This document shows, piece by piece, positions 1 to 64,000 of a DNA stretch of 64,000 bases (within the stretch, counting starts at the first letter, position 1; each line of letters begins with the position of its first letter). The notes under the pieces were generated by a model. That model did not search any database. It was not told the origin of the DNA and saw only the letters and a program-made list of their open reading frames with translations. The stretch is from Clostridium sp. (GTDB lineage Bacteria; Bacillota_I; Bacilli_A; RF39; UBA660): the NCBI GenBank assembly GCA_023665725.1, contig JAMPDH010000004.1, forward strand, positions 1 through 64,000, read 5' to 3'. The translations under genes and the position numbers were made by a program.

Positions 1-2951
1 GTTCCCCATGCATAATATATTTTTACTGATGTATTGCTTAAGCCGGAACCACCAGAATCGGTTATAGTAATAGTTGCTGTATGACTTTTAGCAGCTGTTG
101 TTCCATTAGCAACTGATACAGCTAAAGTTGGTGGTAATAAATCAACTGTTGCTGTATATGTTTTATTTGTTGCATTATTATAATTTGTTGTATCAGTAGG
201 AGTAAACCCAACTGTTACTGTTGCTGAACCACTTGCCTTTCCTGTTAATGTTACTGTTGTATCAGTATTTGCTGCAATCTCCGATGTAGATGCAGAAGTT
301 GTTAGTGTTGATGTATTAGATGAAGTATTAGTAAACTTGCCTGCTACACTTGCTTTTTCAGTAAATGAAACTCCAGATGAACCAACATAACCACTTGTTG
401 CTGACAATGTTATCACTGGTGTTGCTTTAGATATTGAACAATTAAATGTTTTAGTTCCTGTTGTATTATCACTCCATTTATACCCTGATGATAGCGTTGC
501 TGAAATTGTATATGTTCCTGCATTAGTTTGATTATATCCACTTAATGTATATCCCGTTCCACTTGTTACACTTGTTAATTGTTGCTGTTGGCCTGTATAT
601 GTTCTTGCAACGCATAAACTATTTGTTGGTATTGTTGCTAAATTAACTATAGTTGCAGTATATGTTTTATTTGTTGCATTATTATAATTTGTTGTATCAG
701 TAGGTACAAATGATACTATTATTGCACTTGTTCCTGCTGCTATACCTGTTACAGTTTCTGTTTTTTCTGTATTTGGTGATATTTTTGAATTTGTTACAGG
801 TGATACTGTTGCAACTGATGGTGTTTCCGATGTATTTGTAAATGTCCCCTCTACATTTGCTTTTTCTGTAAATGTAAGTGTGCTTCCTGCCCCTACTGTC
901 CCTGATGTTGCTGACAATGTTATCACTGGTGTTGCTTTGGATATTGAACATTGAAATGTTTTTGTTCCTGTTGTATCATCACTCCATCTATTATACCCTG
1001 ATGATAGCGTTGCAGAAATTGTATATGTTCCTGCATTAGTTTGATTATATCCGCTTAATGTATACCCTGTTCCACTAGTTGCACTTGTTAATTGTTGTTG
1101 TTGACCTGTATATGTTCTTGCAACGCATAAACTATTTGTTGGTATCGCAGCTGAACGTATTACAGAAAATGATTCAGATGAAATTGTTACATTATTACCT
1201 GCATTATTAATAACATTTATCCATAAATAATGATTACCTACTCCTAAAGTTGCAGTTATATCTTCTTCATTTGTAAATGTCTTCCATGAAGAAGGAGCAG
1301 TAGTATTAGAATCACCCCATGCATATTGTAATACTTTGATATCACTACTTGTTTTGCTTACAGTTACTTTTGAGGATACACTTACAGTATTAGTACCTGA
1401 TAAATTATACCTTCCTCCATTTGGAGAAAATCCTACGGTTGGATTACTTTTATCTATTTTTACAATATAAGTTTCAGAAGAAGTATTTAAGGCATTATCA
1501 GTAGTAGTTACCACAATATTATACGTTCCCGTTGTTGTTAAAGTTATTGCTTCACTTAAATTTTCTCCACCATTAATAGAATAAGTCGTTGATTTATGTC
1601 CACTTAAATCATCTGTTCCATTATTTACAGCGATATATACTGATTGATTTGTCCATGTATCATTTATATAATTTTCACCCGATTGTGAAACTAATTTCAT
1701 TGTTAATGTTCCAACACTTGGAGCAACACTGTCAACATAACCTATATTTTGATTGGCATTCTTATAACTTGTACCATCAAATACCCTTGCTACTACACTA
1801 CCATTTGTTGTAAAATTAACACTCTCATTTTCACCAGAAGCAACAATCCAAGTATTTAAAGGTAATAATGTTCCATTACTACTTGTTACTTCTCCATCTA
1901 ATATTTTATACTCATATCTTGAATATCCAGTTGGATAGTTAATAGTTACATCCTTATCGTGTTGCCAAACACCAGGTTTTTCTACTATAAATGTTGGAGT
2001 TTCCATTGATGGTACTAAAGAATTAAAGCTACCTACTCCAATCATTCCTGATCCATTTGTACAACGTGCTTCATACGAATATTCTCGACTCTCTGTTAAT
2101 TCAGTAAATATATATTCGTTATTTAAACCATTATCAATCCAATTACCGTTTGGCAATAGCCTAAACTCATATTTATTTATACCAGATTCTGGGTCAGAAC
2201 AAGTTGCATAAATATAAGCTTTATTAGTTGTAGATTTTTCACTATCATAACCTAATATAACTGTTGGAGCTGTTGTATCAATAGTACTAATAACAAGTGT
2301 ATCTCCATTTTTATATTCTCCAGTGTCACCAACACGTGAAGTTAAACTTCCATTAGTTATAAATACAAGATTTTCTCTTAACGTATTAGATGCTATCCAA
2401 TCACTTGGGCCAGTTATTCTTTGATCACCTAACATTATTGTTCCCTCTAATAATTTAAATTCATAATCACTATACCCTTCTGGATATAGAATAGCGACAT
2501 TTTTAGATGTTGTATATTCATGTTCTCTTTCTACAATATATGTTGGGCCTAATAAGCTAGAAGCATCTAAATATAAGTCCTCAACATATGTATAAATATA
2601 CTGATTATTACTAGAATCATACTCAATAAGAACTCCACCATTTAAATTTACACCAGTATTAGGATTTTTTATTTGTGAATCATTTAATTCACCTTTTGCC
2701 ATTAAATCTCTAACAGAAATATATCCCTTTTTACCTGTATCAGGCAACTTTATATTATTTTGAACTGCATATTTTTGCGCTGCCTTTTCAATAGTTGAAA
2801 TTTGAATATCATATGAAGAACTTTTAGTATCATTTAAAATACCCGATATATTAGGTATTATCAAAAGAGATATTAAAGCAATTACTACAATAGTTGCTAA
2901 AAGTTCTACTAATGTAAAGCCATCTTTCTTTATTTTAAATAAACTATACAT
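1..2951 (-). CDS. Prepilin-headed surface protein with Ig-like repeats (partial)
   Basis: The frame stays open from the start to the left edge of the window (about 983 codons visible; the C-terminus is missing). An ATG at 2957 is in frame, but the AGGAGAG SD only fits the ATG at 2951. The N-terminus is a class III (type IV pilin) signal: residues KKDG then FTLVELLATIVVIALIS, with cleavage expected after Gly11 and Glu at mature position 5. A pilin-like helix is followed by about 100 residues of pilin-type region, then by Ig/FN3-like domains (motifs such as DTTAP and DSVAP) and two tandem 171-aa MBG/Ig-like units each holding a Cys pair. Such proteins are exported through pilus or type II-like machinery and stay at the surface; an adhesin role is inferred. 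No pilus assembly gene is in view. It starts 15 bases after the stop of the NrtR-like gene, so the two may be cotranscribed. Confidence 0.85.
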   Translation of the reverse strand, partial: MYSLFKIKKDGFTLVELLATIVVIALISLLIIPNISGILNDTKSSSYDIQISTIEKAAQKYAVQNNIKLPDTGKKGYISVRDLMAKGELNDSQIKNPNTGVNLNGGVLIEYDSSNNQYIYTYVEDLYLDASSLLGPTYIVEREHEYTTSKNVAILYPEGYSDYEFKLLEGTIMLGDQRITGPSDWIASNTLRENLVFITNGSLTSRVGDTGEYKNGDTLVISTIDTTAPTVILGYDSEKSTTNKAYIYATCSDPESGINKYEFRLLPNGNWIDNGLNNEYIFTELTESREYSYEARCTNGSGMIGVGSFNSLVPSMETPTFIVEKPGVWQHDKDVTINYPTGYSRYEYKILDGEVTSSNGTLLPLNTWIVASGENESVNFTTNGSVVARVFDGTSYKNANQNIGYVDSVAPSVGTLTMKLVSQSGENYINDTWTNQSVYIAVNNGTDDLSGHKSTTYSINGGENLSEAITLTTTGTYNIVVTTTDNALNTSSETYIVKIDKSNPTVGFSPNGGRYNLSGTNTVSVSSKVTVSKTSSDIKVLQYAWGDSNTTAPSSWKTFTNEEDITATLGVGNHYLWINVINNAGNNVTISSESFSVIRSAAIPTNSLCVARTYTGQQQQLTSATSGTGYTLSGYNQTNAGTYTISATLSSGYNRWSDDTTGTKTFQCSISKATPVITLSATSGTVGAGSTLTFTEKANVEGTFTNTSETPSVATVSPVTNSKISPNTEKTETVTGIAAGTSAIIVSFVPTDTTNYNNATNKTYTATIVNLATIPTNSLCVARTYTGQQQQLTSVTSGTGYTLSGYNQTNAGTYTISATLSSGYKWSDNTTGTKTFNCSISKATPVITLSATSGYVGSSGVSFTEKASVAGKFTNTSSNTSTLTTSASTSEIAANTDTTVTLTGKASGSATVTVGFTPTDTTNYNNATNKTYTATVDLLPPTLAVSVANGTTAAKSHTATITITDSGGSGLSNTSVKIYYAWG
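125..1160 (-). repeat. Tandem 513-bp coding repeats (two copies)
   Basis: Two adjacent copies of an approximately 513-bp unit lie within the prepilin-headed gene; for example, a GTTCTTGCAACGCATAAACT block occurs at 601 and again at 1114. Each unit codes about 171 residues: an MBG-like half (CVARTYTGQQQQ to TKTF-Cys-SISKATP) and an Ig-like half (VITLSATSG to YNNATNKTYTAT). The copies differ by scattered substitutions, so the duplication is not brand-new. Repeat edges are approximate. Confidence 0.8.
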
Positions 2952-2965
2952 AAACATCTCTCCTA

Positions 2966-3706
2966 TCAAAATATATTTATATCTTCTAATTCATCTTTAA
3001 ATTTATATAACTTAGCTGGTCTCCCATTTTTATTATTATTAATTGTTCCTGTTTCCTCTATAAACCCACATTTAATAAATTTTTTTCTAAAATTCCTTCT
3101 ATCAAAGTTCTTACATAATAATCTCTCATAAGTGCTTTGAAGTTCAGATAAAGAAAAAGAATCTGGAAATATTATTTTTAAATTTTTTAAATTCATCAAA
3201 CAATTTTTTAATTTCTTAGAAGTTTCCCTGATAACTAATTCATATTGATAAGCCATTTTAGGTATATCATTTATTGGGAACCACTCATAACTAATTTTAT
3301 CATTTAAATTTTTCTTAAACTTTAACATATTTATTAATCCTAAATAAGATATTACAATACTATTTTCATCTGATTTAGCATCAATATTACTCAATATACA
3401 AACCTGATCATAAAAAACATCACTAAGATTTAAATTTTCATATATAATATATTCTAAGGCTTCATTTACATTTTCCTTATTTTTTAATATTTTATAAGGT
3501 AAAATCCAATGTCCTTTATAAGGTTCATCAGCATTTTTTATAAGCAAAGTTTTTATTACACCATCTTCTATTGAAAACAAACAAAATGTAATTTCGATAA
3601 TATTTAAATCATCTATAGATTTTTCTTTATTTAATTCATCTATAAGCTCATCAAATTCATCAAGTTCTTTTGTTTTTTTGGATACAGTTCTATATTCTTC
3701 AAACAT
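2966..3706 (-). CDS. NrtR-family Nudix-type transcriptional regulator
   Basis: 246 aa. The N-terminal two thirds is a Nudix fold (WILPYKIL in place of the usual W-LPGG). The C-terminal winged helix is the classic NrtR type: FPDSFSLSELQ, then YERLL, DRRNFRKKF, EETG and GRPAKLY. NrtR proteins are repressors of NAD or sugar genes that sense ADP-ribose-like ligands. The Nudix box here (ENVNEALEYIIYENLNL) lacks the catalytic RExxEE acidic cluster, so hydrolysis is unlikely and ligand sensing is the probable role. No NAD gene is in the window, so the regulon is unknown. A good promoter with an overlapping palindrome lies upstream and suggests autoregulation. Confidence 0.8.
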   Translation of the reverse strand: MFEEYRTVSKKTKELDEFDELIDELNKEKSIDDLNIIEITFCLFSIEDGVIKTLLIKNADEPYKGHWILPYKILKNKENVNEALEYIIYENLNLSDVFYDQVCILSNIDAKSDENSIVISYLGLINMLKFKKNLNDKISYEWFPINDIPKMAYQYELVIRETSKKLKNCLMNLKNLKIIFPDSFSLSELQSTYERLLCKNFDRRNFRKKFIKCGFIEETGTINNNKNGRPAKLYKFKDELEDINIF

Positions 3707-3736
3707 ACCTTTTCACCTTAGCATATCTATAAAGTA

Positions 3737-3765
3737 ATTTTATTATAAATGACAAATTTTGTCAA
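3737..3765 (-). promoter_or_regulatory. Promoter of the NrtR-like gene with overlapping palindrome
   Basis: On the minus strand: -35 TTGACA (3760-3765), 17-bp spacer, -10 TAAAAT (3737-3742). A 7-bp inverted repeat with one central base, TGACAAATTTTGTCA (3750-3764), covers the -35 edge and spacer. That is where a repressor would block polymerase; autoregulation by the gene product is inferred. Confidence 0.6.
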
Positions 3766-3794
3766 TTAATTTTTATCTCACTATTTAATTATAA

Positions 3795-3831
3795 AATAAA
3801 AGTAATATATCCAAAATTTGAATATATTACT
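3795..3831 (-). terminator. Terminator of the hybrid kinase gene
   Basis: Minus-strand hairpin with perfect 10-bp arms AGTAATATAT/ATATATTACT (3801-3810 and 3822-3831) followed by a T-rich run, just after the stop of the hybrid kinase at 3839. Confidence 0.65.
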
Positions 3832-3838
3832 CTAATAT

Positions 3839-6124
3839 TTATAATCCCAAATATTTTTTAGAAATGTCTATAATTCTTTCAAATTCACTTATCAATCTTT
3901 CAAAAGTAAATTTAACAATCATGTTATTTTTTTTAATACTATCTTCTATTTCCCCTGATAATTTAGATAACTCCATAAATCCTAAATATTTAGCATCTAC
4001 TTTTAAAGTACGAACAATATTAAGACATTTTGAAAGAACATTTTCATCGCCATATTTTTTTAATTCCTCTAAAGTGCTATAAGAATCTTCTATAAATATT
4101 TGTAGTGACTCATCATATGTACTCATTCCCTTTAATAATTCTGTTGCGCTTTTTACATCTACATTATTTTTAATTAAGAAATTCTTATTTTTATAAAACT
4201 CATCCTCAGTATCTTTAGTTTCTGATATTTCTTTTTCTATCTCTTGCATCATAAACTCATTAAACATATCCTCTGATATAGGTCCAAATGAATCTATATC
4301 AAAATCATACTCATCATCATCAAATAAATCACTTAAAATTCTAATTAATTCTGATTTTTCTATAGGCTTTTCTAAATAATCATTAAAACCTAAGTCCATA
4401 TATTTTTCTCTTATTCCAATAGATGTATTTGCAGTTATCGCTATAACGGGAATATTAAAACTTTCTAATTCTTTTAGGATTTTAAAAGTTTCGACACCAC
4501 TCATTTCAGGCATTATATCATCCATTAATATTAAATCATAATTATTTCCATCTTCTATATTTTTTATTGCTTCTATCCCACTTTCCACTTCAACGGTTTC
4601 AATATTAAATGTTTTAAGTATTCTTGAAACAACTTTTAAATTAATTCTATCATCATCAACAATAAGGGCACATTTACCAGAATAATTATTATCTCTAGGT
4701 TTTATTTTTTCTTCTAACTTAGCTATTTCATTAATAAGTGGAGTATCCTTAAGAACTATTTTTTGACTTATATAAACATCTATTTTTGTTCCATTTTCAC
4801 TCTTAATTGAAATTTTTCCACCCATCATATCTACAAGGCTTTTAGTAATAGCAAAATTTAGACCTGTAACTTCAATTGTAACATTGCTTTCCTCATCAAA
4901 ATTTTCAAATCTGGTAAATAATCTATTAACTTTTTCAGGTTCAACTACAGTATCTGTACTTTCTATTGATATTTTTAATTTACTAAATTCATCTTCATTA
5001 ACACATGAAACGTCAAATTTAACAGTCCCTTTTTTCGAACAATCAATAACATTATTAAGTAAATTAGTTGTTATTTGTTTTACTTTACTAATATCACCGT
5101 GTAAAGTAAATGGAATATCTTCTGAAATATTAGTTTCTAAATCAATATTTTTTTCACCTATTCTAGGTTTTGTAAAAGAAGCAATGTTTTCAAATACTTC
5201 AACCGGATTATAATCTGATTCTGATATCTCCATTTTATTTTCTTCTATTTTTGAAATATCAAGTATTCCATTTAAAGTACCAAGTAAATTTTGCCCAGCA
5301 AGCATTATATAATTTGCATCTTTTTTAGCATCTTCTAATGTTTCTTCTTGATTAATACATTCCGAAAATCCAATAATAGAATTTAAAGTTGTTCTTATTT
5401 CATGGGACATACTAGATAAAAAATCAGTTTTAACTTCACTAGCTTTTTGAGCTTTTTCTCTAGCTTTCTCTATTTCTTGAATAGAACTAAAATCTAAATT
5501 ATCTATACAAAAGAACATAATAATTGTAGAAATAACATATACAAAATTTATAACCCATACTCCTGGTAATATCGCATTAAGTCCAAAACTGAAAAGACCA
5601 AATAATACAAATACTAACATAGGTATTATCTTTTTATTTAAAATTCTTTTTATGCCAACAATAAATAAAACTATACTAGCTATATAAGATGTTATAACAA
5701 AAGAAGTGCATACACTAATAGAAAGTCCAGATAATTTTATAACTAAATCTTCTTTAACGATATCTATTGGTAGTACTAAACATAATATACTTACAATTAA
5801 CGATATAGAAACAAATATAATTTTAATATTTTTTTTATTTTCAATATTAAATAATATATTTAAAATATAGAATATAAATATACTTGGTATAGTTACAAGA
5901 TATGCAAAAAATAATTTATAAACTATATTTAAAACTATACCACTTACACCGCTCATTCCCAAAGCTATACCTAATATACTTAAAGTTGTTCCAATTAAAT
6001 TGATAACTAAAAGAAGTGATAAAGTTTTGTTTTCTAAATTGTCAATTCTTTTTTTACTATAAAATACTATTATAATTAAGATCAAAAATATCAATGCTGA
6101 AATACTAAAAAACATATTGTACAT
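3839..6124 (-). CDS. Membrane hybrid histidine kinase with degenerate catalytic motifs
   Basis: 761 aa. The AGGTGA SD selects the ATG at 6124 over the GTG at 6133. Seven or eight N-terminal membrane segments (residues about 5-205) lead to a HisKA region (SHEIRTTLNSI, His241), an ATPase domain, a receiver (IVDDDRIN; phospho-acceptor in LMDDIMPEMSG near Asp535; Lys in LEKPI) and a C-terminal HPt-like helical domain. The receiver looks intact. The ATPase domain has lost the DTGxGI box (ESTDTVVEPE instead) and the GTGLGLAI box (VTGLNFAI instead). The HPt motif reads IVRTLKVDAKYLG, with Arg705 where phospho-His is expected. Family membership is clear, but kinase activity is doubtful; it may act as a pseudokinase or scaffold. 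It has its own terminator. Confidence 0.8.
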   Translation of the reverse strand: MYNMFFSISALIFLILIIIVFYSKKRIDNLENKTLSLLLVINLIGTTLSILGIALGMSGVSGIVLNIVYKLFFAYLVTIPSIFIFYILNILFNIENKKNIKIIFVSISLIVSILCLVLPIDIVKEDLVIKLSGLSISVCTSFVITSYIASIVLFIVGIKRILNKKIIPMLVFVLFGLFSFGLNAILPGVWVINFVYVISTIIMFFCIDNLDFSSIQEIEKAREKAQKASEVKTDFLSSMSHEIRTTLNSIIGFSECINQEETLEDAKKDANYIMLAGQNLLGTLNGILDISKIEENKMEISESDYNPVEVFENIASFTKPRIGEKNIDLETNISEDIPFTLHGDISKVKQITTNLLNNVIDCSKKGTVKFDVSCVNEDEFSKLKISIESTDTVVEPEKVNRLFTRFENFDEESNVTIEVTGLNFAITKSLVDMMGGKISIKSENGTKIDVYISQKIVLKDTPLINEIAKLEEKIKPRDNNYSGKCALIVDDDRINLKVVSRILKTFNIETVEVESGIEAIKNIEDGNNYDLILMDDIMPEMSGVETFKILKELESFNIPVIAITANTSIGIREKYMDLGFNDYLEKPIEKSELIRILSDLFDDDEYDFDIDSFGPISEDMFNEFMMQEIEKEISETKDTEDEFYKNKNFLIKNNVDVKSATELLKGMSTYDESLQIFIEDSYSTLEELKKYGDENVLSKCLNIVRTLKVDAKYLGFMELSKLSGEIEDSIKKNNMIVKFTFERLISEFERIIDISKKYLGL

Positions 6125-6218
6125 ATTCTTCACCTGTTTCCTTAAGATTATAATATCATATTTATTAAAACAAAACTAGACATTTTTTTGTCAATCGAAT
6201 AAATGGTTTACATAATAC

Positions 6219-7490
6219 TTACAATCTATACTCAAATTCAAAGTCTAATATTCTAATAGTATCTCCTTCTTTAGCCCCAAGTTCTCTTAACTTATCATCA
6301 ACACCCATTTTCATTAAACGATTAGAAAATCTAAGTACTGCTTCATCTGAGGAAAATTTAGTCATTTTAAGAAGTTTTTCTACTCTTTCTCCTTTAATTA
6401 ACCATGCATTATTTTCTTTTATTATAGTAAACGGTTCCTTTTCTTCAAATTTATATAAAACATGATTTTCATATTGATTTTCTTTTATAATAGATTTCTT
6501 AGGAATATTATCTAGCATATCAGCAAGTACATTTATAATTTTATTAATGCCATCCCCATTAATTGCAGAAATCTCATATACATCTACATTAACACGTGAC
6601 TTAAATTCTTTTAAATTTTCATTTGAAAGAGGCATGTCCATTTTATTTGCAATAACAATTTGTGGCTTTTCTAATAATGATTCATTATAACTTTTAAGTT
6701 CATTATTTATTGTTATATAATCTTCGTAAGGATCCGTTCCCATTGCTCCACTCATATCAATTATATGCGCTATTACTCTGGTTCTTTCAATATGTCTTAA
6801 AAATTGATGACCTAAACCATGTCCTAAGGAAGCACCCTCTATTAAACCAGGTAAATCAGCAACAACAAACGATCTATTATTACTTGCACCTACAACTCCT
6901 AAATTAGGACTTAATGTAGTAAAATGATATGACGCTATTTTAGGTCTTGCAGAAGATATTTTAGAAATAAGAGTTGATTTCCCAACACTTGGCATTCCAA
7001 CTAATCCAACATCTGCTAAAAGTTTTAGTTCTACTTTAACTTTTCTTATTTCACCCGGTTCTCCATTTTCAGCAAAATTAGGAGCAGGATTGGATTGAGT
7101 TTTAAATGCAATATTTCCTCTTCCACCTCTTCCACCTTTAGCAATTATTGCTTTGCTTTCCTTATCAACTAGATCAGCTATTACAAGACCAGTATCAATA
7201 TCTGTTACAATAGTTCCAGGTGGCACACTAATAACAACATCCTCTGCATTTTTACCATGCATTCCTTTGCCTAACCCGTTTTCGCCTTTATCACCACGTA
7301 TAAGTTTTTTATACCTTAAATCTAAAAGTGTATTTAAACCTTCATCAACCTTAAATATAATATCAGCGCCTTTTCCACCATTACCACCAAAAGGACCACC
7401 CATTTCAACAAATTTTTCTCTTCTAAATGCCATACAACCATTTCCACCACTACCGGCTTCTAGTGCTACTATTACCTCATCTACAAACAT
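6219..7490 (-). CDS. obgE: GTPase ObgE/CgtA
   Basis: 423 aa. The start at 7490 is set by AAGGAGG; a longer frame upstream lacks an SD. It has a Gly-rich Obg domain (residues 1-157, GGSGGNGCMAF to GGRGGRGN), a G domain with GMPSVGKST (P-loop), FTTLSPNLG (switch I), DLPGLIEGA (G3), NKMD (G4) and SAINGDG (G5), and a C-terminal OCT domain ending FEFEYRL. It is an essential GTPase linked to 50S assembly and the stringent response. In Bacillus obg sits next to rplU-rpmA; here it lies about 15 kb away. Standard length and all motifs are present. Confidence 0.97.
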   Translation of the reverse strand: MFVDEVIVALEAGSGGNGCMAFRREKFVEMGGPFGGNGGKGADIIFKVDEGLNTLLDLRYKKLIRGDKGENGLGKGMHGKNAEDVVISVPPGTIVTDIDTGLVIADLVDKESKAIIAKGGRGGRGNIAFKTQSNPAPNFAENGEPGEIRKVKVELKLLADVGLVGMPSVGKSTLISKISSARPKIASYHFTTLSPNLGVVGASNNRSFVVADLPGLIEGASLGHGLGHQFLRHIERTRVIAHIIDMSGAMGTDPYEDYITINNELKSYNESLLEKPQIVIANKMDMPLSNENLKEFKSRVNVDVYEISAINGDGINKIINVLADMLDNIPKKSIIKENQYENHVLYKFEEKEPFTIIKENNAWLIKGERVEKLLKMTKFSSDEAVLRFSNRLMKMGVDDKLRELGAKEGDTIRILDFEFEYRL

Positions 7491-7589
7491 TAAATATTCC
7501 TCCTTTAAAGTTAAGTTCATTAAAAAAATAATACCATATTGTTTATATATAATCAAATACTATAGAAAAAATGGAATATAAATTTTATA

Positions 7590-8303
7590 TTAATTACCAT
7601 TTATCATTTTAATTATGCCATCTAATATATTTTTGTTATCAATTAAATTAATTCCAAAACATTTTTTACCTAAATCTTTAAAACTTGAGCCACAATGATA
7701 TAATAATTCTTTACCTGCATAATTATCTATTACAATTATTTCTGATTTACTTTTATTTAAGATATCTATGAGTAATGAATATGCATCATATATTTGTCCC
7801 TCAAAAAATATAAAATTTATTTTTATTTTTTCTTCAAATTTAGAAAATGTCTCTTCTATTAAGTTTATTTTTTTATCATGGTTTAAAACTAAGTTATTAA
7901 TATATTTTTGTTCTATTAAATTATTAGAAATATATTTTCTCATTGAAACAAAAGCATTCATAATAGATATACTCATTTCAATAGAAATATCTGAATGTAA
8001 AACTGTTGATAACATGGCTATCCCTTGTTCTGTATAAACATATGGCAAATTTCTATTAATACTTCTCATATCAATTTTTGAAATGCCAGATTGGCATTTC
8101 AAATTAATAAATTCTTCCCTTGTTAGTTGAAAACAAAAATCAAGTGGAAAACGTTTTATATTACGAGTTCTTGCTCTATTTAAATTACCTGTTGAACATG
8201 CATATAATTTAGCTAAATCACTATCTAACATAACTTGTTTACCTCTTACTTCATAAATCATGTCTTCTATTTTAATTTTATTAATTGTTTCAATCCCATT
8301 CAT
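7590..8303 (-). CDS. ORF6N-domain DNA-binding protein
   Basis: 237 aa. The GGAGGA SD fixes the ATG at 8303; the longer TTG frame begins inside the SD. Residues about 10-110 are an ORF6N domain (IYEVRGKQVMLDSDLAKLYACST, then NIKRFPLDFCFQLT and YVYTEQGIAMLSTVL), a DNA-binding fold of phage antirepressors that is also common as chromosomal orphans. After a helical linker (EQKYINNLVLNHDKKI), the C-terminus (IYDAYSLLIDILNKSKSEIIVIDNY) is like the conserved tail of this group and of some abortive-infection-linked proteins. No other phage gene is nearby. A perfect palindrome sits directly upstream. Confidence 0.8.
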   Translation of the reverse strand: MNGIETINKIKIEDMIYEVRGKQVMLDSDLAKLYACSTGNLNRARTRNIKRFPLDFCFQLTREEFINLKCQSGISKIDMRSINRNLPYVYTEQGIAMLSTVLHSDISIEMSISIMNAFVSMRKYISNNLIEQKYINNLVLNHDKKINLIEETFSKFEEKIKINFIFFEGQIYDAYSLLIDILNKSKSEIIVIDNYAGKELLYHCGSSFKDLGKKCFGINLIDNKNILDGIIKMINGN

Positions 8304-8313
8304 TTTTTCCTCC

Positions 8314-8344
8314 AAAAAAAGTATACTTATTTAAATAAGTATAC
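8314..8344. promoter_or_regulatory. 24-bp perfect palindrome plus T-run before the ORF6N gene
   Basis: Positions 8321-8344 read as an exact palindrome (GTATACTTAT/TTAAATAAGTATAC across the centre). On the minus strand seven Ts follow, then the SD. It can be read as an operator for the ORF6N protein or as a weak attenuator hairpin in the 5' leader. A possible promoter lies further upstream (minus strand TTGACT near 8418-8423, TAAAAT near 8394-8399). Confidence 0.6.
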
Positions 8345-8490
8345 TCCGAATAGATATATTTTTCTTGCACAAAATATAAATTATCGTCCTAAATTTTATT
8401 TATCAACCTAATAGCAAGTCAATTGATATATAAATTATATCATAATATTTTTAATAAATCTATCACATATTTTTATTAAAAATCATTAAT

Positions 8491-9945
8491 TTATATAATC
8501 AGTCTCTTAACGTTTTGCTTTCTTTCTTCAATTATTTTATTTTTAGCATATGTAGTATGCGCAAAATTTTCCCATCCTTGCTTTAAATAGATAGGTAAAT
8601 CATTTGATATTATACTCACAATCTCATAATTTTTTAATTGATAATTAAGGGGAACATATTTTCCATCTATTGTTGCACCACCCATAGTCTTACCTACATT
8701 ATCGCCTATTTTATAAGCAAGATCAATAGGTGTTGCTCCCTTTGGAAGTTCATATATTGCACCATTTACAGTGTACACATAAACTTTATCAGAAAATAAC
8801 TCTGCTTTTACCTGATTTACAAAATCCATATTATTTTTAAATGATATATCTATTTCATCTAAAGATTTAAGAAATTGAGATTTTTCTTTAAGCTCTTTTT
8901 GCATTTTATATCTTGCATCACCTTTATTTAAATCCCAATATGTAGCTAAACCAAATGATGCAACTTTATCCATATCAAATGTTCTAATTTGTACCTGAAC
9001 AGGTTTTCTTCCAAAAACTGTTGTATGAAGCGATCTATACATATTACACTTTGGATTACATATATAATCTTTAAAATTATTATTAATAGGATGATAATTT
9101 TTGTGAATTATTCCTAAAGTTATGTAACAATTATCTATTTCATCTACCATTATCTTTAATGCATGTAAATCATGCATATCATTTAATGTATGTCCAGTAT
9201 TTAAACTTTTATAAATACCATATATATTTTTTATTCTTATTTTAATTTCATTTGGAATATTTTTATTATCTAACATTGATTTTATATTATATAACATTTC
9301 TTCTAAATATGATTTACTAGATTCTTCTATAACTTCTCTGTCTTCTTCTATTCTTCTATATTCATCAGGATTTAAATATTTAAATGATAAATCTTCTAAT
9401 TCATTTTTAATTCTATAGGCACCTATATAATAAGCTAATGGTACGAAAATTTCTAAAGTTTCGGTAGAATTTTCCTTTTGTTTAAATTCACTTTTATATT
9501 GCAAAGTTCTCATATTATGGAGTCTATCTGCAAGTTTTATTATAATTATTCTTACATCATTGCTAATGCCTTTTATAATTTTTCTTGTGTTTGCAAGACT
9601 TTCATCCTGTTTAGAAGAAAAATTCATTTTAGCAAGTTTTGTTACACCATCTACAAGATTTGCAACATCGTCATTAAATTCATGTGCAATTTCCTCTTTA
9701 GTTATATTAGTATCTTCTAATGTATCATGCAAAAGCCCAGCACATAAAGTATCTCTATCTGCATGCATTTCTGAAAGTATATAGGCAACATTTAAAGGAT
9801 GCATTATATATGCTTCTCCACTTTGTCTAAATTGCCCTTTATGTAAATTATAAGCAAGTTCATAGGCTTTTTTTACTATTTCTACTTCATCAGGATTATA
9901 TTCTCTCACCTTTTCTATAAAGTCTTCAAATGTAATATTTTCCAT
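8491..9945 (-). CDS. RelA/SpoT-family (p)ppGpp enzyme, short form
   Basis: 484 aa. GGAGG with 7-nt spacing selects the ATG at 9945. The N-terminal hydrolase domain is intact: MHPLNVAYIL, LLHDTLEDT, VDGVTKL and ADRLHNMRTL. The synthetase domain has FKDYICNPK and YRSLHTTVFG, but the normally invariant Glu of EVQIRT is Gln317 (VQVQIRT) and GIAAHW reads GLATYW. A TGS domain follows (VYTVNGAIYELPKGATPIDLA). The usual helical, zinc-finger and ACT regions are absent; long RSH proteins are about 700-760 aa. Replacement of this Glu (E324 in B. subtilis) is known to abolish synthesis, so this is probably a hydrolase-biased enzyme. Whether another RSH or a small synthetase exists cannot be seen here. 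Confidence 0.85.
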   Translation of the reverse strand: MENITFEDFIEKVREYNPDEVEIVKKAYELAYNLHKGQFRQSGEAYIMHPLNVAYILSEMHADRDTLCAGLLHDTLEDTNITKEEIAHEFNDDVANLVDGVTKLAKMNFSSKQDESLANTRKIIKGISNDVRIIIIKLADRLHNMRTLQYKSEFKQKENSTETLEIFVPLAYYIGAYRIKNELEDLSFKYLNPDEYRRIEEDREVIEESSKSYLEEMLYNIKSMLDNKNIPNEIKIRIKNIYGIYKSLNTGHTLNDMHDLHALKIMVDEIDNCYITLGIIHKNYHPINNNFKDYICNPKCNMYRSLHTTVFGRKPVQVQIRTFDMDKVASFGLATYWDLNKGDARYKMQKELKEKSQFLKSLDEIDISFKNNMDFVNQVKAELFSDKVYVYTVNGAIYELPKGATPIDLAYKIGDNVGKTMGGATIDGKYVPLNYQLKNYEIVSIISNDLPIYLKQGWENFAHTTYAKNKIIEERKQNVKRLII

Positions 9946-9961
9946 AGCCATACCTCCATAC

Positions 9962-10003
9962 AAAAAATAGTAAACTCATTTAAATATTTCTGAATTTACT
10001 ATT
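9962..10003 (-). terminator. Hairpin with T-run before the RelA/SpoT gene
   Basis: Perfect 9-bp arms AATAGTAAA and TTTACTATT (9966-9974 and 9995-10003) with six Ts on the minus strand, a few bases before the SD. It may be an attenuator of the RSH gene or the terminator of an unseen transcript. A TATAAT on the minus strand (10005-10010) lies just upstream, which would put the start of transcription inside the hairpin. Confidence 0.4.
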
Positions 10004-10239
10004 TATTATAATAAAAATATCCACAAAAGCGGTATATGAAAAATCATTTTCTAAATAATTTAAATTAAATGATTTAATCATAACCACCACTTCCTTAATT
10101 TATTAAATAACACTTTTTTTAAAATTTGTCAATATTTTATTACCTCACCTGTAATAGTTTTATGATAATATCAGTATAGTTAGTTTTTTGAAAATGTCAG
10201 TAAATTAATTTATAATATTTCTCCAAAAAGGAGAAAAAA

Positions 10240-10296
10240 ATGAAAGGAAGTGTAATTTTAAATCAAAAAGAACAAAGACTAAAACTATTACAGTAA
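10240..10296 (+). pseudogene. 18-codon ORF, possible transposase relic
   Basis: A short frame with a good SD (AAAAGGAG) codes MKGSVILNQKEQRLKLLQ and then stops. The NQKEQRLKLLQ stretch resembles the start of some IS transposases (helix-turn-helix type, ISNCY-like), and the preceding GAAAATGTCAGTAA resembles an IS end; both likenesses are from memory. A loose stem-loop (CATAAA/TTTATG, about 10299-10330) follows. It may instead be a leader peptide for the gene at 10360. The rest of the 9964-10359 gap shows nothing coding. Confidence 0.3.
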
Positions 10297-10359
10297 TTAC
10301 ATAAAAAGCTTGATTTTTTTAGGCTTTATGTTAATATATATCACTAGGGGGAAATATAA

Positions 10360-11325
10360 ATGAATTTTATTAAATCTTTAAAAGAAAAAATAGAATGGCA
10401 TTCATATAATGAAACTAGAAAAAATTATATATATGAATCTATTTCTGACTATGGAAAAATTGTTGAAGAAAATGATAAGATAATATGTTACGTTACTCAA
10501 GACAAAGCATCCCATAGATTACATTGTTTAGGAATGCAAAATTCAGCATATGAATTAAAAAAATATAATTTAGATAAACCAATATATTATATTTTTAATG
10601 GAATTAGATTTAAAAATTTAACTACATTAGAAACTCATTCTCATAATATTCATGTTATATTTAAAAATTGTACATTTGTTAATGGTCTTAAAATAGTTTA
10701 TGCCGATGATGTAACTTTAGAAGATAATAAATATATAAGTTCTAATAATAATACATATACATCATTTTATAGTTTTATATATCCTTTTATTGATTGTGCT
10801 GCAGATAAATTAACAATTAAAAATGATAGCTTCATAGATAATTGTTACTTAAAACATTGTAAAGAAATAAAATTTGGAATAAATATAAAAGCCCAAAAAT
10901 TATGTATAATAAATTCAAATATGCGTGCAGAAAATAAAGGTCAAATATGCATTAATGCATCTAATTTGGATGTGTCTAACTCTACTATCGAAGGACCTGA
11001 AATATATATTGATTCAGATAATATTTCATTTGAAAAAATTTTATTAAAATCTGAAAAAGGAGTTATTATTGAAAATAAAAATTATGATTTCGATTTAAAC
11101 TTTGAAGCTTCTTCTCCATATATTATCTATAATGGTATTGAAATGATAAAAAATGGTTTACTAATAGTTAACAAAGAACAATTAGATTTATATAAAAAAA
11201 GACAAAAATTACTTAGTGTACTAAAAAATATCAGAAATGAATGTAATAATATCTATGATGATGAAGCAAAAAAAATACAAGATGATTTTTATCAACAACA
11301 AGTAATTAAAGCAATTAAAAAATGA
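10360..11325 (+). CDS. Orphan protein, possible right-handed beta-helix
   Basis: 321 aa, not recognised. The start follows an AGGGGG SD. There is no signal peptide or membrane segment. After a charged N-terminus (residues 1-50) the middle (about 80-250) is a run of short beta-prone segments with regularly placed Asn, Asp and hydrophobic residues (IHVIFKNCTFVNGLKIV, DDVTLEDNKYI, NLDVSNSTIEGPEIYIDSDNI), the look of a parallel beta-helix. The C-terminus (YKKRQKLLSVLKNIRN) is helical and charged. It is one of the few plus-strand genes, stands alone and converges on valS. Cytosolic location is inferred from the absence of a signal; function is unknown. Confidence 0.6.
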   Translation: MNFIKSLKEKIEWHSYNETRKNYIYESISDYGKIVEENDKIICYVTQDKASHRLHCLGMQNSAYELKKYNLDKPIYYIFNGIRFKNLTTLETHSHNIHVIFKNCTFVNGLKIVYADDVTLEDNKYISSNNNTYTSFYSFIYPFIDCAADKLTIKNDSFIDNCYLKHCKEIKFGINIKAQKLCIINSNMRAENKGQICINASNLDVSNSTIEGPEIYIDSDNISFEKILLKSEKGVIIENKNYDFDLNFEASSPYIIYNGIEMIKNGLLIVNKEQLDLYKKRQKLLSVLKNIRNECNNIYDDEAKKIQDDFYQQQVIKAIKK

Positions 11326-11357
11326 TTTTAGATAAAATACTCTAAATCATTTTTTAT
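11316..11357. terminator. Bidirectional terminator between the orphan gene and valS
   Basis: A stem AAAAAATGATTTTAGA against TCTAAATCATTTTTT with T-runs on both strands lies between the convergent genes. The TGA stop of the plus-strand gene is inside the stem. Confidence 0.7.
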
Positions 11358-11369
11358 TTGTAAGAATTT

Positions 11370-13793
11370 TTATAAATTTTCATCTACTATTTCTAATTCT
11401 ATTTTAGAAATTTTATAGTTATCTTTAACTTCATTCATCTTTAAATCTTTAATAAATAATGTCGCTTTAAAATCTTTAATAGATTTATTAATAGCGTCTT
11501 CTAATTCCTTATTAACATTTAGTTCAAGAGTTTTAATAGGAGTTTTAAGAGAAACATTATTATTAGTTTTTTCTCCTCTTGCTTCACTTATAATATCAAT
11601 AATTTTATTTCCATTTTTAATTTCATCAGAAAATCTAAAATCTAATGATTTAATTAAAGTTTTATGAATAGATTTTTCATCATGATATAATTCTTGATAA
11701 ATTTCCTCTGTTATAAAAGGGAAGTAAATACTAAAATCTTGTAATAATTTATAAAGTAATATATATATTGTTTTTTGCCCAGAATATCTGGCTTTTTCTC
11801 CAAATTCCTCAGGTCTATATAATCTATGTTTAACAATTTCAATATAATTATCACAGAAATTCCAGAAAAATTTTTCTATTAAATTTAAAGCAAGACCTAC
11901 TTCATACTCATCTAGGTATTTTATGAATCCTTCTTCCATTTCTCTAAAACTTCCTAATATCCATTTATCAATATATTCAAAATCATCAAATTCTTTATCT
12001 ACATAATCCTGTAAATGCATTTCTATAAATTTAGAAACATTCCATATTTTAGTAACCAGTTTACGTCCCCTTTGTAAAGTTTCTTCACTATATACTATAT
12101 CTGTACCAAGTCTTCCAGTTCCAGCCCAGTAACGAATAACATCTGCAGAATATGTATTTATTAAATCAATAGGTTCAACTTTACTATTACCTTTACTTTT
12201 ACTAATTTTCTCTCCCTTACTTGCCATAACAAATCCTGATATCATTACATTATCCCATGGTCTAATTCCAAAGTGGTAAAAGCTTTTTACTATAGTATAA
12301 AAATCCCAAGTTCTAATAATTTCAGATGCATTTGTTCTAATGCTCATTGGTTTTAAGAAAGATTCATAATTATCAGTTTCCCCATATTTCATATTAATTA
12401 AAGGTGTAATAGAAGAAGTTGCCCATGTATCCATAACATCTGTTTCAGGAATAAAATCAGTTGAGCCACATTTAGGGCAACAATCTATATGAGGCTTATC
12501 TACTAATGGATTTACTGGTAAATCTTTTGAGTCCGCAAAAATAGGTTCACCACACTCTTTACAGTACCATACTGGAAATGGAACTCCAAAATATCTTTGT
12601 CTAGATATACACCAATCCCACATAATATTATTTACCCATTCATCATATCTAGTATGCATATAATCAGGATACCACTTAATCTCATTACCAATACGTAAGA
12701 AGTCTTCCTTGTGATTCATAATGTCAATAAACCATTGCTTCATTACAGCATATTCTACTTCTTTTCCACATCTTTCATGGGTTTGAACCTCATGTTCAAG
12801 TTCTTCTACTTTTACAACAAATCCAGCCTCAGTTAAATCTTCTATTATTTGTTTTCTAGCATCTTTTATTTTCATCCCACCATAATTAGGAATATTGTCA
12901 ATAATACGTCCATCAGTTGTAAATATATATTTTAATGGTAAATTATACTTTTTCCACCACTCAATATCAGTTTGATCTCCAAATGTACAACACATAACAA
13001 TACCTGTTCCTTTAGATGAATCAACCTTTTCATCTGCCATAATTGGAACATCTATATTTATTATTGGAATATGAGCAGTTTTTCCAATTAACGATTTATG
13101 TAATTCATCATTTGGATTTACAAAAACTGAGACTATAGCTGGTAATAGCTCAGGACGAGTTGTCGCTATTGTAAATTCTTCATTTGTTTCTACTGTTTTA
13201 AAATTAATATAATTAAAAGTTGTTTTAATTGTCTTAGTTTCAAGTTCTGCTTGCGCAATTGAAGTTAAACATTCATTACACCATAAAGCCGGGCTTTCCC
13301 TATGATAACAATGTCCTTTATGTGCTAAATCCAAAAATGATGCTTGACTAATTTTAATAGTAGATGGACTTACTGTTTTATAATGAATATTCCAATCTGT
13401 ACTTACACCCATTTTACTAAATAATTCTTGAAATTCAGATTCATATTTATCAGTTGTTTCATAACACAACTTAGAAAACTCTTCTCTTCCTATTTCATGT
13501 GCTCTTTTGCCCTGTTCTTTTTCTACTAATCTTTCACTTGGAAGACCATTATCATCAAAACCAAATGGGTAAAAAATATTATAACCTCTTAGTCTTTTAT
13601 ATCTAGCTATCATTTCGGTTTGAGAATATGAAAATATATGACCTATATGAATTTTACCATTTACAGTAGGTGGTGGTGTATCTATAGAAAACACTTCTCT
13701 TTTATCAGGAATAAATTCATATATTTTATTTTCCTTCCAATAATTTAACCATTTTTGTTCTTTAAGATTTGCATCATATTTTTTATCTAACAT
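11370..13793 (-). CDS. valS: Valyl-tRNA synthetase, archaeal-type
   Basis: 807 aa. Class I synthetase: HIGH motif at residues 49-52 (NGKIHIGHI), editing domain with TIATTRPELLPA, CPKCG-type zinc cysteines, DVMDTWATSS, and the KMSKS loop as KISKSKGN. The bacterial enzyme normally carries KMSKSLGN, is about 880 aa and ends in a coiled coil that clamps tRNA. This one has the archaeal-style signature and no such coiled coil. It charges tRNA-Val. It lies 15 bp behind the dUTPase-like gene and both follow a T-box whose candidate specifier is the Val codon GUA, so the assignment as ValRS agrees with its regulation. Start ATG with SD AAAGGAAA. Confidence 0.93.
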   Translation of the reverse strand: MLDKKYDANLKEQKWLNYWKENKIYEFIPDKREVFSIDTPPPTVNGKIHIGHIFSYSQTEMIARYKRLRGYNIFYPFGFDDNGLPSERLVEKEQGKRAHEIGREEFSKLCYETTDKYESEFQELFSKMGVSTDWNIHYKTVSPSTIKISQASFLDLAHKGHCYHRESPALWCNECLTSIAQAELETKTIKTTFNYINFKTVETNEEFTIATTRPELLPAIVSVFVNPNDELHKSLIGKTAHIPIINIDVPIMADEKVDSSKGTGIVMCCTFGDQTDIEWWKKYNLPLKYIFTTDGRIIDNIPNYGGMKIKDARKQIIEDLTEAGFVVKVEELEHEVQTHERCGKEVEYAVMKQWFIDIMNHKEDFLRIGNEIKWYPDYMHTRYDEWVNNIMWDWCISRQRYFGVPFPVWYCKECGEPIFADSKDLPVNPLVDKPHIDCCPKCGSTDFIPETDVMDTWATSSITPLINMKYGETDNYESFLKPMSIRTNASEIIRTWDFYTIVKSFYHFGIRPWDNVMISGFVMASKGEKISKSKGNSKVEPIDLINTYSADVIRYWAGTGRLGTDIVYSEETLQRGRKLVTKIWNVSKFIEMHLQDYVDKEFDDFEYIDKWILGSFREMEEGFIKYLDEYEVGLALNLIEKFFWNFCDNYIEIVKHRLYRPEEFGEKARYSGQKTIYILLYKLLQDFSIYFPFITEEIYQELYHDEKSIHKTLIKSLDFRFSDEIKNGNKIIDIISEARGEKTNNNVSLKTPIKTLELNVNKELEDAINKSIKDFKATLFIKDLKMNEVKDNYKISKIELEIVDENL

Positions 13794-13808
13794 AATAAAT
13801 TTTCCTTT

Positions 13809-14285
13809 CTAATTTGTAGACCCAATAGACCCTACTCTAATATTTGTTATTTCTTTTTCATTATCTACAGTTAAAAACTTCATAAATATTCCTTGACATA
13901 TTTTATCCCCTATATGAACTTCATAGTCCTTATCGCCTTCATTTTGAAGTTTAACCCATATGTGCCCTTCATTATCTATATTATTATAATAATCTGCATC
14001 AATAATGCCTACTTGATTGCACATTCTAATATTATATTTAAAACCTTGACTACTTCTAACAAATAAAAATAAAACTTCATCATCATTCATATTTGCTTTT
14101 ATACCTAATGGTATTTTTTTTATTTCATTTTGTTTTAAAGTAAAATCTATAATAGATATAAAATCATATCCTGCACTTTTTTTAGTACTTCTTTTAGGAG
14201 TATCATATTTTTTATATAATAAAACATCATCTTTTATATCTTTTTTAAATTGTTCATAACTTATTTTTTCAAAATATCTTCCCAT
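13809..14285 (-). CDS. dut: dUTPase-like protein
   Basis: 158 aa. The five trimeric dUTPase motifs are recognisable: AGYDFIS (1), RSSQGFKYN (2), NQVGIIDADY (3, with the catalytic Asp), GDKICQGIF (4) and RVGSIGSTN (5, variant of RGxxGFGSTG). The enzyme hydrolyses dUTP to dUMP and diphosphate. The N-terminal 30 residues (FKKDIKDDVLLYKKYD) are an extension before motif 1. Motif 2 has SQ for GL/A and motif 5 lacks the usual GFG, so substrate preference could differ (dCTP deaminase-like relatives exist). It is the first gene after the T-box and the leader of valS, an unusual pairing. Confidence 0.8.
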   Translation of the reverse strand: MGRYFEKISYEQFKKDIKDDVLLYKKYDTPKRSTKKSAGYDFISIIDFTLKQNEIKKIPLGIKANMNDDEVLFLFVRSSQGFKYNIRMCNQVGIIDADYYNNIDNEGHIWVKLQNEGDKDYEVHIGDKICQGIFMKFLTVDNEKEITNIRVGSIGSTN

Positions 14286-14290
14286 AAAAA

Positions 14291-14545
14291 TCTCCCTAAA
14301 AATAAAACGGATAAACTTTAATCCTAAAGGACGAGTTTACCCGTGGTACCACCTTAATTTATAAATAAAATATTTATACACTTATACATTTAACGCATGT
14401 TAATCGTTTTATCCTACTCTTATTTCAGATAAACAGCTCCTAAACTACCTTCTATTATAAGTCTTTTAAGAAAAACTTTCAGCTAATGTTTTTCCTCTCT
14501 AATAACGCTTATAATATACTCCTTTTATTCATTGCCTTTAAAAAA
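14291..14545 (-). promoter_or_regulatory. T-box riboswitch of the dut-valS operon
   Basis: The minus strand carries the T-box core AGGTGGTACCACGGG (around 14341-14355), preceded by Stem I landmarks (GGAGTATATTATAAGC, AGAGAGG, GCTGAAAG, TTTAGGAGCTG). The terminator forms from ACGGGTAAAC and GTTTATCCGT (14335-14344 and 14307-14316) followed by TTTATTTTT. In the Stem I 3' side, GAAG-GTA-GTTTAGGAGC offers GUA (14446-14448) as specifier, a Val codon followed by a purine, fitting valS. Uncharged tRNA-Val would stabilise the antiterminator. Confidence 0.9.
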
Positions 14546-14564
14546 TAAATTTATCTTATTTATA

Positions 14565-14594
14565 AGTATATGATAACATAAAACTACTTATCAA
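14565..14594 (-). promoter_or_regulatory. Promoter of the T-box operon
   Basis: Minus strand -35 TTGATA (14589-14594), 18-bp spacer, -10 TATACT (14565-14570). The -35 lies inside the left copy of the 21-bp direct repeat (14588-14608). Confidence 0.55.
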
Positions 14595-14608
14595 GCAATA
14601 CTTTATTT
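14588..14608 (+). repeat. Left 21-bp direct repeat flanking the sigma/helical-repeat module
   Basis: An exact 21-bp match (begins TTATCAAGCAATAC) to 19695-19715 in the same orientation. The pair brackets the three genes 14629-19537. It overlaps the -35 of the T-box promoter. Confidence 0.85.
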
Positions 14609-14628
14609 AATTAGATAAATTTATTAGT

Positions 14629-15972
14629 TTAATATTTTTTACATATTATTTTTGAATCTTCCACAATTTCCTTGCTTTCTTCTTTTTGTAATATCATTTG
14701 TAAATCTTTTGTAAGAATACATGCTTGACCAACTTTATTTGAATTTGAAATAATATCTAAATAAATTCTTGCTAAATCAAATCTTTTTTTAGATAAAGTT
14801 TCATAGAAACTTTTTATGTATTCTGAAATATCAAATTTAAATTTTTCACGACTAATATAGCTAAGATAAGCCATTGGTTTTAAAAATGAAAAATCTTGTT
14901 CTATTAAACTAATCTTAATTAAATCAACTATTAAAAATTCATATTTAGATTTATTTATGCTTTTTAGATATTTTTTTAAGTTTATAGAAAAATTATCTAA
15001 ATCTTCATTTAATAAATATGTAGTTAAATCTAAAAATGTAACTTTTAATGTATTATTCCCTTGTCTTCTATTAATAGTTTCTTCCTTTTTTTGCTCAATT
15101 AACTCTATTATATTAGTAAGCAAAATATTTAAGTAATTTGAATTAGGATTTAAATTTTTACTTTCAAAATATTTAATATTTAACTCTAAAGCAAGATCAT
15201 AATTTTTTCCATCAATTGCATCATACATATCATCAGTTTCAAAAATTTCTACTTTAGGTATATTGTTTGTATTTTTAATTTTTAATATATCAGAAGATAA
15301 TGTTAAAATATATTCTTCATTAATACCTAAGCATCCTTTTTCTTGCATTTCTTCTAAATATTGGGTAATTTCACTATAGCTTTTATTATATAATAAGGTA
15401 CCTATGTTTTTTTGTATTGTTGAAATAATTCCAATTGATTGTGTTAATAATGTATATATAATTACATCTGAAACATTAAGTTCTTCCTTACTTTTTAATT
15501 CATTAAATTGAAATAAAGCTAATTTAAATTTTTTATTGAAACATGATAATCTAATTTTATTTCTTTTTTCTATTTCATTATATCTTTCATCATTAAAATC
15601 TATTTTTATATCTTTATATTTAAAAAATTTTACATATTGTTTATATTTTTCTGGAATTTCAGTTATTATATTTAATAAATATAAATAAAAATTATTATCT
15701 GAGTCATAAAATTTATTATTAATATTCATTAATTCTTCAAAATAAATAAACGCCTTTTTATAATTTTCATCTTGTATAGCAAGTAAAAATAAATAATTAC
15801 ATGTATCTATATTATTAGAATCTATTTTATAACATTTTTCAAAACAAGTAGTTGCTTTATCGTATTCCTTTTTAGAAATAAGTTCTTTACCATAATTAAA
15901 TAAATCTTTTAAACTACAACCATCTAAATCATTAATTAATAAATTATTGTTATTTAAATTTTCCTCTATCAT
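14629..15972 (-). CDS. TPR-like helical repeat protein
   Basis: About 447 aa from the ATG at 15972, which follows the upstream stop (15974) almost directly; an ATG at 15990 would overlap that stop. Residues near 25-85 look like TPRs (LFNYGKELISKKEYDKATTCFEKCYKID, then a second helix pair). The C-terminal 120 residues (LDNFSINLKKYLKSINKSKYEFLI to FKFDISEYIKSFYETLSKKRFDLARIYLDIISNS) match the middle of the neighbouring sigma-fusion protein (its residues 354-472). No signal peptide or membrane segment. TPRs bind proteins; the shared module suggests interaction with, or origin from, the sigma-fusion protein. The homologue is not otherwise recognised. Last gene of the three-gene operon. Confidence 0.65.
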   Translation of the reverse strand: MIEENLNNNNLLINDLDGCSLKDLFNYGKELISKKEYDKATTCFEKCYKIDSNNIDTCNYLFLLAIQDENYKKAFIYFEELMNINNKFYDSDNNFYLYLLNIITEIPEKYKQYVKFFKYKDIKIDFNDERYNEIEKRNKIRLSCFNKKFKLALFQFNELKSKEELNVSDVIIYTLLTQSIGIISTIQKNIGTLLYNKSYSEITQYLEEMQEKGCLGINEEYILTLSSDILKIKNTNNIPKVEIFETDDMYDAIDGKNYDLALELNIKYFESKNLNPNSNYLNILLTNIIELIEQKKEETINRRQGNNTLKVTFLDLTTYLLNEDLDNFSINLKKYLKSINKSKYEFLIVDLIKISLIEQDFSFLKPMAYLSYISREKFKFDISEYIKSFYETLSKKRFDLARIYLDIISNSNKVGQACILTKDLQMILQKEESKEIVEDSKIICKKY

Positions 15973-15973
15973 T

Positions 15974-16960
15974 TTAACTACTACCTTCATTTCTTTTAAG
16001 CATTAATTTTTTACTAGTTGACATTTTCTCCATATCAAATTCATCTGATAATAAAACAGGATACATTGTTATTATATCTTTAGTTCCTATTAAAGTTGAA
16101 ACACATAAATCATATGTTAAATTATCTTCCTTAAATCCTATAGGAAAATCCAATTTAAATCTATACATATCAGAAAGTTCAAAATGATTAGCATTTATAG
16201 TCTTAATTTTTTCTCTAGCAATTTCTAACAAATCTTTTAAATCAATAGTTTCCAGAAAACATCCATCATTAAATTGTTCTTTCTGATTCTTATGCATTTT
16301 TATATGATTTAGTAATACTTCATCACTAGAATTAAATAACCTACTAATTGTATATTTATTTTCTAAATTGTCGAAATTATAATCTTTTAATTCCCCTAAA
16401 AAATACAAAGTATATGTATACATAATATCATAATGTGCCAATAATTTTGGAGTTAAAGTTGACTCATCTATTGATTTTAATAATCTATTTGCTTCATCAT
16501 ATCTTTTTTCTAAAAAATTTAAGCAAACTAATCCAAACATAGCCTGTACATAAAATTTTTCATTTAAACATAGAGTTTCATACATATTTCTAGCAATATC
16601 ATAATCTGCAGTTTGTGTATATAATTTTGTAAGGGAAATTAATGCTTTATATTGAAAACTTGGATCTTTCATACATTCACTATAATATTTTTTACTTCTT
16701 TCAAAATTATATTCTATATTTTCAAGTAATCCATAATAAAACTTAATTTCTGTCGAATGTATTTTACTATTATTTAATATATTCCTTACTCTTGCATATT
16801 TTCCTTCTTTTATGTCAATTTTAACTAGTTTTATGCGTGCTTGATTACAAAAATCTCCATTTTTTTTGCACAAATATTCGAACCTTTTTCTTGCAGAAGC
16901 ATAGTCATAGCTATTTAAAAATATCATTGCTTCATTATAAATTTTTGATTCATTAACCAT
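15974..16960 (-). CDS. TPR-like helical repeat protein
   Basis: 328 aa, middle gene of the module, 21 bp after the sigma-fusion gene. Residues 1-200 are tandem helix pairs with TPR spacing (YNEAMIFLNSYDYASARKRFEYLCK, YGLLENIEYNFERSKKYYSECM, LYTQTADYDIARNMYETLC, LVCLNFLEKRYDEANRLL). The last 80 residues (IKTINANHFELSDMYRFKLDFPIGFKEDNLTYDLCVSTLIGTKDIITMYPVLLSDEF) form a distinct acidic/aromatic domain that I do not recognise. No export signal. Cotranscription with a sigma-like protein suggests a regulator or partner of it; that is inference. Confidence 0.65.
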   Translation of the reverse strand: MVNESKIYNEAMIFLNSYDYASARKRFEYLCKKNGDFCNQARIKLVKIDIKEGKYARVRNILNNSKIHSTEIKFYYGLLENIEYNFERSKKYYSECMKDPSFQYKALISLTKLYTQTADYDIARNMYETLCLNEKFYVQAMFGLVCLNFLEKRYDEANRLLKSIDESTLTPKLLAHYDIMYTYTLYFLGELKDYNFDNLENKYTISRLFNSSDEVLLNHIKMHKNQKEQFNDGCFLETIDLKDLLEIAREKIKTINANHFELSDMYRFKLDFPIGFKEDNLTYDLCVSTLIGTKDIITMYPVLLSDEFDMEKMSTSKKLMLKRNEGSS

Positions 16961-16981
16961 AATTTTATCCCCCTTACTCTT

Positions 16982-19537
16982 TTAGTTTAATTTTTTTTGC
17001 ATCACTACTATTGCATCATCAATAAATTTATTTATTTTTTCTTTATAAAGTAATAATACCTTCTTTGTTATCTCATTTACTTCGCTTTCATCTATTCCTA
17101 AGAAGTTAGCAATTGATTCTGTAGAAAAATATTTATCATCAATATAACCTAGTTTTAAACAAATTATAAGTGCTTCTTTAGGAGTTAATATATTTAACAT
17201 TTCTTTAAAAGATGTTGATTTTATTAACTCTAACATTTTAATATAATCTTCTTTTTCTAAATTTAAAACTTCTTTATTTTTAGAACTATCTTTTAAATTA
17301 ATTGGTATAGATTCTTGAACTTGATTATTAATTACTTCATTTTCACAAGATTCTTCTATATTTATTTTAATCTCATTTAAGTCATTAGTTTTAATTTTTG
17401 TTCTGTCCTTACTCGTTTCATAGTTATCTACCTTTATCAATCTTCTCATCTTTGGAAGTAAATTAGCATAAAATTTTGCACTTTCTTTTTTTCCAAACTT
17501 TGGATCAGTTTTTGGATTATCTAAATCATTTCCATTTCTTAAATCAAACCAAGTTTTCTCTTCTTCAGTTAATTTACTAATAACCCTACTATTAACTAAT
17601 TCTTTGTCATAACAATTTAAAAGTTCATATACTGTTCTTAGTCTTTTATGTTTACCTTGCTTAATTTCTTTCTCATTTTTATTTGCTTGTTCATTAATTA
17701 CTTTATTTTCAGAAGGTTCTTCTACATTTACTTTATCTTCAACTGCATTTAATTTATCAGTTTTAATTATTGGTCTACTTTTATAATTATCTACCTTTAT
17801 CATTCTTTTCATTTTTTGAAGCAAATAATCATTAAATCTTACTTTCTCATCTTTTCCAAACTTTGGATTTGGTTGTGGATTATCTAAATCGTTTCCATTT
17901 CTTAAATCAAATAAAATTTTCTCTTCTTCAGTTAATTTACTAATAACTCTTCTATTAACTAATTCTTTGTCATAACAATCTAAAAGTTCATATACTGTTC
18001 TTAATCTTTTATGTTTATATTGTTTAGTTTCCTTCTCATTTTTATTTACTTGTTCATTAATTACTTTATCTTCAACATTTTCCATTTCATCATCTTCTTC
18101 TCTTTCATAAATATTTCCTATAGATTTATATAAAGCATGTTGCAAATTCCCTGTTAGAATTTTAGAAAAACCTAACTCATTTGAATTTTTAATTATATTT
18201 AAATATATATTTGCTTCGTCTAATCTATCTTCTTGTAAAGTTTCATAAAAATCTTTTATATATTCCGAAATATCAAATATAAAATCTTTACTATTTATTT
18301 CGTTAATAATACTTAATACTTTTGTGAATTTATCATCTTTTTCTATTACACTTATATTAATCAAATTACGTATTAATGGTTCATATTTGATTTTATCAAT
18401 ACTATTTAAGTATTTATTCAAAGTTATAAATGCATTATCTAAATCTCCTTTATCTAAATATTTAATAAAGTCCATATAACTATTTCCTCCTTCATTTATC
18501 TGTGTTATAGCGTAAGAGTTCTCGCTAATATTATTACTTTGTGTACTACTATCTTCATCTTTATCAGTAATTTCATCATACATATTTTCACTATTCAAAT
18601 TGTTTGAGTTTACTTGTTTTAAAACTTCTTCCATTTCTGGAATTAAAACATTATAAAAATAATTTTTATCATTTTCATTAAAACATTTATCCGTTATAGC
18701 AAGTTCTAAATCATTTCCATAGGTTTCTTTTATAAAATTTTTACTTTCTTCTTTTAATAAATCAATTACAACATTAGTTTGATTTTTTATACATGGTAAA
18801 ATATCATATACTGTGTGTAGTTTTCCACATTTGTTTTCATAATAATTTATATTATTCGTGTTGAATTCTCCTTTTGTTTTGTTATTTTGTTTATCATAAT
18901 TTTCTAATTCATCTTTCATTAATTTTAAATTTTTACTTATTATTCTACTCACATAGCTTCGAGAAATGTTTAATTTTTTCCCAATTTCTCTATGATTTAA
19001 TTGTTTTCTATTATCTAAACCAAAATATAGCTTCATAATCTCTTTATCTCTATCTTTAAGTTTATCTAAAATAGTAAACATTTCTTTTATTTCTTCTTTA
19101 TTTTCGATATTAAAAATAAACTCTTCAGATTTATCTTCTAACACATCTTCGATAGTAATATTTTCTTCTTCATTTATAAATTCATTTATGCTTATACCAT
19201 TTATATATTTATTATATTTTCTAAAAGACATGAATAATTCATTTGTAATACATTTCGATGCATAAGAGGAAAATAAAATATTCTTTTCTATATCAAATGT
19301 ATCAACACTTTTTATTAAACCAATTAAGCCAATAGATTCTAAATCATCCTTTTCATTAGTTAAAGAAGGATTTTTAAATATTAAATTGCTTACTATTTTT
19401 AAAACTAATCTTATGTTATGTTTAATTATCTTTTCTCTAGCTTTAAAGTCCCCATCCTGTTTAAATTTTTCAAATAAAGAATTTAATTCTTCTTTTGATA
19501 ATTTGTGAGGTAATTTTTGACTATTTAATAAACTCAT
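16982..19537 (-). CDS. Sigma-70-type factor fused to repeat modules (851 aa)
   Basis: Residues 1-210 are a sigma factor of the short sporulation type (like SigE/K/F/G): region 2 (EKIIKHNIRLVLKIV, DDLESIGLIGLIKSVDTFD, ILFSSYASKCITNELFMSFRK) and region 4 with a helix-turn-helix (HREIGKKLNISRSYVSRII). Typical factors end here. The protein continues with a module at 239-307 (TVYDILPCI to LIPEMEEVL), a helical segment at 354-472 shared with the gene at 14629, two near-identical modules at 508-582 and 629-703 (RLRTVYELL, LTEEEK, FDLRNGNDLDNP, FGK, LLxKMxRxIKVDNY), and a second region-4-like HTH at 765-848 (LTPKEALIICLKLG, TESIANFLGIDESEVNEI). The LTEEEK-LRNGND core resembles sigma region 4.1 without the recognition helix. 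SD AGGTGGGG. Promoter TTGATA-18-TATTAT upstream. Targets unknown. Confidence 0.75.
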   Translation of the reverse strand: MSLLNSQKLPHKLSKEELNSLFEKFKQDGDFKAREKIIKHNIRLVLKIVSNLIFKNPSLTNEKDDLESIGLIGLIKSVDTFDIEKNILFSSYASKCITNELFMSFRKYNKYINGISINEFINEEENITIEDVLEDKSEEFIFNIENKEEIKEMFTILDKLKDRDKEIMKLYFGLDNRKQLNHREIGKKLNISRSYVSRIISKNLKLMKDELENYDKQNNKTKGEFNTNNINYYENKCGKLHTVYDILPCIKNQTNVVIDLLKEESKNFIKETYGNDLELAITDKCFNENDKNYFYNVLIPEMEEVLKQVNSNNLNSENMYDEITDKDEDSSTQSNNISENSYAITQINEGGNSYMDFIKYLDKGDLDNAFITLNKYLNSIDKIKYEPLIRNLINISVIEKDDKFTKVLSIINEINSKDFIFDISEYIKDFYETLQEDRLDEANIYLNIIKNSNELGFSKILTGNLQHALYKSIGNIYEREEDDEMENVEDKVINEQVNKNEKETKQYKHKRLRTVYELLDCYDKELVNRRVISKLTEEEKILFDLRNGNDLDNPQPNPKFGKDEKVRFNDYLLQKMKRMIKVDNYKSRPIIKTDKLNAVEDKVNVEEPSENKVINEQANKNEKEIKQGKHKRLRTVYELLNCYDKELVNSRVISKLTEEEKTWFDLRNGNDLDNPKTDPKFGKKESAKFYANLLPKMRRLIKVDNYETSKDRTKIKTNDLNEIKINIEESCENEVINNQVQESIPINLKDSSKNKEVLNLEKEDYIKMLELIKSTSFKEMLNILTPKEALIICLKLGYIDDKYFSTESIANFLGIDESEVNEITKKVLLLYKEKINKFIDDAIVVMQKKLN
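17429..18016 (-). repeat. Duplicated 225-bp module inside the sigma-fusion gene
   Basis: Two in-frame copies (17792-18016 and 17429-17653), 363 bp apart, code the near-identical KHKRLRTVYELL to KVDNY modules. Even the acidic linker before each (KVINEQ-NKNEKE) is repeated, pointing to recent internal duplication. Confidence 0.8.
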
Positions 19538-19631
19538 ATTTTATTCCCCACCTTCAACTAATAATTTATAAAAGTTAATATCTATAATATCATATTATAA
19601 ATATAATTATCAATAATTTTATCTAATTTTG

Positions 19632-19669
19632 AATAAAAAGACATTAAAATCACTAAAGTTTTAATGTCT
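19632..19669 (-). terminator. Terminator of metG
   Basis: Minus strand arms AGACATTAAAA and TTTTAATGTCT (19639-19649 and 19659-19669) followed by TTTTTATTC; 41 bp after the metG stop. Confidence 0.85.
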
Positions 19670-19694
19670 AAAATTTTTATTTTTATTATTTTAT

Positions 19695-19715
19695 TTATCA
19701 AGCAATACTTTATTT
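19695..19715 (+). repeat. Right 21-bp direct repeat at the metG 3' end
   Basis: Identical to 14588-14608. It covers the last codon and stop of metG and the bases after it, an arrangement expected if a segment inserted at, or duplicated from, the metG 3' end. Confidence 0.85.
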
Positions 19716-21269
19716 CATCATTTGCTTAATCTCTTCTACTTCAACTTCTACATTTAATCTTTCAAATAAAGGTATTCCTTTTTCTATAACTTTAGTTGAT
19801 TTCAAAGCCCCATAAGTTGCTGAATCCAAACCTCTATATTTATCTTCTATTCCTAATTGACTTAGTATATTTAAACTTGTATCTGGAATAAATGGACCTA
19901 TATATATAGCAAATATTCTTAAAGTTTCTACTAAATTATACATTACAGCTTTTAATTTTTCTTTCTCTTCTTCTTTAGCTAATACCCAAGGAGTAGTTTC
20001 ATCAATATATTTATTAGCCTTTGAAATTACATCAAATAAATGCCCTAAAGAACTACTTACTTTTATACTTTCAAAATCTTTTTTAAACATATCTATTGAA
20101 CTTTTTAAAAACTCTATTAACTCATCATCATATTCTGTTTTTTCTATATTGTTATCAATAAATCCAACAAAATATTTATTAACCATAGCAATTGTTCTAT
20201 TAAGTAAATTACCTAAATCATTACACAAATCATAATTATATCTTTCAACAAAACTTTCGGGTGTAAACTCACTATCGGTTCCATAATTCATAGTTTTTAA
20301 TAAAAAATATCTAACAGCATCTACACCATATTTATCTGCTAAAACATCTGGATAAATCATATTACCCTTAGATTTACTCATTTTTCCATCCTTCATCATA
20401 ATAAATCCATGAGAATATAATTTTTTAGGAAGGCTTAGCTCTAATGACATTAAAAATATTGGCCAATATATAGCATGAAACCTTACTATATCTTTACCTA
20501 TTATTTGTATATCAGCAGGCCAAAAGTCTTTAAAATCCTTATCATCTTCCTGCAAATATCCTAAATTAGATATATAATTTGTTAATGCATCTAACCAAAC
20601 ATACATTACATGATTAGGATCATTTGGTAATTTTATTCCCCAATTAAACGTAGTCCTTGATATACATAAGTCTTCAAGTCCTGGTTTTATAAAATTATTT
20701 ATCATTTCTTCTTTTCTAAATACAGGTTCTAGAAAGGAAGGATTTTCTTCATAAAACTCTAATAATTTTTTTTCATACTTTTTTATATTGAAAAAATAAC
20801 ATTCTTCACTTGTTAAAGTAACTTCTCTACCACAATCAGGACACTTACCATCTGGAGCTTGAGTTTTAGTAAAAAAAGTTTCACATGGTACACAATAAAG
20901 TCCATTATAATGTCCTTTATATATATCACCATTTTTATACATTTTCTCATAAATTTTTAAAACTGTTTTTTCGTGTTTTTTATCAGTTGTTCTTATAAAA
21001 TCATATGGGCCTATATTCATTTTTTTCCACAATTTTTGTGCAGATTCTGCCATATCATCTACATATTCTTGTGGAGTTTTTCCTATTTCTTTAGCCTTTG
21101 TTTCTATCTTTAAACCATGTTCATCTAAACCAGTTAGTAATTTAACATTATAACCTTCTAACCTTTTATAACGTGCGATTGAATCTGCTAAAATAGTAGT
21201 ATAAGCAGTACCTATATGAAATTTACCACTTGGATAATAAATTGGGGTTGTAATATAAAAGTTTTTCAT
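19710..21269 (-). CDS. metG: Methionyl-tRNA synthetase, short form
   Basis: 519 aa; AAAGGTGG selects the ATG at 21269 (the longer GTG lies in the SD). Class I synthetase: HIGH-type motif GKFHIGTAY, zinc knuckle cysteines CVPC and CPDC, GKDIVRFH, KMSKSKGN. It charges tRNA-Met. It stops after the anticodon-binding helices, lacking the C-terminal EMAP/tRNA-binding dimerisation domain that takes the Bacillus enzyme to about 660 aa. Its 3' end carries one copy of the 21-bp repeat bounding the sigma-fusion module. A clear promoter is upstream (21293-21321); no T-box is seen. Confidence 0.95.
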   Translation of the reverse strand: MKNFYITTPIYYPSGKFHIGTAYTTILADSIARYKRLEGYNVKLLTGLDEHGLKIETKAKEIGKTPQEYVDDMAESAQKLWKKMNIGPYDFIRTTDKKHEKTVLKIYEKMYKNGDIYKGHYNGLYCVPCETFFTKTQAPDGKCPDCGREVTLTSEECYFFNIKKYEKKLLEFYEENPSFLEPVFRKEEMINNFIKPGLEDLCISRTTFNWGIKLPNDPNHVMYVWLDALTNYISNLGYLQEDDKDFKDFWPADIQIIGKDIVRFHAIYWPIFLMSLELSLPKKLYSHGFIMMKDGKMSKSKGNMIYPDVLADKYGVDAVRYFLLKTMNYGTDSEFTPESFVERYNYDLCNDLGNLLNRTIAMVNKYFVGFIDNNIEKTEYDDELIEFLKSSIDMFKKDFESIKVSSSLGHLFDVISKANKYIDETTPWVLAKEEEKEKLKAVMYNLVETLRIFAIYIGPFIPDTSLNILSQLGIEDKYRGLDSATYGALKSTKVIEKGIPLFERLNVEVEVEEIKQMMK

Positions 21270-21292
21270 TGTTTCCACCTTTCTCTTAAATA

Positions 21293-21321
21293 ATTATACA
21301 TTAAAAGTTTAAAAGCACCAA
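21293..21321 (-). promoter_or_regulatory. Promoter of metG
   Basis: Minus strand -35 TTGGTG (21316-21321), 17-bp spacer, -10 TATAAT (21293-21298), about 25 bp before the start codon. Confidence 0.65.
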
Positions 21322-21389
21322 TATTTATAAAATTTAGCACAAATTAATTTTATATTAAATTGTTTTTTAATTAATACTATTTTTATTGC

Positions 21390-22664
21390 CTAAGGTTTTA
21401 GCGCTGTTATGGGTAATATATATATTCCGGTTTCTTCATCGATTAAACATGCATCCAAAATTCCTACTATTATACACATAAATTTTGGTTCTTTAATCAT
21501 ATTTTTTTTAAACTTAATTAAGTTTTTTTTAGCTTCATCTACTTGATTAAATCCAAGTTTTATTTCTACTGCAGCATATTCTCCATCTTCAAATTCAAGT
21601 ATTGAATCAACCTCTAACCCAGAAACATTATCTCTAAAATGATAAAGTTTACCATTCAAATAATTCATATATATATCCAAGTCTCTTTCAACTAAAGATT
21701 CAAACATAAAACCAAAAGTTTTGATATCATTTAATAATTTTTCTTGATTTAATCCCAAAATTGCACAAGCTAAAGACGGATCTGTAAAATGTCTTTTAGA
21801 AGCTTTACCAACTCTTTCTCTGGAACGATAATTTTCAGTATATGCATACTGATTATCTATTATGTGAAGTCTTTCTAAAGCATCTAAATAATCCTCTACG
21901 GTATTACTACTACCTATATTATCATCTATTTCATTTTCTTCAATATCTCTCATCAATGTTTTATTTGAAACAATTGTTGATTCATTTCTTGCTAAGCTTT
22001 TTAAAAGCATCATCATTTTTATTTTATCTCTAGTTTTATCGTTATTCATATCAACATCTAAAATATTTTCAATATATTCTTTTGGAATGATACCTGATTT
22101 ATTACCTTCTTTTGTAATATTACCTGGCCATCCACCACGTACAATTAAATTAGCAAGTTCAGATAATTCTAATTTATTATTATTACAAAATTCCTGAGTC
22201 TTATTATACATATCCATTATTGATACCTGCCCTGTCGAATCACCTGATTCATACAAACTCATAGGTTTCATTTTTATCTTTCCTATTCTACCAGCTCCTG
22301 AATGTTTTACTTTTTCTTTTTGATCCTTATCAGTTAATTTAGTAGAACATGTCAAAATATAATTCCCCTTTTTAGTAGTTGCATCACATCTATTTCTAAC
22401 ACGATCCCATAAACCTGGTACTAAATTCCATTCATCAATTAATCTAGGTGTCGCTCCATTAAGTGCAAAAGAAGTATCAACCTCTACTTTTTCTCTTACC
22501 TCATCATCTGATAAATTAATATTGCTTTTAGAATGATATAATGATGACCAAGTTTTTCCACACCATTTTGGTCCTTCAATAGAAATTGCACCAAATACAT
22601 CTAAATATAATTCTATTTTTTCATCAACCAATCTTGGTTTATACTCTCTTTTATCAACATCCAT
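21390..22664 (-). CDS. AAA_14/DUF4143-family ATPase
   Basis: 424 aa; GAGGTG sets the ATG at 22664. N-terminal P-loop GPKWCGKTWSS (Walker A), RLIDEWNLVPGLWD (Walker B and sensor-like), then GRIGKIKMKPMSLYES typical of the family. The C-terminal DUF4143 part has a PD-(D/E)XK-like core (SGLEVDSILEFEDGEYAAVEIKLG). This family is widespread in gut bacteria, often as mobile or toxin-like orphans; its biological role is not established. It is monocistronic with its own promoter and an unusual array of three spaced repeats upstream. Confidence 0.85.
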   Translation of the reverse strand: MDVDKREYKPRLVDEKIELYLDVFGAISIEGPKWCGKTWSSLYHSKSNINLSDDEVREKVEVDTSFALNGATPRLIDEWNLVPGLWDRVRNRCDATTKKGNYILTCSTKLTDKDQKEKVKHSGAGRIGKIKMKPMSLYESGDSTGQVSIMDMYNKTQEFCNNNKLELSELANLIVRGGWPGNITKEGNKSGIIPKEYIENILDVDMNNDKTRDKIKMMMLLKSLARNESTIVSNKTLMRDIEENEIDDNIGSSNTVEDYLDALERLHIIDNQYAYTENYRSRERVGKASKRHFTDPSLACAILGLNQEKLLNDIKTFGFMFESLVERDLDIYMNYLNGKLYHFRDNVSGLEVDSILEFEDGEYAAVEIKLGFNQVDEAKKNLIKFKKNMIKEPKFMCIIVGILDACLIDEETGIYILPITALKP

Positions 22665-22682
22665 TGTTTTCACCTCAAGATA

Positions 22683-22711
22683 ATTATATTATATATTTTT
22701 TATAATTGCAA
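22683..22711 (-). promoter_or_regulatory. Promoter of the AAA ATPase gene
   Basis: Minus strand -35 TTGCAA (22706-22711), 17-bp spacer, -10 TATAAT (22683-22688). Confidence 0.6.
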
Positions 22712-22719
22712 CATTAAAT

Positions 22720-22778
22720 GAGCCATTTTTAACAATTTTAGTGAGTGATTTTTAAGTTTTTTAATGAGTTGTTTTTAA
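22720..22778. repeat. Three 13-bp direct repeats at 23-bp spacing
   Basis: GAGCCATTTTTAA (22720), GAGTGATTTTTAA (22743) and GAGTTGTTTTTAA (22766) recur exactly every 23 bp, about two helical turns, immediately upstream of the AAA ATPase promoter. A multi-site operator is likely. Confidence 0.65.
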
Positions 22779-22854
22779 TTAAAAATCCACTATTTATTTT
22801 ATTCTTCGTATCTTTTATTATACTAAAACTATTATTTATTTTTTAATATCATAA

Positions 22855-22879
22855 TAAAAAAAGTGAAATAAAATTCACT
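22855..22879 (-). terminator. Terminator of rplU-prp-rpmA
   Basis: Minus strand arms AGTGAA and TTCACT around a short loop, followed by seven Ts, 14 bp after the rpmA stop. Confidence 0.75.
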
Positions 22880-22892
22880 CTTGTTTTAAAAA

Positions 22893-23183
22893 TTAAATAG
22901 TTGGATAAACACTTACCTGTTTTTTAGTCTTTCCAACACGCTCAAATTTTACATAACCATCAATTTTAGCGTAAACTGTATCGTCACTTCCAATACCAAC
23001 ATTAGTTCCTGGATAAATTTTAGTACCACGTTGGCGATATAATATAGATCCACCTGTTACAAATTCTCCATCACTTGCTTTCGCACCTAAACGTTTCGCT
23101 ATTGAATCACGACCATTTTTAGTTGAACCTTGCCCTTTTTTATGTGCGAATAATTGGATATTTAAATTCATTAATTTTAACAT
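22893..23183 (-). CDS. rpmA: 50S ribosomal protein L27
   Basis: 96 aa. AAGGAGG sets the ATG at 23183. The start carries the Firmicute N-terminal extension [17 protein letters not shown]; in this phylum the extension is cut after the FA by Prp, whose gene is directly upstream. The body ([35 protein letters not shown]) is canonical L27, which reaches the peptidyl transferase centre. Last gene of the rplU-prp-rpmA operon; its SD overlaps the prp stop. Confidence 0.97.
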
Positions 23184-23196
23184 GGAAGACACCTCC

Positions 23197-23499
23197 TTAT
23201 TTTATTATTTTTACATAGTCTTTATAATCTTTTTCTAACTCTTCTAATAATTCTAACATATTATCTATCAAAGTATCAGTAATATTAGTATGATTTAATA
23301 TTTCTATTTTTAAAAAACCCTCTTTACTTTCATACTTAATAGAATTATCAAGTCTTATTATTCCATTAATGGTAGTAGTTACTATACTAGAAATTGAAGC
23401 ACATACAATATCTTTTCCAATTTCATTATATCCAGTATGTCCTATAACCTCTATACTTGTTATATTATTATTATCTTTATTTACTTTTATTTTAGTCAT
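23197..23499 (-). CDS. prp: Ribosomal-processing cysteine protease Prp
   Basis: 100 aa. Carries the catalytic His ([15 protein letters not shown]) and Cys ([11 protein letters not shown]) of the Prp/YsxB family, which removes the L27 N-terminal extension so that active ribosomes form. It sits between rplU and rpmA, the conserved Firmicute order, with a 1-bp gap to rplU. The matching cleavage motif is present in L27 here. Confidence 0.95.
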
Positions 23500-23500
23500 A

Positions 23501-23797
23501 TTAACCTATTGTTTTAATTTCTACTTTAGTGTATGGTTGACGATGTCCTTGAGTTCTATGGTAGTTTTTCTTTTGATTATACTTATAAACTTTTATCTTT
23601 TTATTTTTACCATGTTTTAAAACAGTAGCAGTTACTTTAGAACCTTTTAAATATGGTCTACCAACCTCACCATTAGACATAAGCACTTTGTCAAAAACAA
23701 CATCTTTACCTGCTTCAGCATCTAATTTTTCAATATAAAGTACTGTTCCAGGTTCTACATAATATTGTTTTCCGCCAGTTTCTATAATTGCTTTCAT
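23501..23797 (-). CDS. rplU: 50S ribosomal protein L21
   Basis: 98 aa, canonical ([53 protein letters not shown]). It binds 23S rRNA in early 50S assembly. First gene of rplU-prp-rpmA, behind an L21 leader RNA. SD AAAGGAGG. Confidence 0.97.
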
Positions 23798-23811
23798 TTT
23801 TTACCTCCTTT

Positions 23812-23905
23812 ATAATCTAAGACTCGCCTTTATGGTAATAGAAAATTCTATTTTTAACCTATTTCAGTGCGGTTGTAGAGGAGCTCTACACAATATGAAA
23901 TTTTA
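23812..23905 (-). ncRNA. L21 ribosomal protein leader
   Basis: The minus strand upstream of rplU contains TGTAGAGCTCCTCTACA followed by ACCGCACTGAAATAGG, recognised as the core of the Firmicute L21 leader (first hairpin and conserved single strand). It is presumed to bind L21 for autoregulation. Boundaries approximate. Confidence 0.75.
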
Positions 23906-23924
23906 CCATGAATTATATTAAAAG

Positions 23925-24653
23925 TCAAACTTTTTCTTTTAAAATATACCTCTCTGTATAATAAAAATTATCTACATAAAAAATATTTTTGTAGTATTTA
24001 AACATTTTTGATAAATTAAGTCCTCTTATTATTTTAGTTTTTTTATAATTAAACACTCCTTCTTTTCTTTCTAGTAAAAACTTTAACATTAAATATTTTG
24101 ATTTTTTTATATCGTCTATTACTCTTATAGTCAAAAATATTAAGATAAAATAAAACATTAAATTTCTATATAAAAATAAAGGGATTAAAAAACATACTGA
24201 TATAATCATGGATATTTTATTAGATAATTTAAACGAGAATATAAGATTTAAAATACAGTTTACTATTTTAAATCCATCTAATGGACATATAGGCAATATA
24301 TTAAAAAGTATTATACTATAATGAAATAAAAATAAATTATTTATATTAAAAGGTTTTAATATAAAATAAAATATTATTTGAAAAACAAACCCCATTATAG
24401 CAACAATAAATTCTTCCTTAAATGGTTTATTAATCTTTGTTTCAAAAATAGTAAGAGCTCCAAATGGTAATAAAATTATCTTATTTATTTTCCACTTGTA
24501 GTAAGTTCCTGCCACTATATGTCCAAGCTCATGAAACAAAATAATAGATGTAAAAAGAATAAAATCTTTAAAATGACCTGTTATTATAACTATAAATATA
24601 AGTATGTAAAAAAATATATGTATTTTAATCTTAGATATAATTTTTGTAATCAA
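23925..24653 (-). CDS. spoIVFB: SpoIVFB-like M50 intramembrane protease
   Basis: 242 aa with a TTG start (24653) behind GAGGGAAA, overlapping spoIVFA by 23 bp. Five or six membrane segments; zinc motif HELGH in LFHELGHIVAG and the second motif as LPICPLDGFKIV. In Bacillus, SpoIVFB in the outer forespore membrane cuts pro-sigma-K. It lies next to a SpoIVFA-like gene and upstream of rplU exactly as in Bacillus. No sigK gene is visible here, so the substrate is inferred. Confidence 0.85.
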   Translation of the reverse strand: MITKIISKIKIHIFFYILIFIVIITGHFKDFILFTSIILFHELGHIVAGTYYKWKINKIILLPFGALTIFETKINKPFKEEFIVAIMGFVFQIIFYFILKPFNINNLFLFHYSIILFNILPICPLDGFKIVNCILNLIFSFKLSNKISMIISVCFLIPLFLYRNLMFYFILIFLTIRVIDDIKKSKYLMLKFLLERKEGVFNYKKTKIIRGLNLSKMFKYYKNIFYVDNFYYTERYILKEKV

Positions 24654-25233
24654 TAATATTTCCCTCTTGCTTAAATACTAGGTACATATAATCATTATCT
24701 ACTTCCCCTATAAAACTACCTTTATTTATATAGTCATAAAGGTTTACTGATATACTTTTTAAATTAGAATACCATACATTTGTGCCGTCCTGTTGTTCAA
24801 TTATAACAGTATTACCATAACCTTCTTTATCTCCAATAAAAATTACTAATCCTGTTTCTATACATGGCACTAAATAATTGTTTTCTACAGTTATTTTAAC
24901 TCCATCCATATAGTTTTCTAAATCATTATATGTTAATTTTTCATTAAAAACAGTTTGTTCCCTATCTAAAAATCCAAATAAATTACTAAGAGGCAAAGTC
25001 TTTCCAAAATATTTTTCATATAATTTATTAACATATGCAAATGAAAAGTTATCTTCATAAACTTTTTGATGAAATTTTAGCTTTAAACTAGGTTTTGCCT
25101 TTAAAGTTATAAGGGTTACAATAGTTATAATCACAACTATTAATGTTTTACTTAAATACTTATAAATTGGTTTTAATTTATCATGCTTGTCTTTTTTTTG
25201 CAATTTCTTAATTCTTTTTACATATTCTTCCAT
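24631..25233 (-). CDS. spoIVFA: SpoIVFA-like protein (degenerate M23 domain)
   Basis: 200 aa. Basic N-terminus, one membrane segment (residues about 28-45), a linker, and a C-terminal M23/LytM-like fold (VPCIETGLVIFIGDKEGYGNTVIIEQQDGTN-type) without the HxxxD and HxH zinc ligands. SpoIVFA anchors and restrains SpoIVFB and is itself cut by SpoIVB/CtpB during engulfment signalling. Identification rests on fold, length and position between mreD and spoIVFB. Confidence 0.75.
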   Translation of the reverse strand: MEEYVKRIKKLQKKDKHDKLKPIYKYLSKTLIVVIITIVTLITLKAKPSLKLKFHQKVYEDNFSFAYVNKLYEKYFGKTLPLSNLFGFLDREQTVFNEKLTYNDLENYMDGVKITVENNYLVPCIETGLVIFIGDKEGYGNTVIIEQQDGTNVWYSNLKSISVNLYDYINKGSFIGEVDNDYMYLVFKQEGNIIDYKNYI

Positions 25234-25245
25234 ATTTTCACCTAG

Positions 25246-25713
25246 TTAATTATATATTGATATGTTTTTTTTATTACATAATTTTTTAAATAATATATAA
25301 ACTAAGGAAATAAAAATTATATTAATAATTAATGAACTATATATACTTTTTAAAAGTAGAAACCAGGAAAAATCTATAACTTTTATTAATAATAACAATA
25401 TAAAGTTAATTATTCTATATAAGACTATATTTAAAATAGTTATTAGTATTACACTTATATAATTATATTTAAATACCCTAAAAAACATAATAATTATATT
25501 AAAGCATATAAAATAACTTATTAAATCTATTAAAAACAAGTTACTAAATATTATTCCATGCATTATTCCAATTAAAACTACATACATAATAGATTTTTTC
25601 TTATATTTATAAATTATTGGTAAAGTCGAAAATACTAACATAGGAAATAAAATACTATTAAAACTAGATAATATTCCTTCTAATATAAATGATATTATTA
25701 ATAAAACTATCAT
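25246..25713 (-). CDS. mreD: Rod-shape protein MreD
   Basis: 155 aa. GGAGAG selects the ATG at 25713, overlapping the mreC stop (ATGA). Five or six hydrophobic helices and little else; sequence conservation in MreD is low and the name follows its position directly after mreC. It belongs to the elongasome at the inner membrane. Confidence 0.75.
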   Translation of the reverse strand: MIVLLIISFILEGILSSFNSILFPMLVFSTLPIIYKYKKKSIMYVVLIGIMHGIIFSNLFLIDLISYFICFNIIIMFFRVFKYNYISVILITILNIVLYRIINFILLLLIKVIDFSWFLLLKSIYSSLIINIIFISLVYILFKKLCNKKNISIYN

Positions 25714-26507
25714 TTTCTCTCCAAAATACATACATTAGATATAAGATTATAATTTATTTTAGGCTTTACCTTAACTTTTTTTATTAAATCAAAATTATCA
25801 CTTTCTATTAATTCTACTATCCCTATATATATGCCTTCTGGAAAATTAGTACCCAGCCCAGCTGTAGTAACTATGTCCCCTATATTTACATTATCTTCTA
25901 CATTATCTATTATTAAATATCCATTACTATATCCTGATAAAACACCATATACATATCTATCTGACTCAATTTTAACTGTTATTTTGTTGCTAGATGATGA
26001 TGTTATAAGTTTAACTTCACTTGTTTTATAATTAATTGTATTTATGTATCCTATTAAACCTTCACTAGTAACTACAGCTTCTCCTATTTTTATCCCATCA
26101 CTTTCTCCCTTATCTATTACTAAGGTGTCATACCAATACCCTAAATTTCTATCTATAATAGTTGCATTTGTTTTATTATAATCACTTAAAGTACTATTTA
26201 AACCAAGTAATGATTTAAGGTTATCTATACTACTCCTTAATTCATTATTTTCTATTTTTAAATACTCTAATTCATTAAGTTGCTCTAATAGTTTTTTATT
26301 TTCTTGATATAAATCTCCCTTTGTAGTTAGTTCATCTAATTTTTCTTTTGCATAGTCAAATGGAATACTTACATATTTTATTACAAAGGAATATGCATCT
26401 TTAATACCGCGTTCAATAAAGGTTAATCTCTTTCTATCCCCAATTATAACAATAAGAATAATTATTATAAAAATGCCTAAAATTATAAATAATTTCTTTT
26501 TTTTCAT
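25710..26507 (-). CDS. mreC: Cell shape-determining protein MreC
   Basis: 265 aa from the ATG at 26507 (the ATG at 26519 sits against the SD). One N-terminal membrane helix (FIILGIFIIIILIVIIG), a coiled coil (about 65-95, KLLEQLNELEYLKIENNEL), then the beta-rich MreC domain (ATIIDRNLGYWYDTLVIDKGESDGIKIG; VTTAGLGTNFPEGIYIG). It scaffolds RodA/PBP2 outside the membrane. The mreB gene usually just before it is missing from this cluster; a rodA gene lies at 38.4 kb. Confidence 0.93.
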   Translation of the reverse strand: MKKKKLFIILGIFIIIILIVIIGDRKRLTFIERGIKDAYSFVIKYVSIPFDYAKEKLDELTTKGDLYQENKKLLEQLNELEYLKIENNELRSSIDNLKSLLGLNSTLSDYNKTNATIIDRNLGYWYDTLVIDKGESDGIKIGEAVVTSEGLIGYINTINYKTSEVKLITSSSSNKITVKIESDRYVYGVLSGYSNGYLIIDNVEDNVNIGDIVTTAGLGTNFPEGIYIGIVELIESDNFDLIKKVKVKPKINYNLISNVCILERK

Positions 26508-26524
26508 AAAAAATCTCATTCCTT

Positions 26525-27202
26525 CTAAATAATACCATTTTCTACAAAGCTAAAATATCCATCTTGTCCAATTATAATATGATCAACTATTTTTATACCA
26601 AATAACTCTCCTATTTCACTTAACTTAATGGTAGATTCTATATCTTCATTACTGGGATTTAAATTACCACTTGGATGATTATGTATTAATATAATAGATG
26701 ATGCACTACATAAATATGCTTCCTTATAAATTTCTCTTGGATGAATTAGACTGTGATTTATTGTACCTATATAAAGAAGACGTTCACATATTACTTTTTT
26801 AGAATTATCTAAATAAACTGCATAAAAATATTCTTGTTTTTTATCTGATAGTCTATCTTTATAATATTCATATACAATATCAGGTCGTGTTGCTTTTACA
26901 TTATATAAAGTATCTATTTTCTTATTTATACGTCTTCCTAATTCTATAGACGCAATTATCGTTGTAGCTTTTTTTAACCCAATACCTTTTATTTTTAGAA
27001 GCCCATTTAAAGTTACTTCTTTTAGATTTTTAATTCCACCAATATTACTTAATAAAATAGACGCTAAAGCTTTAGATGATAAATCCTTAGTTCCTGTATT
27101 TAAAAGTACTGCAACAAGTTCCTCATCACTTACGTTTTCTACTCCATAGTTTATAATTCTTTCAATTGGTCTATCGCTAACTGGTATATCTTTAATTTTC
27201 AT
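26525..27202 (-). CDS. radC: DNA repair protein RadC (JAB/MPN domain)
   Basis: 225 aa. N-terminal HhH-type region (GLLKIKGIGLKKATTIIASIELGRR) and a JAB domain with the zinc motif HNHPSGNLNPSNED. Biochemical role is still debated. It overlaps the SPOR protein gene by 11 bp and precedes mreC, the Bacillus order. Confidence 0.93.
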   Translation of the reverse strand: MKIKDIPVSDRPIERIINYGVENVSDEELVAVLLNTGTKDLSSKALASILLSNIGGIKNLKEVTLNGLLKIKGIGLKKATTIIASIELGRRINKKIDTLYNVKATRPDIVYEYYKDRLSDKKQEYFYAVYLDNSKKVICERLLYIGTINHSLIHPREIYKEAYLCSASSIILIHNHPSGNLNPSNEDIESTIKLSEIGELFGIKIVDHIIIGQDGYFSFVENGII

Positions 27203-27653
27203 TTAACACTAACTCCTCATACTCTGAAAGTATCTGACTACAAATACTTCCTATTGTTTTTTCATTACTACTTTCTATTAATTTGTCGTATTCTTCTAAC
27301 ACACTTATAAAATCTGAATTACTTACTCCAATTACCTCTATACTAGTACTATACCCTAAATTATCATAATATCCTTTTATTTTTTCAGCATTTTCTTTTT
27401 TTGTACTGATCCCAATATAACTGTAATATTTATCATTTTTTACAGTATGTATATAATATGTAAATTTAATCATACCTTCTTGCATTTGTTCAAAACTAGA
27501 GTATTCTCCTTCACGAACAAAGTAAAGTTCTGATGTATTGTTTGCAAAAACTGGTATTAATTCTTCTGCACTTTTATATTGTTTAATTAAGGTTATTCCA
27601 AGATATACTCCTATTGCTATTGAAAGAATTAAGGGAATTATATATTTTTTCAT
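27192..27653 (-). CDS. SpoIIB-like membrane protein with SPOR-type domain
   Basis: 153 aa. One N-terminal membrane segment (IIPLILSIAIGVYLGITLI), then a SPOR-like alpha/beta region (IKFTYYIHTVKNDKYYSYIGISTKKENAEKIKGYYDNLGY). In Bacillus spoIIB, a SPOR-domain septal peptidoglycan protein that helps engulfment, sits just upstream of maf-radC. The same position here, a Spo0A box 45 bp upstream and the domain type argue for a SpoIIB counterpart, although sequence alone would only say SPOR-like. Confidence 0.6.
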   Translation of the reverse strand: MKKYIIPLILSIAIGVYLGITLIKQYKSAEELIPVFANNTSELYFVREGEYSSFEQMQEGMIKFTYYIHTVKNDKYYSYIGISTKKENAEKIKGYYDNLGYSTSIEVIGVSNSDFISVLEEYDKLIESSNEKTIGSICSQILSEYEELVLNEN

Positions 27654-27697
27654 TATGTTTCACCATATATATGATAAAACATGAAGACCTCACAATT

Positions 27698-27704
27698 TGT
27701 CGAA
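27698..27704 (+). promoter_or_regulatory. Spo0A box (TGTCGAA) upstream of the SpoIIB-like gene
   Basis: TTTGTCGAAAAA on the plus strand matches the 0A-box core TGTCGAA. It lies 45 bp before the SpoIIB-like start and directly beside the T-run of the hairpin at 27711-27735. Confidence 0.55.
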
Positions 27705-27735
27705 AAAAAAGGAAACCGTAATCCTACGAGTTTCC
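27703..27735 (-). terminator. Orphan terminator in the divergent spacer
   Basis: Minus strand arms GGAAAC and GTTTCC (27730-27735 and 27711-27716), loop TCGTAGGATTACG, then eight Ts. No annotated gene is transcribed into it, so it either ends a short leader or attenuates the SpoIIB-like/radC transcript. Confidence 0.6.
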
Positions 27736-27792
27736 AGTTGTATTAAATTAATAATACATTATATTATATGAATATAATATATTTTTATTACA

Positions 27793-27821
27793 TTGACTTT
27801 CCTGATTTTTAAAGGTAAAAT
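27793..27821 (+). promoter_or_regulatory. Promoter of the CDP-alcohol phosphotransferase gene
   Basis: Plus strand -35 TTGACT (27793-27798), 17-bp spacer, -10 TAAAAT (27816-27821). Confidence 0.65.
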
Positions 27822-27846
27822 AACTATTAACGAAAGGGGTACTTTA

Positions 27847-28584
27847 ATGAGTAATTATAAAGAAATGATAAAACAAGCATTAAAAGAATTAAAAAATAAA
27901 AAAACTTTTTATAAACAAATTCCAAATTTACTTACTCTTTCACGTATTTTAGCGCCCTTTATTATACTTCCACTTGCTATTACTGAAAATATAATTCCAT
28001 CAATAATAGTTTCTAGTATTATTGCTTCAACTGATTTATTTGATGGTATGCTTGCAAGAAAATTTAATTCTACTTCTTCATTAGGTAAAGAATTAGATGC
28101 ATTAAGTGATAAAGTTTTTGCTCTTTCTCTTACTATACCATTACTACTTACTAATCCTATATTTAGTTTAAATATTATTCTTGAAGGTTCTATAGGAATA
28201 ACCAATTTAATCGCAAAACTTAAAAACAAAAATCCCCATACTGAATTAATTGGTAAAGTTAAAACGTTTTTCCTATTTGGTAGTATTATTATGGGTTATA
28301 TAAACTTATTTGTTCCTTTAAATATGGGATTATTTATAGGAATGATTACTTCTACCGCTATGATACAAGGTGTGACTTTAGCCACTTATATAAATAAAAA
28401 TTTTATAAAGCAAAAAAATACTAATAAAAATATTATTAATGAGTTAGAAAACATAAAAATTAAAAATGTAAACAAATTAGAAAGTAATAAAGATTTATAT
28501 TATACTAATTCTAAAACTTTAAAAAAACAAAGTATTAATAGTAAAAATGGTGTTAAAAAATTAGTATTAAAAAAATATAAATAA
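27847..28584 (+). CDS. CDP-alcohol phosphatidyltransferase (PgsA-like)
   Basis: 245 aa. The start at 27847 follows GAAAGGGG; the frame further upstream runs through the promoter. The family motif DG-xx-AR-x8-G-xxx-D-xxx-D is complete (TDLFDGMLARKFNSTSSLGKELDALSD). Four to six membrane helices follow, then a basic, low-complexity C-terminal tail of about 60 residues (KNTNKN to KKLVLKKYK) not usual for PgsA. It transfers a phosphatidyl group from CDP-diacylglycerol to an alcohol such as glycerol-3-phosphate; the acceptor cannot be told. It stands alone on the plus strand. Confidence 0.85.
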   Translation: MSNYKEMIKQALKELKNKKTFYKQIPNLLTLSRILAPFIILPLAITENIIPSIIVSSIIASTDLFDGMLARKFNSTSSLGKELDALSDKVFALSLTIPLLLTNPIFSLNIILEGSIGITNLIAKLKNKNPHTELIGKVKTFFLFGSIIMGYINLFVPLNMGLFIGMITSTAMIQGVTLATYINKNFIKQKNTNKNIINELENIKIKNVNKLESNKDLYYTNSKTLKKQSINSKNGVKKLVLKKYK

Positions 28585-28587
28585 TAC

Positions 28588-28619
28588 AAAAAATCTACAT
28601 GGAATGATGTAGATTTTTT
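28588..28619. terminator. Bidirectional terminator between the PgsA-like gene and rplT
   Basis: AAAAAATCTACAT and ATGTAGATTTTTT form a strong hairpin with T-runs on both strands between convergent genes. Confidence 0.8.
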
Positions 28620-28645
28620 AAGTCGTTTCTAGTTACTTTTTATAT

Positions 28646-29230
28646 TTATTTTAAAGCATCTATTAATTCTGATTTTTTCATTGTAGAATAACCTTCTACT
28701 TTTTTAGATTTTGCAAGTTCTTTTAACTCTGCTACTGTCAATTTAGATAAATCAGCTGATTCTTTTTTTGTAGTTTTCTTTTTTTCATCTGTCTTTTTAG
28801 GCTCGATTTTTTTTGTAGTTTCCTTTTTTTCCTCTACTTTTTTAGGCTCAGTTTTTTTTGTAGTCGAAACTTTACCATTTAAAGCATCACGTGCTATTGC
28901 AACTAAATCTGTAAAAGCAGATGGTGAATCTATAGCAAGCTCTGATAACATTTTACGATTTACTGTTACTTCTGCTTTATTAAGTCCATTTATAAATCTT
29001 GAATAACTAATTTCATTTTGACGGCAAGCAGCATTAATTCTAGTAATCCATAATTTTCTAAAATCTCTTTTCTTTTGTTTTCTATCTCTATATGCATATT
29101 TTCCAGAATGCATAACCTGTTCTTTAGCAGTTTTATATAATCTATGTTTACTACCAAAATAACCTTTTGCTTCATCTAATACTTTTTTACGACGTGCACG
29201 ATGAATTGTGCCTCCTTTAACTCTTGGCAT
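28646..29230 (-). CDS. rplT: 50S ribosomal protein L20 with C-terminal Rho_N/SAP-like domain
   Basis: 194 aa; residues 1-119 are ordinary L20 ([48 protein letters not shown]). L20 normally ends near 118. Here a Lys/Glu/Thr-rich linker (about 120-158, repeated TTKK-EPKK units) leads to a Rho_N/SAP-like helical domain (160-194, [33 protein letters not shown]). L20 is an early 50S assembly protein and the autoregulator of infC-rpmI-rplT. The added domain type binds nucleic acid in Rho and other proteins; what it does on the ribosome is unknown. Last gene of the operon. Confidence 0.93.
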
Positions 29231-29242
29231 ATTTTTTCCCTC

Positions 29243-29437
29243 CTACAATATATCTTTTAATCTATTCATATCACTTTTGCTTAATAGTGATGATTTTCTT
29301 CCACATCTATTTGATGCAGCATTTTTCTTTCCTGTATTATGTCTAGTTCCAGGATGACCTATTTTTACTGTACCACCAGGTCTAACATTGCATACTTTAG
29401 CAGTACCTTTATGTGTTTTTTGTGTTTTTTTAGCCAT
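29243..29437 (-). CDS. rpmI: 50S ribosomal protein L35
   Basis: 64 aa, small and basic (MAKKTQKTHKGTAKV, then KIGHPGTRHNTGKKN and KSDMNRLKDIL). The middle is somewhat divergent from the usual KRFKxTGSGKIKR pattern but length, charge and position between infC and rplT identify it. Confidence 0.93.
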   Translation of the reverse strand: MAKKTQKTHKGTAKVCNVRPGGTVKIGHPGTRHNTGKKNAASNRCGRKSSLLSKSDMNRLKDIL

Positions 29438-29451
29438 TGCTTTTTCTCCTC

Positions 29452-29982
29452 CTACTTTTCTTTTTTAGGCATTAATATCATAGTCATAACTCTACCATCT
29501 AAAGTTGGTTTTTGTTCAATAACTGATATTTCTTTCAAAGTATCCGCAAAACGAAGTAAAACATCTTTTCCAAGCTCTGTATGTGCCATTTCTCTACCTT
29601 TGAAACGAACTGAAACTTTTATTTTATGTCCCTTTTCTAGATATTTACTTGAATTATTAATTCTTGTATTAAAATCATGAACATCAATAGTTACTGATAA
29701 ACGATATTCTTTTATTTCTAAATTACTTTCTCTCTGTTTTTTCAAATTTTCTTTTTGACGTTTCTTGTTTTCATACTTAAATTTATTATAATCCATTATT
29801 TTACATACAGGTGGATTACCATTAGGATTAATAAGTACTAGATCAAATCCAGCATAACTACTTAAAGTCAATGCATCTTTGATAGGTTTTACACCTAATT
29901 GTTCTCCTTTAGGTCCGATAACCATTACTTCTTTCGCTCTAATTTGTTCATTTATAAACAAATCTTTCTCCTTACTTGCGAT
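29452..29982 (-). CDS. infC: Translation initiation factor IF-3, probable AUC start
   Basis: 176 aa if begun at the ATC codon 29982-29980: GGAGGTG lies 7 nt before it and gives (M)ASKEKDLFINEQIRAKEV, matching the N-terminal pattern of other IF-3s (KDL-INEQIR). The alternative is a TTG at 29961 behind AGGAG. IF-3 genes often use rare AUU/AUC starts because IF-3 itself discriminates against them. N-domain then linker (NKFKYENKKRQKENLKKQ), C-domain with KVSVRFKGREMAHTELG. It heads infC-rpmI-rplT behind an L20-type leader. Confidence 0.9.
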   Translation of the reverse strand: MASKEKDLFINEQIRAKEVMVIGPKGEQLGVKPIKDALTLSSYAGFDLVLINPNGNPPVCKIMDYNKFKYENKKRQKENLKKQRESNLEIKEYRLSVTIDVHDFNTRINNSSKYLEKGHKIKVSVRFKGREMAHTELGKDVLLRFADTLKEISVIEQKPTLDGRVMTMILMPKKEK

Positions 29983-30004
29983 ATCTTTTCACCTCCGTAT
30001 AAGA

Positions 30005-30160
30005 TTTAGCCCTATAATATCAAAAAAGTGAATACACATAAGTATCCACTTTAAAACACAAAATAATTACTTTTTGAGTATTAATTTGGCCTTTTACCTA
30101 TCGCTTTAAGCAATCAGGTGAGAAGTGGAAACTTCTTCTTTCCTTTTTGATTTCGCTATT
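30005..30160 (-). ncRNA. L20-type leader of infC-rpmI-rplT with terminator
   Basis: The minus strand shows the L20 leader signature AAGTTTCCACTTCTCACCTG-ATTGC, then a terminator with arms AGTGGATAC and GTATTCACT (30041-30049 and 30027-30035) and TTTTTT. L20 binding to the leader is known to promote termination in Firmicutes. Boundaries approximate. Confidence 0.8.
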
Positions 30161-30161
30161 A

Positions 30162-30190
30162 ATTATATAAAAATTTTTATATTTTGTCAA
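30162..30190 (-). promoter_or_regulatory. Promoter of infC-rpmI-rplT
   Basis: Minus strand consensus -35 TTGACA (30185-30190), 17-bp spacer, -10 TATAAT (30162-30167), directly after the clpC stop. Confidence 0.85.
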
Positions 30191-30193
30191 CAC

Positions 30194-32503
30194 TTAAGTT
30201 GTAACAAGATTCTTAATAGTTTTAATATTTATACTTTTTTTATTCATAATAATATAATCTATTATTATATTTTCTAATTCATCTTTTATTATTTTATCAA
30301 CTTTTCTTGCACCAAACTCAGTATAATTTGTCATATCTAATATTTCATTTACTACATTTTTCCCAATACTCAATTTTATTCTGTCTTTATATTTATTTTT
30401 TAGATTACTTACTTTTTTGTCTATTAAAGTTAATAAATCATCTTTAGATAAATTATTAAATACTACTATATTATCTATTCTATTTATAAAAGGAACACTA
30501 AAATTTTCTTTTAATTTAGTTATTACTTTAGATTTATCATTATTAGTAAATCCAACATTTATATCATGAAAACCTATATTTGATGTCATTACAATTGTAA
30601 CATAATCAAATCTTACTATATTACCCTTTGAATCTTTTATTTTTCCATCATCTAAAATTTGAAATAAAAGATTAATAATGCTAGGATGAGCCTTTTCTAT
30701 TTCATCTAATATGAGTACAGAATAAGGTTTATTTCTTATTTCATCAAGTACCGTATTATTATCCATATATCCAACATACCCACTAGGTGCTCCTAAAATC
30801 TTACTCACACTATGTGGTTCACTATATTCGCTCATATCTAGTTTTATTACATTTTCACCTACCAAACTTTTAGAAAAAAGTTTAGATAAATAAGTCTTTC
30901 CAACACCACTTGGCCCAGTAAACATTACACAGTAACATTTTCCTTCATCTTTAAATCCAAGTTTTATTTTTTTTATTATATTCATAACTTCATTTATAGC
31001 TTTATCTTGGCCAACTATATGACCACTAATATCTTTATTTATTTTATCTATTATTTTTTTGTTTTCACTTAAAAGTTCATATATTGGAATACCTGTTTTA
31101 GAATTTATAGTATATGCAACATCCTCTTTAGTTACAATTTTAACATTATTTCCATAAAAATTGAGTTCTAAATTATTTATCTCATTTACTAATTCGTTTT
31201 CACGGGTTTTATATGAAGACGCTTTATTAAATTCATCATTTAATATAGCATCATTTTTTTCTTTTAAAATTTCATTTAATTCTCTATTTAGTTCATTATA
31301 TCTTTTAAGTTGTTTAGTTTCCTTTAAACTCGCCTTACTGCACACTTCATCTAATATATCTATACTTTTATCTGGTTCATTTCTATCATAAATATACTTT
31401 TTAGTTAAAGTCATTATTAAATCTATAATTTCTTCACTAATTTTCACATAATGATATTTTTCATATATAGTTTTCAATTTCATTAATATATCTTTGACTG
31501 TATTATTGTCCGGGGCCGATACCTTAACTATTTGAAATCTTCTATCTAAAGCTTTTTCTGGTTCTATATACTTTTTATATTCGTTTATAGTTGTAGCTCC
31601 TATGCACTTTATTTTATTACGAGCTAAAGCTGGTTTAAAAATATTTGATGCATCAATCGCACCTTCTGCTCCACCTGCTCCTACTAATGTATGAATTTCA
31701 TCTATAAATAAAATTATGTCATCATTATCTTCTATTTCATTTAAAATTTTTTTTAAACGTTCCTCAAATTCCCCTCTATACTTAGTTCCAGCAACTGTTG
31801 TTGCCATATCTAAACTTATTATTCTTTTATTTCTAAGGCATCTTGGTACATCTCCAATACTTATTAATCTACTTAATTCTTCTACTATAGCGGTTTTTCC
31901 TACTCCTGCTTCACCTATTAAAAGAGGATTATTTTTAGTTCTTCTACATAGTATTTCCAAAATTCTTTTAATTTCTTTATCTCTTCCAATTACAGGATCT
32001 ATTTCATTTGAATATGCCCTTTTAGTTAAATCTACTCCTAGTTCTTCTATTAACAATTTCTTATTCTTTTTCTTCTTGTTTGTCAATTTATATGAAAATG
32101 TATTATATAAAGAATCTAGATCAACATTCATTCCAAGCATTATACGTATAGCAATACCTTCTCCTTCTTCTAATAAACTTGAAATTAAATGTTCAACAGT
32201 TACCTCTCCATTATTATTATCTTTACTATCTAGTATAGCATTTTGTATGATTCTTTTTAAAAGTGGTGTATATAAAAACCAATTACTTTCTTCTTTACCA
32301 ACACCTACAATATCAATTATCTCATTTTTAAAATTTTCATAGTCAAGTTTATACTCTTTTAATTTTGCTGATATGCTTTTGCTATTTTTTAAAATTGATA
32401 AGAAAAGGTGTTCACTTCCAACATATGGATGTTTTAATTCATACATTTCCTTTTTAGCATCTTTTAATACCTTCCTAGCCTCTTCATTAAAATTTCCAAA
32501 CAT
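30194..32503 (-). CDS. clpC: ATP-dependent Clp protease ATPase subunit ClpC
   Basis: 769 aa. Clp N domain (FNEEARKVLKDAKKEMYELKH to SLLEEGEGIAIRIML), first AAA with GEAGVGKTAIVEEL and LFIDEIHTLVGAG, a UVR-like coiled insert (LKEKNDAILNDEFNKASSYKTRE) that marks ClpC rather than ClpB, and second AAA with GPSGVGKTYLSKLF. It unfolds substrates for ClpP. Slightly short of the 810-aa Bacillus protein at the C-terminus. The usual ctsR-mcsA-mcsB partners are not adjacent, and I see no CtsR operator. SD AGAGGAAG. Confidence 0.93.
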   Translation of the reverse strand: MFGNFNEEARKVLKDAKKEMYELKHPYVGSEHLFLSILKNSKSISAKLKEYKLDYENFKNEIIDIVGVGKEESNWFLYTPLLKRIIQNAILDSKDNNNGEVTVEHLISSLLEEGEGIAIRIMLGMNVDLDSLYNTFSYKLTNKKKKNKKLLIEELGVDLTKRAYSNEIDPVIGRDKEIKRILEILCRRTKNNPLLIGEAGVGKTAIVEELSRLISIGDVPRCLRNKRIISLDMATTVAGTKYRGEFEERLKKILNEIEDNDDIILFIDEIHTLVGAGGAEGAIDASNIFKPALARNKIKCIGATTINEYKKYIEPEKALDRRFQIVKVSAPDNNTVKDILMKLKTIYEKYHYVKISEEIIDLIMTLTKKYIYDRNEPDKSIDILDEVCSKASLKETKQLKRYNELNRELNEILKEKNDAILNDEFNKASSYKTRENELVNEINNLELNFYGNNVKIVTKEDVAYTINSKTGIPIYELLSENKKIIDKINKDISGHIVGQDKAINEVMNIIKKIKLGFKDEGKCYCVMFTGPSGVGKTYLSKLFSKSLVGENVIKLDMSEYSEPHSVSKILGAPSGYVGYMDNNTVLDEIRNKPYSVLILDEIEKAHPSIINLLFQILDDGKIKDSKGNIVRFDYVTIVMTSNIGFHDINVGFTNNDKSKVITKLKENFSVPFINRIDNIVVFNNLSKDDLLTLIDKKVSNLKNKYKDRIKLSIGKNVVNEILDMTNYTEFGARKVDKIIKDELENIIIDYIIMNKKSINIKTIKNLVTT

Positions 32504-32561
32504 AATCGTCTTCCTCTCTTTTATATTCTATGTTTATAATGGTATTATTTATTAATTTTAA

Positions 32562-32732
32562 TCAACAATAAATTATCATTGCTGAAAAACAAAAAACTTG
32601 TTCCTCAGAAAAAACACTAACCGACACTTGATATTTTATATCAATTACTTCTATTTCTTCATTTTTCAAAAAATCATTAATTGCTTTTTCTAGATCAGCC
32701 TCATGATTTTCATCAAATATTTTTACTTTCAC
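32562..32732 (-). CDS. Sporulation protein Cse60 family
   Basis: 56 aa from a GTG at 32732 preceded by GGTGAT (an ATG at 32744 has no SD). The sequence KVKIFDENHEADLEKAINDFLKN, then EVIDIKYQVSVSV and the ending CFSAMIIYC is the Cse60 family, known in Bacillus as a small SigE-dependent mother-cell protein of unknown function. It adds to the evidence for sporulation. Confidence 0.8.
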   Translation of the reverse strand: MKVKIFDENHEADLEKAINDFLKNEEIEVIDIKYQVSVSVFSEEQVFCFSAMIIYC

Positions 32733-32857
32733 TTTTATCACCATATTTAATATACATTTTAAACAAAAAAAATAATGTCACTTTTTATTTTTAAATATTA
32801 TTTTTTGTTCCATAATAATAAATAGATGCTATAATGAGTTTAAGAAGTGTGTTTTAT

Positions 32858-34270
32858 ATGAAAAAAGTTTTAATATTTTTAATAACATTATTTTTTTTAA
32901 TTTTTATTTTTCTTTTATACTTTATAAAGGATATATATTTTTTTGATGATTCAAATAATACATTTATAGAAGTTTATAGTGATATAAATATAATAAATAA
33001 TAATATAAAAGCTAAATATTGTTCCATTTTATTCAAATTAAATTGCGAAGATATTTCTTATAAAATAGAAAAAAGCAATAATACAAGTTTAGATAAACTA
33101 GGTAATTATGAATTAGAATATATAGTTAAACATAAAAATAAAATTAAAAATTTAAAAAAAAACATTGAGGTTATTGATACTGTAGCTCCAACCATTACCT
33201 TAAATGAAACAACTTTGTCATGTCCAAATAAATTTATTGAACCCGGATTTACAGTAACAGATAACTATAATGTGGATTTAAATGATAAGGTTTCTATTAA
33301 AAGAATAGATAATGTAATTTATTATAATGTAAAAGATGAAAGTGGGAATGAAACAACAGTAAAAAGAGATTTAAAATTTGGAGATACTGTAAAACCAACA
33401 ATAACTCTTAAAGGATATGAAATTGAATATGTTTTACTTGGTAGTAACTATAAAGAACCTGGGTATATTGCAACTGATAATTGTGATGATTCAGTTAAAG
33501 ATAAAGTTATCATTGATGGAAATGTTAATACAAATAAAGTTGGTACTTACAAAATCAAATATACTGTATCAGATTCTAGTTTAAATGAGACAACTGTAAC
33601 TAGAAATGTAAAAGTGTATGAGCCCAAAAACTATGCAACTATCATTCCAACAAATAAAGTTATATATTTAACATTTGATGATGGTCCAGGTCCTTATACA
33701 GAAAAATTACTTGATGTTTTAAAAAAGTATAATGTAAAAGCCACATTCTTTGTGACTAATCAGTTTCCAAAATACAGTTATTTAATAAAAAGAGAATATG
33801 AAGAAGGACATTCCATTGGTATACATAGTTATTCTCATTCATATAAAAGTGTATATTCTAGTGTAGATAGTTTTTTTAGCAATGTAAATAAAATGGATAA
33901 TATTATTTATTCACAAACTGGAAGTCATTCCCATTTACTAAGATTTCCGGGTGGTAGTTCAAATACAATAAGTAAATTTAATAAAGGAATAATGACTACT
34001 CTTTCTAAAGAAACTAATATAAGAGGATATAAATATTTTGATTGGAATATAGATAGTTATGATACAAGCTTAAAATCATCCACTAAAATATATAATAATA
34101 TAATTAAAGGCATTAATTCACATAACTATTCTATAGTTTTACAACACGATATAAAGAAACAAAGTGTTGAAGCTGTTGAAGATATAATAAGATATGGACT
34201 GGAAAATGGGTATACATTTTTACCACTTGATCTTACAAGCCCAACAGCACATCATAGTATAAATAATTAA
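32858..34270 (+). CDS. Membrane-anchored polysaccharide deacetylase with two Ig-like domains
   Basis: 470 aa. The earlier ATG (32834) overlaps the -10 box, so the ATG at 32858 is chosen. One N-terminal membrane helix, then two DUF5011-type Ig-like domains (DTVAPTITL to KDESGNETTV; DTVKPTITL to VSDSSLNETTV), then a NodB domain with TFDDGPGP (Asp pair), HSYSHSY (metal His) and RFPGGSSN. Such enzymes de-N-acetylate peptidoglycan or other surface glycans. Outer-surface location is inferred from the anchor. Single gene with terminator. Confidence 0.9.
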   Translation: MKKVLIFLITLFFLIFIFLLYFIKDIYFFDDSNNTFIEVYSDINIINNNIKAKYCSILFKLNCEDISYKIEKSNNTSLDKLGNYELEYIVKHKNKIKNLKKNIEVIDTVAPTITLNETTLSCPNKFIEPGFTVTDNYNVDLNDKVSIKRIDNVIYYNVKDESGNETTVKRDLKFGDTVKPTITLKGYEIEYVLLGSNYKEPGYIATDNCDDSVKDKVIIDGNVNTNKVGTYKIKYTVSDSSLNETTVTRNVKVYEPKNYATIIPTNKVIYLTFDDGPGPYTEKLLDVLKKYNVKATFFVTNQFPKYSYLIKREYEEGHSIGIHSYSHSYKSVYSSVDSFFSNVNKMDNIIYSQTGSHSHLLRFPGGSSNTISKFNKGIMTTLSKETNIRGYKYFDWNIDSYDTSLKSSTKIYNNIIKGINSHNYSIVLQHDIKKQSVEAVEDIIRYGLENGYTFLPLDLTSPTAHHSINN

Positions 34271-34288
34271 GAAAATTTACTATAAGTA

Positions 34289-34314
34289 TAAAAAGGCTAT
34301 ATAAAGCCTTTTTT
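34289..34314. terminator. Bidirectional terminator between the deacetylase and gpr
   Basis: AAAAAGGCT and AGCCTTTTTT flank a short loop; it overlaps the gpr stop codon and serves both convergent genes. Confidence 0.8.
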
Positions 34315-35338
34315 AAGTTGAACTATTTATTTCGTCATGTAAAGCCATATTAATACCATTTCCTATTACATCACTTAATTTTTCTATTATAAAATCTATT
34401 TCTTTTGGTGTAACCATTAAATTATATCCAATTGGAGTTAAAACCTCATATATTAATTCTTTTATTTCATCCTCATTTAATGTACCAATTATACCAAAAA
34501 GTTTTTTCTTATCCAAGTCACTAATATTTATATCTTTTTTTAAATAATTAACCCCATTCGGAACTAATTTACTTATAGGATTTTTTATAAATTCTTTGTT
34601 AAATGCATAATGTTTATACATATAATTAATTGTATCAGATACTATAACATTTGCATCTACTACTGTTGGGACTCCTATCGCAATTACTGGAATATTTAAC
34701 GTTTCTTTGCTTATTTCCTTTCTACTGTTACCTATACCACTTCCTGGATGTATTCCAGTATCAGTCATCTGTATTGTTTTATTTACTCTTTCAATTGAAG
34801 AAGAGGCAAGAGAATCTATTACTATTAAAAAATCTGGTTTAATTTTTTCTATTACACTTAGTATTATATCACTTGTTTCTATACCCGTTTGCCCCATAAC
34901 ACCTGGATTAATCGCACTTACTTTTGTAAATCCTATTATATTTTCAATTTCAAATAAATGTGATGTTACTATAATATTATTAATAGAAAGTGGCCCTAAA
35001 GAATCGGGTGTAGATTTATCATTTCCAAGGCCCACTATTAAGCAATATGGATTTTCTTTTATTTCAGTATTACTTATCATATTTTTAAGTTCATTAGAAA
35101 ATATTTTTTTTACCTTTTCTTTATTTTGAGTATCTGTTACATCATCAAACTCTATAGTTACATAGTTTCCTTCTTTTTTATTTATCTTTTCACCATTTTT
35201 TTTATCCATATAAACTCTAGTTATTTTTATATTTTCGTTTTCTTCTACATACTTTTTAATTTCATTATTATCTTTTATTGATTCAACAAGTAAGTCTGTC
35301 CTGATACTATATTTAGATAAATCTATTTTTTTATTCAT
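34313..35338 (-). CDS. gpr: Spore germination protease GPR
   Basis: 341 aa. N-terminal propeptide ends in YSIRTDLLVE, the conserved autoprocessing site of the A25 family. Then LIVGLGNDKSTPDSLGP, NPGVMGQTGIET, DFLIVIDSLASSS and TGIHPGSGIGN. GPR degrades small acid-soluble spore proteins on germination and is made as a zymogen in the forespore. It is divergent from rpsT, the common Firmicute arrangement. Near-diagnostic for endospore formation. Confidence 0.96.
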   Translation of the reverse strand: MNKKIDLSKYSIRTDLLVESIKDNNEIKKYVEENENIKITRVYMDKKNGEKINKKEGNYVTIEFDDVTDTQNKEKVKKIFSNELKNMISNTEIKENPYCLIVGLGNDKSTPDSLGPLSINNIIVTSHLFEIENIIGFTKVSAINPGVMGQTGIETSDIILSVIEKIKPDFLIVIDSLASSSIERVNKTIQMTDTGIHPGSGIGNSRKEISKETLNIPVIAIGVPTVVDANVIVSDTINYMYKHYAFNKEFIKNPISKLVPNGVNYLKKDINISDLDKKKLFGIIGTLNEDEIKELIYEVLTPIGYNLMVTPKEIDFIIEKLSDVIGNGINMALHDEINSST

Positions 35339-35391
35339 CTTATAATCACCATTTTTATTGTTATCAATAATAAAAAAAATATTAATTTTAA

Positions 35392-35420
35392 TTGCTTTTT
35401 TATATAAAATTTGTTAAAAT
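35392..35420 (+). promoter_or_regulatory. Promoter of rpsT
   Basis: Plus strand -35 TTGCTT (35392-35397), 17-bp spacer, -10 TAAAAT (35415-35420). Confidence 0.6.
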
Positions 35421-35455
35421 GTAGTAAGTGTTAATGAGGTGGAGGTGAGAGTGAC

Positions 35456-35716
35456 ATGCCAAATATGAAAAATGCTAAAAAGAAAGTTTTAGTTGATGCT
35501 AAAAAGAAACAAACTAATAATGACTATAAAGCAAGTATGAAAACTGCTATTAAAAACGTTGAGAAAGCTGTTAAAGCAAACGATAAAGATAAAGCAAACG
35601 AAAACTTAAAAATAGCTATTAAAAAAATTGATAAGGCAACAGGAGCTGGCGTTACTTCAAAAAACTACTGTGCACGTAATAAATCAAGATTAACTAAAAA
35701 AGTAAATCAAATGTAA
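35456..35716 (+). CDS. rpsT: 30S ribosomal protein S20
   Basis: 86 aa, lysine-rich helical protein (MPNMKNAKKKV, then KASMKTAIKNVEKAVKAND and ARNKSRLTKKVN). SD GGAGGTGAG. It binds 16S rRNA. Divergent from gpr. Confidence 0.95.
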   Translation: MPNMKNAKKKVLVDAKKKQTNNDYKASMKTAIKNVEKAVKANDKDKANENLKIAIKKIDKATGAGVTSKNYCARNKSRLTKKVNQM

Positions 35717-35777
35717 TTTGGTTTATTTTTTTTAATGTTTTTTATTTTTTTTGATATACTATTTATAGGTGAAATTT

Positions 35778-36698
35778 ATGAAGTTTAAAAATGTTATAAA
35801 GTTTTTAGTTTTTATTTGTTTAATAGGCGTTATTTACTTTTATCATAATGATATTTCAAATTATATATTTGAAAATTTTGTAATAAATAAAAATGTAAAA
35901 ATTAAAAGTCCTAATAATTATTATAAAAACTATGACTATGCTTATGTACAATTAACAGATAACTTTAGTCCTAAAAATAAACAAGATTTAATAAATATAT
36001 TTTATACTATACTAAATAATGGATGGTCTAGTTTTAGTTTTTATTGTGATAGCAAATATGAGGAATGCTATAACGATTTAAAATATTTAATATATGAAGA
36101 AGACACACTATCATATATAAATGATATGGTGAATCCATATAATAGTTATGAAAATATTTTCTTTGAGCCATCTAATTTTGGAAAATTTACTATTTCTGTC
36201 GCTAAATTATATAATGACAATGAAATAAATTATATAAATAATGAAATTGATAAAATAACGAATTCAATAATAACAGATGATATGACAACAGAAGAAAAAA
36301 TAAAAGTATTTCATGATTATATTATAAATTTAGTACAATATGATAAAGAATACGATGTAAATGATAAAAACAGTGTTTCAAATAAAGCAAATGGAGCTTT
36401 GTTAAATAAAAAAGCAGTTTGTTCTGGATATAGTGATTTAATGGCAATATTTTTAGATAGATTGGGAATAAATAACTATAAAATAATAAGTAAAGAACAT
36501 GTTTGGAACTTAGTTTATATAAATGGTAAGTGGTTACACTTAGATTTAACTTGGGATGATCCAACCACTTCAAATGGAAAACCTATTTTAATATACGATT
36601 TCTTTTTAATAACTACAGAAGAATTAGAAAATATAAGTAAAACTTTAAAAGATAACCAACATGTATATAATAAAAATGTTTATCTTGAAGCAAATTAA
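35778..36698 (+). CDS. Membrane-anchored transglutaminase-like protein
   Basis: 306 aa. AGGTGAA selects the ATG at 35778. One N-terminal membrane helix (IKFLVFICLIGVIYF), a spacer, and a transglutaminase-like core: Cys in KKAVCSGYSDLMAIFLDRLG, His in EHVWNLVYINGKW and Asp in HLDLTWDDP. Such proteins act as cysteine proteases or crosslinkers outside the cell; the spore-forming context is suggestive but not decisive. Its upstream ATAGGTGAAATTTATGAA is almost the same as that of rodA at 38.4 kb. Confidence 0.8.
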   Translation: MKFKNVIKFLVFICLIGVIYFYHNDISNYIFENFVINKNVKIKSPNNYYKNYDYAYVQLTDNFSPKNKQDLINIFYTILNNGWSSFSFYCDSKYEECYNDLKYLIYEEDTLSYINDMVNPYNSYENIFFEPSNFGKFTISVAKLYNDNEINYINNEIDKITNSIITDDMTTEEKIKVFHDYIINLVQYDKEYDVNDKNSVSNKANGALLNKKAVCSGYSDLMAIFLDRLGINNYKIISKEHVWNLVYINGKWLHLDLTWDDPTTSNGKPILIYDFFLITTEELENISKTLKDNQHVYNKNVYLEAN

Positions 36699-36720
36699 AA
36701 AGTGAAAACTCACTTTTTTT
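36694..36720. terminator. Bidirectional terminator
   Basis: AAAAAGTGA and TCACTTTTTTT overlap the stops of the convergent transglutaminase and kinase genes. Confidence 0.75.
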
Positions 36721-37939
36721 AAATTGTTGTATTTTTATTAAGTACCACTGTTGTAGATGTACCTTTTCCTAAAACAGAGGAATATTGTAAAGTTCCATTG
36801 TGAGCCTCTATTATTTCATTAGAAAGCGCTACTCCTAATCCTGTTCCATCTGGTTTAGTTGTAAAAAAAGGTTCTTTTAATTTTTTTAGATTTTCTTTAC
36901 TAATTCCAACTCCATTATCTTGTATATTAATTTTAATTAAGCTATCAGTTTGTTCTAAATTTATAATTATTTTACCGTTTTCATCTATTGATTCAATACT
37001 ATTTTTTAATATATTAATAAATACTTGTAATAATCTATTGTAATCCCCCTCTATGAATATTTCATCGTCTATAGTATCGAATTTTAATTTTATACCTTTT
37101 TGCTTTAATAGTGGTTTAAAATTATCTACTACTTCTTCCATGAGTAAATTAATATCTAATATATCTTTTTCAATATTTATTTTATTTAATGATAAAAAAT
37201 CTTGAAGTAATATTAATACCCTATTAATTTCTTCTTTCATTATAGGTACATATTTTTTACTATGTTCTATATTTTCTACATCAAACATATCTAAATATCC
37301 CTTACAAACAGCTATAGGATTTTTAATTTCATGTGTTATTTTAAATATACTTTCCCTTAAATCCTTTACATTTTGAAAATCTTTTAAACTTTTATATATT
37401 GTAATAATTTGATCAAATTTTTCTATTAAAGTTGCCATTAAATATATTACAAAATAATATATAATACATATTATTATTATTTGAAACAAGTTAAATCCTG
37501 CTATTAACATCCAGGAAAATGAAACCATAGTATTTAATATTATAAATAATTGTATATAGTTTTTTTTACATTCCTTATATTTTAATTGAAATAAATACAA
37601 AATAAAATATGTAAGATATTCTATTAACACTATATATATTCCAACTGTAAATGAACTATAATATACAATTCCTAAAATAAACAATAAAAGTATTGTAAAC
37701 TTTCTGTTTAAAATACAAGCAAATATCAATGGTACATTAAACATAAGTTTAGGAAGTATTAATGAATACGAATCGCCATATCTAAATATTAAATAACACG
37801 ATGTCACAAGTGCGAAATCTATAAATAATTCCCTTTTTTTAATTGATGTATTTTCTGTATATATTTCATAAATCAAATAACATAATAACGGAAATAGTAT
37901 AAATATACTATTCATTAATATAATTTTTAAAATATCCAC
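36719..37939 (-). CDS. Membrane sensor histidine kinase, candidate sporulation kinase
   Basis: 406 aa. A perfect AAGGAGG 5 nt before the GTG at 37939 rejects the longer ATG frame. Six or so membrane helices (residues about 5-180) make up the sensor; there is no PAS domain. The kinase core is complete: KITHEIKNPIAVCKGYL (H-box), LQVFINILKNSIES (N), IQDNGVGISKENL (G1), EPFFTTKPDGTGLGVALS (F/G2). Membrane topology and H-box (HEIKNPI) resemble KinB-type sporulation kinases. No response regulator is adjacent, also typical of phosphorelay kinases. A consensus Spo0A box lies upstream. Confidence 0.85.
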   Translation of the reverse strand: MDILKIILMNSIFILFPLLCYLIYEIYTENTSIKKRELFIDFALVTSCYLIFRYGDSYSLILPKLMFNVPLIFACILNRKFTILLLFILGIVYYSSFTVGIYIVLIEYLTYFILYLFQLKYKECKKNYIQLFIILNTMVSFSWMLIAGFNLFQIIIICIIYYFVIYLMATLIEKFDQIITIYKSLKDFQNVKDLRESIFKITHEIKNPIAVCKGYLDMFDVENIEHSKKYVPIMKEEINRVLILLQDFLSLNKINIEKDILDINLLMEEVVDNFKPLLKQKGIKLKFDTIDDEIFIEGDYNRLLQVFINILKNSIESIDENGKIIINLEQTDSLIKINIQDNGVGISKENLKKLKEPFFTTKPDGTGLGVALSNEIIEAHNGTLQYSSVLGKGTSTTVVLNKNTTI

Positions 37940-37986
37940 ATTTTCCTCCTTGTTACATCCATATATTAACATATTACTATGTCATA

Positions 37987-38000
37987 TTTTGTCGAATAAA
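37987..38000 (+). promoter_or_regulatory. Spo0A box upstream of the sensor kinase
   Basis: TTTTGTCGAATAAA contains TGTCGAA (37990-37996), a full match to the Spo0A consensus, about 50 bp before the kinase start and directly after the terminator of the preceding gene. Confidence 0.65.
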
Positions 38001-38028
38001 GAAAAAATGTGAAGAATTTAATCACATT
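38001..38028 (-). terminator. Terminator of the EIIB-like gene
   Basis: Minus strand AATGTGA and TCACATT arms then TTTTTTC; the stem begins inside the last codons and stop. Confidence 0.75.
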
Positions 38029-38336
38029 AAGTCATCTATATGTTTTTTTAATTGTTTAGCATCACTACCAAAAATTATCTTTAATTGGTTATCAACTTCT
38101 ACTATTCCTTGAGCTCCCATCTTTTGAATCGCTTCTTTATTAACAGTTTCAGTTGTTTTTAAGTTGACAATAAATCTTGATTTTTGTACATCATAGCTTA
38201 TTATATTATCTTTACCACCTAAACATTCAACTAATTTATTTATTTCTATTTTAAAATCTTTATTTTTAGATTTTGCTATTGCTATTGCTATTATAAGAAG
38301 TACAACTATTATTATTGCATACTGTAAATATTCCAT
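38022..38336 (-). CDS. Membrane-anchored PTS EIIB-like domain without the active Cys
   Basis: 104 aa. One membrane helix (residues 5-21), then a glucose-family EIIB fold (INKLVECLGGKDNIISYDVQKSRFIVNLKTTETVNKEAIQKMGAQGIVEVDNQLKIIFG-type). The phosphorylatable Cys of the usual CxTRLR motif is absent (VQKSRF), so it cannot take phosphate in the normal way. Stand-alone EIIB-like proteins of this kind occur in Firmicutes with unknown role. Monocistronic with its own terminator. Confidence 0.75.
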   Translation of the reverse strand: MEYLQYAIIIVVLLIIAIAIAKSKNKDFKIEINKLVECLGGKDNIISYDVQKSRFIVNLKTTETVNKEAIQKMGAQGIVEVDNQLKIIFGSDAKQLKKHIDDLM

Positions 38337-38448
38337 TATTAATCACCTAAATTAATTATACTACATTAATTCATGTTTTAGCAAACTTATTTTTATATAC
38401 TTGAATATTTACTCTAATTTATGTCAAACATTATAATAGGTGAAATTT

Positions 38449-39573
38449 ATGAAAAGATTAGAAAAATTTAAAATAGATAAATTTTTTCTCATTGCTATAA
38501 TTATATTTATGATAATTAGTATAATAAATATATATAGTGCGAATAAGCTACTTTATAGTGTTTCTAATCTTGCTTTAAGACAAATTATATGGTACATAAT
38601 TGGATTTATATTAGTTGCTATAATATTTATTATAAAAAATAAAACTATATATAAATATATAAATATTTTATATATAATTGGTAATATATTACTTGTTTGT
38701 TTACTTTTATTCGCACCTGTTATAAATAATACTAAGTCTTGGTTTTCAATTCCAGGTATTGGCACTATACAACCAAGTGAGTTTATGAAAATAATACTTA
38801 TTATTATGCTTGCAAAAACTATAGATAAATTCAATAGTACTCATGAAAATCCAACTGTTTTTGAAGAATTTATTTTGATACTGAAGGTCTTATTTATTAC
38901 TTTTATTCCTGCAATTTTAACATTTTTACAACCAGATACTGGTATTGTACTTATATATTTACTTATTACATTTGTAATGCTTTTTATATCTGGTATAAGA
39001 TATAGATGGTTTTTTCTTTTGTTTATTTTACTTGGAAGTATTGTTGCTTTTATACTTATATTATTTTTTTTAAATAACGATTTATTTATAGATATATTTG
39101 GGACTAGTTTTTTCTTAAGAATTGATAGATTAATAGATTGGAATAATAATAGTGGTTATCAGTTAACTAATGGAATAGCTGCTATAGGAAGTGGTGGATT
39201 ATTTGGATTTGGTATAGCTAATACTCCTATTTACTTTCCTGAACCACAAACTGATTTTATATTTGCAGTATTTGCAAATAACTTCGGTTTTATTGGTTCA
39301 ATTGCTTTAATTTCATTTATAGCTTTATTTGATATTAAATTAATTCAACTTGCTAAAAAAACAAAACTAGGGATTAATTCTTATGTCATATCTGGAATTA
39401 TAGGAATGCTTTTATATCAACAATTTCAAAATATTGGTATGACTTTTGGTGTTATTCCTATTACTGGTATAACCCTTCCATTTATAAGTTATGGAGGATC
39501 TAGTTTACTTAGTTATATGTTAATTATTGGTATTATATTTAATATTTCTAATGAAATTGAAACAAAAAAATAA
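38449..39573 (+). CDS. rodA: SEDS glycosyltransferase RodA
   Basis: 374 aa. AGGTGAA places the start at 38449. Ten membrane helices; SEDS signatures GTIQPSEFMKI, FLQPDTGIVL, FPEPQTDFIFAVFANNFGFIG and QNIGMTFGVIPITGITLPFISYGGSS. The last is of the RodA kind; SpoVE/FtsW relatives are the alternative. It polymerises peptidoglycan glycan strands from lipid II during elongation with a PBP2 and MreC/MreD. Confidence 0.88.
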   Translation: MKRLEKFKIDKFFLIAIIIFMIISIINIYSANKLLYSVSNLALRQIIWYIIGFILVAIIFIIKNKTIYKYINILYIIGNILLVCLLLFAPVINNTKSWFSIPGIGTIQPSEFMKIILIIMLAKTIDKFNSTHENPTVFEEFILILKVLFITFIPAILTFLQPDTGIVLIYLLITFVMLFISGIRYRWFFLLFILLGSIVAFILILFFLNNDLFIDIFGTSFFLRIDRLIDWNNNSGYQLTNGIAAIGSGGLFGFGIANTPIYFPEPQTDFIFAVFANNFGFIGSIALISFIALFDIKLIQLAKKTKLGINSYVISGIIGMLLYQQFQNIGMTFGVIPITGITLPFISYGGSSLLSYMLIIGIIFNISNEIETKK

Positions 39574-39590
39574 GGAAAATTTTCCTTATT
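39569..39590. terminator. Palindromic hairpin after rodA
   Basis: A 22-bp perfect palindrome (AATAAGGAAAA/TTTTCCTTATT) spanning the rodA stop; no T-run on the plus strand, so a stabilising 3' stem or weak terminator. Confidence 0.45.
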
Positions 39591-39604
39591 ATGTAACGAT
39601 ATTT

Positions 39605-40450
39605 TTACTTTAATTCATTTAATTGTTCTTTTGATATTTCTGTTACTTTAATTATGAAATCATCCGTTGAACCTTCTTTTAACATATTTTTAGCTATTTC
39701 AATTGCTTTATTAAAACTTCCTTGTTCAATACCCTCGGTAAGCCCCTCAGTACGGCCTTCATTTCTAGCTGAATTACATAATTTTCTTTGTACATTTTCA
39801 TAATCATATTCATCTATAAATTTACTATCCATACTTAATCTCTCCAATTCTTCTACTATTACCTTATTATCATTATCTTTTTTTTCTATTATTTCTTGTA
39901 AATCTTTTGATCCCAATAACCATAATCTTTTATCAATTTTACTACATTTATCATAACACATCTCATGATATGGTTTCAAGTATATTTCATGAATTTCTAA
40001 ATCATCATATTCTAACTCATAATCTTTATTATATAACTTATAGTTTATATTCATTATTGCTTTATTAGTTCTATTATAATAATTATTTAACATTACTAAT
40101 TTTATATTAGGAGGATTATCATAATTTTCTCCTCTATCAAATCCATGACTTGCTTTTCTATATAAATATTGTCTTCCCTTTATTTCTACTGATTTGCTAT
40201 ATTCTCGATTTAATTCTATTATAACAAATTCATTATTCTCACCATTATTAAATAATAAATCAAATCTATAATCCTTTATTCTACTTCCTGTATTATCTTC
40301 GTTATCTATTAATATATAATTAGTTAAATCTATTCCTGTTTTTTCTTTTATTATTTCTTGTAACCAATACCTTGTTCTTTCATTTTTATATAAGTATTTA
40401 AATGTTGTATCTGATATCATTTGAGTATCTATTATTTTATTATTAATCAT
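39605..40450 (-). CDS. Rpn/PD-(D/E)XK nuclease family protein
   Basis: 281 aa. Rpn/PDDEXK_2 (formerly transposase_31) family: start DTTFKYLYKNERTR, active-site strands RFDLLFNNGENNEFVIIELN, then QYLYRKASHGF, and the typical C-terminal tail EGRTEGLTEGIEQGSFNKAIEIAKNMLKEG. These are recombination-promoting nucleases, abundant and fast-evolving in gut bacteria. The catalytic Q/K after the E is replaced by N-R (IELNRE), so activity is uncertain. SD AGGAGG; promoter-like TTTGTA-17-TATATT upstream. Confidence 0.85.
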   Translation of the reverse strand: MINNKIIDTQMISDTTFKYLYKNERTRYWLQEIIKEKTGIDLTNYILIDNEDNTGSRIKDYRFDLLFNNGENNEFVIIELNREYSKSVEIKGRQYLYRKASHGFDRGENYDNPPNIKLVMLNNYYNRTNKAIMNINYKLYNKDYELEYDDLEIHEIYLKPYHEMCYDKCSKIDKRLWLLGSKDLQEIIEKKDNDNKVIVEELERLSMDSKFIDEYDYENVQRKLCNSARNEGRTEGLTEGIEQGSFNKAIEIAKNMLKEGSTDDFIIKVTEISKEQLNELK

Positions 40451-40520
40451 TTTTTTACCTCCTACTTATTACATACAATATAACTTCTCTATTTCCTTTT
40501 ACAAACTTAAAATTTTTTAA

Positions 40521-40551
40521 AAATCGTAAAAAAAAGAATGGTTTTCCCATT
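40521..40551 (-). terminator. Terminator of the IscS-thioredoxin-CcdA operon
   Basis: Minus strand GAATGG/CCATTC hairpin with loop GAAAA, followed by eight Ts. Confidence 0.85.
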
Positions 40552-40557
40552 CAACTT

Positions 40558-41748
40558 TTAAAAATTAAACATTAACCATTCTGGTTTAAATATCATAAGA
40601 ATTCCTATTAAAAGCATTATAATTCCACCTATTAAATGAGAATACTTAGTATATCTAGTAGATATTGCTTTTATATTTAAAGTAAACATTGCTATAAAGA
40701 AAACAATTAAATCATCTATTAAAAAGAATAATATATAAATAAATATATAAATACATTTTTCAAATAGGGATACATCATTAAGCGCTAAAACATTTGTAAA
40801 TAATACTGGTAATCCTGCGGAGCAAGCTAGTTCTATAGCATTTACTGATATAGCTAAAATTATAACTCCAAGCATTGCAAGAAAAAAACTTTTTTCTGAT
40901 GTAAATTTTTTTATCTTTTCTATTATTTTTTTTCTTTTAGTATTATCTACTACTTCACAACCAGAACCTTCTTTTAAAGATTTTATAAAACCTTTTATAT
41001 TTATAAAAGCCCCAATTAAGGCAATTAACCCAATGAATATTTTAAGCCAATCTATAGTTGTTAATAACTTTGTTGCAACTCTTAACCATATAAACATAAA
41101 TGCTAAATATATAACAGCTGAAGTTACTAAGAATGTTATACCAAGTGCCCACATTCTTTTTTTATTTTTCATATTAAATAACATAGTTATTAAAAATATT
41201 AATACCCACATAGCACATGGATTAAATCCATCAATTGTACCTATTATTATCGATAGTATTGGTAAAGATACCTTTGAAACATCTATATCTCCAAAAACAG
41301 TAGAAACCTTACCTATTTCTCCGTTTTTAATACTAAAATCTGATACATCAACACCATTTAATATATCATTTATAACATCATAAGATTCTTCTAATGAATA
41401 CTTATTAACTAGTTTTTCAATACTTTCCTTTACCCCATCACTATATCCAATATAATAATAATCCCCTATAACTGTAAATGGTACAAGTGATGAATCAATT
41501 TTTAGTTTTTCTTTTACATCTATCATTAGATTTCTATTTTCTTTATTTTCATTAATTTCATATAGATGTAACTTAATATTATTAGAACTGCTTAATTCGT
41601 TTAAAAATTCAATTTCAGCTTTACAATGGCTACATGTATTAGAATGAAATAAATATATGTTTACTTGCTCTTTTGCTTCCACATTTGTAGAAGGAATTAC
41701 AAATAATAAAGACATAATTATTATTAATAAATATTTAATTTTTTTCAT
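40558..41748 (-). CDS. CcdA/DsbD-like thiol electron transporter with N-terminal thioredoxin domain
   Basis: 396 aa. Signal-type N-terminus (LLIIIMSLLFVIPSTNVEA), then an extracytoplasmic thioredoxin-like domain with FHSNTCSHCKAE (CxxC), then six or more membrane helices with the paired Cys of CcdA/DsbD (DGFNPCAMWVL; ELACSAGLPVLF). It would carry reducing power from cytoplasmic thioredoxin across the membrane. It overlaps the upstream thioredoxin-like gene, its likely donor, by 14 bp. In Bacillus, CcdA-StoA serves spore cortex formation; a similar role is only a guess here. Confidence 0.85.
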   Translation of the reverse strand: MKKIKYLLIIIMSLLFVIPSTNVEAKEQVNIYLFHSNTCSHCKAEIEFLNELSSSNNIKLHLYEINENKENRNLMIDVKEKLKIDSSLVPFTVIGDYYYIGYSDGVKESIEKLVNKYSLEESYDVINDILNGVDVSDFSIKNGEIGKVSTVFGDIDVSKVSLPILSIIIGTIDGFNPCAMWVLIFLITMLFNMKNKKRMWALGITFLVTSAVIYLAFMFIWLRVATKLLTTIDWLKIFIGLIALIGAFINIKGFIKSLKEGSGCEVVDNTKRKKIIEKIKKFTSEKSFFLAMLGVIILAISVNAIELACSAGLPVLFTNVLALNDVSLFEKCIYIFIYILFFLIDDLIVFFIAMFTLNIKAISTRYTKYSHLIGGIIMLLIGILMIFKPEWLMFNF

Positions 41749-42010
41749 TTTTAATTTCCTCTATTACTTTTATTATTTCTTTTTTACTTTTTTCACCTTT
41801 TAAGCGAATTATTTCATTATCATTTTTATCTAAAAATATCATAACTGGTATAATTGTTCCTACATTCCATTTTTCTACTTCTAAAGTATCAATATCATAG
41901 TCGTAATCTATAATATCTATATCAGGATATAGTTCTTTTATCTCATTTATTGTTTTTTTCATGACTAAGCATCCACTACACCACATTGCATTAAACTTTA
42001 ATATTTTCAA
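41735..42010 (-). CDS. Thioredoxin-like protein
   Basis: 91 aa with a TTG start at 42010, fixed by TAGGTGA. KILKFNAMWCSGCLVMKKTINEI has the CxxC; cis-Pro region GTIIPVMIFLDKNDNE. No signal peptide, so cytoplasmic. Between IscS and the CcdA-like gene with 9-bp gap and 14-bp overlap. Expected to pass electrons to CcdA. Confidence 0.88.
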   Translation of the reverse strand: MKILKFNAMWCSGCLVMKKTINEIKELYPDIDIIDYDYDIDTLEVEKWNVGTIIPVMIFLDKNDNEIIRLKGEKSKKEIIKVIEEIKNEKN

Positions 42011-42019
42011 TATAATCAC

Positions 42020-43141
42020 CTACTTTAACATTAAATTATTATAATTTTTATCAAATGATTTTAAAAATAAATCTAATTCTTCCTTAGTTGTATAATAAGA
42101 TATACTTACTCTTAAACTTGATTGTGCCCTTTTTTCATCATTAGTAAGTGCGAAAACTGGCTTTGATATATCCCCTGTTGAACATGCACTTTGTGTAGAT
42201 ATATATATATCATCTTCTTCAAATGCATGCAACATAGTTTCGGGTTTTATTCCTACTACACTAAAGTTAAGAATATATGGTATTGAAAAATCGTTACTAT
42301 TAATATAAATATTTTCATATTTTTTTAAATGTTCTTTTAAATACATGTTTTTTTCATTTACATCTTTATATTTTTTTTCTAGATTAATATGTTCTAAACG
42401 CAGTGCCTTAGAAATGGAAATTATTAATGGTGTTGCTGGGGTACCACTTCTATAAACAGTTGTACTTTTACCACCATGTATTATTGGTTCTAAATTTATT
42501 TTTTCTTTTTTTATTAAACATCCAATTCCTTTTAATCCATATATTTTATGAGCTGAAAAACTCAATAAATCTATATTTTCAATTGGTATATTAACTTTTC
42601 CTATTGATTGTGTAGCATCAACATGGAAAAAACATTTGGGATATTCTTTTATAATATTCGCTATTTCTTCAATCGGTTGTAGTAACCCTATCTCACTATT
42701 TACAGAAGCTACACTTACAAGTATTGTATCATTTCTTAACAGACTCTTTAAATTATCTAAATCAATCATTCCATTTTCATCAAGCTTTACAAAATCAATC
42801 TCAAATCCTTTATTTGCTAAATAGTTTAAAGGGCCATATATTGATGAATGTTCTAAAGGAGTTGTTATTATATGCTTACCCCTATTTTGATATTTAAAAG
42901 CAATACCTTTTATAGCTAGATTATTTGATTCACTTGAACCACTTGTATATATTACCTCATTTGGTTTAACATTTAATATAGAAGCTATTTGCTCTGTTGC
43001 ATCACTTATTAATTTTTTACTTTTTACACCTAAAAAGTGTAAAGAATTGGGATTTCCTACATATTCTAAACAAACTCTATTAAACGTTTCAAGAACATCT
43101 TTATTAACGGGGGTTGTTGCACTATAATCCAAATATACCAC
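42020..43141 (-). CDS. Cysteine desulfurase (NifS/IscS family)
   Basis: 373 aa; TAGGTGA sets the GTG start at 43141. PLP enzyme: LDYSATTPVN, TSGSSESNNLAIKG, SVNSEIGLLQPIEEI, the PLP lysine in SFSAHKIYGLKG and the sulfur-accepting Cys in TQSACSTG. It releases sulfur from cysteine for Fe-S clusters or tRNA thiolation. No IscU or MnmA gene is next to it, so the acceptor is open. It heads an operon with a thioredoxin and a CcdA-like transporter. Confidence 0.92.
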   Translation of the reverse strand: MVYLDYSATTPVNKDVLETFNRVCLEYVGNPNSLHFLGVKSKKLISDATEQIASILNVKPNEVIYTSGSSESNNLAIKGIAFKYQNRGKHIITTPLEHSSIYGPLNYLANKGFEIDFVKLDENGMIDLDNLKSLLRNDTILVSVASVNSEIGLLQPIEEIANIIKEYPKCFFHVDATQSIGKVNIPIENIDLLSFSAHKIYGLKGIGCLIKKEKINLEPIIHGGKSTTVYRSGTPATPLIISISKALRLEHINLEKKYKDVNEKNMYLKEHLKKYENIYINSNDFSIPYILNFSVVGIKPETMLHAFEEDDIYISTQSACSTGDISKPVFALTNDEKRAQSSLRVSISYYTTKEELDLFLKSFDKNYNNLMLK

Positions 43142-43204
43142 TATAATCACCTAATATTTATTATATCATACTATTTTCATAAAGTATTAAAAAAGTATAA
43201 ATAT

Positions 43205-44905
<1,701 letters not shown>

Positions 44906-44913
44906 TTATTATA

Positions 44914-44937
44914 AAAGGAACCATTAATCTGGTTCCA
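44914..44937 (-). terminator. Terminator of the CDF transporter gene
   Basis: Minus strand GGAACCA/TGGTTCC arms then TTTT; the stem overlaps the stop codon. Confidence 0.75.
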
Positions 44938-45784
44938 TATGTATATTTATATACAAAATATTTTCATATTTTTCTTTTATTTTCTCTTCTACTTCATCTG
45001 TGATATTATGAGCAGCTTCCAAACTTATACTTTTATCCATTGTAAGAATTAAAGAAAGTCTACTATAAAACCCATACTTAGATAAAATTAATTCTTTTAT
45101 ATCTATAATACCATTAATACTTAAAATTAAACTTTTTAAAGAATCTAAAATTTCTTTATTTGTTTCTTGCTCACCAATTATTATACTTAAATTCTCTTTT
45201 AGTATATCATACCCTACTTTTATTATAAAAATACCAAGAACTATAGTCGCTATTAAATCTGCATAACCAAAGATAGGGTTAATATTATATAACTGCATAA
45301 TTAATACTGAAATTAATACAATTATGGAACTAATAACATCAGTTCTACTTTCATACCCACTAGATATCAATATATTGTTATTATAATTTTTACCTTTTTT
45401 TATTAAATAACAAGAAAGTATATACTTAAATATTATTGTTATTAAACTTACAACTACTACCAACATACTAGGTATTATTATTTTATCAGTGAAAGCATTT
45501 ATTATTAAAGACATACCTATAATTATAATAAAAACACTTATAATTATACTCGTTATATATTCTATTTTTCCATGACCATATGGATGTTTGTCATCGGCTG
45601 GTTTTTTACTTAAATGATTACCTATTATAGCAACAAAATCTGTAACTAGATCACTCAATGAATGTATTCCATCTGCAATAAGAGCATTTGAATACATAAA
45701 AATACCACAAAGTATTTTTATAACTACTAAAAATAAATTTGTAATTATGCTTTTTATAATTACTTTTGAAACATTATTATTCAT
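44924..45784 (-). CDS. Cation diffusion facilitator transporter
   Basis: 286 aa from the ATG at 45784. Six membrane helices with metal-site motifs ADGIHSLSDLVTDF and SRTDVISS, the HPYGHGKIEYI loop and a cytoplasmic C-terminal domain (IHMEPD end). These proton antiporters export Zn, Mn or Fe; the metal cannot be assigned. No SD is next to the ATG; an AAAAGGAG lies about 35 nt upstream, separated by a small AGTTAT/ATAACT hairpin, an odd layout. The 45785-45956 spacer holds nothing else obvious. Confidence 0.9.
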   Translation of the reverse strand: MNNNVSKVIIKSIITNLFLVVIKILCGIFMYSNALIADGIHSLSDLVTDFVAIIGNHLSKKPADDKHPYGHGKIEYITSIIISVFIIIIGMSLIINAFTDKIIIPSMLVVVVSLITIIFKYILSCYLIKKGKNYNNNILISSGYESRTDVISSIIVLISVLIMQLYNINPIFGYADLIATIVLGIFIIKVGYDILKENLSIIIGEQETNKEILDSLKSLILSINGIIDIKELILSKYGFYSRLSLILTMDKSISLEAAHNITDEVEEKIKEKYENILYINIHMEPD

Positions 45785-45956
45785 AATCAATATCAAGTTA
45801 TTTTTTTATAACTTTACTCCTTTTAATAATTTTATATATATTATATCTTTATTCCATATCAATATATTTTGCAACTACAAATATACCTTATTTTTAAATT
45901 ATTAAAAGTATATCATTTTTTTATAAAAATTAAAACAACGATTATTAAAAATTATT

Positions 45957-47099
45957 TTATGTTTTTGATTTATATCTTGTAATAACACTATTAATTAAAA
46001 CAAATAATACAGAAAAAAGGATAATAACCAACATATTTATAAAAATTGGTTGTAACGTTACTACATTTATATCTTCCATTTCTTTTAATAATTCATTAGA
46101 ATTTATATACCAATAATTAGGTAAAATATGTGCAATATCTAAAACATAGTGAGGAAGCCATTTAGCTTGAACGAAACCTCCAGATATAAAAGAAAAGCCT
46201 ATTGCTATTACATTAACAACACCTGTTAATATTTTTTTATCATTTATAAATTTACTTATTAAAAGTGCTAAAGTTAAAGAACAAAGTGTAAATAGTAGTA
46301 GATTAATTATATATATTAATCCCATTAGTGTAAACATAATATTTCCTAAAATAATGACCCCGAGTATAACAAAAAGAAACCAAACTATTATAGAATATAA
46401 AAGACTGGATAACAGTAGATACTTATTATAATTAATATTACTAATACTACTTACATCTATTTTTTTATCTATATTTGTTTCTTTAAAACTTGATAGTACT
46501 AAACAAACAATAAATATTACTGTAGTCATAATGCTATAACTTGCAAAATTAAAATAAAATGCTATATTACTAGTTTTAACAATATCTAATTTAGATTCAA
46601 TTTTAATATTAGATTTTTTATCTATATTATCATTTATTAATTCTATTAATTCATTTTCATCTGTTGATTTTGAGCTATAAATATTTTGAACTTGTATATA
46701 TCTAGATAAAATCATTTCAGCAAGACTTGATTTATAATCTCCTGTTTGTTTAACTACTATTTCAGGATTATGCCCTTTTAATATATCTCTTCCATAATTA
46801 GAAGGTATATCAATTATATAATTTATATCTTTATAAAATAATGCATCATCTATTAAATCTTCATTTTCTATATTTATGATATTACTATTACTTTCTATAT
46901 ATTTTATTAAATTATCAGTAATTAAATTTTTAGTATCATTATTAATTATTAATATATTTGGTTTAGTATCTATAAAATTTATTCCATTATCACTTGTTGA
47001 CATATATAAAGCTCCAAATAAAATTAATAATGCGGTATATAATATTATAGTTATCTTATATTTTTTTACAATACTCCAAAATGTTTTAAATACTATCAT
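45957..47099 (-). CDS. ABC-2 type exporter permease
   Basis: 380 aa. N-terminal helix, a large extracytoplasmic loop (residues about 40-185, SDNGINFIDTKPNILIINND), then five membrane helices: the YhgE/ABC-2 topology. SD AAGGAGA. It is the third gene of an exporter operon (ATPase, permease, permease) and probably pairs with the neighbour permease. Substrate unknown; this kind exports lipids, peptides or antibiotics. Confidence 0.85.
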   Translation of the reverse strand: MIVFKTFWSIVKKYKITIILYTALLILFGALYMSTSDNGINFIDTKPNILIINNDTKNLITDNLIKYIESNSNIINIENEDLIDDALFYKDINYIIDIPSNYGRDILKGHNPEIVVKQTGDYKSSLAEMILSRYIQVQNIYSSKSTDENELIELINDNIDKKSNIKIESKLDIVKTSNIAFYFNFASYSIMTTVIFIVCLVLSSFKETNIDKKIDVSSISNINYNKYLLLSSLLYSIIVWFLFVILGVIILGNIMFTLMGLIYIINLLLFTLCSLTLALLISKFINDKKILTGVVNVIAIGFSFISGGFVQAKWLPHYVLDIAHILPNYWYINSNELLKEMEDINVVTLQPIFINMLVIILFSVLFVLINSVITRYKSKT

Positions 47100-48262
47100 A
47101 TCTTTGTCTCCTTAATCCTTTATAAGATATAGCAATCATAAGACACGAAAAAGCAAAGATACTTAATACATTAAACATAAATCTATCTAATATAATAATA
47201 CAATGAATAAAATGCATCTGTTATTATTGCACATGGATTAATTTTATTAAGAAGTGGAATATTTTTATCTATTACATACTTCATTGTTATTCCCATCATT
47301 CCTGATAAAAAGCAAAATAGCATTGTAATCGCAATCAAAATTCCTATTTTCACAGTTTCATTTGCTTTTATAAGCGTTGAAATTGTAATTCCAAATGTTA
47401 GTCCAGCAAATACTGCTAAAAATATAAATAATATTGGAATTATTAAATTAGTTCCATAATCTACTTTTAAAACCAATAAAGTAAATATAAATAATATTAA
47501 AACTCCTATAAGTCCTAGTACATAACTTGCACTTAAACTACCTAGTAATGATTTTACTTTACTTTCTGGTGATACAAAAGTTCTTTTTCCTACACTACTA
47601 GAAGAAGCTAATTTATAATTTGTCACAACCATTGATAATATTCCACTATATAAGCAAGACAAAGCAATTAGTGTATAATATTCTATCATTGTATAATTCA
47701 TATTTTTATTAGATATATCATTTAAATTAACCATATCAGTTTGAATTAAATCTAATATATCATTTTTTATTTTTTCATGATCAATAGTATAATTTTCTTG
47801 TTCTAATTGTTTATCAATTTCTTTTATAGATAAAGTATGTAATAATATATTATTACTCATTATTTTATCAACTATATTTCTTAGTATTGTTTCATATATA
47901 CCACTAGATTTTACGGTTATATTAATATCATCATTATTAAATGTAATATATCCTATAACTGAATTATCTTTTAATAAATTTTCTGCTTCATCTAAATTAA
48001 CATATGATATATTAAATAATCTATCTTCATTTTGCGGATCACTTAGTGTTTTAAAAGCATTTATATATATTTCATTATTATTAAAATCATCACTTTCTAC
48101 AATAGCTAAGTTTATTATATTTAGTTTTTGGTTATCTTCTAAATCACTGAAAGCCATATTGAAAAAAATACCTAGAATAATCGGAAATGCGAATACCCAA
48201 AATATTAACATTTTATTTCTTAATAAAGTTTTTAAAGAATATTTAAAATTATGAAAAAACAT
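47086..48262 (-). pseudogene. ABC-2 type permease, frameshifted near its C-terminus
   Basis: The open frame runs 48262-47183 (359 aa), with helices and outer loop as in its neighbour, and stops after DAFYSLYYYIR. In the next frame from about 47190 the sequence continues LDRFMFNVLSIFAFSCLMIAIS then YKGLRRQRYDSI, ending at 47086 and overlapping the next start. That is the missing last membrane helix of this family. One surplus base around 47191 explains it. The product may be nonfunctional or the break may be a sequencing error in this AT-rich tract. It overlaps the ATPase stop. Confidence 0.8.
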
Positions 48263-49200
48263 TAATCTCTTAGTTCCTTACCAGTAAGTTTTAGAAAAAC
48301 ATCATTTAATGTTGGTCTTTCAGAAAATATTTTATTATAGGATATTTTACTTTCCTTTAAAAAATTTATAAGTTCCTCTAAATTATTTTTACCCTTTTTA
48401 TATGTAATAACTAAATTATTTCTATTTACTATAATATTATCTACATTAGGAAGGATTTTAATATATTCTATTATACTTTTATTAAATGAATTTACATCTA
48501 TGGTTATTTTTTCTTCTGTTTTAGAAATTTTTATTAACTTTTCTAAGGTGCCAGTTGCTAAAACTTTACCCTCATTAAGTATAATAATTCTATCACAAAG
48601 TATTTCTACCTCTTCCATATAGTGTGTTGTATAAATAATAGTAGCGCCATTATCTCTTAATTTTTTTATTCCGTCTAATATATTGTTTCTACTTTGTGGA
48701 TCTACTGCTACGGTTGGTTCATCTAAAAATATTATTTTTGGTTTATGCGCTATACCGCAAGCAATATTAAGCCTTCTAAGTAAACCTCCTGATAATTGTT
48801 TTGGATAAAATTTTTTATAATTTTGTAAACCTACCAGTTCTAAAGCATCTTCTATGTATTTTTTTCTAGTAATTTTATCAGTTACATAAAGTCCACAAAA
48901 ATAATCGATATTTTCATATACTGTTAATTCTTGAAATACTGCAACTTCTTGAAATATAACTCCAATTTGCCTTTTAATGTCATATGAAGATGGCGTCATA
49001 GTCTTATTAAAAATTTTTACTATTCCTTTATCATATTTTAAAAGTTGTAAAATACAATTTATGGTTGTAGATTTACCACTACCATTTGGACCAAGTAATC
49101 CTAATATTTCACCTTTTTTAACTTCAAAAGACAAATTATCTATTGCTTTTCTATTTTTATATTTTTTTGTTAACTCTTTTATTTCTATTATGTTGTCCAT
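48262..49200 (-). CDS. ABC transporter ATP-binding protein
   Basis: 312 aa. Walker A LLGPNGSGKSTT, Q-loop VIFQEVAVFQELTVYEN, signature LSGGLLRRLN, Walker B IIFLDEPTVAVDP, H-loop TTHYMEE; then a C-terminal accessory domain. DrrA/CcmA-like exporter ATPase. Start at 49200 preferred on spacing from AAGGGG (49206 also possible). Operon with two ABC-2 permeases. Confidence 0.92.
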   Translation of the reverse strand: MDNIIEIKELTKKYKNRKAIDNLSFEVKKGEILGLLGPNGSGKSTTINCILQLLKYDKGIVKIFNKTMTPSSYDIKRQIGVIFQEVAVFQELTVYENIDYFCGLYVTDKITRKKYIEDALELVGLQNYKKFYPKQLSGGLLRRLNIACGIAHKPKIIFLDEPTVAVDPQSRNNILDGIKKLRDNGATIIYTTHYMEEVEILCDRIIILNEGKVLATGTLEKLIKISKTEEKITIDVNSFNKSIIEYIKILPNVDNIIVNRNNLVITYKKGKNNLEELINFLKESKISYNKIFSERPTLNDVFLKLTGKELRD

Positions 49201-49270
49201 ATACATTTTCCCCTTATATTCAAAATATCTATATTCAGTAGTATATGAATTTATTACAATAACTTTTAAG

Positions 49271-49295
49271 AAAAAAAAGATATGATTTCATACCT
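49271..49295 (-). terminator. Terminator between the DUF4097 and ABC operons
   Basis: Minus strand GGTATGA/TCATATC arms then eight Ts, directly after the DUF4097 stop. Confidence 0.8.
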
Positions 49296-49296
49296 T

Positions 49297-50166
49297 TTAA
49301 TTACTAACCTTAATATCTCCACAACTATTTTCTATTTTTAATATAATATCAGAATTATGATTTTTTCCGATTTTTACATTTCCTAAATCTGTTTTAGCAT
49401 CTATAAAGACTTCATTTATTGTTCCTATTTTTATATTACCTAAATCATCTTTTATAAATGAGTTTTTATTTAAATTAACTTCATTAATTTCTATATCACC
49501 GCAGTTATTAGTTATATCTAGATAATTACCAACTTTATTTATATCTATATCCCCATAATTATTGTCTACGGTTACATCACTAGCATATCCAATTTTTATA
49601 TCTCCTGCTTTTTCCTTCATATTTAATATTTCAGCCTTATTTACATCTATATCTCCATAATTATTACTTATAGTAACATTATAACCATTTATAACTTTTA
49701 CATCACCACAGTCTTCTTCTATATTTATATATGCATTATTTAAATCTCCTATATCTATATCTCCATAATTATTAATTATTTCTATATTTCCATTGTAGTT
49801 TTGTGGCACATATACTTCTATTTTTTGAATAGATGTATTAAAACAAAAAAATCTACATGGTTGTTGTTTTGATATTACTGATAATTTATCGCTATTCTCC
49901 TCCACATTAGTACTTTCTTTATCTCCATAAACCACAACTCTAAAATTATCATTAGTTGGCAATACAGAAATATCTCCTGCATTTGACTTTATGTAAATTT
50001 CTTTAAAGTCTTTATCATAAATTTCATCTACAACTAACTCTGTACTAACTCTATGTCCAAATAAAAATCTAGTTTTATCATTCATACCCATAACCATAAA
50101 AACTATCAAAGCAATACATATGATGGATAATAAAACAATTAAAAATATAGTTAATTTTTTATTCAT
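49297..50166 (-). CDS. Membrane-anchored DUF4097 beta-repeat protein
   Basis: 289 aa. One N-terminal membrane helix then, from residue 45, a beta-solenoid of about 20-residue repeats around NYGDIDI, CGDVKV, AGDIKIG, CGDIEI and LGNIKIG. DUF4097 (LiaG-like) proteins sit at the cell surface and often accompany envelope-stress systems. Its start overlaps the stop of the XRE gene (ATGA), so translation is coupled. The repeat is also visible in the DNA. Confidence 0.85.
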   Translation of the reverse strand: MNKKLTIFLIVLLSIICIALIVFMVMGMNDKTRFLFGHRVSTELVVDEIYDKDFKEIYIKSNAGDISVLPTNDNFRVVVYGDKESTNVEENSDKLSVISKQQPCRFFCFNTSIQKIEVYVPQNYNGNIEIINNYGDIDIGDLNNAYINIEEDCGDVKVINGYNVTISNNYGDIDVNKAEILNMKEKAGDIKIGYASDVTVDNNYGDIDINKVGNYLDITNNCGDIEINEVNLNKNSFIKDDLGNIKIGTINEVFIDAKTDLGNVKIGKNHNSDIILKIENSCGDIKVSN

Positions 50167-50774
50167 TTTTCTTCTCCTTTCATTATAAATATTAATTTTA
50201 AGATTTCACATATTAGAGCATAAACAATCCAAATAATCCATGTTATATGCCATGCCATCGTAATAAAACTAATTAGCAAATATATAATTACCGTTATAAT
50301 TGAAAGTATGCTTTCAATTTGTTTTCTTAATGCGTTTTTATTTTCTTTAGTTTTTTCTTTTTTATAAACTATACAAGTATAAATAATTACAGATGTTGCT
50401 ACACCACAAATAATTAAAAATATTGCTGATGCAACAACTGGATTAAACATTAAAACTGGAATTGTTATCATTATCCAAGCTATTGCTACAAAGTATAATA
50501 ATATTCCTACCCCTATACCAATTGCTCGTTTATGTTTGACTGATTCATTTTCATTCGAACGTCTCGCATCATCATTTTTTTCTCCAGTAAGTAATTCATT
50601 TGGTGTAATATCATATAAATCACAAAGTGGTGTTATTCTATCAAAGTCTGGCGTAGATTGATCTGTTTCCCATTTAGAAATTGTTTGTCTTGAAACATTT
50701 AGTTTTTCTGCAACCTCTTCCTGTGATAATTGTTTTTTCTTTCTCAATTCTAAAAGTCTTTGACCTAAATTCAT
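50163..50774 (-). CDS. XRE-family regulator with membrane domain
   Basis: 203 aa. HTH at residues 5-60 (LGQRLLELRKKKQLSQEEVAEKLNVSRQTISKWE) and four membrane helices in the C-terminal half. Membrane-bound XRE proteins of this kind regulate neighbouring envelope genes; the DUF4097 gene and perhaps the ABC exporter are candidates. SD GAGGAAGAGGAGG. Possible promoter: TATAAT near 50800 with TAGACT 17 bp upstream. Confidence 0.88.
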   Translation of the reverse strand: MNLGQRLLELRKKKQLSQEEVAEKLNVSRQTISKWETDQSTPDFDRITPLCDLYDITPNELLTGEKNDDARRSNENESVKHKRAIGIGVGILLYFVAIAWIMITIPVLMFNPVVASAIFLIICGVATSVIIYTCIVYKKEKTKENKNALRKQIESILSIITVIIYLLISFITMAWHITWIIWIVYALICEILKLIFIMKGEEK

Positions 50775-50938
50775 AATACTATCCTCCTCTTCCTCATAAA
50801 TTATAGTTTTTTTTAAAGTTGCAGTCTATCTATTTGAGTTGGAAATTTGTCAACTAGGTTTAACATTTTACTGTTTTACTTCTAATTTATAATATTCATA
50901 TATTTAGATAATACTAGTATAACATATATTTAAAAAAG

Positions 50939-50961
50939 ACTTAATAAAAAACTTATTAAGT
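50939..50961. repeat. Inverted repeat in the 50.8-51.2 kb spacer
   Basis: Perfect 9-bp arms ACTTAATAA and TTATTAAGT with an AAAAC loop. No gene reads into it clearly; role unknown. The rest of the 405-bp spacer holds the XRE promoter region and the coding remnant at 51027-51170. Confidence 0.5.
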
Positions 50962-51026
50962 TTATTTATATATACTTTTATTTAGTTTTTGTCATTGTTT
51001 TTTATACATACTTATATTATCATTAA

Positions 51027-51170
51027 TACTTGTCGATTAACATAATGTGATATACTTGCCAAGTACAATGACCAAAATCTTTATCTAATGCATTTATACA
51101 ACCATATTAACTACTAGCACATTCTTCTTTTAGTATAACAGATTTAGAATTTTTTTCATTTACTTCATAC
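51027..51170 (-). pseudogene. Possible decayed coding remnant
   Basis: One minus frame reads SVILKEECASS, a stop, then YGCINALDKDFGHCTWQVYHIMLID, which looks coding (Cys, Trp, His, Tyr rich) but has no start or full frame. It sits just downstream of the lipoprotein-like gene in an accessory region. Not recognised. Confidence 0.3.
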
Positions 51171-51179
51171 TCTTATTCA

Positions 51180-52757
51180 TTATTTTCTTACAAAAGTTGT
51201 AGAAACACCACAATCAAAATTATTACTTCCTAAATAACCAATCAAAGTATGTAATTTTTTATCATCAACTTGAAATGATATGTACTCAGGCATATCTAGT
51301 TTGTCTCCATCTAATATGGAAAATGAATTAATATAAATAATCACGTCATCATCAGTATAATCAGTAGTAGCAAATCCATAATTACCAGTATATAGAGACC
51401 ATCCACCACAATAATTGATATTAACTCGGGCCTTATTATTTTCTAATAACTCAACATATGATGTACTTGCATATTCACTTCCTGTACCAACATACTTACC
51501 TAAATATTGTTTACTACGATCTACTTCTATAGTTTTCCAATCCCATTTGGAATAGTCAAGTTTCCTACCAAAAAAGGAAATTATATCATTAAAATCAGTT
51601 TCAGAAATACTTATTTCGTTTTGATTTTCATCGTACTTTAAATATTCTGGACCATAAACCCAACTATCATAATAAAGAATATATTTAAAATCTTTCCAAT
51701 TGGAAACCTTTTGTTTAATTGATTTTACATTTCCAAGATATTTATATATATCATTACGGGCCCCTCCACCAATATAAATAGATACCTGACCATTTTCATA
51801 TATATCAGATATGTCATTATATTTTAATTGTCCAATAGCAGGTACAGCTCTATTTCCATCTAAATAATAAATTTCAAAAGGATTAGGCACATTATAATCT
51901 TCAGCTAAAATAAGTTCGTCAATGCCATCACCATTCACATCATATAAAGTGTAATAATACTTATTACCAGCATAATTCTCATTAATTGTTACCCCGACGC
52001 TTAGTTTATCATCTTTAGATGAATAAGATAACACTTGTCTATACTTGTCTATAATTTCATCATACGCTTTTTTTTGATTATTCTGCTTTTGTTCCAAAGA
52101 AGATATTTTTGTCTTACACACTAAATCACCTAAACCAGTATATTTATTATAATCAATATCAATAATACCTTCTGATGTTGCGTTATTTTTAATGTTATTA
52201 TAAATTGATGGATATATTAAGATAAATCCAAAATTATCATAAGTAAAACTATCTTTAGTTTGTTCAGTCTTTATTGATTTATTAAGTATAGATTCAACAC
52301 TTTTCCCTCCATCACTATATAACTCTTTATTTAAAGTAAATTGGTTATTGTTAATATTATATATAATATATTCTATCTCTTTACCATCTGCAGTTAAATA
52401 TAATTTTATAATATTATTATCTTTAACTATATAATTATTAGACCCAAATTCTTCAAATAAATTTTTTCTAAAATCACTAATATTAACGTTGTCAACATCT
52501 ATAGAACTTTCATAAGTAGCTAGTTTTTTAAGCCATTCTTTAATTGCATCATCATTATCAAAACTTTGACCATTATACATTAACTCACAACTATAGGTAC
52601 CGTCCGGTAGAACTTTAGAATCAGATGTTTCATTAGATAAATTACTATTATTAAAAATCAATAAGGTTGTTATACCTCCTATAATAGTAGTGCCAATGAT
52701 TATTGTTACTAGTAAGTGGCTTTTAATCCAATAACCCATATTTATAAAAATTTTCAT
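51180..52757 (-). CDS. Membrane-anchored protein of unknown function with a calcium-loop-like motif
   Basis: 525 aa; SD GGAGG. One N-terminal membrane helix (LLVTIIIGTTIIGGITTLLIF), so most of the protein is outside. A segment DVNGDGIDELILAED (around residue 275) matches the VCBS/EF-hand-like D-x-N-x-D-G loop seen in bacterial surface proteins. The C-terminal 120 residues (QYLGKYVGTGSEYASTSYVELLENNKARV) resemble a small beta-barrel lipocalin-like domain. Not otherwise recognised. It stands alone, behind a 418-bp spacer with repeat A. Confidence 0.6.
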   Translation of the reverse strand: MKIFINMGYWIKSHLLVTIIIGTTIIGGITTLLIFNNSNLSNETSDSKVLPDGTYSCELMYNGQSFDNDDAIKEWLKKLATYESSIDVDNVNISDFRKNLFEEFGSNNYIVKDNNIIKLYLTADGKEIEYIIYNINNNQFTLNKELYSDGGKSVESILNKSIKTEQTKDSFTYDNFGFILIYPSIYNNIKNNATSEGIIDIDYNKYTGLGDLVCKTKISSLEQKQNNQKKAYDEIIDKYRQVLSYSSKDDKLSVGVTINENYAGNKYYYTLYDVNGDGIDELILAEDYNVPNPFEIYYLDGNRAVPAIGQLKYNDISDIYENGQVSIYIGGGARNDIYKYLGNVKSIKQKVSNWKDFKYILYYDSWVYGPEYLKYDENQNEISISETDFNDIISFFGRKLDYSKWDWKTIEVDRSKQYLGKYVGTGSEYASTSYVELLENNKARVNINYCGGWSLYTGNYGFATTDYTDDDVIIYINSFSILDGDKLDMPEYISFQVDDKKLHTLIGYLGSNNFDCGVSTTFVRK

Positions 52758-52970
52758 GATACGCCTCCAATCATTGATAAGTCTTTGGTTTTATATATTT
52801 AATATTAAGATTAACTAAACTAATTTTTTTGTACCATCTCTTTAAATTATTTATCAATTATTTCATTTTTTATTGATAAATCATATTTAACCAATCTTTT
52901 CAAATATAAAATAAGTTCTAATTTATGTAATTATTATAACATTGTAAAAATAAAATTTCTATAATGTTTA

Positions 52971-53165
52971 GTTATATTTTAATTCATAATAGCAAAAATG
53001 GAGCCATAAGGCTCCTTCAGGGGGCGAAATTTTTTCTTACCTTTTTTGCTTAAAACTTCACTTTTCCCTTATTTTTAGTCTAATTTTGTTTATTTTTAAT
53101 TAATAATAATTAAAAAGTTTTAATAAAAATTTAGAATTTTAATACCTAATTATTACCTAAATTTT
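52971..53165 (-). repeat. Dispersed repeat A with terminator hairpin
   Basis: About 195 bp, closely matching repeat B (54390-54586) in the same orientation. On the minus strand it runs from TTAGGTAATAATTAGG just after the cupin stop to CCCCCTGAAGGAGCC-TTAT-GGCTCC (hairpin 53000-53015) and ATTTTTG. The remaining bases to 52757 show only AT-rich sequence. Confidence 0.8.
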
Positions 53166-53175
53166 ATATTGTAAT

Positions 53176-53520
53176 TTATTTAACAATTTTATGTTGTTCT
53201 TTATTCCAAGCAGGAGCGCAAGACATAGAAACAACACAGTATGTTGAATCCCAATAATATTTTTCATTTGAATCTATTAAAATAGAATCTCCTTTTTCAA
53301 ACTTAATACAATCATTTTCAAAATATAATTTTCCGTTTCCATCAAGAACATAAATTAATTCTTTGCTAATAGTATTTACACAATAATTATTTTCTGGGTA
53401 TCTTCCTGTTATAGTTGCTACACCTAAATCAATATCTTTATCATTAAATGAATATTCTAATGTCTTACATTTATCATTATTTGCACCTTTAATGGCATTA
53501 TAACTTTTTATAACTTGCAT
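53176..53520 (-). CDS. Small cupin-domain protein
   Basis: 114 aa single-domain cupin (KELIYVLDGNGKLYFENDCIKFEKGDSILIDSNEKYYW). Metal-binding histidines of classical cupins are missing, so a binding rather than enzymatic role is likely. Second gene of a fic-cupin pair, followed at once by repeat A. SD GTGAGG. Confidence 0.8.
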   Translation of the reverse strand: MQVIKSYNAIKGANNDKCKTLEYSFNDKDIDLGVATITGRYPENNYCVNTISKELIYVLDGNGKLYFENDCIKFEKGDSILIDSNEKYYWDSTYCVVSMSCAPAWNKEQHKIVK

Positions 53521-53544
53521 TTTATGACCTCACTTTCATAATTA

Positions 53545-54231
53545 TTAATTATTACTATCTTTATTATTTAAGTCTATTCCATCAATACAATTTTCATAAA
53601 TCCATTGTTTTAAATCTATCATATCTCCACTTTCATAATACCTAATTAGCTTTTCATAGAATGTTGGTTGATCATCTTGTGCAATGGTTATAATTCCACA
53701 TCCATTATCAATCATTATTTTATTTGCAAATAACATAGCAACTCTTTTATTTCCATCAATAAACATTTGTCTTCTCATTACTGATAACATTATTTCAATA
53801 GCAATTTCAGTTTTAGTTTTTTCCGGCTGATTTAATAATAACTCTAATTCTTCTTTTATTTGACTTTCTATTGGAAATTGAGGTTTCCATTTAGTACCAC
53901 CTATATTTACAGATGTAGTTCTAATTCTTCCTAATTCTTGATCTAGTACTAACTTATCTGCAACTAATTTATGAATGTGACATAAAGCATTATAATCGTA
54001 TTCAATGTCATCGTTTTCTAAAATAAATTGCCATGCATATTTTAAATTATTAATAGCAATTATTTTATCAACAGTTAAACCATTTACAACTCCACCATCA
54101 TATATAGCTTGTGTTTCAGGATAGGTTACTCCAATACCCTCTAAATTAGCACTTTTCCATATATAATCTACTATATTTCTTTTAACAATAAACACATTTT
54201 GCTCTCTTGTTAAATTAAATTTATTTTCCAT
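53545..54231 (-). CDS. Fic-domain protein with altered active site
   Basis: 228 aa. The Fic loop reads RRQMFIDGNKRVA (Gln155-Met-Phe instead of the usual His-Pro-Phe), keeping DGNKR for nucleotide binding. The N-terminus has SANLEG (27-32), matching the inhibitory-helix motif (S/T)xxxE(G/N) with Glu31. Fic enzymes transfer AMP or other groups from nucleotides to proteins; without the catalytic His the reaction is uncertain. Cotranscribed with a cupin gene. The pair is flanked by long repeats A and B, suggesting a mobile cassette. Confidence 0.85.
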   Translation of the reverse strand: MENKFNLTREQNVFIVKRNIVDYIWKSANLEGIGVTYPETQAIYDGGVVNGLTVDKIIAINNLKYAWQFILENDDIEYDYNALCHIHKLVADKLVLDQELGRIRTTSVNIGGTKWKPQFPIESQIKEELELLLNQPEKTKTEIAIEIMLSVMRRQMFIDGNKRVAMLFANKIMIDNGCGIITIAQDDQPTFYEKLIRYYESGDMIDLKQWIYENCIDGIDLNNKDSNN

Positions 54232-54249
54232 GACTTTTTTCCTTTCTAC

Positions 54250-54281
54250 AAATTGGTCAGTTACGACTGACCAATTTTTTT
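54250..54281 (+). terminator. Strong hairpin in the fic leader (terminator on the plus strand)
   Basis: Perfect 12-bp arms AAATTGGTCAGT/ACTGACCAATTT with a TACG loop; the T-run follows on the plus strand. No plus-strand gene precedes it. On the minus strand it is a stable stem between the likely fic promoter (TATAAT near 54315) and the SD. Confidence 0.6.
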
Positions 54282-54389
54282 ATATTAAATAGTTAATAAA
54301 TCTACATAAATATTATATCATTCTAACTAAAAAATTCCTATTATTTTAAATGTGATTTTGTAACAAATTAATCTTTTTTAAACCTTTTC

Positions 54390-54586
54390 GTGATATTTTA
54401 ATTCAAAACAACAAAAATGGAGCCATAAGGCTCCTTCAGGGGGCGAAATTTTTTCAGTTCTTTTTGAAACAATTTTTCACTTTTCCCTTAATTTTAGTTT
54501 AATTTTGCTTATTTTTAATTAATAATGATTAGAAAGTTTTAATAAAAATCTAGAATTTTAATACCTAATTATTACCTAAAATTTTA
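54390..54586 (-). repeat. Dispersed repeat B with terminator hairpin
   Basis: Copy of repeat A, beginning at the stop of the DUF1016 gene and ending beyond the shared hairpin (54419-54434). A and B match over nearly their whole length with scattered differences; together they bracket fic and cupin. Confidence 0.8.
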
Positions 54587-55585
54587 TTCTTCTATATCAA
54601 TATGAAGATTAATATCTTCCTCTGTAGGAAGTTCCTTAGATATATCTTCTGGTAAAAACTTGGTAATTTCGTAAGAACTTACACCAATTGGTTGATCTAT
54701 TCCTTTTAATGAATATTGTGCAGTTAATTTATCCTTTTCTTGGCAAAGTATAAGTCCTATTGATGGATTATCAGCTTCGTTTTTTAACATATCATTAACA
54801 GCGTTAAGATAAAAATTCATTTTACCAGCATATTCTGGTTTAAAACTATTTGCTTTTAATTCAACAACTACATAACACCTTAACTTTAAATGATAAAAAA
54901 GTAAATCAATATAGTAATCATCATTACCAACAGTTAATTTGTATTGATTCCCAACAAAACTAAATCCATTTCCTAATTCCAATAGAACATCTCGTATTCT
55001 ATTTATCATAGCCATTTCCAAGGATTTTTCTTTATATCCATCTCTTAAAGTTATGAAATCAAATATATAAGGATCTTTGATTACATTATTTACTAAATCA
55101 CTATCCGGACTAGGTAATGTATTACTAAAATTGTTAGCACTATTTCCAACCCTTAAGTGATATTTTCCATCTATTTGAAATGATAGTATATTTCTACTCC
55201 ATCCATTTTCTAGCGTTGCTTCAGCATATATTCTACGAATTTCTTTATCCTTAAACTTTTCAATTAATAGTAAATTATGTCCCCAAGGCAAATTTGCAAC
55301 AAGCTGTTGCAAATTCTCGTCATCTTTATATTCTTCATAAAATAGTTTCATATAGTTTAAATTTCTTTCAGAAAAACCTTTCATATTAGGAAATTCCAAT
55401 TTTAATTCTGTAGAAACATTTTTAATAAAACTTTTGCCATATTTGCTATTTTCTGAAATAATTTTTCCAAGTCTAAAATATAGCATAATTAAATTTTTAT
55501 TTACTTCAAACATCGTTTTTATTTGACTAGTTTTAATCTCATTTTTGATATTTAATAATATATTTTTAAAATCTTGTTCTAACAT
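54584..55585 (-). CDS. DUF1016/YhcG PD-(D/E)XK nuclease
   Basis: 333 aa. N-terminal DUF1016_N (NKNLIMLYFRLGKIISENSKYG, FSERNLNYMKLFYEEY, LPWGHNLLLI) and C-terminal nuclease with FVGNQYKLTVGNDDYYIDLLFYH and VVVELKANSFKPEYAGKMNFYLNAV (D, E-x-K). These proteins are typical of genomic islands and restriction-modification neighbourhoods. No methylase or restriction gene is next to it. SD GGAGG; promoter-like TATAAT near 55608. Followed by repeat B. Confidence 0.9.
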   Translation of the reverse strand: MLEQDFKNILLNIKNEIKTSQIKTMFEVNKNLIMLYFRLGKIISENSKYGKSFIKNVSTELKLEFPNMKGFSERNLNYMKLFYEEYKDDENLQQLVANLPWGHNLLLIEKFKDKEIRRIYAEATLENGWSRNILSFQIDGKYHLRVGNSANNFSNTLPSPDSDLVNNVIKDPYIFDFITLRDGYKEKSLEMAMINRIRDVLLELGNGFSFVGNQYKLTVGNDDYYIDLLFYHLKLRCYVVVELKANSFKPEYAGKMNFYLNAVNDMLKNEADNPSIGLILCQEKDKLTAQYSLKGIDQPIGVSSYEITKFLPEDISKELPTEEDINLHIDIEE

Positions 55586-55715
55586 TTGTAACCTCCATTA
55601 ATACTAATATTATATCACGGATTTATTCAGTTTAAATTATATTTAGATAAGATTTTAGTAATAAAAATTATAAACACTTTTAATCAAAATTAAAATTTTT
55701 CATGACGTTTTAAAA

Positions 55716-55765
55716 TAATTTAATTCAAAATAACAAAAATGGAGCCATAAGGCTCCTTCAGGGGG
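55716..55765 (-). repeat. Dispersed repeat C (short form)
   Basis: About 50 bp matching the hairpin end of repeats A and B (CCCCCTGA, GGAGCC-TTAT-GGCTCC, ATTTTTGTT), hairpin at 55741-55756. Here it forms the 3' end of a putative small RNA instead of following a gene directly. Confidence 0.8.
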
Positions 55766-55837
55766 TTTTGGTTGAACACTCTTATTCTTATAACTTAGTT
55801 AAAATTATAAGAGTATCCGCGTGATATTATTCACGCT
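55733..55837 (-). ncRNA. Putative small RNA ending in repeat C
   Basis: A strong promoter (-35 TTGACT 55867-55872, 17-bp spacer, -10 TATAAT 55844-55849) lies just past the recG stop and would start RNA near 55837. The RNA has a hairpin GCGTGA/TCACGC, a second stem ACTCTTAT/AAUAAGAGU-type, a single-stranded CCCCCTGA and the repeat C terminator. About 105 nt; no ORF with an SD is seen. Confidence 0.6.
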
Positions 55838-55876
55838 ATTATAATTATATATATAAAGGTCAAATAAGTCAAGAAC

Positions 55877-57871
55877 CTAATCCAAATTAATTGAACTTTG
55901 AATTATGTCATTTACATTTTTATATTCTGGTTTTAAGTAAAATTTCTTAGTTAAAAACTCTAAACTATCTTCTTTAGCACGTAATAAAATATTAAAATCG
56001 TTCTTTATATTTGCAACACTAAAGCACATATCTCCACTTTGACGAATGCCAAATATATCTCCACTACCTCTTAATTTAAAATCTTCTTCACTAACCTTAA
56101 ATCCATCATTTATTCTAGTTAAAACCTCTAATCTTTCTGTTTCATGTGATGAAATTAAAATACAATATGATTGTAATGAATTCCTACCAACTCTACCCCT
56201 TAATTGGTGAAGTTGTGAAAGACCAAATCTATAGGCATCAAATATAACTATCATAGTAGCATTAGGAACATCTACACCTACCTCAACAACAGTAGTACTG
56301 ATAAGAATATTTATATTCCCTTCCTTAAATTCTAACATAACCTCTTCTTTATCATTATCAGACATTTTTCCGTGTAGAGAACCAACTTTATATAATTTGC
56401 TAAATGCTTTATTCATTTTTTCTTCTAAATCAGTGACATTTTCAGTAGACATTTTGTCACTTTCTTCTATCATCGGACATATTACATATACTTGATGCTT
56501 TTTTTTCAGTTCCTCGTTCATCATAACTAGCACATCTTTAATTTCACTATTTTTCTTTAAATAAGTTATTACTCTTTTTCTACCATTTGGCATTGTATGA
56601 ATACTAGAAATATCCATATCTCCGTATATTGTTAAAGCATACGTTCTTGGGATTGGGGTAGCACTCATATATAATATATCTGGTGTTATTCCTTTATTTT
56701 TTAAACATCCTCTTTGATTTACTCCAAATCTATGTTGTTCATCTGTTATTACTAAACTTAAATTATTGTAAATTACATTATCACTAATAAGAGCATGAGT
56801 TCCTACTATTATATCTATTTCTCCATTTGATAAACCCTCTAATATTTCTTTTTTTTCTTTTACTTTAGTTTTACCAGTAAGAAGCTTAATAACAATATTA
56901 TAGTCTTTAAATGTTTCTATTAAATTATTGTAATGTTGATTGGCAAGTATTTCAGTTGGAACCATTAAAGCACTTTGCATGCCACTTAAAAAATTTATAT
57001 AAAGTGCGATAAATGCCACAATAGTTTTACCACTTCCAACATCTCCCTGTAACAATCTATTCATTCTTGAGGCACTAGTTAAATCATAATATATTGCTTC
57101 CACACATTTTAATTGGTCTTCAGTTAATTTAAACTTTAAAGAATTTATAAAATTATATACTTCTTCTTTATCTATATCTCTTTTTATACCAGCTTTATTA
57201 GATTTAGATAATTTTAAACTATTCATTTTAATCATAAATATAAATAATTCTTCATATTTTAAAGTTTTTTTTGCAAGATCAAGTTCAAAAGTGTTTTTAG
57301 GATTATGTATTGTTTTAATACTATCCTTTTTATTTAATAAATTATATTTTATATCCAAGTAATCAGGGATATATTCTGAAACAACAAAATCAGTATTTAT
57401 AGCTTCTCTTATAAATAAAGATATTTGCTTAGATGTAAGCCCATTCGTAGTATGGTATATAGGTTCAATTTTAGGTACTTTTGAAATAAGTCCCATTCTT
57501 ATTTCTGATGCAATTATTAAACTATGTTTTTTATCAAATTTACCTATAACTGTAACAGATGTAGATATAGATAGACTTGACTTCATAAATGCCCTATTAA
57601 AAATAGAAACATTTAGTAGTTTAGTCCCTGTATTAAGCTTAAATGTCATTTTATTTAACTTTTTATTAAAATAAAATATATTAGGAATACTTTCTACAAT
57701 ACCATCTATTATCACTTTATCATTATCCTCTAATATATTTAAATCACTTCTCTTTATTATTTCATATCTATAAGGATAGTACATAAGTAAATCATATATT
57801 GTTTTTATACCTATTTTTTCGAATTTTTTTACAATACTTGGCCCAATCCCATTTAAATCAACAAGTTCCAT
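55877..57871 (-). CDS. recG: ATP-dependent DNA helicase RecG
   Basis: 664 aa. N-terminal wedge domain with OB fold (IGPSIVKKFEKIGIKTIYDLLMYYPYRY; VIIDGIVESIPN), helicase motifs QGDVGSGKTIVA (I), DEQHRFGVNQR (II), MSATPIPRT (III) and QLRGRVGR (VI), and the RecG C-terminal region (KLRGSGDIFGIRQSG). It rewinds and reverses stalled forks. SD AGGAAGTGA. Usual length. Confidence 0.97.
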   Translation of the reverse strand: MELVDLNGIGPSIVKKFEKIGIKTIYDLLMYYPYRYEIIKRSDLNILEDNDKVIIDGIVESIPNIFYFNKKLNKMTFKLNTGTKLLNVSIFNRAFMKSSLSISTSVTVIGKFDKKHSLIIASEIRMGLISKVPKIEPIYHTTNGLTSKQISLFIREAINTDFVVSEYIPDYLDIKYNLLNKKDSIKTIHNPKNTFELDLAKKTLKYEELFIFMIKMNSLKLSKSNKAGIKRDIDKEEVYNFINSLKFKLTEDQLKCVEAIYYDLTSASRMNRLLQGDVGSGKTIVAFIALYINFLSGMQSALMVPTEILANQHYNNLIETFKDYNIVIKLLTGKTKVKEKKEILEGLSNGEIDIIVGTHALISDNVIYNNLSLVITDEQHRFGVNQRGCLKNKGITPDILYMSATPIPRTYALTIYGDMDISSIHTMPNGRKRVITYLKKNSEIKDVLVMMNEELKKKHQVYVICPMIEESDKMSTENVTDLEEKMNKAFSKLYKVGSLHGKMSDNDKEEVMLEFKEGNINILISTTVVEVGVDVPNATMIVIFDAYRFGLSQLHQLRGRVGRNSLQSYCILISSHETERLEVLTRINDGFKVSEEDFKLRGSGDIFGIRQSGDMCFSVANIKNDFNILLRAKEDSLEFLTKKFYLKPEYKNVNDIIQSSINLD

Positions 57872-57944
57872 AAAATCACTTCCTATTACTTATATACCAC
57901 ATTTATTTTTATTTTCCTTTTTTTAAAATAATTTTTAAAAAAGG

Positions 57945-57973
57945 TTGACAAAACATCTTTTTTTGAGTATTAT
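57945..57973 (+). promoter_or_regulatory. Promoter of a putative small RNA
   Basis: Plus strand -35 TTGACA (57945-57950), 17-bp spacer, -10 TATTAT (57968-57973). Confidence 0.65.
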
Positions 57974-57979
57974 ATGCAG

Positions 57980-58076
57980 TACCAATTCGATTTTAGGCGA
58001 ATTGGAGCTAGTATCACACTAGCCAACCCCTTTTTATTCTTTTATTGAACAGTTCTCAGGGGGACTGTTCTTTTTT
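57980..58076 (+). ncRNA. Putative structured small RNA (about 97 nt)
   Basis: After the promoter at 57945-57973 come three hairpins: CCAATTCG/CGAATTGG, GCTAGT/ACTAGC, and a terminator GAACAGT/ACTGTTC with TTTTTT. The terminator loop contains TCAGGGGG (58056-58063), and an upstream unpaired AACCCCT (about 58025-58031) could pair with it as a pseudoknot. It contains no ORF and lies between recG and the PFOR gene, antisense to both. It is not a family I can name (not SRP, 6S or tmRNA by sequence). Confidence 0.6.
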
Positions 58077-58081
58077 ATGTA

Positions 58082-61000
58082 TTATTTTTCACTTAAATTT
58101 TTATAATATTCAAATCTTTCAATAGCATTTTGCTTGTTCTTTTCAAGCAAATCCTCATAATTTTCTGGTTCTATAACTTTTAACATGGAGAATCTTGTCT
58201 GGCTATTTAAAAATTCCTCGTACATATCAAAATTAACATTTTTATAATCTAAATGGAATTTCTTTTCTAATGGATTATAATGGAATAATGGAAAATATCC
58301 ACATTCTACTGCTAATTTACTCGAATCTAGACTATTTATCATACCACCTTTTATACCATGTGATATACAGGTTGAATATGCAATTATTATAGATGGACCA
58401 TTATAAGAAACAGCCTCTTTAAATACTTTTAATACTTGATTATAGTTTGCACCTATTGAAATATGTGCAACATACACATGAGAATAAGATAAAGCAAGAC
58501 GGGCCAAATCTTTTTTATTAGTCTTTTTTCCAGTTGATGTAAATGCAGCAATGCTTCCAATTGTACTCGATTTTGAAGATTGACCTCCTGTATTAGAGTA
58601 AACCTCTGTGTCAAGCACAAGTATATTTACATTTTGATTACTTGCTAGAACGTGATCTATACCACTATAACCTATGTCATATGCCCAACCATCTCCACCT
58701 ATTGAAAATATTACTCTAGATGGTATGTAATCTTTTAATTCTACTAGTTCTTTAGGAACTATATTATAATCTATATTATCATATACCTTTTTAGTTATTT
58801 CATAATTATCATAATTATCTATCCATTCTTTAAATAAGTCTCCATTTTTATTATCTAAATTATTTTGCATTATACCCTTTATTCTTAATCTATTATAATT
58901 GTTGGCATTTAATATTCCAAATCCAAATTCAGCATTGTCTTCAAAAAGTGAATTAATCCATGGTATTGTATATGGAATACTTGGCATACTACCTCCATAA
59001 ATTGAAGAACATCCTGTTGCATTCGCTATTATTAAACTATCACCAAACATTTGTGTCAAAATTTTTATATAAGCTGTCTCACCACATCCTGCACACGCCC
59101 CATGAAACATAAATTTAGATTCCTTAAATTGTGAGCCTTTTACAGTATTTTCATTAAATAAAGGTTTATATTTTACATTTTCTGACAAATAATTATAAAT
59201 ATTTTGTATATTATTTCTAAGTTCAATGTCTATATTTTTGGATATTAATGCTTTTTCTTTACTTGGACAAGTTTTAATACAAAGGCCACATCCTGTACAA
59301 TCCTCAATAGAAATTCCTAATATAAAATAATAATTATCTTTCCCTATAACTTTTTTACATTTTTCTTTTACATAGGTTGGAGCATTGTTATACTCATTTT
59401 CATCTAATAGAAATGGTTTAATCACAGAATGTGGACATACAAATGAACATTGATTACACTCTATACAATTTTGGTTTATCCAACTAGGAACAAATTCACT
59501 TGTTTTTCTTTTTTCTAATTTACTTGTTCCGCACTCATATCTTCCATCCATAATATTTAGAAACTGAGAAACTGGTATTTCATTTCCTTGTCTTAATCTG
59601 ATTTTTTCAAAAACACTTAAATCTTTATTTTGTTTTATAATATATTTATCATCATATTTAACCTCTTTTATATATGAAATTGCTCCCTTAATAGCCTCTA
59701 TATTTTTATTAACTACTTCTATACCTTTACTAGAAAATTTATTTTTTATTTCATCAATTATTTTTTCTTCTATATTAGAGTAATCTATAATATTTGAAAG
59801 ATATAGTATTACTGTTTCCATAATAGTGCTTATCTTATTTAAAAGACCCGATTTTAAAGCTAATTCATAGGCATTTATTATATAAAGTTTTACATGTTTT
59901 TCTACTAGTATTTTTTTTATATTATCACTTATATAATTATTAACCTCTTCTTCTGTCTTATATGTATTTAAAATAAATATTCCATTTTCTCTTATATTTT
60001 TAATAACATCAAAATCATTTAAGTATGTATCTTTTGTTAAAACAATTACTCTTGGATTTTCTACATAATAGGTTGACTTAATAGGATTATCACTAAATCT
60101 TAAATGACTAAGTGTTACTCCACCTGACTTTTTAGAATCATACTGAAAATATCCTTGTACATATTTATCATAATTATTTCCGATTATTTTAATAATAGAT
60201 TTTGCGGCACTTATCATGCCATCACTACCATAACCATATATAAGCATTTCATCTGATGAAGATATATTATAATTATCTATTTTTAAACTCAAATTAGTAA
60301 CATCATCTTCTATTCCTATAGTAAAATTATTAATCGGATTATCAAGCATATCATAAATTGCTTTTATCTGTGCAGGTGTTGTATTTTTACTAGATAAGCC
60401 ATATCTTCCACCTACTATTTCATAATTAAATCCTTTTAGTGCTGCTACGACATCTAAATAAAGTGGTTCTCCAATGCTTCCATGTTCTTTTGTTCTATCT
60501 ATTACTGCTATAGATTTAACCGTTTTGGGAATGACATTTATTAAATATTCCTTACTAAATGGTCTATATAAATGTACCTCAACAAGTCCATACTCTTTAT
60601 TATGATCAATAAATTCTTTAATAGTTTCGCAAACTGATCCCATTGCAATTATAATTTTGATTGCCTCATTATTTCCATAGTAATTAAATGGTTTATAATT
60701 TTTACCTGTTATTTTATTTATCTTTTCCATATAATCATTTACAACATTTGGAATATTATTATATATACTATTTTTAGCTTCCGCCATTTGAAAATATATG
60801 TCATCATTTTCGGCGAGCCCTTTTACATTTGGATTAAGTGGATTTAACGCCTTTTTCCTAAATTCTTTTATTTTATTATAATTTACAATACTTTTTATAT
60901 CATCTAAATCTAATGTATTAATTTTATCAATTTCATGGCTTGTTCTGAAACCATCAAATGCATGAACAAAGGGCATACTAGATTCTATGCTAGATAAATG

Positions 61001-61459
61001 TGCAACTACAGATAAATAATTTGTATCCTGAACTGAGGAAGACATTAAAATTGAAAAGCCAGTCATTCTAGTTGCATATATATCTTGATGATCTCCAAAT
61101 ATACTTAGTGCATGTGTTGCTAAACTTCTTGCAGCAACATGAATAACACAAGGTAGCATTTCTCCTGCTATTTTATACATATTTGGTATCATTAAAAGAA
61201 GACCCTGGCTTGATGTAAATGTAGTAGTTAAACAACCAGCTTGTAGTGCTCCATGTATAAATCCAGCTACTCCGGCTTCACTTTGCATTTCTACAACATG
61301 AACATCTTCTCCAAAAATATTTTTATGTGTTTTTTTCCACTCATCTATATGTTCAGCCATTGGACTTGATGGAGTAATAGGATATACCCCTGCAAGTTCT
61401 GTGAACATATATGCAGATTTACTACATGCTTCATTTCCATCTATTGTTAATTTTTTCAT
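58082..61459 (-). CDS. nifJ: Pyruvate:ferredoxin (flavodoxin) oxidoreductase
   Basis: 1125 aa single-chain PFOR; AGGTGA sets the ATG at 61459. Domain order: pyrimidine-binding (YPITPSSPMAEHID, near residue 30), transketolase C-like, gamma domain, an EKR segment (RLRQGNEIPVSQF), two 4Fe-4S clusters (CIECNQCSFVCPHS; CTGCGLCIKTCPS), then the TPP domain (GACAGCGE, GCSSIYGGS, GGDGWAYDIGY, NTGGQSSKSS). It oxidises pyruvate to acetyl-CoA and reduces ferredoxin, so the cell is fermentative and anaerobic. Oxygen-sensitive enzyme of the cytoplasm. Single gene. Confidence 0.97.
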   Translation of the reverse strand: MKKLTIDGNEACSKSAYMFTELAGVYPITPSSPMAEHIDEWKKTHKNIFGEDVHVVEMQSEAGVAGFIHGALQAGCLTTTFTSSQGLLLMIPNMYKIAGEMLPCVIHVAARSLATHALSIFGDHQDIYATRMTGFSILMSSSVQDTNYLSVVAHLSSIESSMPFVHAFDGFRTSHEIDKINTLDLDDIKSIVNYNKIKEFRKKALNPLNPNVKGLAENDDIYFQMAEAKNSIYNNIPNVVNDYMEKINKITGKNYKPFNYYGNNEAIKIIIAMGSVCETIKEFIDHNKEYGLVEVHLYRPFSKEYLINVIPKTVKSIAVIDRTKEHGSIGEPLYLDVVAALKGFNYEIVGGRYGLSSKNTTPAQIKAIYDMLDNPINNFTIGIEDDVTNLSLKIDNYNISSSDEMLIYGYGSDGMISAAKSIIKIIGNNYDKYVQGYFQYDSKKSGGVTLSHLRFSDNPIKSTYYVENPRVIVLTKDTYLNDFDVIKNIRENGIFILNTYKTEEEVNNYISDNIKKILVEKHVKLYIINAYELALKSGLLNKISTIMETVILYLSNIIDYSNIEEKIIDEIKNKFSSKGIEVVNKNIEAIKGAISYIKEVKYDDKYIIKQNKDLSVFEKIRLRQGNEIPVSQFLNIMDGRYECGTSKLEKRKTSEFVPSWINQNCIECNQCSFVCPHSVIKPFLLDENEYNNAPTYVKEKCKKVIGKDNYYFILGISIEDCTGCGLCIKTCPSKEKALISKNIDIELRNNIQNIYNYLSENVKYKPLFNENTVKGSQFKESKFMFHGACAGCGETAYIKILTQMFGDSLIIANATGCSSIYGGSMPSIPYTIPWINSLFEDNAEFGFGILNANNYNRLRIKGIMQNNLDNKNGDLFKEWIDNYDNYEITKKVYDNIDYNIVPKELVELKDYIPSRVIFSIGGDGWAYDIGYSGIDHVLASNQNVNILVLDTEVYSNTGGQSSKSSTIGSIAAFTSTGKKTNKKDLARLALSYSHVYVAHISIGANYNQVLKVFKEAVSYNGPSIIIAYSTCISHGIKGGMINSLDSSKLAVECGYFPLFHYNPLEKKFHLDYKNVNFDMYEEFLNSQTRFSMLKVIEPENYEDLLEKNKQNAIERFEYYKNLSEK

Positions 61460-61510
61460 ATCTTTCACCTATTTCTATATATATTATATCAATATTATAA
61501 TATTTTTTAA

Positions 61511-61536
61511 AGAAAAAATGCCATATAAGGCATTTT
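61511..61536 (-). terminator. Terminator of the CotD-like gene
   Basis: Minus strand AAATGCC/GGCATTT arms with TTTTTTC; overlaps the stop codon. Confidence 0.75.
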
Positions 61537-61819
61537 AGTTTTGGAAATTATTGCATCCACCACAGTCGTTATTAACTACAACATTTTCTTCACTACAAGT
61601 ATATTGTGGTGTGTAAGTATGATTATAGATATGTTTATTTACAACATGTGTATGAATTGGACAACAATGTGGAACTTCGTGATAGAATTCTTTTTCCACG
61701 CATTTTGTTATAGTTGGCTCCATGATTGGGCTTTCCATTTGAGGACGATCACAGCAAGGATTTCCAATATTCATTCCAAATCCACGTTGGCGATTACAAC
61801 ATTTATTATTAAATAGCAT
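61535..61819 (-). CDS. CotD-like spore coat protein
   Basis: 94 aa rich in Cys and His (NKCCNRQRG, NPCCDRP, HCCPIHTHVVNKHIYNHTYTPQYTC, CGGC). The HxHxxxxHxYxH pattern is that of CotD-family coat proteins, which are laid on the inner coat late in sporulation. SD AAGGGGG. A CATATTATA element (61843-61851, minus strand) could be a SigE/SigK -10 box. Identification is by composition and motif. Confidence 0.7.
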   Translation of the reverse strand: MLFNNKCCNRQRGFGMNIGNPCCDRPQMESPIMEPTITKCVEKEFYHEVPHCCPIHTHVVNKHIYNHTYTPQYTCSEENVVVNNDCGGCNNFQN

Positions 61820-61842
61820 AAATTTATCCCCCTTATCTAATT

Positions 61843-61851
61843 TATAATATG
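61843..61851 (-). promoter_or_regulatory. Possible SigE/SigK -10 element of the CotD-like gene
   Basis: CATATTATA on the minus strand fits CATAnnnTA (SigK) and approaches CATACANT (SigE). No clear -35 AC or ATA stands at the exact spacing, so tentative. Confidence 0.35.
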
Positions 61852-61917
61852 AGGATAATTTATAATTGAATATGTTATTTGTCTTACTTTAAAATAATAA
61901 TTACTTATAATGTATAT

Positions 61918-62520
61918 TTACTTCTTTTTTACTTTGCGCTTAGTAATTCCTATTGAATCATCTATATAATCAAATAACATTTCTTTAAATCTAATCCAAA
62001 ATTTATCCATTATTTTTTTTACATCATTTTGTTCTAATGAAAAATGTGTTTTAGTAGAATTTTCCAAATAATGTTTATCTTTAAAATAACCTATTTTTAA
62101 TTTAATAATATAAGTTTCAACTGGTGAAAATGTATCTAATATTGGTTTAATATCAAATACTTTTGTAAGGTATAATAATTTTTCATATGGATTAGATGGT
62201 ATATCTTTTAAATCTTTATTTTGATTACTACTATATCTTTCTTCCTTTAATAATTCCTGCATTTTGGGAATTAAAATATTATTAAATTCCTTTAATTCAT
62301 TTTTATATGTAAACTTACTAAAGTTATTTGAAAGTACAATACCTACAATATCTAATAATGTCCTTTCGTGTTCATCTAATTTATTATACATTTTAATTAT
62401 TTGATATACGCTATAATCCCCAAAGTAATTAAACAAAATACCATAAGTCTTACTACTTAATGTAATAAAATCCTTTTTGGGTATATATTGGTAATTAAAA
62501 CTATTTATATTTTTTTTCAT
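61918..62520 (-). CDS. Paralogue of the sigma-fusion modules
   Basis: 200 aa. Residues 35-92 (YSVYQIIKMYNKLDEHERTLL to FNNILIPKMQELL) match the TVYELL...LLPKM modules of the 851-aa sigma fusion. Residues about 125-190 (LDTFSPVETYIIKLKIGYFKDKHYLEN to FKEMLFDYIDDSIG) match its C-terminal region-4-like domain (LTPKEALIICLKLGYIDDKYFS to INKFIDDAIV). There is no sigma region 2, so it cannot be a full sigma factor. It may bind DNA or polymerase, or regulate the fusion. SD AGAGGAAAG. Promoter TTGACT-17-TAATAT; a Spo0A box lies 80 bp upstream. Confidence 0.65.
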   Translation of the reverse strand: MKKNINSFNYQYIPKKDFITLSSKTYGILFNYFGDYSVYQIIKMYNKLDEHERTLLDIVGIVLSNNFSKFTYKNELKEFNNILIPKMQELLKEERYSSNQNKDLKDIPSNPYEKLLYLTKVFDIKPILDTFSPVETYIIKLKIGYFKDKHYLENSTKTHFSLEQNDVKKIMDKFWIRFKEMLFDYIDDSIGITKRKVKKK

Positions 62521-62597
62521 ATCTTTCCTCTTCCTATATTACTTTTATATATTATAGTTTTAATTAAATGAAGTCAATAATTTTAGCATATAATTCA

Positions 62598-62604
62598 TTC
62601 GACA
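62598..62604 (-). promoter_or_regulatory. Spo0A box upstream of the sigma-module paralogue
   Basis: Minus strand TTTGTCGAATGA holds TGTCGAA, about 80 bp before the gene at 62520 and upstream of a TTGACT...TAATAT promoter; the T-run of the preceding DUF212 gene's weak terminator runs into it. Confidence 0.5.
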
Positions 62605-62623
62605 AAAAAAGACAATATTGCCT

Positions 62624-63070
62624 TTAAAACATAAGATCTAATATTATACTACTACATATTCCAAGAATTATTCCTCCTAGGACTTCTAATGGTTGATGAC
62701 CCAATTGTTCCTTCAGCTTTCTAAAATTAAATTTTATATCATTTTCAAAAAGTTCATCAACTATTAAATTTATTGCTTGTGCTTGTTTACCACTTTGCAT
62801 TCTAAGTCCCATAGAATCATACGCTATAATTAATGTAAAGACTAGCCCTATGGCAAATAAAGGTGATTCTACTCCTATATTTATACCAATAAGCGTTGTA
62901 AGTGAGGTTGCGAAAGATGTATGACTACTAGGCATTCCACCACTTCCATTAAAAAGTCTTCCCCACTTTAATTTATTACTTTTTATAGATTCAATACTAA
63001 ACTTTATTATTTGACATATTAATAGTGTTAAAATTGGAATTATAATAAATTTATAATTGTTAAGTGACAT
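62624..63070 (-). CDS. DUF212 (divergent PAP2) membrane protein
   Basis: 148 aa. Three or four membrane helices with the acid-phosphatase-like motif SGGMPSSHTSFATSL and the ending GHQPLEVLGGIILG. DUF212/YuiD proteins are a divergent branch of the PAP2 phosphatase superfamily; substrate unknown, a lipid diphosphate is likely. It starts 4 bp after the recO stop, so is cotranscribed. Confidence 0.85.
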   Translation of the reverse strand: MSLNNYKFIIIPILTLLICQIIKFSIESIKSNKLKWGRLFNGSGGMPSSHTSFATSLTTLIGINIGVESPLFAIGLVFTLIIAYDSMGLRMQSGKQAQAINLIVDELFENDIKFNFRKLKEQLGHQPLEVLGGIILGICSSIILDLMF

Positions 63071-63074
63071 TTTA

Positions 63075-63806
63075 TTACACCTTCTCCAAATTTTTTATAA
63101 AATTTTTACTCTTTAAATATAATCCAGTATACCTATCATAATAGTTATCTAAAAATTCATTTATTTCATTTTGACATGTATTACTTACTTCTAATTTTGA
63201 TATTTTAGATATATCTACATAATAAAATAATCTTATAAGTTTTATAGATTTATCACTGATTATTTTTTCTGTTGTCTTGCAATTACTACAAACATATCCA
63301 CCTTTATCACTTGATAAAGTTACTATATTAGTTGTTGTTCCACAAACACTGCAACTATCTAAAATTGGCATAACTCCTAAATAATCTAAATACTTTAGTT
63401 CTATTATATTCATTATAATCTTTGGATTATACCCCTCATCTATTTTAATAAGACTAGAAATCATTATATCAAAAATCTTTTTATTTGTTTGTTTTATAAC
63501 TTGTTCTGTTATTTCAAGTATAAATGTACTGTAACTAATCTTTTCTATATCTTTCATTATATTTTTTAAAGGATTTATTAAATCAACACTAATTAAGGTT
63601 GATAATTTTCCTTCTTTATAGGAAATATTAAAATATCCATAACTTAATTTAGTTGTAGTAACTCTGAAATCACTCTTTAAAGTTCTTGCTCCTTTAGCTA
63701 TTACACCAATAATTCCATATTCTTTTGTTATTAAATTAATTATTTTACTTGTTTCACCATAAGCTTTTTCATTTAAAACAATACCTTCTACCTTTTTAAT
63801 TTCCAT
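63075..63806 (-). CDS. recO: DNA repair protein RecO
   Basis: 243 aa. N-terminal OB fold (VEGIVLNEKAYGETSKIINLITKEYGIIGVIAKGAR), helical middle, zinc cysteines CSVCGT and CSNCKT, which are typical of Firmicute RecO. It loads RecA with RecF/RecR in gap repair. Start overlaps the DUF1653 stop. Confidence 0.93.
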   Translation of the reverse strand: MEIKKVEGIVLNEKAYGETSKIINLITKEYGIIGVIAKGARTLKSDFRVTTTKLSYGYFNISYKEGKLSTLISVDLINPLKNIMKDIEKISYSTFILEITEQVIKQTNKKIFDIMISSLIKIDEGYNPKIIMNIIELKYLDYLGVMPILDSCSVCGTTTNIVTLSSDKGGYVCSNCKTTEKIISDKSIKLIRLFYYVDISKISKLEVSNTCQNEINEFLDNYYDRYTGLYLKSKNFIKNLEKV

Positions 63807-64000
63807 TTATTAACTCAAAGCGATACACCTGTTTTTCATCAGGGTATTTTTCCTTATCAACCTTTGAAACAAATAAATCATATGGTCTCGCCCATATTTT
63901 ACCATTATGTTCATATATAACTAAAAGTTCCTCTGTTTCTGAATGTGTAGCAATTGAAATTATTTTGCATATTCCACCTTTAAAATGTCTATAAATCTCT
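63796..64000 (-). CDS. DUF1653 protein (partial, start outside window)
   Basis: The last 67 residues are visible: IYRHFKGGICKIISIATHSETEELLVIYEH, then KIWARPYDLFVSKV and YRFELINGN. This is DUF1653, a small domain of unknown role. Its TAA at 63796-63798 lies inside the recO start region (frames overlap by 11 bp), so the genes are coupled. Confidence 0.85.
   Translation of the reverse strand, partial: EIYRHFKGGICKIISIATHSETEELLVIYEHNGKIWARPYDLFVSKVDKEKYPDEKQVYRFELINGN

Follow-up and report, generated by a model that had tools for sequence, protein, structure and literature searches.

Within the Bacillota, the sigma factors SigK and SigE stand for the superfamily to which the core of the protein described here also belongs. 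In known sigma factors, region 4.1 contacts the beta flap of RNA polymerase. Extended ECF sigma factors are built as a sigma core followed by an extension and show an association with TPR proteins, and TALE and TALE-like repeats are near-constant units which differ from each other at few positions per copy (PMC4066763). Here we analyzed an 851-residue sigma protein which shares features with each of these systems. We hold it about evenly balanced that its gene encodes an alternative sigma factor with a multiplied region 4, in which the added modules would act as nucleic-acid-recognition repeats and extend promoter recognition.

The window (the whole stretch of DNA that was analyzed, 64,000 nucleotides) carries the sigma factor gene P0001 at 16982..19537 on the minus strand, with an ATG start and a product of 851 aa. 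The plus strand of 16982-19537 is rich in stops when translated and the intact reading frame is that of the minus strand, which was missed by the original prediction of a sporulation-type sigma core with three modules; the core and the modules themselves were all found. The core (residues 1-212, 18902..19537, minus strand) contains regions 2 and 4 and scores above the Pfam cut-offs of the sigma-70 family (PF04542, Sigma70_r2, 32.6 bits against 24; PF04545, Sigma70_r4, 52.4 bits against 24.1). Residues 2-216 match the NCBIfam model PRK05803 (SigK-like) with E=9e-48, at a score of 162.5 bits against the curated SigK cut-off of 252. Judged by its sequence, the core is a sporulation-type sigma factor closest to SigK/SigE which falls under both equivalog cut-offs. 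Separate SigE-, SigK- and SigF-like genes, named from their context and similarity, exist in the same genome, and spoIIGA adjoins the SigE-like gene. The genome also encodes another sigma factor to which repeats that may bind nucleic acid are appended (L023 in G000:C28, 4473-5663, minus strand), a protein of 396 aa whose core is followed by two helicase-associated (HA, PF03457) domains.

The remainder of the sigma protein holds the three modules and a C-terminal domain, all encoded on the minus strand. Module M1 (residues 239-310, 18608..18823) is a divergent copy with an acidic last helix. Modules M2 (residues 511-584, 17786..18007) and M3 (residues 632-705, 17423..17644) were recovered by the module profile and in the predicted structure, and their long last helices (residues 562-586, 17780..17854, and residues 683-706, 17420..17491, respectively) align with the recognition helix of sigma factors. 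The C domain (residues 756-845, 17003..17272) is region-4-like and includes a helix-turn-helix. M2 and M3 are the closest pair, and since they differ at 17 of 74 residues (77% identity) the earlier wording "near-identical" was somewhat overstated. Ten of these 17 differences lie inside the last helix, a concentration which the original prediction did not contain. M1 and M2 are 32% identical (E=9e-5). The net charge of the last helix is -3 in M1 as against +3 and +5 in M2 and M3. Having lost the basic helix, M1 probably does not serve as a reading unit. A core-less protein of 200 aa with one module and one C domain, recognized by profile match, is also encoded in the window (61918..62520, minus strand). 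The gene adjoining it (61535-61819, minus strand) encodes a Cys/His-rich protein of 94 aa which is CotD-like (spore coat; E=0.0007, just under the Pfam cut-off).

Two TPR-like genes follow the sigma gene in tandem, as had been pointed out before. TPR-like protein 1 (328 aa, 15974..16960, minus strand), for which the Pfam TPR matches are under the cut-off, is encoded 21 bp downstream of the sigma gene, and the gene of TPR-like protein 2 (453 aa, 14629..15990, minus strand) overlaps it by 17 bp. A simple scan, which gives weak evidence, found no terminator-like site between the sigma and TPR genes, and the three genes may be cotranscribed. Both TPR-like genes also stand beside the module-bearing sigma gene at related loci (L057, L058 and L072); at L069 the TPR pair is present and the nearby module is a broken fragment only. 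The segment of residues 346-480 (18098..18502, minus strand), formerly described as a helical segment, is a copy of the C-terminal domain of TPR-like protein 2, either taken from it or shared with it. Residues 318-437 of TPR-like protein 2 match it, with about 51% identity over sigma residues 349-472. The segment lies between M1 and M2, and the TPR gene is two places downstream of the sigma gene. The other sigma factors of the family which were examined for this segment do not have it.

Some further TPR-related genes were seen during the survey. At L102 (6771-8546) a core-less protein with an M-C unit (module and C domain) continues into TPR repeats; its gene comes immediately behind a sigma-M-C gene whose M-C is almost the same. 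The relative of TPR-like protein 2 at L057 (6201-8771) has about twice the length of the window copy, with weak matches to an AbiEi-type N-terminal domain and to R3H. A protein of 268 aa adjoining the SigK-like gene (L022, 5628-6434, minus strand) contains a stretch which, on visual comparison, is similar to the TPR-derived domain of the window sigma protein.

The C domain matches region 4 of T. maritima RpoD in sequence (E=5e-5), and the model containing it matches sigma region 4 in Foldseek (probability 1.0, E about 0.1, rmsd 1.7-1.8 A over 52-55 columns). On this profile match and the similarity of the modelled fold to solved region 4, the C domain is homologous to sigma region 4, in agreement with the predicted C-terminal helix-turn-helix of this type. 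For the modules, an iterated profile recruits sigma region 4 itself, and because such a search is circular the homology is argued from module-only profiles alone. The main match of these profiles outside the family is the region 4 of housekeeping SigA; of three outside-family matches which were inspected, two proved to be region 4 of SigA and one that of a SigF-like factor. The best PDB match is region 4 of S. aureus RpoD (E=0.003), which bears out the likeness claimed between the LTEEEK-LRNGND core and region 4.1. The profile-profile alignment of module and region 4 by hhalign (P=2.4e-7, probability 89%) covers the whole module with a gap of 6 residues at helix 3, and it supports the proposed relationship across the domain. 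Single modules stay under the cut-offs of the Pfam region 4 families (PF04545, PF08281), with a best E of about 0.003 and weak matches for 7 of 15 members. The very large Pfam and PHROG totals of long arrays are sums over repeats and mostly meaningless.

Structure prediction gave the modules a confident fold, and the structure search with an array gave no significant match. In the AlphaFold2 model of the window protein the modules have pLDDT of about 90-97, each with one long last helix, and the linkers are disordered. No helix is found between helix 2 and the last helix in the module models, so the four-helix helix-turn-helix fold is not reproduced. The AlphaFold2 model of an array has confident modules with uncertain packing between them (pTM 0.45), and, searched as one chain with this packing, it had no significant Foldseek match in the PDB and viral libraries. 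A superhelix is accordingly not predicted for these arrays, and the kinship of the modules is drawn from profiles and not from fold. By this measure the modules look like derivatives of region 4 without helix 3.

Modules were found by profile search in 101 of 386 genomes sampled from the bacterial family of the window, which is more than chance would give. The M-C unit was found nowhere outside this family in a phylum-wide sample of genomes, and in a class-wide sample the module matches outside the family were weak. The idea of a lineage-specific sigma system is therefore supported, as M-C is confined to one family among the genomes sampled. In GTDB species genomes 51 loci were detected, and all of them come from uncultured lineages of gut or rumen with names such as Bacilli, Tenericutes and Erysipelotrichaceae; these names, together with the spoIIGA gene beside the SigE-like gene (compare PMC10868615), suggest that the carriers belong to the order RF39. 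Viral contigs, phage records and plasmid records were searched as well and gave no viral or plasmid relatives.

The architectures consist of a SigK-like or RpoD-like core followed by 1 to about 14 modules and a C domain, and core-less proteins of modules and C domain also occur. The profile search further brought out very long arrays in relatives which the original prediction had missed, with 1548 aa at L056 and with 1864 and 1568 aa at L162. The assemblies are metagenomic, and G070 appears to be broken inside its array. At L162 (G160:C13:184500-203500) four large genes are adjacent. One encodes a protein of 595 aa in which a stretch is region-4-like, another a sigma-like protein of 949 aa, and the remaining two encode the arrays, which are very divergent. 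The seven-module sigma protein of L164 (828-3815, minus strand) has M1/M5, M2/M6 and M4/M7 alike and looks like the product of a duplicated higher-order unit. A tree of poor resolution hinted at swapping of M-C cassettes between SigK-like and RpoD-like cores; grouping by a single core type was not rejected (AU p=0.14), so swapping is not claimed.

The copies within arrays were compared on a ruler given by the 72-residue L085 module. The most variable positions between copies of young arrays are 58, 59, 53, 54 and 50, in addition to position 72 which is the linker edge. All five lie in the last helix, which is aligned with the sigma recognition helix, and in the hhalign register module positions 50, 51 and 54 fall on R584, E585 and R588 of sigma-70, residues which make contact with the -35 element. 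The copies thus differ mainly at a few fixed positions, which is a TALE-like pattern. These positions were noticed first and tested afterwards, so only held-out and independent-array tests are counted as confirmation. When each array was left out in turn and the top positions were taken from the other arrays, the p values were 0.0008, 0.0022, <0.0001, 0.02 and 0.055; with the five positions fixed, the loci of seven further arrays, unused for choosing them, gave a combined p=0.0001. Among 53 single-module proteins, 35 have Gly at position 58 and 33 have Lys at position 50, and the variation at 50 and 58 is hence a property of arrays; positions 53 and 54 differ between species as well. Nonsynonymous and synonymous changes inside arrays number 51:5 at the five positions against 126:87 elsewhere, which speaks for the recognition reading.

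The charge of the module is also divided between its helices, with a mean of +2.6 in the last helix and -2.5 in helices 1-2. Basic residues (K/R/H) make up 33% of the five positions against 15-18% expected, which is about a twofold enrichment. A depletion of acidic residues at the variable positions was considered as evidence and is striking against other surface positions, yet their frequency equals the mutational expectation and it was not used.

These observations may be joined in one mechanism. The core (residues 1-212) would bind RNA polymerase and the -10 and -35 elements like other sigma factors, as its homology suggests. Each module would be a shortened region 4, in which helices 1-2 correspond to region 4.1, helix 3 is reduced to a loop and the long basic last helix takes the place of the recognition helix, while the C domain would be a further region-4-like unit. 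In arrays the scaffold appears almost constant and the exposed side of the last helix varied copy by copy; each module thus probably recognizes a short nucleic-acid sequence of its own, which would most likely be DNA on the upstream side of the promoter. The inserted TPR-like domain and both TPR neighbours may have a regulatory role. It is a more tentative proposal, somewhat short of an even case, that the modules form a new class of modular and evolvable recognition repeats for nucleic acid, every copy having a separate target which it reads with positions 50, 53, 54, 58 and 59; with similar caution this reading may be extended to the sigma factors and core-less array proteins of one gut-bacterial family, with repeats derived from region 4.

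It is also possible, at a distinctly lower probability, that the modules bind protein (the flap of RNA polymerase or a TPR partner) in the way region 4.1 does, with the variable helix tuning the partners. The part of the module corresponding to region 4.1 is indeed its most conserved and most sigma-like part, TPR proteins adjoin the gene, and the sigma protein carries an inserted domain of TPR origin. Against this, the variable helix is basic with its variable positions enriched in K/R/H, and RNA polymerase is constant within a cell, which leaves differing copies in one protein unexplained.

A slightly less probable explanation is relaxed constraint, under which duplicated modules, freed from reading DNA, would retain their fold and let the positions of the recognition helix drift. 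An acid content equal to the mutational expectation at the variable positions agrees with it. The nonsynonymous fraction of 0.91 is only a modest excess over the neutral value of 0.80 (p=0.025). In a neutral simulation calibrated on synonymous changes, which assumes a star tree and no gene conversion, two of the five recent arrays (L062 and L075) have no position departing from neutrality. Drift is opposed by L085, where position 58 is C, S, K, H, R and Q across six modules with few changes elsewhere and lies above all 4000 neutral simulations, by position 50 of L056 (p=0.0002) and by position 58 of L073 (p=0.009); the L085 and L056 positions survive correction for about 30 tests. The twofold enrichment of basic residues and the persistence of intact arrays of up to 1864 aa also speak against it.

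That the region-4-like copies are decoys which titrate anti-sigma proteins, for example of phage, or mask the core is improbable: phage proteins binding region 4 are known, one of them (PDB 4g6d, with S. aureus sigma-A domain 4) is among the matches and core-less arrays occur (L056, L162), but the examined arrays sit among housekeeping genes with no phage-defence neighbourhood, viral and plasmid relatives are lacking in the records searched, and the PADLOC MzaA match falls on the sigma core in the window protein, while in an array it covers weak stretches resembling region 4. A defence-system reading of that MzaA match was rejected because in the window protein it lies on the core.

The reading as a sigma factor with multiplied region 4 may now be set against the known systems. 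Compared with SigK/SigE, the window protein adds about 640 residues beyond the core. It is not an ECF factor, as its best family is SigK/SigE, and its C-terminus has no TPR, unlike ECF42, in which about 200 residues of TPR extend the C-terminus of an ECF core. In extended ECF factors the extension is a regulatory domain and does not consist of region 4 copies; in the window protein the TPR-like part stands between two modules. The likeness to TALE is one of sequence variation alone; the modules are of about 72 residues, have an unrelated fold and origin, and have no known code. Sigma-70 region 4 would be the source of the C domain and, judged by profiles, also of the modules, which lack helix 3; no description of repeats made from it, or of this family, was found in the open-access journal papers searched. 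Should the modules bind DNA, multiplication of its promoter-reading domain would have equipped a sigma factor with additional reading heads, and in some relatives up to about 14 of them would have been assembled into arrays. Such modules would constitute a new scaffold for modular recognition and show, as is rarely seen, how promoter specificity can be extended. The few positions per module would then offer a concrete, testable code. Even without DNA binding, the family represents an extensive remodelling, specific to one lineage of common gut bacteria, of a domain central to transcription. Proof that the modules read DNA individually would make the system a categorically new one.
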